Assembly: GCA_020722645.1 (NCBI GenBank)
Contig: DYKL01000005.1
Coordinates: forward strand, 1 to 32,151
Length of the DNA stretch: 32,151 bases
Direction of reading: 5' to 3'
From: Acetofilamentum sp.
Lineage (GTDB): Bacteria > Bacteroidota > Bacteroidia > Bacteroidales > JAFGUD01
Position 1 is the first letter of the stretch; every line of letters starts with the position of its first letter. Below, piece after piece: positions 1 to 32,151 of the stretch. Position numbers and translations under genes: made by a program. The notes below the pieces were generated by a model. The model was not told the DNA's origin. It saw only the letters and a list, made by a program, of their open reading frames with translations, and did no database searches.

Positions 1-43
1 TTTTCTTAGCTATCGCCTGTAAAACCTGAAAAGTTGTAAGTAA

Positions 44-819
44 GTTCCGTTATATGCCTTTGCATATTTATTAGTTAATGAAAATGTTGATAATTCAGAA
101 CTTAATATCCCGCAACAACAAACCGTTAACAATGAAACTTTTTTGCAAACATTAGTTAATGAAAATGTTGATAATTCAGAACTTAATATCCCGCAACAAC
201 AAACCGTTAACAATGAAACTTTTTTGCAAACAACCGATTATATCTACTCTGTAACCGGAGGGATAGTTGAAACAAAAGAAAATAATACTTATTCTGACAA
301 TTTTTATGTAGAAACAGAAAAAAATGAATTGATAAAAATATCTATAAATGATACAAAACAGATTGAAACAGGTTCAGAAATTGGTTATCTTGCAAGAATT
401 TTGGCTGCAGAAGCCTTGATTTATGAAAAAAGCGGCAATTATTACAATATTTCATTGTTTACAAGAATTTGTATTGCCGAAACTATTAAAAACAGGAAAA
501 ATTCTGATTTTGGTTTTTACAAAAATTATAAATCATACCGAAGTGTTATTATTTATACCGGTTATGCTACTTATGCTAAAGAGTTTCAAAATACACAAAC
601 TTGGCTTAAAAATGTTGTAGCAAAAAAACGATTTGTCCAAGAAGTGCTGCCTGCTGCTATTTATGTGTATTTAACGAAACAAATTTTACTCACGAAGCAA
701 CCGGATTTATTACACCGGCTAAATTATCTAAAGAAAAATATCAAAAATTTCAAAATAGAATACTAATTAAAATTGATAATATTGACCCTTATTATGAGTT
801 TACTTTTTGGAAATATTAA
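44..819 (+). pseudogene. Degraded or frameshifted ORF, possibly SleB-like cell wall hydrolase domain protein
   Basis: Open frame from 44 (no ATG in the first repeat copy; first possible start is TTG 143) to 766. The sense-looking continuation FNETNFTHEATGFITPAKLSKEKYQKFQNRILIKIDNIDPYYEFTFWKY* lies in another frame and ends at TAA 817-819. The IARILAAEALIYEK..RICIAETIKNRKN stretch is reminiscent of SleB-type hydrolases (weak). Confidence 0.5.
70..231 (+). repeat. Perfect tandem duplication, 2 x 81 bp (27 codons, in frame)
   Basis: Copies 70-150 and 151-231 are identical: attagttaatgaaaatgttgataattcagaacttaatatcccgcaacaacaaaccgttaacaatgaaacttttttgcaaac. Confidence 0.97.
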
Positions 820-870
820 GCTGAATTATTCAGATAATTACTTACGTGAAATCGCTTCGCTAGTTCAGGA

Positions 871-930
871 GTTATAAAGCCTGTGCTGTAAGCATCTAAG
901 TTTAAGGCCTGCCCTGTAAGGGTCTATAAA
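871..930 (+). repeat. Degenerate 30-bp tandem repeat (CCTGnnCTGTAAGnnTCTA core)
   Basis: 871-900 gttataaagcctgtgctgtaagcatctaag; 901-930 tttaaggcctgccctgtaagggtctataaa. A reverse-complement relative lies at 9603-9632. Confidence 0.7.
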
Positions 931-1196
931 GTTATAAATTCTTTTATTTTTTTAATTTAGCCTAAATTTGAATTTACAATAATTCGTTAATTTTTCAATT
1001 AGCGTCATCCTGAGTGATAACGAAGGAAGCAAATTATTGATTTTCAATCAATTACTAATTTGTTACACGTACAAAATCAATTTGCTGAATATTAACGAAT
1101 TACTTCAAAAAATACCGAACTATTGAATTTAAAAATTATTGAATTAAAATCAACTTAATCTTTTAACTAAAAACTATTCAGGGCAGGCTTTCAACT

Positions 1197-1220
1197 CCAA
1201 ATTATTTATAAATAATTTGG
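1197..1220. repeat. Perfect 24-bp palindrome
   Basis: CCAAATTATTTATAAATAATTTGG equals its own reverse complement; upstream of the tetR-like gene. Confidence 0.95.
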
Positions 1221-1561
1221 TTTAATTTACAAACAATATATTTTTTTTTGAAACTTTCCTGAATTAATATTTTTTAATATTTTATGAGTTCAGTATAAAA
1301 AGGTCGTAAAAAGCAAACTCAAACTTGCAAGTATTTGATTATCAAGTAGTTATGTTTGTTTATTATTTTTTGTAAAACACTATAAATCAATTAGTTATGT
1401 TTTATTTGTTCTTTTTTGATAGCTTTTTAGACCGGACTCTTTTATGAAATCGACAAAACACAATTGTTCTGTCGTTTTTTTTAAAAACATAAAAACTTTT
1501 TTTAAAAAATAGTTTCCAAGTTTCAAAGTTTTATATTTTATTTGCACAAAAATTTTTAGAA

Positions 1562-2167
1562 GTGGAAAAAGAAGAAGAAATATTACAAAAAGCTAAAATG
1601 CTTTTTATGACTTATGGTTTACGGAGTATTACTATGGACGATTTAGCAAGGGAACTTTGTGTATCAAAAAAAACATTATATCAATTTTTCAAAGATAAAG
1701 CAGATTTGATTGAAAAAATTGTTAAATCTGAAATTGATATGATGTTGAAAAAAATGCAAAAAATATACGACCAGAGTGAAAATACTATTGACAGAATGAT
1801 TAAAATCAATCTGCACATGATTGAAATGAGGAAAAGTACTCCAAAAAATGTTCAATACGATTTGGAAAAATATTACCCTGAAATTGCAGAAAAATCAAAA
1901 AAAGAAACCGATAAAAAAATGTTTGAAGCTATTAAAGAAAATCACGAAAGAGGTAAAAAAGAAGGGCTTATCAGAGAAGATTTGAATACAGATATTATTG
2001 CTTCATTACAAATAAATCGTAGTAAATATATTAACAAAATGATTGAAGAACTAAATAATTATGATGATGAAAAAATTTTGAACGATATTTTTGAATATCA
2101 TATCAGAGGTATTGCAACTGAAAAAGGAATAAATTATTATCAAAATAAATTCAATAAAAACAAGTAA
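1562..2167 (+). CDS. TetR/AcrR family transcriptional regulator
   Basis: N-terminal HTH: AKMLFMTYGLRSITMDDLARELCVSKKTLYQFFKDKADLI; GTG start; first gene of an RND efflux operon. Confidence 0.93.
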   Translation: MEKEEEILQKAKMLFMTYGLRSITMDDLARELCVSKKTLYQFFKDKADLIEKIVKSEIDMMLKKMQKIYDQSENTIDRMIKINLHMIEMRKSTPKNVQYDLEKYYPEIAEKSKKETDKKMFEAIKENHERGKKEGLIREDLNTDIIASLQINRSKYINKMIEELNNYDDEKILNDIFEYHIRGIATEKGINYYQNKFNKNK

Positions 2168-2168
2168 A

Positions 2169-3560
2169 ATGATAAAAAAAACCGCCTTAAATATTATAAT
2201 AATTTTTCTTGGCTTTATTTTAAATGCTCAAGAAATTAAAACAGTAGAATTTGATGTAAATCAAGCAGTTGATTATGCGATGGAAAACAATCTGACAATA
2301 AAAAACAGTCAGTCAGAAATTGCAAAAGCTAAATGGAAAGTGTGGGAAACGACAGCAATAGGCTTACCGCAAGTGAATGCAACGATAGACTATAACCTTT
2401 ATCCTGATATTCCGACACAATATATGCCTGATTTTATTACACCTGCAATTATTGGAGCAAATACTTATTATTTCGGATTAACGCCGGTTGCTCCTCTGCC
2501 CGAAGAAGGTGAAAAATTTGCTGTTCAATTTGGAAATAAACATAATATGAACTACGGTGCTTCTGTCTCTCAACTTATTTTCAGCGGAGAATACATTGTT
2601 GGACTTATGGCAGCTAGAACTTACAAACTTTTATCTGAACAAAATTTTGATAAAGCAAAGATTGAGCTTAAAGCTACTGTTAAACTTGCATATTATATGG
2701 TTTTAATAGCTAATCAAAGCAAAGAAATTCTAATCGAAAATTACAAAAACATTGAAAAATTACACATTGAAACACAAAAACTTGTTGATGTAGGTTTTGC
2801 AAGTCAGTCACAGGCTGACCAGATGAAAATATTGGAACTGACGCTAAAAAATCAAATTTCATCGTTAGAAAGACAAGAAGAATTGTCTGTTTTAATGCTC
2901 AAATTTCATTTAGGTTTAATTCCGCAAGACAGTCTTATTTTAACTACTAAATTAGATGAATTAGTTAAAGAAATAAGTTTGGAAATTGTCGGGACTGAAT
3001 TTGACGTAAACGCAAATATGGATTATCAGCTTATGACAACTCAGGTAGCATTAGCAAAATTGAATCTTAAAAGATCTATGAGTACAACTTTACCTACTTT
3101 GACAGGTTTTTATTCATATTCTGAAAATGCTCAAAATGACTCATTGATTTTTATTGATAATACAAAAGAATGGAACCCGACGTCTGTAGTTGGTTTGAAA
3201 TTAAGCATACCTATATTCTCAAGCGGACAAAGAACAGCTGTAATCCAACAAAGAAAAATTGAATACAATATTGCCGAAAACCAAAAACAAATGGTTGAAC
3301 AACAACTGAATATTAAATTCTATCAAACAAAAAGCAATTATCTGAATGCTCTTGAAACTCTTCTTAATCAAAAAGAAAATTTAGATTTATCTAAAAAAAT
3401 TTACAACGAAACGCTTATTAAATACAAAGAAGGAGCGGCAAGCAGTATGGATTTAACTCAAAATCAAAATCAATATTTACAAAACGAAGCAAGTTACTAT
3501 CAATCTTTGCTTCAACTACTTAACTCTAAAACTGAACTTGAAAAATTATTAAACAAATAA
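2169..3560 (+). CDS. TolC family outer membrane efflux protein
   Basis: Signal peptide and repeated long helical segments (VDYAMENNLTIKNSQSEIAKAKWKV...; EGAASSMDLTQNQNQYLQNEASYYQSLLQLLNSKTELEKLL). Confidence 0.93.
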   Translation: MIKKTALNIIIIFLGFILNAQEIKTVEFDVNQAVDYAMENNLTIKNSQSEIAKAKWKVWETTAIGLPQVNATIDYNLYPDIPTQYMPDFITPAIIGANTYYFGLTPVAPLPEEGEKFAVQFGNKHNMNYGASVSQLIFSGEYIVGLMAARTYKLLSEQNFDKAKIELKATVKLAYYMVLIANQSKEILIENYKNIEKLHIETQKLVDVGFASQSQADQMKILELTLKNQISSLERQEELSVLMLKFHLGLIPQDSLILTTKLDELVKEISLEIVGTEFDVNANMDYQLMTTQVALAKLNLKRSMSTTLPTLTGFYSYSENAQNDSLIFIDNTKEWNPTSVVGLKLSIPIFSSGQRTAVIQQRKIEYNIAENQKQMVEQQLNIKFYQTKSNYLNALETLLNQKENLDLSKKIYNETLIKYKEGAASSMDLTQNQNQYLQNEASYYQSLLQLLNSKTELEKLLNK

Positions 3561-3570
3561 ACTCGCAAAT

Positions 3571-4698
3571 ATGAAAAAAGTAATAATAACTATTGTTTTA
3601 TTCGGTTTTATAATCACCGGTTGCAAAACAGACACTGAAAATCCGGATTTTATCAAAAACCAGATTATGGAATATAAAATACAAGTCGAAAATCTTAATG
3701 AAAAAATATTTGAACTTGAAAAAAAATTAGATGATAACGGTCAATCTAAAGAAGCAATAAAAGTAGAAGCAGAGATCGTTGAAAGTACAAATTTTGAACA
3801 ATTTATTGATGTTTCTGCTGTTGTAGATGCTGATTTAAATTCTCTTATCAGCCCTCAAATGAATGGCCAGATAACAAAAATTTACGTAAAAGAAGGACAA
3901 TTCGTTTCAAAAGGTCAAACACTTGCAAAACTAAATGACGAAGTTTTGCTTAAAAATCTCGCTCAACTCGAAACAAGCCTGCTATTAGCTGACACATTGT
4001 ACGAAAAACAGAAAAAATTATGGGAAGACAAAGTTATTTCAGAAGTTGAATATTTACGTTCAAAAAATCAAAAAGAAACAATTGAAAAAAACATAGATGT
4101 TATCAAATCCCAAATCCGTTTATCTACTATTACAGCACCTTTCAGTGGTATTGTAGATAGAATTTTCGGAAAAGAAGGTGAAATAGGCGTCCCCGGTAAA
4201 ACGTTGATTCAACTTGTTAATCTTAATAAGATGATTGCAACTGCCGATGTATCTGAAAAATACCTTCCTTCAATTAAAGTTGGTGATGAAGTTTCAATTA
4301 GTTTCAAAACATATCCTGACTTGAATATTGAGAGCAAAGTATATCAAATTGGAAATGTAATTGACCCTAATAACCGTACTTTCAGAATTAAAGTAATGTT
4401 CGATAATATTGACAGTAAAATTAAACCAAATATGCTGTCGGTCATACGTTTTCAAAATTTTCAGACAAATAACGCAATAGTTGTTCCAACTAATATTTTA
4501 ACGGAAGACATTGATGGTTGGTATCTTTACACAATAGAAAACAAAGACGGAAAAGATTTTGCAGCAAAAAAATATGTTAAAATCGGAAATTCCAACGAAA
4601 ATCAAACAGTCATTGAATCCGGACTAAAAGAGGGTGATAAAGTTATTACAAAAGGCTTTAACCTTCTCAAAAACGGAATGGAAGTTAAAATTCAATAA
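3571..4698 (+). CDS. Efflux RND transporter periplasmic adaptor subunit (lipoprotein, MFP/HlyD type)
   Basis: Lipobox FIITGCK; GQITKIYVKEGQFVSKGQTLAKLND biotinyl-lipoyl-like domain; ITAPFSGIVDRIFGKEGEIG. Confidence 0.93.
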   Translation: MKKVIITIVLFGFIITGCKTDTENPDFIKNQIMEYKIQVENLNEKIFELEKKLDDNGQSKEAIKVEAEIVESTNFEQFIDVSAVVDADLNSLISPQMNGQITKIYVKEGQFVSKGQTLAKLNDEVLLKNLAQLETSLLLADTLYEKQKKLWEDKVISEVEYLRSKNQKETIEKNIDVIKSQIRLSTITAPFSGIVDRIFGKEGEIGVPGKTLIQLVNLNKMIATADVSEKYLPSIKVGDEVSISFKTYPDLNIESKVYQIGNVIDPNNRTFRIKVMFDNIDSKIKPNMLSVIRFQNFQTNNAIVVPTNILTEDIDGWYLYTIENKDGKDFAAKKYVKIGNSNENQTVIESGLKEGDKVITKGFNLLKNGMEVKIQ

Positions 4699-4762
4699 GT
4701 AAAATCAGCTGAAATTTATTTTAAATTAAATCAGCAAAATAAATCAAACAATTCTATAAAAA

Positions 4763-7700
4763 ATGGAAGAAATTAATAAATCACACAGGGATTTTAAACT
4801 TACAAGTTGGGCGATAAATAACAAAAACACTATATATTTGGCTTTGTTTGTGCTCTTGATTTTCGGTATTATTTCTTATTTAAGTTTACCTAAAGAATTA
4901 TTTCCGGAAATTAATTACCCCACTGTTTTTGTAAACACTGTTTATCCGGGTAATTCGCCAAGTGACATCGAAAACTTAATAACAAAACCACTTGAAAAAG
5001 AACTTAAATCATTACCTGACGTTAAAAGAGTACGTTCTACTTCTGCACAGGACGCTTCGATGATTTTTGTTGAATATCGTGCAAATGTTGATATTGATGA
5101 CGTTTTTCAAGATGTCAAAGACGGTGTAGATAAATCAAAAAGCAACCTTCCGGACGATTTACTTGCCGATCCGATGGTTATTGAGCTTAATTTTTCTGAA
5201 TTTCCGGTTGTAACAATAAATTTATCAGGGCAATACAATATTGATGAACTTAAAAGTTTTGCCGATTTGCTTGTTGATGAATTAGAAACTGTCCCTGAAG
5301 TATCATCAGTTGAAATAAGTGGTTTGAGCGACAAAGAAATTCAAGTAAATATTGACGCATACAAACTCACTGAAATGAACTTGAGTTTCAACACTATTGC
5401 AAATGCTATAAAGTTTGAAAATGTAACGATGTCTGCCGGTGAAATTAAAATGGGAGACGTTGAACGTAGTTTAAGAATTGTTGGCGAATATTCTTCTGTT
5501 GAAGAAATTCAAAATATAATTGTAAAAACAGACAATGGAATACCTGTTTATTTAAAAGATGTTGCAGAAGTTAAAGAAACTTATAAAGAGGCAGACAGCT
5601 ACTCAAGATTATGGAGACAACCAGTCATTTCATTGCAAGTTATAAAAAAGAACAACGAAAATGTTATAAATTGTGTTGATAATGTTTTAGAAAAAATTGA
5701 TGAATCAAAAAAAGACGGAAAAATACCCGAAGACTTAGTTATTACAGTTACAAACAATCAATCAAAGAGTATTAAATTTATGCTGAAAAACTTAGAAAAT
5801 AACATTATAATGGGTGTTATTTTGGTTTTATTGATTTTGCTTTTGTTTTTGGGGATTAGAAATGCATTGCTTGTTAGTTTTTCTATTCCGATGTCAATGT
5901 TTCTTTCTTTTGCAATTTTAAGTGCAATGGGAGAAACCATCAATATGATTACTCTGTTTTCTATGATTTTGGCACTTGGTATGTTAGTAGATAATGCTAT
6001 TGTAGTAGTTGAAAATATATACAGATTTACTGACAAAGGTTACAATTTAAAAGAAGCAGCAAGGCTTGCTACATCAGAGGTTGCGGTACCTATAATAGCT
6101 TCAACATTAACAACTTTAGCTGCATTTTTCCCGCTGATTTTCTGGAACGACCTGATAGGTGTATTTATGAAACTTTTACCGCTAACTTTAATTATTGTTC
6201 TGTCTGCTTCATTATTTAATGCTCTTGTTTTTACACCGGTTTTAAGTCGTGTTTTTGTTAAAAATACTTCTGAAATTATAAAACCTTCAAAAAAGAAAAC
6301 TATAATTTGGTCGGCATCATTTCTCGTTGTCGGGGTATTATTCGATATTATATCTTTTAATGTTCTTGGAAACTTACTAATAATTTCAGGCTTGCTTTAT
6401 TTACTATATACTTTTGTTTTATTTGATTTATCAAAATGGACACAAAATAAATTTTTAGTTTGGTTAGAAGAAGTTTATCTGAAATTTATTAAGTATTCTT
6501 TAAGGGGTAAAAAGCCGGGCTTGATTATTGGTGGAGTTACTCTCCTTTTATTTGTTACAATGTTTTTTTATTTTGGCGTAAGAAGACCTCAAGTTACTTT
6601 ATTTCCGAGTAACCAACCTCAATATTTTAATATGAACGTAGAGCTTCCTTCAGGTACTGGATTAAATTTTACAGATTCTGTAATGAATATTATTGAAGAT
6701 GATATGGATTCTTTGCTTATACCATATAAGGATATTGTGGAATCTAAAATTGTTAATGTAGGAAATGGTGTCAGAACAGGAGCTTTTAATGTCGGGACAA
6801 AATTAAACAGAGGTCAAATTTCAGTTTATTTTGTTGATTATGAATATCGTAACGGGATTAATACATCTGATATTTTAATTGAAGTCTCTGAATATTTTAA
6901 AAACAGATATGCCGGATTAAAAATAACTTTTGATAAAAACAGAATGGGTCCTCCGAGCGGAAAAGCAATTAATATCGAATTAAGCGGTGAAGATATGGAT
7001 ATGCTCATTAGTCTTTCTGATTCTGTAATTACAAAAATTAACAATGCCAAAATTCCGGGTATTGAAAACATTGAACTTGACATTGAAACAGGAAAACCTG
7101 AAATGATTATTTCGGTAGATAGAGAAAAAGCCGGTAGGTATGGCGTTAGCACTATGCAGATTGCTTCAATTATCAGATATTCTTTGTATGGATTTGAAGT
7201 TTCAAAATATAAAACAGAAGACGATGAATATCCTATAATGTTGAGATTTTCCGAAAATTACAGACACGATTTACAAACTCTTATGAATCAAAAAATAACT
7301 TTCAAAAACAGCAGAGGTGCTGATGTTGATATTCCAATTTCTTCAGTAGCGTCATACAAATTAAGCAATACAGTAAGCTCAGTCAGAAGAATTAATCGGG
7401 ACAGAACTATTACTATTTCATCAAATGTTCTTGAAGGTTACAATGCAAATGATATTAACATTTTGATTAAATCAGAATTAAAATCATTAAAATTACCTGA
7501 GGGATACAAAATTAACTATACCGGAGAACAAGAGGATATTGAGAGTTCTATGAGATTCATTCAAATTGCTATGTTAGTTGCTATTGCTTTGATTTTAATA
7601 ATTTTAGTAACACAATTTAATTCAATAGTAAAACCTTTAATAATTTTATTCAGTGTAATTCTCAGTACAATAGGCGTCTTTGGTGGTTTAGCTACATTTA

Positions 7701-8164
7701 ATTTGGATTTTGTTATAATAATGACAGGTGTCGGTTTAATTTCTCTCGCAGGAATAGTTGTTAATAATGCTATTGTTTTAATTGATTACATTGATATTTT
7801 GAAAGAAGATAGAAAAAAAGAACTTGGTATTGAAAGTGATAAAGATTTACCAATCAATGAAATAATTGATTGTATTGTAATGGCAGGAAAAACACGTTTA
7901 AGACCTGTATTATTAACAGCCATAACAACTGTACTGGGTTTAGTTTCACTTGCTGTTGGTCTAAATATTGATTTTGGTGGTTTATTTTCTGAACTTAAAC
8001 CTAATATTTATCTTGGCGGTGATAATGTTCAATTCTGGGGACCTATGGCTTGGACTGTAATTTTCGGGCTTAGTTTTGCAACATTTATGACTTTAATTGT
8101 TATTCCAGCTATGTATTTATTAGGAAACAAAATAAAATTAAAATTCAGCAAAGAAGAAAATTAA
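4763..8164 (+). CDS. Efflux RND transporter permease subunit (AcrB/CusA superfamily)
   Basis: 1133 aa; SYLSLPKELFPEINYPTVFVNTVYPGNSPSDIENLITKPLEKEL; GMLVDNAIVVVENIYR; GIVVNNAIVLIDYI. Confidence 0.96.
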   Translation: MEEINKSHRDFKLTSWAINNKNTIYLALFVLLIFGIISYLSLPKELFPEINYPTVFVNTVYPGNSPSDIENLITKPLEKELKSLPDVKRVRSTSAQDASMIFVEYRANVDIDDVFQDVKDGVDKSKSNLPDDLLADPMVIELNFSEFPVVTINLSGQYNIDELKSFADLLVDELETVPEVSSVEISGLSDKEIQVNIDAYKLTEMNLSFNTIANAIKFENVTMSAGEIKMGDVERSLRIVGEYSSVEEIQNIIVKTDNGIPVYLKDVAEVKETYKEADSYSRLWRQPVISLQVIKKNNENVINCVDNVLEKIDESKKDGKIPEDLVITVTNNQSKSIKFMLKNLENNIIMGVILVLLILLLFLGIRNALLVSFSIPMSMFLSFAILSAMGETINMITLFSMILALGMLVDNAIVVVENIYRFTDKGYNLKEAARLATSEVAVPIIASTLTTLAAFFPLIFWNDLIGVFMKLLPLTLIIVLSASLFNALVFTPVLSRVFVKNTSEIIKPSKKKTIIWSASFLVVGVLFDIISFNVLGNLLIISGLLYLLYTFVLFDLSKWTQNKFLVWLEEVYLKFIKYSLRGKKPGLIIGGVTLLLFVTMFFYFGVRRPQVTLFPSNQPQYFNMNVELPSGTGLNFTDSVMNIIEDDMDSLLIPYKDIVESKIVNVGNGVRTGAFNVGTKLNRGQISVYFVDYEYRNGINTSDILIEVSEYFKNRYAGLKITFDKNRMGPPSGKAINIELSGEDMDMLISLSDSVITKINNAKIPGIENIELDIETGKPEMIISVDREKAGRYGVSTMQIASIIRYSLYGFEVSKYKTEDDEYPIMLRFSENYRHDLQTLMNQKITFKNSRGADVDIPISSVASYKLSNTVSSVRRINRDRTITISSNVLEGYNANDINILIKSELKSLKLPEGYKINYTGEQEDIESSMRFIQIAMLVAIALILIILVTQFNSIVKPLIILFSVILSTIGVFGGLATFNLDFVIIMTGVGLISLAGIVVNNAIVLIDYIDILKEDRKKELGIESDKDLPINEIIDCIVMAGKTRLRPVLLTAITTVLGLVSLAVGLNIDFGGLFSELKPNIYLGGDNVQFWGPMAWTVIFGLSFATFMTLIVIPAMYLLGNKIKLKFSKEEN

Positions 8165-8172
8165 AAATAAAA

Positions 8173-8201
8173 CTCGTCATAATGACGAGATTTTTATTTT
8201 T
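8173..8201 (+). terminator. Rho-independent terminator after the RND operon
   Basis: Stem CTCGTCA-taa-TGACGAG followed by atttttatttt. Confidence 0.85.
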
Positions 8202-8240
8202 GCATAAAACTTTTAATGTTATTAAATAAAATTTTTTGCA

Positions 8241-8792
8241 ATGAAATATCTTTTTTTTGATACTGAAACAACCGGTTTCCCGCCGTCTGCCAGATTAGTT
8301 CAAATTGCTTGGCAAATTTGGGAAGACAACTCTTTAATTTCCAAACAAAACCACATAATTAAACCCGAAGGATATATAATCCCTGATGAAGTAGCAAAAA
8401 TTCACGGCATTACAACTGAAATTGCTCTTAAAAAAGGTGAAGATTTATTTGAAATTATGTCGTTGTTTGACAAGGAAATTAATACAGTTGATTATTTAGT
8501 GGCTCATAATTATAATTTTGATTCAAAAATTGTAATGGGTGAATTTAAAAGATTATCTATGATAACTGTATTTGAGCAAATTCCACATTTAGATACAATG
8601 AAATCCAGTACAAATTATTTAAAATTGCCTAAAACGAGCAATAAATACGGAGGAGCATATAAGTATCCACGTTTAGAAGAACTATACTATAATTTGTTCA
8701 ATTCTAACTTTAAAAATGCACACTCGGCTGATGCTGATGTTGATGCTACTGCTAAATGTTTTTTTGAACTGCAAAGCAGAGGAGTTTTGTAA
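8241..8792 (+). CDS. DEDDh-family 3'-5' exonuclease (DnaQ epsilon-like)
   Basis: FDTETTGFP (ExoI), HGIT, VAHNYNFDSKIV (ExoII), HSADADVDATAKCF (ExoIII). Confidence 0.9.
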   Translation: MKYLFFDTETTGFPPSARLVQIAWQIWEDNSLISKQNHIIKPEGYIIPDEVAKIHGITTEIALKKGEDLFEIMSLFDKEINTVDYLVAHNYNFDSKIVMGEFKRLSMITVFEQIPHLDTMKSSTNYLKLPKTSNKYGGAYKYPRLEELYYNLFNSNFKNAHSADADVDATAKCFFELQSRGVL

Positions 8793-9209
8793 ATGAGAAT
8801 TTTGGCTATTGATTACGGCAAAAAAAGAACCGGTTTAGCTGTTACTGACCCTTTAAAAATTATTGCTCATTCTCTCGAAACTGTCGAAACATCTAAACTT
8901 AATGATTATATTGACAATTATCTAAAAAAAGAAGATGTCGAAGAAATTGTAATCGGTCATCCGAAACATTCTGACAATACAGATGCTGATATATTTGCTG
9001 AAATCAAAAATTTTCAAATTAAACTCGAAAAAAAATATCCTGATTTGATTTATACTTTTTGGGACGAAAGATATACATCAAAAATGGCTGTAAAATCAAT
9101 GGTTGAAGCGGGTTTCAAAAAGAAAGATAGAAGAAAAAAAGAAAATATTGATAAAATAGCCGCAACTATAATTTTACAGGAATATTTACAATCAAAACAA
9201 AACCATTAA
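8793..9209 (+). CDS. ruvX: Holliday junction resolvase RuvX (YqgF)
   Basis: MRILAIDYGKKRTGLAVTDP; WDERYTSKMAVKSMVEAGFKKKDRRKKENIDKIAATIILQEYL. Confidence 0.94.
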   Translation: MRILAIDYGKKRTGLAVTDPLKIIAHSLETVETSKLNDYIDNYLKKEDVEEIVIGHPKHSDNTDADIFAEIKNFQIKLEKKYPDLIYTFWDERYTSKMAVKSMVEAGFKKKDRRKKENIDKIAATIILQEYLQSKQNH

Positions 9210-9236
9210 TGTACTGACATTGCACACAATGTCTCT
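9207..9236. repeat. 30-bp palindromic REP-like element, copy A
   Basis: TAATGTACTGACATTGCACACAATGTCTCT; GACATTG/CAATGTC stem; 27/30 identical to 29009-29038. Confidence 0.85.
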
Positions 9237-9250
9237 AAAACAAAAAAATT

Positions 9251-9562
9251 ATGTCTGTTTTATTGGAATATGCAATGTTTCCCACAGATAAAGGCGAAAG
9301 TGTCAGCGAATATGTTTCTAAAATTATCGAAATGATTAGAAACTCCGGCTTTCAGTACAAATTAACTGCAATGGGTACAATAGTTGAAACTTCATCAGTT
9401 GAAGAAGCAACTGAAATTATCAACAAATCTTATTCAATTTTAGAAACTTACAGCAATAGAGTTTATGCTTCTATTAAATTAGACATACAAAAAAATAAGA
9501 AAAACAGATTGTTATCGAAAATAAAATCTATCGAAAATAAGATAGGTGAGGTTGAAAAATAA
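9251..9562 (+). CDS. Thiamine-binding / MTH1187 (UPF0045) family protein
   Basis: LLEYAMFPTDKGESVSEYVSKIIEMIRNSGFQYKLTAMGTIVETSSVEEATEIINKSY matches this family's pattern. Confidence 0.85.
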   Translation: MSVLLEYAMFPTDKGESVSEYVSKIIEMIRNSGFQYKLTAMGTIVETSSVEEATEIINKSYSILETYSNRVYASIKLDIQKNKKNRLLSKIKSIENKIGEVEK

Positions 9563-9602
9563 TTCTTTGATACCATTTTAATGCTAACTTGACAAATTTT
9601 AC

Positions 9603-9632
9603 CAACTTATAGACACTTACAGGGGAGGCTTT
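9603..9632 (-). repeat. Dispersed copy of the CCTGnnCTGTAAG repeat, reverse orientation
   Basis: Reverse complement ttaaagcctcccctgtaagtgtctataagt compared with tttaaggcctgccctgtaagggtctataaa at 901-930. Confidence 0.7.
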
Positions 9633-9695
9633 AAAAACTTTATGAACTTTAAAAACTTTATGAACTTTAAAAACTTTATGAACTTTAAAAACTTT
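9630..9695 (+). repeat. 18-bp tandem repeat, 3 full copies plus a 12-bp partial copy
   Basis: Unit tttaaaaactttatgaac at 9630, 9648 and 9666; partial tttaaaaacttt at 9684-9695. Confidence 0.97.
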
Positions 9696-9708
9696 CAACT
9701 AATATATT

Positions 9709-11064
9709 GTGGCAAAAAAAACTAAATTTGTTTGTTCAAATTGCGGTGCTAATTCTGCAACTTGGCTCGGCAAATGTCCTGTTTGCGGAGAATGGAACAC
9801 TTACGAAGAAGAAATAGTTATTTCATCAAAAAACGTTTCAAAAAGCATAAATACTTCTGCTGCCAAGCCGATTTTAATAAAAGAAATCAGCTCAAAACCA
9901 GAACAAAGGATTGATACAAAAAATTTGGAATTGAACAGAGTTCTTGGTGGCGGGATAATTTCGGGATCTCTAATTTTACTAGGCGGTGAACCGGGAATCG
10001 GCAAATCAACCCTCGCTTTGCAGGTTGCTCTTAGCCTTAACATTCCTGTTTTGTACATTTCAGGCGAAGAGAGTTTGCAACAAATTAAACTTCGAGCTCA
10101 AAGAATTAATCCCGAAAGCGAAAATTGCTTTGTACTTTCAGAAGTAAATTTGGAAAATATTTTGCTTAACATAGATTCTCTGAAACCACAACTTGTTGTT
10201 ATAGACTCTATACAAACAATTCAAAGCGAAAAAATTGAGTCAACTCCCGGAAGTGTTTCGCAAGTTCGTGAATGCACAACTATAATTCAAAGATACGCAA
10301 AACAGACAGATATACCGTTTATTATTATCGGTCATATCAACAAAGAAGGTAGCATAGCCGGACCAAAAATATTAGAGCATATAGTTGATACCGTACTTCA
10401 GTTTGAAGGCGACAGAAACTTTATGTACAGGATTTTACGTGGCATGAAAAACCGTTTTGGTTCAACTTCTGAAATAGGTATTTTTGAAATGAAAAACACA
10501 GGTCTAATCGAAATTAACAATCCTTCTGAACTGCTTATGTCTCAGGGCAATCAAGAAGTAAGCGGCGTAACTATTGCCGCAACACTCGAAGGAGCGAGAC
10601 CTTTATTGATTGAAATTCAGGCACTTGTCAGCACTGCTGTTTACGGAACACCACAAAGAAGCAGCACAACATTCGACATTCGCCGATTAAATATGCTTCT
10701 TGCTGTTTTAGAAAAAAGAGCCGGTTTCAGACTTTCCACAAAAGACGTTTTTTTGAATATTGCCGGTGGATTAAGAGTTTTTGATACAGCTCTTGATTTA
10801 GCTGTTATTGCATCTGTTCTATCATCTGATTTGGATTTATCAATTCCAAAAAATGTTTGTTTTGCCGGTGAAATTGGATTATCCGGCGAAGTCAGACCTG
10901 TCAGCAGAATTGAACAAAGAATCAGCGAAGCACAAAAATTAGGCTTAAAAGAAATTTATATTTCTAAATATACAAAAGGGGTAGAATACAATCGTTATAA
11001 TATTAAAGTTGTTTTAGTTTCAAAGGTCGAAGAAGTTTTTAAAAATTTATTCGGCAGAAAATAA
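9709..11064 (+). CDS. radA: DNA repair protein RadA
   Basis: CSNCGANSATWLGKCPVCGEWNT zinc finger; GGEPGIGKSTL Walker A; KNRFGSTSEIGIFEM RadA motif; C-terminal Lon-like domain. GTG start. Confidence 0.97.
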   Translation: MAKKTKFVCSNCGANSATWLGKCPVCGEWNTYEEEIVISSKNVSKSINTSAAKPILIKEISSKPEQRIDTKNLELNRVLGGGIISGSLILLGGEPGIGKSTLALQVALSLNIPVLYISGEESLQQIKLRAQRINPESENCFVLSEVNLENILLNIDSLKPQLVVIDSIQTIQSEKIESTPGSVSQVRECTTIIQRYAKQTDIPFIIIGHINKEGSIAGPKILEHIVDTVLQFEGDRNFMYRILRGMKNRFGSTSEIGIFEMKNTGLIEINNPSELLMSQGNQEVSGVTIAATLEGARPLLIEIQALVSTAVYGTPQRSSTTFDIRRLNMLLAVLEKRAGFRLSTKDVFLNIAGGLRVFDTALDLAVIASVLSSDLDLSIPKNVCFAGEIGLSGEVRPVSRIEQRISEAQKLGLKEIYISKYTKGVEYNRYNIKVVLVSKVEEVFKNLFGRK

Positions 11065-11073
11065 AAATTTTAT

Positions 11074-11081
11074 TACTTTTG
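11074..11081 (+). promoter_or_regulatory. Bacteroidota-type -7 box (TAnnTTTG) for tRNA-Arg
   Basis: TACTTTTG ending 4 nt before the mature tRNA 5' end. Confidence 0.5.
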
Positions 11082-11085
11082 CAGC

Positions 11086-11159
11086 GGCTCCGTAGCTCAA
11101 CTGAATAGAGCATCAGACTTCGGATCTGAGGGCTGCGGGTTTGAATCCCGCCGGAGTCA
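11086..11159 (+). tRNA. tRNA-Arg (anticodon TCG)
   Basis: Acceptor GGCTCCG/CGGAGTC; D arm TAGCTCAACTGAATAGAGC; anticodon arm CAGA-CTTCGGA-TCTG; T arm GCGGGTTTGAATCCCGC; 3' CCA not encoded. Confidence 0.95.
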
Positions 11160-11190
11160 CTATTGAGTTAAAAGTTAATAAAGTTCATAG

Positions 11191-11342
11191 TTATACTAAA
11201 CCGCTTCCAAAATTTGTAAATTAACGTATATAGTTTTTTTGAATTTGTAATCCGAAAAGTCCTATAAATCAGCTGATTAGTTAAATTCGGATTACAAATC
11301 CGAATTAGCAATGTTATGAAATCTTGCGGCGGCTTAGTATAA
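11191..11342. mobile_element. MITE-like element with terminal and internal inverted repeats
   Basis: Left end TTATACTAAACCGC and reverse complement of the right end TTATACTAAGCCGC; internal IR TTTGTAATCCGAA / TTCGGATTACAAA; no ORF. Confidence 0.65.
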
Positions 11343-11485
11343 AAGTTTATGTTGATTTTAATTTATTTTTTTTAGGTGGAATTTGGACTAAATTAAAACA
11401 CACGCAAAATCCTATAACTTATTCTTACCTTTTTTAAAATTTTCTAAATATGTTTTTAAATATTTTTGGATAATATTGTTCTAAA

Positions 11486-11493
11486 TACATTTG
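11486..11493 (+). promoter_or_regulatory. Bacteroidota-type -7 box (TACATTTG) upstream of the Hyf/Ehr-like operon
   Basis: TACATTTG at 11486-11493, with TATTTTTG at 11461-11468 also fitting TAnnTTTG; both precede ATG 11544. Confidence 0.45.
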
Positions 11494-11543
11494 CCGCCAT
11501 TTTTAATTTTTTCTTATTTATTATTAAATATAACATAAACAAA

Positions 11544-13526
11544 ATGAAAGAACTTTTTATTATATTAATATCATTATTAAGCTTAAGTATTTTTATTGTT
11601 CCGAAAAAAATGCAATACTTTTTAATGCTGATTAGCCAGATAATTCTAATGCTTTTTTCCGGTTATTTTGCTTTTTTAGCTTTTAATGGTAATCAAACGA
11701 TACAAATCAAACTTTTCAGTATTCTGGGGAATGATGTAAACATTATTGCAGACAGCCTTTCTGCATTTTTTATATTTGTCATCAATTTAACCGTTTTTAC
11801 AGGTTCTTTATATGCTTATGGCTATTTAAAACCTTATCGTGATGTTAAAACAAAAACTGAAATGGCTTGGCATTATTTCAATTTTCTGCTTTTGCATATT
11901 TCAATGTTAATGGTTGTTGTTTTACGTGAAGGTATTAGCTTTTTGTTTTTTTGGGAATTAATGTCGGTATCTACATTTTTTCTTATTCTTTTTGATTCAG
12001 AAAGCCAAGAAAATAAAAAAGCAGGTATTAAATTTTTAATTCAAATGCACATTGCTTTTTTTATACTTATTGCCACTTTTTTAATAATTAGTCTAAAAAC
12101 AAACCAAAGTATTGGCTTTGATAGTTTAACAGCCTATTTTAACACCTTTCCTGTTTTTCCTTTATTTTTAATGTTTTTTATAGGATTTGGAATTAAAGCA
12201 GGTTTTATACCACTGCATACTTGGTTACCACACGCACATCCGGCTGCTCCTTCTCACATTTCGGGTGTTATGAGCGGTGTTATGATTAAAATGGGGATTT
12301 ATGGAATTTTGAGAGTTATAACCTATATTCACACAAATCTTTTATCAATTGGTGTTTTAATACTCATTATTTCTATATATTCAGGTATTATCGGTGTTAT
12401 TATTGCTATTGTTCAACACGATTTTAAAAAATTATTAGCTTATCACAGTATCGAAAACATTGGAATAATTGGAATAGGAATAGGATTTGGTGTCATAGGC
12501 ATTGCTGTAAATAACCCGATATTGGCTTGTCTGGGATTTGCAGGCGGCTTATTGCACATTCTTAATCATTCACTTTTCAAATCTTTGCTTTTTTATTCTG
12601 CCGGTAGTGTTTACCAACAAACTCACACAAGAAATATTGAACAATTAGGCGGTTTAGGTAAAAAAATGCCAGCAACAGCATTATTTTTCCTTATCGGTGC
12701 TGCTGCTATTTCAGGTTTACCTCCTTTTAATGGTTTTATTTCCGAATTTCTAATTTACGGCGGATTATTCAAATCTTTATCTAATAATAACTTTATATTT
12801 ACTTTTACACTTTTAAGCGGCATTATTGCATTAGTAATTATTGGGGGTTTAGCTGTTTTTTGTTTTACTAAAGTATTCAGCATAATTTTTCTGGGTAATG
12901 CAAGAAGTAAAGACACTGAAAAAGCATCTGAAGTTAAAAAAATTATGCTTTTACCTAAATTAATTATTACTCTTGTTATTGTTTTTATAGGCTTTTTCCC
13001 GTTTTTAATTTTAAAACCTCTTTCTATATTAACAGGAACTTTTATTGAAAACACTTCTTTTTTATTCAATATCGAAGGTATTATGACGAATATTTCAATA
13101 ACAGTTGGCATTCTTGTAGTTTTAATTGCAATTTTATGGTTTATAAAGAAACAATTTTATAAAAAACAATCAAAAACAATTGAAACAACCTGGGGTTGCG
13201 GATATACGGGTGCTAATCCTGCTGTTCATCAATACACAGCTACTTCTTATGCTAATTATATTGTCAGAAAAGCAAAATATATTGTTGGGGTCAAAAAACA
13301 CTTCAAACCTATCGAAAAAGATGATATTTTCCCCGAAAAAACTGAATTTGAGACACATAGCTCTGATGTATTCGAGGAAAAAACAATTTTGAAACCTGTT
13401 AATAAAATATTAAATTTTCTTGAAAAAATTGCAGTATTTCAAACCGGAAATATTCAGCATTACCTTTTATACGCATTGTTTTTTATTTTTCTTATTTCAA
13501 TTTTAACAATACTAAAAATTATATAA
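11544..13526 (+). CDS. HyfB-like proton-conducting membrane subunit (NuoL/MrpA-type antiporter family)
   Basis: FFWELMSVSTFFLIL; PLHTWLPHAHPAAPSHISGVMSGVMIKMGIYGILRV; HILNHSLFKSLLFYSAGSV; hydrophilic C-terminal region TWGCGYTGANPAVHQYTATSYANY typical of HyfB. ATG 11544 preferred over TTG 11466. Confidence 0.9.
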   Translation: MKELFIILISLLSLSIFIVPKKMQYFLMLISQIILMLFSGYFAFLAFNGNQTIQIKLFSILGNDVNIIADSLSAFFIFVINLTVFTGSLYAYGYLKPYRDVKTKTEMAWHYFNFLLLHISMLMVVVLREGISFLFFWELMSVSTFFLILFDSESQENKKAGIKFLIQMHIAFFILIATFLIISLKTNQSIGFDSLTAYFNTFPVFPLFLMFFIGFGIKAGFIPLHTWLPHAHPAAPSHISGVMSGVMIKMGIYGILRVITYIHTNLLSIGVLILIISIYSGIIGVIIAIVQHDFKKLLAYHSIENIGIIGIGIGFGVIGIAVNNPILACLGFAGGLLHILNHSLFKSLLFYSAGSVYQQTHTRNIEQLGGLGKKMPATALFFLIGAAAISGLPPFNGFISEFLIYGGLFKSLSNNNFIFTFTLLSGIIALVIIGGLAVFCFTKVFSIIFLGNARSKDTEKASEVKKIMLLPKLIITLVIVFIGFFPFLILKPLSILTGTFIENTSFLFNIEGIMTNISITVGILVVLIAILWFIKKQFYKKQSKTIETTWGCGYTGANPAVHQYTATSYANYIVRKAKYIVGVKKHFKPIEKDDIFPEKTEFETHSSDVFEEKTILKPVNKILNFLEKIAVFQTGNIQHYLLYALFFIFLISILTILKII

Positions 13527-13527
13527 A

Positions 13528-14442
13528 ATGGGCATTAGCATAATTTTAATAATAATTACCGCATTGTTGTTTCCCGGAATTGTAACTTTTGCCAAAACAA
13601 AAATTGTAGGTAGAAAAGGTCCAAAAATTATTCAACCTATTTACGACCTTTTTAAACTTTTTAAAAAAAGGAATGTTTATAGTCAGACAAGCGGAATTAT
13701 TTTTCAAATTGCTCCGATTATATACTTTGCAACTGTTTTTTTAGCCGCATTTTTTATACCGATTGGCAATTACAAAGCAATCATATCTTTTAACGGCGAT
13801 TTTGTTTTATTTGCATATTTACTCGGATTCGGAAGATTTATGATGATTCTTGCCGCTATGGACACAGGCAGCGGCTTCGAAGGTATGGGGGCTAATAGAG
13901 AAGCTTTTTATTCTTTACTTGCTGAACCAGCATTTTTTATTATTTTTTCCTCGGTTGCACTAATGACCGGACATACTTCTTTTTACGATATTTTTAATAA
14001 TTTGCATATAGAAACTGCTTTGTCTTATTTTGTGGCAGCTTTATCAATTTATATTTTATTTTGGGTTTCAATGGTAGAAAACAGCCGAATGCCGGTTGAT
14101 GACCCCAAAACTCACCTCGAATTAACTATGGTTCACGAAGTTATGGTGCTTGACCACAGCGGATTTGAGCTTGCTTTGATTCAGCTTGCAGGTGGTCTGA
14201 AATTTGCAATTTTTGGAACTTTGATTTATAATTTTATTCTGCCTATTCAAAATAATTTTTTAGCTAATTTAATTTTGTTTCCTATTGTTATACTGATTTA
14301 CGCCCTTTTAGTTGCTGTTTCTGAATCTTATAAAGCAAGAAATAAAATGCAAAAAAATGCTCAATGGATAATTACTTTGTCAGCTATTTCAATTGTTGTT
14401 TTTTTATCTGTTTTAATAATAACCGAAAAAATAATTTTTTAA
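13528..14442 (+). CDS. HyfC/NuoH-like membrane subunit
   Basis: GRKGPKIIQPIYDLFKLFKK; FGRFMMILAAMDTGSGFEGMGANREAFYSLLAEPAFF; VENSRMPVDDPKTHLELTMVHEVMVLDHSG. Confidence 0.92.
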   Translation: MGISIILIIITALLFPGIVTFAKTKIVGRKGPKIIQPIYDLFKLFKKRNVYSQTSGIIFQIAPIIYFATVFLAAFFIPIGNYKAIISFNGDFVLFAYLLGFGRFMMILAAMDTGSGFEGMGANREAFYSLLAEPAFFIIFSSVALMTGHTSFYDIFNNLHIETALSYFVAALSIYILFWVSMVENSRMPVDDPKTHLELTMVHEVMVLDHSGFELALIQLAGGLKFAIFGTLIYNFILPIQNNFLANLILFPIVILIYALLVAVSESYKARNKMQKNAQWIITLSAISIVVFLSVLIITEKIIF

Positions 14443-14443
14443 A

Positions 14444-15073
14444 ATGAACCTAATACTTCTTATAATTTTAATGGCATCTCTTGTCTATTTTTTTCTGACC
14501 GAAAGAACTTCTAATTATGTAAAAATTTTGACATTACAAGGGACTTTACTTTTTGCAATAGCATTGATTAACTTAATTGACATCAGTACGCTTGCATTAA
14601 TTTTAATTCTACTTGAAACAATTATAATAAAAGCTATTATCGTTCCTCAATTCTTAAACCAATTAAGACGAACAAATAACTTGAGGCGTGTTGCTCAAAG
14701 TCAGGTTGCTGTTTTTTATTCAATTATTTTAATTGTCTCTATTATAATTATCAGTTTTTTTGCTGCATATTACGTTAAAAATCAATATATTCAATTAAGT
14801 TTTTTTACTGTTTCAATTTCCACGGTTTTAGGAGGAATCTATTTTATTATAATTCACAAAAATCTTTTTAATCACATAGTAGGTTTTTTGATTATTGAAA
14901 ATGGTGCTTTTTTATTGTCGCTTGCTGTTGGCGGCGAATTTCCTTTTTTGGTCAGTATGGCTGTTTTGATAGATATTCTTATGGCTGTGCTTATAATTGG
15001 TGTTTTTGTTAATAAAATAGGCAGCACTTTTGGAGATATGTCTATTTCAAGTTTAAATAAAATAAAAGATTGA
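14444..15073 (+). CDS. HyfE-like (NuoK-like) hydrogenase-4 component E family membrane subunit
   Basis: LETIIIKAIIVPQFLNQL; VGFLIIENGAFLLSLAVGGEFPFLVSMAVLIDILMAVLIIGVFVNKI; position between HyfC-like and HyfF-like genes. Confidence 0.85.
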   Translation: MNLILLIILMASLVYFFLTERTSNYVKILTLQGTLLFAIALINLIDISTLALILILLETIIIKAIIVPQFLNQLRRTNNLRRVAQSQVAVFYSIILIVSIIIISFFAAYYVKNQYIQLSFFTVSISTVLGGIYFIIIHKNLFNHIVGFLIIENGAFLLSLAVGGEFPFLVSMAVLIDILMAVLIIGVFVNKIGSTFGDMSISSLNKIKD

Positions 15074-16500
15074 TGATGATAATATTATATTTTCTGATAG
15101 TATCGGCAGTTTTTGCTTCTCTTTCGTTTTTTATTAAGAACAAAATTCTGCATATTATAATTGCTGTTTTTTACAGTTTTATGCAAATAGGGCTGACTAT
15201 TTATGCTTATTTGAATATCAACAATTTTGATTCTGTTTATTTTAAATTTGACAGCTTATCTATTTTATTGAACGGACTGTTAAATATCATTCTGATTCCT
15301 GTTTTATTTCACAGCAAATATTATATAGAAAGACACGTTGCTACAATTAAAAACAGGGGACGATTTATAACTATGATAATAATTCTCTCTTCTGCTTTGA
15401 GTAGTATCTATTTTACCGACAATGTCGTTCTTGTTTGGGTATGTTTGGAAATCACAACCATTTGCGTTACATTTTTGATTTATCACGAAAGATACATCGC
15501 TGCATTAGAAGCCGCTTGGAAGTATTTGTTTATTTCATCGTTCGGAATTACCATTGCCTTTTTGGGTATATTATTTTTATCAGTTCAAGGTAACAATGCT
15601 AACGAAGTTTCTCTTTCTTTTACTCATCTGAACTCAATTGCACATAATATTGACCCGTTATTTTTAAAAATAGCCTTTTTATTGTTAATAACAGGTTACA
15701 GTATAAAAATCAACGTTTTCCCTTTGTATGCTGCCACTATTGATGCCAAAACGACTGCTCCTTTTGCAGTAAATGCAATAACATCTACTGCTTTAATTAA
15801 CGGAGGCTTTATTGCAGTTTTCCGAATTTATGCAATTATTTCAAAAACAGATTCTTTCAAATGGGTTCAAAATATTTTGTTTATTGTTGGGATAATAAGC
15901 TTGTTTATTGTTAGCATTCAATTATTTAAGGTAAGAAGATTTAAAAGAATGTTTGCTTTTTCAAGTATGGAGCATCTTGCGTTAATTTTTATTGCAATTT
16001 CATTAGGAAAAATAGGCTTATATGCGGCTATGTTGCATTTAGTATTTCATACACTTTCAAAAACAGGTGTATTTTTACATTTTGGTCAAATCAGGGCTTT
16101 TTTTCAAAGCGCGTGGATTAAAGATACAGGTGATTATTTCAAAAAAAACGGATTTAGTGCATTAGTTTATATTTTTAGTATTTTAACTATTACTGCTATT
16201 CCTCCTTCGGGTATGTTTGTCAGCGAATTTCTGATATTTAAAGCACTTTTTGAAACAAAACAATACATAACAGCTGTATTGATAATTATTCTTCTGACAA
16301 TTATTGTTTATTTGATATTTAAACATTCTATGCAATTATTATTTGGAAAATTACCCGAAAATTTCAAACAGGAAAATGCAATTGTATCCAAATTTGAGCC
16401 GGTTTCACAGATTTTTTTATTTTCATTAGTAATTTATTTGGCATATTTTCCGCCTGAATTTTTTACTGAACTTATTAAATCTGTTTTACAAATTTTTTAA
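15070..16500 (+). CDS. HyfF-like proton-conducting membrane subunit (NuoN/M-type)
   Basis: SKYYIERH; VWVCLEITTICVTFLIYHE; GYSIKINVFPLYAATIDAKTTAPFAVNAITSTALI; MLHLVFHTLSKTGVFLHFGQI. 4-bp ATGA overlap with the upstream gene. Confidence 0.9.
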   Translation: MMMIILYFLIVSAVFASLSFFIKNKILHIIIAVFYSFMQIGLTIYAYLNINNFDSVYFKFDSLSILLNGLLNIILIPVLFHSKYYIERHVATIKNRGRFITMIIILSSALSSIYFTDNVVLVWVCLEITTICVTFLIYHERYIAALEAAWKYLFISSFGITIAFLGILFLSVQGNNANEVSLSFTHLNSIAHNIDPLFLKIAFLLLITGYSIKINVFPLYAATIDAKTTAPFAVNAITSTALINGGFIAVFRIYAIISKTDSFKWVQNILFIVGIISLFIVSIQLFKVRRFKRMFAFSSMEHLALIFIAISLGKIGLYAAMLHLVFHTLSKTGVFLHFGQIRAFFQSAWIKDTGDYFKKNGFSALVYIFSILTITAIPPSGMFVSEFLIFKALFETKQYITAVLIIILLTIIVYLIFKHSMQLLFGKLPENFKQENAIVSKFEPVSQIFLFSLVIYLAYFPPEFFTELIKSVLQIF

Positions 16501-16521
16501 TTAATTGTTATATCAGAAACT

Positions 16522-18033
16522 ATGAACAATCTTTGTAAAATAAAAAATAACAACTCAATTTCTTTAAATTCGATACCTGTTTATAAATATTCCGATTTTT
16601 TTAGTAAAGTTGTAGATTTAATGGGTGATGATAACAAACATATTGTCAATTACTTTGCTATACCTGATAAAAATATATTTCGATTTATAGCTTTAATTGC
16701 CGATGATTCAAACAGCGACATAATTATTTTATCTCATATTTTAGAAGAAAATGATAAGAAAGAGTTAGCAGCATTAACCCCAAAAATTAACGCATTACAC
16801 ATATTTGAAAGAGAAATATTTGAAAACTACGGTATTAATTTTATCGGACATCCTTGGTTAAAACCGGTTCGTTTTCCAAAAAATCGCTACAACAAAGAAC
16901 TTCAAATTAACGATTATCCATTCTACAAAATTAACAGCAGTGAGCTGCACGAAGTAGGCGTAGGACCTATACACGCAGGCATTATAGAACCCGGACATTT
17001 CAGATTTATTTGTAACGGTGAAGATGTATTACATCTCGAAATTCAATTAGGCTGGCAACATAGAGGCATTGAAAAGCTAATGCTTGAAAAAAAACAACTT
17101 TTGCAACGAACAATTTTATCTGAATCAATTGCCGGTGATACTTCTGTCGGACATAGCCTTGCTTTTGCTCAAGTTATGGAAACTCTGGCTCAAATTGAGG
17201 TCAGCGAACAACTTAAAATTGAACGCTCATTAGCATTAGAATTAGAAAGAATAGCAATTCACGTAGGAGATATTTCTGCTCTTTGCACTGATGTTGCATA
17301 TAATCTTGGTGCAAATATTTTTGGTATTTTAAGAACTGGCATTATAAATTTCACACAATCCTGGTGCGGAAATCGCCTGGGTAAAAGTATGATACGTGTT
17401 GGCGGGATAAATCTTCCTTTCACTGAAAAACTTAAAATTTCATTATTAGATACTATCGCAAAATTTGAATTTCAATTTTTGGAATTAGCACATCATACTT
17501 ACAGGTTGCCAAGCGTAGAAAACCGCTTTGATAATATAGGAACTGTCTCGGAAAATCAAATCAGAAAAATTGGAGCAGTTGGTATGGCTGCAAGAATGGC
17601 TAATGTAAAACGCGACATCAGGCAATCTCATCCTTTTGCAGGATTTTTTAAATATCCCATAGAACCTGTTGTTTTGCCGAAGGGTGATGTTTTTTCAAGA
17701 TTTCTTTTAAGACGGAAAGAAATTAAAAGTTCAATTGCTTGGATAAAAAATATGTTTGAAAAAGAAAATTTTGATACACCTTCTGAAAAGCCCAAAACAA
17801 GCATTTCATTAATGCCACAAATGTTTGCTGTTTCGCTTACAGAAGGTTGGAGAGGCGAAATTTGTCATTGTGCAGTTACCGACCAAAATGGTGAAATTTG
17901 TTTTTATAAAATTAAAGACCCTTCAATGCACAACTGGAAAGCCCTTGAACTTTCGCTTCGAAATTTGGAAATATCTGATTTCCCGATAAATAACAAAAGT
18001 TATAATTTAAGTTACTGTGGTTTTGACCTTTAA
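16522..18033 (+). CDS. HyfG-like [NiFe]-hydrogenase/NuoCD-related large subunit lacking the NiFe cysteines (Ehr-type)
   Basis: NuoC-like N-terminus (EREIFENYGINFIGHPWLKPVRFP); GPIHAGIIEPGHFRF; LGWQHRGIEKL. The RxCGxC position reads SIAGDTSVGHS and the C-terminal CxxC region reads NLSYCGFDL. Confidence 0.9.
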   Translation: MNNLCKIKNNNSISLNSIPVYKYSDFFSKVVDLMGDDNKHIVNYFAIPDKNIFRFIALIADDSNSDIIILSHILEENDKKELAALTPKINALHIFEREIFENYGINFIGHPWLKPVRFPKNRYNKELQINDYPFYKINSSELHEVGVGPIHAGIIEPGHFRFICNGEDVLHLEIQLGWQHRGIEKLMLEKKQLLQRTILSESIAGDTSVGHSLAFAQVMETLAQIEVSEQLKIERSLALELERIAIHVGDISALCTDVAYNLGANIFGILRTGIINFTQSWCGNRLGKSMIRVGGINLPFTEKLKISLLDTIAKFEFQFLELAHHTYRLPSVENRFDNIGTVSENQIRKIGAVGMAARMANVKRDIRQSHPFAGFFKYPIEPVVLPKGDVFSRFLLRRKEIKSSIAWIKNMFEKENFDTPSEKPKTSISLMPQMFAVSLTEGWRGEICHCAVTDQNGEICFYKIKDPSMHNWKALELSLRNLEISDFPINNKSYNLSYCGFDL

Positions 18034-18044
18034 AATTATCAAAA

Positions 18045-18788
18045 ATGCTCGAAGAAATAAAAATAATGATTCATAACGGGAAACAATTCATTCCTGACGT
18101 TAGAACATCAAAAGTATCAGAAACATTCAGAGGAAGACCTGTAATTACAAACGCTGTTGTTGATGAACAAAAACTTGTAGAACTTTGTCCCACTTCAGCA
18201 ATTTCATCTCATCCTTTGTCAATTGATTTAAAAAAATGTATTTTTTGCGGAGAATGTGCTTTTCGATTTCCCGAAAAAATTAAATTTACTAATGATTATA
18301 AATTATCTTCAAACAATCCCGATAATTTAATTATTAAAGAAGGTCAAACCGGACCAATTATGTTTGACCCTTCGATTGTAAGAAACGAAATTAAAAAAAT
18401 ATTTAAAAGTTCATTGAAATTAAGACAAGTATGTGCCGGTGGCGATAATTCTGCTGAATATGAGCTAAACGCTTCTGGCAATGCAAACTTTGATATGGGG
18501 CGTTTCGGAATTGAGTTTGTAGCTTCACCAAGACACGCTGACGGAATTTTAGTAACAGGACCTATCAGTGAGAATATGGCGGAAGCACTTGAAATTGCAT
18601 ATAAAGCGACTCCTGAACCAAAATTATTCATTTTATGCGGTGTTGATGCTATCAGCGGCGGTATTTTTGCCGATAGCAAAGCCCTGAACAGAAATTTTTT
18701 AAAAAAAGTAAAGGTTGATTTATACATTCCGGGCAATCCACCTCACCCGTTAAATATAATCAACGGACTTTTGAATTTTATAAACTAA
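18045..18788 (+). CDS. Ferredoxin domain fused to a NuoB/HyfI-like small subunit, N2-cluster ligands substituted
   Basis: ELCPTSAI and CIFCGEC ferredoxin motifs; RQVCAGGDNSAEYELNA; FVASPRHADGILVTGPISENM; ILCGVDAISGGIF; DLYIPGNPPHPLNIINGLL. Confidence 0.88.
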   Translation: MLEEIKIMIHNGKQFIPDVRTSKVSETFRGRPVITNAVVDEQKLVELCPTSAISSHPLSIDLKKCIFCGECAFRFPEKIKFTNDYKLSSNNPDNLIIKEGQTGPIMFDPSIVRNEIKKIFKSSLKLRQVCAGGDNSAEYELNASGNANFDMGRFGIEFVASPRHADGILVTGPISENMAEALEIAYKATPEPKLFILCGVDAISGGIFADSKALNRNFLKKVKVDLYIPGNPPHPLNIINGLLNFIN

Positions 18789-18802
18789 AAAAATATAAAT
18801 TT

Positions 18803-19558
18803 CTAAGGCTTTGCCACAACAAAAACAGATGAAAACATTTCAGGTTTAATTTTGGCAAGAATATTATGAATTTTTTTACCGAAAAACAAAGTACCTGTTG
18901 GAGCCGGAACTTTTTTTACTTCTCCATATCCGCAATAATTTTTAAGCATATTTGTTAATGAGCGAAATGTAAAATAATGCAAATGCCCGTTATCAAAAAA
19001 CTTCACAGGTTTTCCTTTGTAAGATATCAAACCTTCATTATTAGATGCTGTCGAAGGAAATCTGCCTCTCAAAAGTTTTAATCTATGACCAATATCGGCA
19101 ACATTTGGCGTTTCAATGAAAACAAAACCTTTCGTTTTAAGAAGCTTTTTCACTTCTTTCATCGCAGAGATAGGATCTAAAAGATGTTCTATCAATGCAA
19201 GCATAATAACAGCATCAAATTGTCCTGTTTCTTCAGCTTTGAAATTTTCTATATCAAGTTCTTTAACTTCTAATTTCTCGCTTTTAACGTTATTTTTTAT
19301 GCTTTGTAATCGAGGTGCTGATAAATCTGTTGCAACATATCTTTTTATTTCTGGATTGCTAATTAACAAGCTATTTACTAACGTACCATTTCCGGCACCT
19401 AATTCTAAAATTTCACCGCCAATTTTATTGTCAACAAAATATTTAATACAAGCCTGTGAACGGTTTACCGGATTTTTGGTGTATTTAAAAACCGGTAGTT
19501 CTTTTTTTTCAGCGTCATCACTGTAATGAGCCTCATAAAATTCTTTCAATTTGTCCAT
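18803..19558 (-). CDS. Class I SAM-dependent methyltransferase
   Basis: GGEILELGAGNGTLVNSLL (motif I); FDAVIMLALIEHLLDPISAMKEVKKLLKTKGFVFIETPN. Confidence 0.92.
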   Translation of the reverse strand: MDKLKEFYEAHYSDDAEKKELPVFKYTKNPVNRSQACIKYFVDNKIGGEILELGAGNGTLVNSLLISNPEIKRYVATDLSAPRLQSIKNNVKSEKLEVKELDIENFKAEETGQFDAVIMLALIEHLLDPISAMKEVKKLLKTKGFVFIETPNVADIGHRLKLLRGRFPSTASNNEGLISYKGKPVKFFDNGHLHYFTFRSLTNMLKNYCGYGEVKKVPAPTGTLFFGKKIHNILAKIKPEMFSSVFVVAKP

Positions 19559-19574
19559 TTTATCTTTAATAATG

Positions 19575-19823
19575 TTAAATAATATTTTTTATAAAATCTT
19601 CATATTCTTCTTCTTTCATTAAGAATTCCTCAAACTCTTCCTGACAGATTTTTTCTTCTGTTATGCAAAGTTCAAATATATTTACTGATATATCTTCTCT
19701 TTTTTTGATAATAAATCCGTCACGAAAAAAAAAGTAAAAGTAACCATAATGATAATGTCCGGATTTGTATTCTTTTCCGGAGATTAAAAGAATTATAATT
19801 TTTTTTGCTTCGTCTTTTGTCAT
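19575..19823 (-). CDS. Small hypothetical protein (82 aa)
   Basis: ATG start; sits 3 bp after the 1914-aa gene's stop and 16 bp before the methyltransferase on the same strand. Confidence 0.7.
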   Translation of the reverse strand: MTKDEAKKIIILLISGKEYKSGHYHYGYFYFFFRDGFIIKKREDISVNIFELCITEEKICQEEFEEFLMKEEEYEDFIKNII

Positions 19824-19826
19824 AAA

Positions 19827-22800
19827 TTATTGTTTAGCAGACACAACAGCAGCACTTTTGTATATTTCAACATCACCATCCAGATTAAAAATTTTTACAA
19901 CAACGGCATATATACCAATTCTAACTTTAGCACTATTTTCATCAAGCCCGTCCCAAATCCAGAAACCTTCGGCGGCAATATACTCATCATTTACAAGTTC
20001 TCTTACTAATCTGCCGTTTTTATCAAAAATCATAACAGTTGCCAAATAGCCACCTTGCGGGAAATTGTAATGAATGTATAATTCATCATCATATCCATCA
20101 TTGTCAGGTGAAATTACTTCGGGTTCAAGCATAATTGTTCCGCTTAAATAAACACTGTCCAAATTTATGTATTGAGAATTTTTCAATCCCGGTGTAGCAA
20201 AACCTGCATTAGCAGATGCAGAATGCCAGTTTGTACTGTCTTGTGCCGGTCTGTTAAAGTCAATTCTTTCTAGTGAAACGCCACTTTGATCAGTGATAAG
20301 ACCAAAATGAAAATTTTCGTTATATCTAAATTCATCAATAATGGTGTCGTTTTCATCATAAATAACAACTGTACCTTCATCATCAGGATATGAAGGCATT
20401 GAAGATAGCTCAATAAATTTACCTCCGTAACTATAAATTCCCTGAACATTTGCTGTATCTGTTGTTATTACCAAATATTCGTTTGGCATCAGCAAGTAAT
20501 TATTTTGCGATATTTTGTAAGGACTTTCAATCAACCCCTCTTCATCTCTTTTTGCTATTCTTAAATCCAACATATTTATCGGATAAATAGAACGATTATA
20601 TAATTCAACAAAATCTACGCAACTTGTGTATGGGTTGAATAAAACTTCGTTAATAACAACATCATTAACTTTTGCTTTGTAGAAAATGAATTCAAGGACA
20701 GCATTTTCCATAATATTTCCATTAACATCTTCAATATTTGCAATGCTTAACTGATATGTCTCTCCGTCTGTAAAATCAGTGCTGAACTGCAAAAATATCA
20801 AAGAAGGATCTTCTGTTCCTCGAACAACGTAATTTGGAGTTCCTATAGAATTATCAACAGTATAATTATCTTTATTTAAACTGCTTGCATAATCAACTTC
20901 TTCTGAAAATTTTACCTGTAACTGGTTTTGATTTAAAACCCAAACATATTCGGGGTGAATTAAATAATAAGTAAAATCATAATCTGTTGCTTCAATTGTG
21001 TTTCCGCAGTCATCTGTTACATTTGTAATTTGCAAAGTAGTTGATTGTTGATCAACAAATTGAGTATCAAAAAATAAATTTACAGTTGAATAACTTGTAT
21101 CAACAAGACTGACACTCACCGGATTACCTATTCCAACGACATTGTAATTAGAAACATCTAAACCACTTGTAAAAGAAACACTTTTTGAAAACTGAACAAT
21201 AAGTCTGTTTGATGATTTTACTATCACTTTAACTAATTTAATTCCATTAGTATCGGCATTAATTTTATAAACAGAATTATCATTTCCCGGAGTACCTCCT
21301 TTAATATCAACCGAAGCAGCCCAGTTGTAAGAATTTTCACAGAAATTAAACGGGTCAATTTTTTCTAATGACCATCCACCGTCATCTTTTTCTTCATCAT
21401 TATACCAAGCGTCTGAATATCTAACGTGATAAATTAAATTATCTCTGTTATCATAAATCAACAATTCTTTGCCACTTTGAGTTAAATCAGTAGTTCCAAG
21501 AATTGGAACCGTTGTTCCGTAATCATCAATTAAAGTTGCGTTTTCTTCTGTACACATCAACAAAAAGCCATTTGATGGGATTTTTACCGATGGAAAAACT
21601 CTTTCACTTTGAGATTCCGCTTTAAATATCCAGTCCGAAAGCCAAATATCGTAAGCTGTTGTGTTAAACAGTTCAACATATTGTGCTTCCGGTAATCCTA
21701 GAGGAGCTGGATTATAATCCAACATCATTTCGTTTATCACAATATCAAAAGGTTGTGCTATATGATAAGTAAATGGAATACTTGCAGAAACCATCGTGTT
21801 TCCATTAACATCAGTCAAACCGGACATATCTAAAAGATATTCCTGATTTTCTACAAATTCCTCTGAAAAAAGTAAATGAACAATACTTGTATCATTTGCA
21901 TCTCTTGTAACTACTATAGGATTTCCGATACCATTATTTACTGAATAATTCAAATAGTTTTGAGCAGATTGTAATTCAACAGGTTCAGAAAAATACACTT
22001 TAAGTTGAGTAGATGATTTTGGTTCGACATCAACAGGATTTATCAATTCGTAGAAAAACGATAAGGTTGTGTCAGGCATCTCATTTCCACAGTAATCGTT
22101 TATGTTTGAAATAACTAATTGATTGTTGCTAAAAAGAAAATGATCTAAAAAATGGAGCCATACAATTGAATTATCTGATTCATCTACTAATATCGAAAAC
22201 GGAATATCTTCACTGTTCAATATATAATTTATTAAACTTAAAGCATAAGTAGTATCAACTGTTTCAGAATAATCAACAATAATATCGCAAGATGTTACAA
22301 GTGTAACACCTTCTATATAAGGAGCTTCTGTGTCTGGGTTAGAACCGTAAACTGAATTTACCATACAAGGAGTACCGCCGGTATAATTTTCACTTGCGTG
22401 CCAGTTATTAACCTGACTGCAAAAATTAAACGGGTCAATTCTTTCCATAGCCCAGCCACCATCGTCTTTATCTTCATCACCATACCACGTTTCAGGATCG
22501 TAAGTTATTTGTTCAACAATCTGACTGTTTTCATCACTTAAAATAATAGTTTTTCCTGTTGTTGAAGTCAAATAAGATTCATTTAGAACAGGAATTGTAG
22601 TTCCATAAGGAGAAAATAAAGATTCAGCTTCTTCTACGCAAATAACCGCATATTCACCCGAGCTAAGTTGTACATTTGGGAAAGTAAGCAAATTATTATC
22701 TCCGATTTGTAAAGTCCAGTTTGTTAAGTCTATTTCATAATTTGAAACATTCAGTATTTCAATATATTTATTTGCCGGTAGTGCGACAGGAGCAGGGTTT

Positions 22801-25571
22801 ACATCAACCATCAGTTCATTAACCACAATATCATATCTTTTAACGATATAGAATACAAATTCATAATCAGTAGATTCAATAATATTTCCGTAGATATCCT
22901 CTATGTTTTCGATATGAATGATGTATGATTGCTCATTTACAAAAGAGGATCCAAAAGTCAGATGAACAAGGTTCTTGTTTTCTTCGTCAATTAAAACAGT
23001 TAAAGGATTACCGATTGAATTATCCACAATGTAATTTGTTAATTGAACGGCTGTCGTTGAATCAATTTGCTTTGAAAAATAAATATCAATTTTCTTGTAA
23101 GAAATACATCTTATATATGAAACAGTTAAATTCTCCCAATAGAAGGTTTCATTAGCTTCAGCTATAATGTTGCCATCAATATCTTCGACATTGTTAATTG
23201 TAATTGTATATTCGGTATTTTCCTGAAAGTCAGAGATGAAAGTTAAATCTACAATTCGTTTATCAGCAGAATTTCTTAACGCAACTGAAGGATTTCCGAT
23301 AGAATTATCTACAAAGTAATTTGAAAGTGTTTCTGATGAAGTTTTATCAACGTCTTCATTAAATTCTAATCTGATATTATTTGGTGAAATAACTTCCAAA
23401 TTTGACAAAAAAGGAGGCTCTGTGTCCGGAATAGGAGGTCCTACATAAATATCATCTAACCATAAAAGAACATCTCCTGTTTTTGTATAATTATAATTCA
23501 CTCCAAAATAAGAAGCATCTGTAAATGTATTGTCAAATCCTATTCCGTAAGAAATAAGATTATTAAAACTACCATCTTCATCAATTTTAATTTCCCAATC
23601 ACCTGTAATTGATCTTGAAACAACAATAGAAATAGGTAAATTTTCATCTATATTTTTCCAATCAAAAGTAGTACTAATAATTGCTTCCGGTGTACCATTT
23701 GTAATTTTGCAGAGTTTGACCAAATCGTCTGTTCCAACTAAATTAACCCCCACAACGTAACCATTAATCGTTCCACCGTTTTGCATTTGCTGATAATCCG
23801 CATCAGCCATAATAAAAACATTCCAGTTGTTTGTAGAGGAAGGGTCAGCATAACCATATTTCACTTGAAATTGCCAAACAGAAGAGTCGGCTGTAACATC
23901 AAAACCACTCATTGCAAAACTTATTTTATCTGTGTAATTATCAGTTACATCAGTATCAAAAATATGGTGCAATGAATAAATTCCGTTTATAGGTTCAATA
24001 TCAGAAGCTGCCCAATGACCTGAATTACTTTCTGTCCATCCTACAATATTTCCATCTTCAAAATCATCATTTAAAAAATAAACAAAATCACTGCAACTGA
24101 TATCAGAAGTTGTTGCACTTGTCAATCCTGATGATTCGGCTAAAATTGAAAAATTTTCAATAACATTATATTGCAAATCAGTCCAAGTATATTCACCTGA
24201 GACTAAATTTTGTGTTAATCCTGAAGCAGAAGTTAAATTACCTGTTCCTGTATTTAAAGACAAAGTAACCGAGTTACTATAATCTTCGTCTTTATTTCCA
24301 TTTATATCTGTTGCATTTACAACCAAGCTAAAATTTTGATTTTGTTCTACAATTAATGGAGGATTAGAAAAATTTAATTTTGTAGCTTCAATAGCAACAA
24401 AAATATCTCCGCTTTGCACAATGCCTGAACCAAAAGAAGAGCCCGAAACATCGCAAACTATGTCGTTATAATCAAGTTTGAAATCAAGAGTATCATTATC
24501 ACTGATTGCAGATAAATCAGTTTTTAACCAGACGTAAAGTTGATAATTTTCGGTGGTATTATCTCCAACGTTTATAAAACCGGCTTGTGAAAAACTAATT
24601 CCGGTTGAATTTACAACACCGTCAATTCCTGTTGTTAAGTCAGTCCCAAAAAGTTTTGCACCTGCTATTACGTTTGTCCAATCTGAAATATTGTTTAAAG
24701 TTCCTTGTGAAATAGTCAGATTATTGATAATTGTCGATAAACCGTCAGATGTCCCGAGGTCTGTTAATTGAAAATCCAATACTTCTAATCCATCAGCACT
24801 ATTTACAAGAGAAGAAATTGAAACCGGTTCAACATTAGTACCGGCACTGACTTGTGAATCATCATTATTTCCAGCGGTACCCATGATTGAAACATCATCA
24901 ATCCATAGTTTTAAATCTTGTGAAGAACTATATTCATAGAAAAAACCGAAATAATTTGCAGTAATATGATCTGTATTAACAACTGAAGAACCTATTTGAA
25001 CTAAATTATCAAAACCACCATTAGTATCAATAAAAACTGTCCACTCTCCAGATGCTGTTCTTGAAACTTGAAAACCAACAATCGTTGAAGTTGTTATATT
25101 AACTTCCCAATTAAAATGAGTGTTTATAACCTCAGAGCCGCTACCAGACGTAACTTTCCAAATGCGTATTGTATCATCAGAACCAGAATAATTAACTCCT
25201 ACTGCATATCCATTAGCTGTACCGGATGTAAACATTTGGTTTGCATCTGCGTCAGAAAACAAAAAACAAGCCCAGTCATTTGAACTTGAGGGAGCATATC
25301 CGTGTTTAACCTGAAATTGCCAAGTTGTTGTTCCATTTAAAATATTAACATTTGGGAAGTTTATTGAAATTTGGTCATGCCCTGATGCTGAATTATCATA
25401 AGCATGATGTAAAGAATAAATCCCATTTAAAGGATTAATATTGCTGGCTTCCCAGTGGTCTGTTTCACTTTGACTCCAATCCGAAATATCATCATCTTCA
25501 AAATTATCGCTTAATTGAGAAAAAGCGAATAATGGGAAAAAAAAACTTAGAAGGAAAATAATTTTTTTCAT
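19827..25571 (-). CDS. Large secreted modular protein: two related LamG/jelly-roll-like domains, six SbsA-type Ig-like repeats, three lamin-tail (LTD)-like domains, FlgD-like C-terminal domain
   Basis: Signal peptide MKKIIFLLSFFFPLFAFSQ; LTD-like DIVVNELMVDVNPAP..., DIVINEMMLDYNPAP..., DVVINEVLFNPYTSC...; C-term EPEVISPDNDGYDDELYIHYNFPQGGYLATVMIFDKNGRLV. Confidence 0.9.
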   Translation of the reverse strand: MKKIIFLLSFFFPLFAFSQLSDNFEDDDISDWSQSETDHWEASNINPLNGIYSLHHAYDNSASGHDQISINFPNVNILNGTTTWQFQVKHGYAPSSSNDWACFLFSDADANQMFTSGTANGYAVGVNYSGSDDTIRIWKVTSGSGSEVINTHFNWEVNITTSTIVGFQVSRTASGEWTVFIDTNGGFDNLVQIGSSVVNTDHITANYFGFFYEYSSSQDLKLWIDDVSIMGTAGNNDDSQVSAGTNVEPVSISSLVNSADGLEVLDFQLTDLGTSDGLSTIINNLTISQGTLNNISDWTNVIAGAKLFGTDLTTGIDGVVNSTGISFSQAGFINVGDNTTENYQLYVWLKTDLSAISDNDTLDFKLDYNDIVCDVSGSSFGSGIVQSGDIFVAIEATKLNFSNPPLIVEQNQNFSLVVNATDINGNKDEDYSNSVTLSLNTGTGNLTSASGLTQNLVSGEYTWTDLQYNVIENFSILAESSGLTSATTSDISCSDFVYFLNDDFEDGNIVGWTESNSGHWAASDIEPINGIYSLHHIFDTDVTDNYTDKISFAMSGFDVTADSSVWQFQVKYGYADPSSTNNWNVFIMADADYQQMQNGGTINGYVVGVNLVGTDDLVKLCKITNGTPEAIISTTFDWKNIDENLPISIVVSRSITGDWEIKIDEDGSFNNLISYGIGFDNTFTDASYFGVNYNYTKTGDVLLWLDDIYVGPPIPDTEPPFLSNLEVISPNNIRLEFNEDVDKTSSETLSNYFVDNSIGNPSVALRNSADKRIVDLTFISDFQENTEYTITINNVEDIDGNIIAEANETFYWENLTVSYIRCISYKKIDIYFSKQIDSTTAVQLTNYIVDNSIGNPLTVLIDEENKNLVHLTFGSSFVNEQSYIIHIENIEDIYGNIIESTDYEFVFYIVKRYDIVVNELMVDVNPAPVALPANKYIEILNVSNYEIDLTNWTLQIGDNNLLTFPNVQLSSGEYAVICVEEAESLFSPYGTTIPVLNESYLTSTTGKTIILSDENSQIVEQITYDPETWYGDEDKDDGGWAMERIDPFNFCSQVNNWHASENYTGGTPCMVNSVYGSNPDTEAPYIEGVTLVTSCDIIVDYSETVDTTYALSLINYILNSEDIPFSILVDESDNSIVWLHFLDHFLFSNNQLVISNINDYCGNEMPDTTLSFFYELINPVDVEPKSSTQLKVYFSEPVELQSAQNYLNYSVNNGIGNPIVVTRDANDTSIVHLLFSEEFVENQEYLLDMSGLTDVNGNTMVSASIPFTYHIAQPFDIVINEMMLDYNPAPLGLPEAQYVELFNTTAYDIWLSDWIFKAESQSERVFPSVKIPSNGFLLMCTEENATLIDDYGTTVPILGTTDLTQSGKELLIYDNRDNLIYHVRYSDAWYNDEEKDDGGWSLEKIDPFNFCENSYNWAASVDIKGGTPGNDNSVYKINADTNGIKLVKVIVKSSNRLIVQFSKSVSFTSGLDVSNYNVVGIGNPVSVSLVDTSYSTVNLFFDTQFVDQQSTTLQITNVTDDCGNTIEATDYDFTYYLIHPEYVWVLNQNQLQVKFSEEVDYASSLNKDNYTVDNSIGTPNYVVRGTEDPSLIFLQFSTDFTDGETYQLSIANIEDVNGNIMENAVLEFIFYKAKVNDVVINEVLFNPYTSCVDFVELYNRSIYPINMLDLRIAKRDEEGLIESPYKISQNNYLLMPNEYLVITTDTANVQGIYSYGGKFIELSSMPSYPDDEGTVVIYDENDTIIDEFRYNENFHFGLITDQSGVSLERIDFNRPAQDSTNWHSASANAGFATPGLKNSQYINLDSVYLSGTIMLEPEVISPDNDGYDDELYIHYNFPQGGYLATVMIFDKNGRLVRELVNDEYIAAEGFWIWDGLDENSAKVRIGIYAVVVKIFNLDGDVEIYKSAAVVSAKQ

Positions 25572-25609
25572 TATTGTAAATTTTTAAGAATATACTAAAA
25601 TAATTTTTA

Positions 25610-25627
25610 TAATTTTGTTCAAAATTA
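25610..25627. promoter_or_regulatory. Palindrome formed by two divergent -7-like boxes, TAATTTTG-TT-CAAAATTA
   Basis: TAnnTTTG matches on both strands between the divergent 1914-aa gene and asd. Confidence 0.5.
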
Positions 25628-25658
25628 CAAAATTAAAATTAAATCTTTAAAATTAAAA

Positions 25659-26645
25659 ATGAAAATTGCAATTATTGGAGCAACCGGTTTGGTAGGACAA
25701 AAAATGATACAAATTTTAGAAGAAATGCAATTATCTGTAAATGAGCTTATTCCAGTTGCCAGTCTAAAGTCTTACAATAAATCAATATATTTTAATGATA
25801 TTGAATATAAAGTAAAAAGTATTTTTGAAGCTATCGAATTAAAACCTGACATTGCCCTATTTTCTGCCGGTTCTGATATTTCAAAAGAATTTGCACCAAA
25901 ATTTGCAGAAAAAGGAACTTTTGTTATTGATAATTCTTCGGCTTGGAGAATGGATGAAAATATAAAACTTATTGTTCCGGAGATAAATGGAAACATTTTG
26001 ACAAAAAATGACAAGATAATTGCAAATCCTAATTGCTCTACAATTCAAATGGTTATGGCAATTGCTCCGCTTCATCAAGAATTTAAAATCAAGCGAATAA
26101 TTGTTTCAACATATCAGTCTGTTTCGGGTTCTGGAATGAAAGGGATTAGACAAATGATGAACGAAAGAAAAAATATTGATGATGAAAAATTTTATCCACA
26201 TCAAATTGATATGAACGTAATACCTCATTGTGATAGTTTTACTGAAAATGATTATACAAAAGAAGAAATGAAAATGGTTAATGAAACAAGAAAAATTTTA
26301 AATGATGATACAATTTTAATCTCTGCGACAACAGTTAGAGTACCAGTTTTTGGGGGGCATTCTGAAAGTGTAAACATTGAATTTGAAAAAAATTTTGAAA
26401 TTGAACAAATAAAAGATACTTTAGCAAAAACAAAAGGAATAGTTGTTCAGGATAATCCAAAAGAAAATATTTATCCAATGCCTTTGAATGCTTATGAAAA
26501 AGATGAAGTATTTGTTGGAAGAATAAGAAGAGATTTATCAAATTCAAAAGCAATAAATATGTGGATAGTTTCTGATAATGTCAGAAAAGGAGCTGCAACA
26601 AATGCAGTTCAGATTGCCGAAATTGTTAAACAATTTATAAACTAA
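25659..26645 (+). CDS. asd: Aspartate-semialdehyde dehydrogenase
   Basis: MKIAIIGATGLVGQKMIQILEE; FVIDNSSAWRMDENIKLIVPEIN; IIANPNCSTIQMV; STYQSVSGSG. Confidence 0.97.
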   Translation: MKIAIIGATGLVGQKMIQILEEMQLSVNELIPVASLKSYNKSIYFNDIEYKVKSIFEAIELKPDIALFSAGSDISKEFAPKFAEKGTFVIDNSSAWRMDENIKLIVPEINGNILTKNDKIIANPNCSTIQMVMAIAPLHQEFKIKRIIVSTYQSVSGSGMKGIRQMMNERKNIDDEKFYPHQIDMNVIPHCDSFTENDYTKEEMKMVNETRKILNDDTILISATTVRVPVFGGHSESVNIEFEKNFEIEQIKDTLAKTKGIVVQDNPKENIYPMPLNAYEKDEVFVGRIRRDLSNSKAINMWIVSDNVRKGAATNAVQIAEIVKQFIN

Positions 26646-26660
26646 ATAAAGCACTATAAA

Positions 26661-27527
26661 ATGAAACTATTTGAAAAATACAATCGCACTTTTACTCAAA
26701 AAGAAGTTGAAGACGCTGTAAATTCAGCAAAAGATTTAAGCAAAAATTTGATGACACCCGAAATGTTAAAATTAACTTTTAAAACAATTGACTTAACATC
26801 TCTTAACAGCAATGATACTTTCAAAAAAATTGAAAATATGATTCTTAAAGTGAACGAATTTAAGAATAATTTTCAAGATATGCCTAACGTAGCAGCAATT
26901 TGTGTTTATCCTAATTTTGTACAAACAATCAAAAAAAATCTTTCTGTTTCTAACATAAAAATAGCCTCTGTAACCGGCGGTTTCCCTTCTTCTCAAACTT
27001 TTTTAGAAATTAAAACCCAGGAAACAAGATTATGTTTGCAACGCGGTGCAGATGAAGTGGACATGGTCATCTCTGTCGGAGAATTTTTAGGCAGTGACTA
27101 CGCATATACACAACACGAAATTAAAAAAATAAAAAACGCTTCCGGAAACGGACATTTAAAAGTCATTCTTGAAACCGGTTTGCTCGAAGACTATGACAAA
27201 ATTTATAAAGCAAGTATCATCGCAATGGATTCAGGCGCTGATTTTATTAAAACATCAACCGGTAAAGAAAAAATAGGTGCAACACCGGAAGCTGTTTATG
27301 TTATGAGTTGCGCAATTAAAGATTATTTTGAACTTACCGGGAAAAAAATAGGATTAAAACCAGCCGGAGGTATCGGAACTCCAGAAGTTGCTTTACATTA
27401 TTTAGCAATTGTAAAACAAGTTCTTGGAAATGATTGGCTAAATAACAAACTTTTCAGAATAGGTGCAAGTAGTCTGGCAAACAAACTTTTAAGTGCAATT
27501 TATAAAAAAGAAATAAACTATTTCTAA
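26661..27527 (+). CDS. deoC: Deoxyribose-phosphate aldolase
   Basis: [81 protein letters not shown]. Confidence 0.95.
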
Positions 27528-27537
27528 ATATTTTAGA

Positions 27538-28329
27538 ATGAAGCAGTATATAGATATTCTACAAGATATTCTCGATAACGGAGTAAAAAAAGAAGACAGA
27601 ACAGGAACCGGTACTTTAAGCGTTTTCGGTCGTCAGATGCGTTTTAATTTACAAGATGGTTTTCCTTTGGTTACAACTAAAAAACTTCATTTAAAATCAA
27701 TTATTTATGAACTTTTGTGGTTCATAAAAGGTGAAACTAATATAAAATTCCTTACAGACAATGGAGTAAAAATTTGGAATCCATGGGCAGATGAAAATGG
27801 AAATCTTGGCAGAATCTACGGTTATCAGTGGCGTTCGTGGACTGCCGAAAACAGAAATATAGACCAGTTGACAGAAGTAATTAATAGTCTTAAAAACAAC
27901 CCAAATTCTCGCAGACATATCGTAAGTGCATGGAATGTCGGCGATATAGATAAAATGGCTCTTCCTCCTTGCCATGTACTTTTTCAGTTTTATGTTGCCA
28001 ATGGAAAATTATCTTGCCAGCTTTATCAGCGAAGTGCAGATATGTTTATCGGTGTGCCGTTCAATATTGCTTCTTATGCTCTCTTAACAATGATGATAGC
28101 ACAAGTTACCGGATACGAGCTTGGAGATTTTGTTCATACTTTCGGAGATGCCCATATTTATTCAAATCATATTGAACAAGTTAAAGAACAGATTTCAAGA
28201 AAGCCAAAAAAATTGCCTATTCTCAAAATTAACAAAAAAATTAAAAGTATTTTTGATTTTAAATACGAAGACTTTGAAATCATTGGCTATGAAGCACATC
28301 CTCATATAAAAGCAGATGTGGCGGTTTAA
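27538..28329 (+). CDS. thyA: Thymidylate synthase
   Basis: [96 protein letters not shown]. Confidence 0.98.
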
Positions 28330-28925
28330 ATATCTTCGTAATCGTCGAAACCTCTAAAAATTTCTTCTAAGTCAATATATAAATCATCAAATATATTGAC
28401 TTTTATTTTTCCTGTTTCTGCATACATTCCAACTAATTTGTACTTTTCATTTTCAAGTACAAAAACAGAAATTGATTTTTCATTAGGATAAACAATCCAG
28501 TATTCTTTTACTCCATGTTTTTGATACAATTGAAATTTATCTTCTATGTCTCGCTTAGAATCCAAAGAAACAATTTCTACAATTAAATCAGGCGCCCCCA
28601 GACATCCTCTTTTATCAACTTTTAACAAATCGCAAATAACAGAAATATCAGGTTGAACAACAGTATATATTTTATCATCGGAAGTTTCTATATTGTCAGG
28701 TAATCTAACATCAAAAGGAGCATGAAAAACCTTACATTGTTTCTTTTTCAAATAATTTTTAAAAAAAGTAAATAATTCGCCGGAAACCTCCTGATGAAAT
28801 GATGAAGGAGCAGGAGTCATTAATTTAGCTATTCCATCAAATAACTCTCTTCTTTTGTCATCTACCCAAGTTAAATAATCTGCAAAAGAATATTTTTTAT
28901 TTGCATCTAAACTTAACTCTTTCAT
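28326..28925 (-). CDS. Uma2 family (DUF820) PD-(D/E)XK endonuclease-like protein
   Basis: [87 protein letters not shown]. Confidence 0.92.
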
Positions 28926-28982
28926 TAAAATTGATATTTTTTACAAATATACAAATTTTCAAAAATATTTATAAATATTTTG

Positions 28983-28990
28983 TATTTTTG
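28983..28990 (+). promoter_or_regulatory. Bacteroidota-type -7 box upstream of leuS
   Basis: TATTTTTG fits TAnnTTTG; 62 nt before the leuS ATG. Confidence 0.5.
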
Positions 28991-29008
28991 CGAACCTAAA
29001 TAAACAGC

Positions 29009-29038
29009 TAATGTACAGACATTGCAAGCAATGTCTCT
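29009..29038. repeat. 30-bp palindromic REP-like element, copy B
   Basis: TAATGTACAGACATTGCAAGCAATGTCTCT; perfect GACATTGC-AA-GCAATGTC stem; 27/30 identical to 9207-9236. Confidence 0.87.
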
Positions 29039-29052
29039 TAATATAACTAAAA

Positions 29053-31818
29053 ATGGAATACAATTTTAACGAAATTGAAAAAAAATGGCAAAAATTTTGG
29101 GCAGATAACAAAATTTTCGAAGTCAGTAATAAGTCAGATAAACCGAAGTTCTACATTTTGGATATGTTCCCCTACCCTTCGGGAGCCGGCTTGCACGTAG
29201 GACATCCGCTCGGTTACATTACTTCTGACATCTACGCAAGATACAAAAGACAAAAAGGTTTTAATGTACTTCATCCTATGGGTTACGATGCTTTTGGTTT
29301 ACCTGCCGAACAATATGCTATTCAAACCGGACAACATCCCGCAAAAACGACAAAACAAAATATTGCAAGATACAGAGAACAACTTAAAAAAATCGGTTTT
29401 TGCTATGATTGGTCTCGCGAAGTAACTACTTCTGACCCAAAATATTACAAATGGACACAATGGATTTTCCTTCAATTATATAAACATTGGTTTAATAACA
29501 AAACACAAAAAGCTGAATCAATTGATTCTTTGATAAATCATTTTGAAAAATTCGGAACTCAAAATTTAGATGCATCTTGTACAAAAGAAATGAAATTTTC
29601 AGCTATTGAATGGAAAAACAAATCAGAAGAAGAAAAACAAAACATTCTTTTAAATTATCGTCTGGCATACAGAGCAAAAACAATGGTGAACTGGTGTCCT
29701 GATTTAGGAACTGTTTTAGCAAACGATGAAGTCAGAGAAGGTGTTTCTGTGCGTGGTGGTTTTCCTGTTTATCAAAAAGAAATGGATCAATGGTTACTTA
29801 GAGTTACTGCATATTCCGAAAGATTATTAAACGGTCTTGATGAGCTTGAATGGTCTGATTCTTTAAAAGACATTCAAAAAAACTGGATTGGAAAAAGTTA
29901 CGGAGTAGAAGTATATTTCCAAATTGCAGATTCAAAAGATAAAATTTTAGTTTACACAACTCGTCCCGATACAATTTACGGAGCAACTTTTATGGTTCTT
30001 GCACCGGAAAGCGAACTTACACAAAGACTAACAACTGTTGAACAAAGAAAAGATGTTGAAAAATATTTAGAAAAAGTAAGTAAACGTACTGAACGTGAAC
30101 GTATTGCAGACACAAAATCTATAACAGGCGTTTTCACAGGAAGTTATGCAATCAATCCTTTTACAGAAGAAAAAATTCCTATCTGGACAAGTGATTATGT
30201 TTTAGCCGGTTATGGAACGGGAGCTATTATGGCTGTTCCGGCTCACGATAGTCGTGATTATGCGTTTGCTAAACATTTCGGTCTAAAAATTATTCAGGTT
30301 GTCGAAGATGCTGACATTACCGCTGAATCTTATGATGATAAAACAGGAAAAATGATTAATTCAGGAATTATCAACGGTTTAGAAGTTGCTGACGCAATCA
30401 AAAAAATTACCGAAGAAATCGAAAAAAGGAATTTAGGTAAAAGCAAAGTTAACTTTCGTTTGCGTGATGCAATTTTTAGCCGTCAGAGATATTGGGGAGA
30501 ACCATTTCCGATTTATTTCAAAAATGACACGCCTTATCCGCTTGATGAAAAAGATTTGCCGCTTCTTTTACCTGAAATTGCTACTTTTACGCCTACCGAA
30601 ACAGGCGAACCACCTTTGGCAAGAGCCGAAAACTGGCATACCAAAGAAGGTTATAATTATGAATTAAGCACAATGCCCGGATTTGCAGGTTCATCGGCAT
30701 ATTACATCCGCTATATGGATCCAAATAACAACATCCAATTTGTTGATAAACAGGCTGTTGGATATTGGAGAAATGTTGATTTTTATATCGGAGGTATTGA
30801 ACACGCTGTCGGACATTTGATTTATTCTCGTTTTTGGAATAAATTTTTGAAAGATTTGGACATAGTTGTTGAAGAAGAACCTTTCAAAAAACTTGTTAAT
30901 CAGGGAATGATTCAGGGACGCTCAAATTTTGTGTATAGAATAAAAGACTCAAACAAATTCGTTTCAAACGGATTAAAAAATGATTACGAAGTAACTCCTA
31001 TTCACGTTGACGTAAATATTGTTCACAATGATATTCTTGACATTGAAGCATTTAAAAATTACAGCCCAGATTTCAAAAATGCAGAATTTATTCTTGAAGA
31101 CGGAAAATATATTTGCGGCTGGGAAATTGAAAAAATGTCAAAATCTAAATATAATGTCGTAAATCCTGATGATATTGTAGAACAACATGGTGCTGATACT
31201 CTAAGACTTTATGAAATGTTTCTGGGTCCTATTGAAATGTCTAAACCTTGGAATACACAAGGAATTGAAGGTGTTCACAGATTTTTAAGAAAATTCTGGC
31301 GTTTATTTTTTGATAATAACAAAAATTTCAGCATTTCAGAAGAAGAACCATCAAAAGATGAATTAAAAATTCTACATAGAACAATTAAAAAAATTACAGA
31401 AGATATAGAAAAACTTTCTTACAATACATCTGTAAGCGAAATGATGATTTGTGTAAATGACTTATCATCAATAAACTGCAACAAACGTTCTATTTTAGAA
31501 CCATTAACAATTTTGCTTTCTCCATTTGCACCTCACATTGCAGAAGAACTGTGGCAAAAACTCGGACATAAAACAAGTATTGCAGATGCAGAATTTCCTG
31601 TTCACAACGAAGCGTATTTGGTAGAAAACAGCATTGATTATCCTGTTGCAATAAACGGTAAAACAAGGTTTAACATTCAATTACCGACAGATTTTTCAAA
31701 TCAGCAAATTGAAGAAGCAGTCAGAAATTCCGACAAATTACCAAAATACATCGAAGGAAAACAAATAATTAAAATGATTATTGTGCCTAAAAGGATGATA
31801 AATGTGGTAGTGAAGTAA
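29053..31818 (+). CDS. leuS: Leucyl-tRNA synthetase
   Basis: [93 protein letters not shown]. Confidence 0.98.
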
Positions 31819-31876
31819 TTTTGGTAATGCAAATTTATTTGCTTCGATTAAGCAACTTCAGTTGCGAAAAAAACTA

Positions 31877-31917
31877 AACACCGCAGGTATTTGAAACCTG
31901 CGGTGTTATTTTTTTTC
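31877..31917. terminator. Strong, probably bidirectional terminator between leuS and the convergent Rpn-like gene
   Basis: Stem AACACCGCAGGT-atttgaa-ACCTGCGGTGTT followed by attttttttcccc. Confidence 0.9.
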
Positions 31918-31954
31918 CCCAAAAGGTTATAGTCTCTTTACAAATTGTTGTTTA

Positions 31955-32151
31955 TTATAATTTTTCAATTTCTTTTTTCGATAAACCGGTTTTTTCTATA
32001 ATTTGTTCTATTGGTATATTTAAGTTTTTTAACATTTTTGCTAAATCAATAATTTTTTGTTGGGCTTCTTCTTTTTGCTGACGTTCTTTTTCTTCTCGTC
32101 TTTGGGCTTCTTCTTTTTGTTTGCGTTCTTCTTCTTTTTGCTGACGTTCTT
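31955..32151 (-). CDS. C-terminal end of an Rpn-family recombination-promoting nuclease/putative transposase-like protein (runs off the window)
   Basis: Minus strand reads ...ERQQKEEERKQKEEAQRREEKERQQKEEAQQKIIDLAKMLKNLNIPIEQIIEKTGLSKKEIEKL**; missing from the supplied ORF track because it has no start in the window. Confidence 0.65.
   Translation of the reverse strand, partial: ERQQKEEERKQKEEAQRREEKERQQKEEAQQKIIDLAKMLKNLNIPIEQIIEKTGLSKKEIEKL

Follow-up and report, generated by a model that had tools for sequence, protein, structure and literature searches.

In the window, by which we mean the whole stretch of 32,151 nucleotides analysed here, a six-gene Ehr operon (11466-18788, all genes on the + strand, order HyfB-C-E-F-G(NuoCD)-I(NuoB)-like) encodes a relative of complex I in which all four ligands of the N2-type cluster are replaced and the ferredoxin domain fused to the small subunit keeps the ligands of a single cluster. 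Judging from ligand patterns, of the three clusters found in relatives (outer, middle and N2) the middle one alone remains in the window's clade. In our estimate there is an even chance that this is an Ehr complex whose electron wire was dismantled under selection, and which would work as a passive or regulated proton/cation transporter. The comparison suggests that a relative of complex I present in many gut and sediment bacteria moves ions without electron flow.

Results

The operon and its class

The features of the locus are collected in Table 1. Homologues of HyfB, C, E, F, G and I lie in one operon, the gene order is kept across loci, and the make-up of the six-gene operon is identical in N2-less and N2-intact loci. 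In the large subunit of the window, which reads ESIAGDT, AGDT stands in place of a NiFe-binding CxxC, and the C-terminal CxxC is absent; therefore, the complex was assigned to the Ehr type. Ehr complexes are known to lack the NiFe site and are of unknown function (PMC6349859, PMC10284858, PMC10432482), and those of Geobacter, Nitrospira, ammonia-oxidising archaea and Melainabacteria have the same subunits, with a large subunit devoid of the NiFe CxxC (PMC6349859, PMC10284858, PMC10432482). The published accounts describe the loss of the NiFe site alone, whereas the window complex is also without N2 and the outer ferredoxin cluster. The features by which Ehr is recognized, a large subunit without the NiFe CxxC pairs and an operon with antiporter-like, NuoH-like, large and small subunits, were all found; the proximal (N2-type) [4Fe-4S] ligands of the sister-group Ehr were absent, a character that forms no part of the definition in the publications consulted. 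Cys-intact Ehr relatives, most of them with both ferredoxin clusters, were found at L055-L068, L060, L073, L081-L089 and L153. The literature on Ehr was also searched for an earlier description of N2 loss, and no mention of it, or of the loss of the outer ferredoxin cluster, was found in the open full texts covered.

Other known systems share parts of this architecture. The membrane subunit types are common to the window complex and to E. coli FHL/hydrogenase-4 (HycG, HyfI, HyfB-G), but FHL has the NiFe site and all Fe-S clusters, whereas the window complex has neither NiFe nor N2, and its large subunit lacks the four NiFe-binding Cys that define the group 4 [NiFe] hydrogenases (FHL/Hyf/Mbh). 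With complex I (NuoB/PSST, NuoI) it shares the NuoB fold, the HRGxE large subunit and the antiporter subunits, but it is without the N2 and N6a sites and the NADH module and is encoded in a single six-gene operon; in place of the N2, N6a and N6b sites and the separate Nuo genes of the 11- or 14-subunit enzyme, an N6b-like site alone and six genes were found. Mrp and DAB2/MpsAB use ion-moving subunits of the NuoL/M/N type without redox chemistry (PMC7419157, PMC13144422) and have no NuoB/NuoD-type redox module, whereas in the window complex this module is present but stripped; the large and small redox-type subunits in the operon likewise separate it from Mrp as defined by MrpA-G without NuoB/NuoD-type subunits.

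The genome of the window (3.9 Mb in 684 contigs) also encodes separate NuoB-type and NuoD-type subunits on contig C223 and one NqrB/RnfD-type protein, and no member of the NiFe hydrogenase family PF00374 was found in it. The neighbourhood comparison across loci revealed no conserved electron-donor gene adjoining the Ehr operon. In the window, the operon is adjoined by a gene on the - strand (19827-25571) for a 1914-aa secreted-looking protein with repeated domains.

Table 1. Coordinates of the Ehr operon, of the cluster sites in its small subunit and of the second-lineage loci
Feature	Position	Strand	Remark
HyfB/NuoL-M-like antiporter subunit	11466..13526	+	686 aa ORF, Proton_antipo_M
HyfC/NuoH-like membrane anchor	13528..14442	+	NADHdh match, E 1e-30
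HyfE-like subunit (NuoK-like part)	14444..15073	+	
HyfF/NuoN-like antiporter subunit	15070..16500	+	
HyfG/NuoCD-like large subunit without NiFe ligands	16522..18033	+	AGDT replaces CxxC
Small subunit, ferredoxin domain fused to HycG/NuoB domain	18045..18788	+	D134/A137/D201/N231 at N2 ligand positions
Retained ferredoxin cluster site C48, C65, C68, C71	18186..18257	+	Middle, presumably N6b-like
N2 ligand 1, Asp134	18444..18446	+	D or E in 65/65 N2-less forms of the order
N2 ligand 2, Ala137	18453..18455	+	Variable; Cys in most relatives
N2 ligand 3, Asp201	18645..18647	+	D or E throughout N2-less forms of the window's clade
N2 ligand 4, Asn231	18735..18737	+	Invariant among N2-less forms of the window's clade
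Second-lineage Ehr loci	L104:536-7752 (G014:C386); L145:1-1008 (G522:C83)		

The N2 site of the small subunit

The ORF, the frame and the coordinates of all four substitutions in the original prediction proved correct. In PDB alignments, D134, A137, D201 and N231 align with the N2/proximal-cluster Cys of MbhJ (6cfw_J, E 3e-22), FHL HycG (7z0s_G) and PSST of complex I, and Pfam Oxidored_q6 matches residues 138-244 (E 1e-19). The predicted structure of the small subunit, a single-chain model with a mean pLDDT of 94.3, has a fold that matches FHL HycG (7z0s_G, the best match), MbhJ and PSST. Two further Cys were considered as substitute N2 ligands and rejected, as position 130 (C130 in the window) is Ser in at least 90% of the relatives and position 198 (C198) is variable.

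The loss of every N2 ligand, claimed from the window sequence, holds there for all four positions, but most relatives keep Cys at position 2. Since this position is still Cys in 49/65 N2-less forms of the order, and otherwise A, G, S, V, N or T, the invariant loss concerns three ligands and not four.

Conservation and selection

Relatives were drawn from four sets: GTDB genomes, 97 relatives, 346 genomes of the phylum and 294 genomes of the order. The pattern [D/E]-x-[D/E]-N was found in the alignment at the N2 ligand positions of 65 of the 68 distinct small subunits of this kind examined in the order, and all four Cys were kept in 3/68. Among the N2-less forms of the window's clade, D and E exchange at both acidic positions and the Asn is fixed. 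The codon analysis covered 68 N2-less small subunits, among which D134, N231 and the ferredoxin Cys were unchanging and D201 was E once; the codons of D134, D201, N231 and the ferredoxin Cys varied silently (GAT/GAC, AAT/AAC, TGT/TGC), and the median pairwise dN/dS was 0.063. Therefore, with residues fixed, codons silently varying and dN/dS low, the N2-less state is selected and is no local mutation. Conservation of the D/A/D/N set among orthologues was thus borne out for the acidic sites and the Asn, but not for the Ala, which is variable. Close orthologues with all four Cys, which would have pointed to a local mutation, were not found, as every homologue above approximately 55% identity in the sets examined was N2-less; Cys-intact homologues were confined to identities of about 46-55%, and all but three of the order came largely from elsewhere.

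Many of the relatives are metagenome-assembled genomes, and misbinning or transfer may account for the D/A/D/N forms whose titles name Delongbacteria and Marinimicrobia (L032, L037). At L032:242-9738, the end of an Ehr operon (large and small subunit) is immediately followed by a complete second Ehr operon, both N2-less, and the large and small subunits of the partial operon are 54-56% identical to those of the window. Small-subunit genes located apart from the other five genes were observed at L034:8986-9741 and L067:9001-9753; a large subunit of the same type is encoded elsewhere in the L067 genome (L097), and none of the same type was found in the L034 genome. In another genome of the window's order (G519:C368), a large and a small subunit gene lie together with no adjoining membrane genes, and this pair keeps every Fe-S ligand (L146:4275-6579).

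The ferredoxin domain

The fused ferredoxin domain, predicted with a pLDDT of about 96 (single-chain model), had been proposed to keep the Cys for one [4Fe-4S] cluster, and C48, C65, C68 and C71 are indeed present, both in the window and in every full-length N2-less form of the order. The first CxxCxxC of the domain, by contrast, is absent from all N2-less forms, a loss that the original prediction overlooked and that gives the pattern its significance. Most Cys-intact relatives that share the operon (Gastranaerophilales, Ignavibacteria, Bdellovibrionales and others) have eight ferredoxin Cys, which serve two clusters. On the ligand pattern and general knowledge of complex I, we take the outer and middle clusters to be N6a-like and N6b-like, respectively. 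The outer ferredoxin cluster is the usual electron entry point. The suggested entry of electrons into one cluster therefore stands as far as a cluster site is kept, but it is weaker than first put, with the outer cluster absent. Relatives from other phyla that carry this operon have, for the most part, retained all three clusters; therefore, both ends of the wire were severed.

When both losses were scored in 105 sequences, 75 were without N2 and the outer cluster, 26 had both, four kept N2 with the outer cluster missing or degraded, and none was without N2 alone. Therefore, the outer cluster can go first. When the two losses were compared by independent pairs, a single pair was available, too few for significance.

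Origin of the loss and a second N2-less lineage

In a small-subunit tree built without the ligand and cysteine columns, the N2-less forms of the window's kind lay on one side of a branch with a support of 71, which amounts to one change on the tree. In the concatenated large and small subunit tree, from which L027 was left out (large subunit in the wrong frame, branch length 10), a single N2-less clade was not rejected (p=0.28). Therefore, on this p value and the weak branch support, N2 was probably, though not demonstrably, lost once in the window's clade. A tree of the NuoB domain only (131 columns) gave no resolved order of losses.

Two genomes of the same order (L104 and L145) carry a second N2-less kind of Ehr. 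Its small subunits have no ferredoxin domain, carry D/C/D/D or T/E/G/D at the N2 ligand positions, and group with full support with the Cys-intact Ehr small subunits L153 and L154. A common origin with the window's kind was rejected (AU p=0.0049); therefore, N2 loss with acidic replacement happened at least twice. The L104 genes are ordered small subunit-B-C-E-F-G, and in the predicted structure of the L104 small subunit (mean pLDDT 82.6) strands and helices follow one another in a similar way. As this subunit has two Cys and the large subunit four, with no CxxC pair, and as no ferredoxin motif was found in the L104 flanks examined, the L104 complex is probably free of Fe-S clusters. The L145 operon comes after two genes that were identified by sequence as ATP synthase beta and epsilon. 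A comparison with viral contigs gave no match to the second lineage.

Pump and cavity residues

The Glu/Lys series of the antiporter subunits and the acidic residues of the NuoH-like subunit were alike in the N2-less and N2-intact groups, with few exceptions. The residues Glu164, Lys244, Lys275, Lys372 and Glu427 of the HyfB-like subunit, which are key transmembrane residues of its family, and Glu127, Lys151, Lys213, Lys331 and Glu386 of the HyfF-like subunit are conserved, Glu125, Glu133, Asp191, Asp192, Glu198 and Glu204 of the HyfC/NuoH-like subunit are invariant, and Glu58, Lys63 and Glu152 of the HyfE-like subunit are invariant among N2-less forms.

The large subunit, whose best PDB match in the case of the window is FHL 7z0s_E, also keeps its motifs with or without N2, again with few exceptions: GPIHAGIIEPGHFRF, GPxHAGxxEPGxFRF, HRGxE (HRGIE in the window), ESIAGD and the C-terminal SYCGxDL. 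The Arg of HRGxE was present in 44/44 N2-less large subunits, though there is no cluster to hold. In Yarrowia complex I, 3.7 A separate this Arg from N2, which depends on it to be held in place (PMC8042128). The Yarrowia mutant NDUFS2-R121M assembles without N2, so the architecture tolerates the loss (PMC8042128); it is, however, a laboratory mutant without quinone reduction, whereas the window's clade is N2-less naturally, widespread and under selection, and keeps the Arg.

Discussion

The original prediction saw in the window a repurposed complex. The consistent and selected loss at the N2 site, the intact fold and the one [4Fe-4S] site kept agree with this; the functions proposed with it, a different coupling, redox sensing or ion antiport, are candidates. 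Electron flow through the module is unlikely because the entry and exit clusters are gone. In the simplest account, no electron would reach the cavity of the large subunit without N2, and ion movement via the two antiporter subunits would no longer be driven by the canonical electron path; what was once the redox module would instead couple or gate the transport of ions. The two acids and the Asn at the old N2 site, beside the retained Arg of HRGxE, could mimic the charge of the cluster, their net charge of -2 being that of an oxidised four-thiolate [4Fe-4S], and might thus keep the interface fixed in a single state; the middle cluster that survives would be structural or a redox-sensing gate. 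The exchange of D and E and the kept Arg fit such a charge mimic or a salt bridge, and a bound cation fits too; both the mimicry and the Arg contact are argued from homology to complex I. Precedents exist for each half of this scheme, as assembled mitochondrial complex I without N2 cannot reduce quinone (PMC8042128) and NuoL-type subunits are used without redox chemistry in Mrp (PMC7419157) and DAB2 (PMC13144422). The broader claim that a complex I-type machine gave up electron transfer twice in one order, its redox module becoming a non-redox coupling or gating element, is put forward tentatively, at a little short of an even chance. There is a fair chance that this is the first natural complex I relative to abandon electron transfer.

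Two features speak against a redox-free transporter: the invariant middle cluster would be superfluous unless structural or regulatory, and the kept cavity residues could hint at remaining redox or ligand chemistry. One alternative is a redox-gated transporter, whose middle cluster would respond to how reduced ferredoxin or the cytoplasm is and would switch the ion path on or off accordingly, with no net electron flow. We regard this as unlikely, though it accounts for middle-cluster Cys that are invariant while both neighbouring clusters are lost, and for a ferredoxin domain predicted with such high confidence; the second lineage, however, keeps the rest of the operon without that domain, so some members of the kind can do without the cluster. 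Less probable still is a complex that remains redox-coupled, its middle cluster exchanging electrons with a substrate or a mobile cofactor bound either on the surface of the subunit or in the pocket that N2 once filled. The GPxHAG, HRGxE and AGD motifs of the cavity, kept with or without N2, and the strong constraint on D/D/N in the pocket would suit such a route, but the outer cluster for incoming electrons is lost, no donor gene accompanies the operon, and in complex I quinone no longer receives electrons once N2 is lost (PMC8042128).

About as improbable as that route, or marginally more so, is the binding of a divalent metal or monovalent cation by the D/D/N of the N2 pocket (with the Cys in most forms), in a structural, regulatory or transport role. 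Two Asp and an Asn offer oxygen ligands typical of cation sites, and the D/E exchange at both acidic positions beside a fixed Asn is what such a site would allow; against this, the Cys is dispensable (A, G, S, V, N and T also occur) and the second lineage has a different set (DCDD, TEGD). A functionless complex decaying towards loss is very improbable: several ligands are gone and in some genomes the small subunit lies apart from the operon (L034), but a pseudogene or decay was rejected as contradicted by the strong purifying selection (median dN/dS 0.063), and the pump residues are conserved and the six-gene operons intact in many families. An assembly artefact, misalignment or local mutation, suggested by the fragmented assembly of the window (684 contigs), can be dismissed on the breadth across genomes, as dozens of independent genomes, that of Ancylomarina sp. 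(L077) among them, carry the same residues, and no gap interrupts the alignment of the motifs on either side.

For complex I, the question still to be answered is how electron transfer at N2 can power the pumping of protons at distances of up to 200 A. A natural N2-less family that keeps the pump and cavity residues offers a ready test for separating the parts needed for coupling from those needed for electron transfer. If the transporter reading is true, the Ehr module runs ion transport without redox chemistry, linking Mrp/DAB-type transporters with complex I, and it would provide a first handle on the capabilities of Ehr complexes, whose function has been unknown so far.

The neighbours of some Ehr operons, namely SulP-type, HTH-EIIA and ATP synthase genes, are hints of an ion-transport context, with no proven partner among them. 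Genes for SulP-type transporters lie beside or inside Ehr operons of separate lineages (L040:476-2134, L060:9772-11376, L108:4614-6371 and L153:4940-7141), and the one in L153, which separates the large-subunit gene from the small-subunit gene, encodes a SulP-STAS-EIIA fusion. Genes resembling regulators with HTH and PTS EIIA domains were observed just upstream of N2-intact Ehr operons (L109:13014-13700, L110 and L111:2900-3568).
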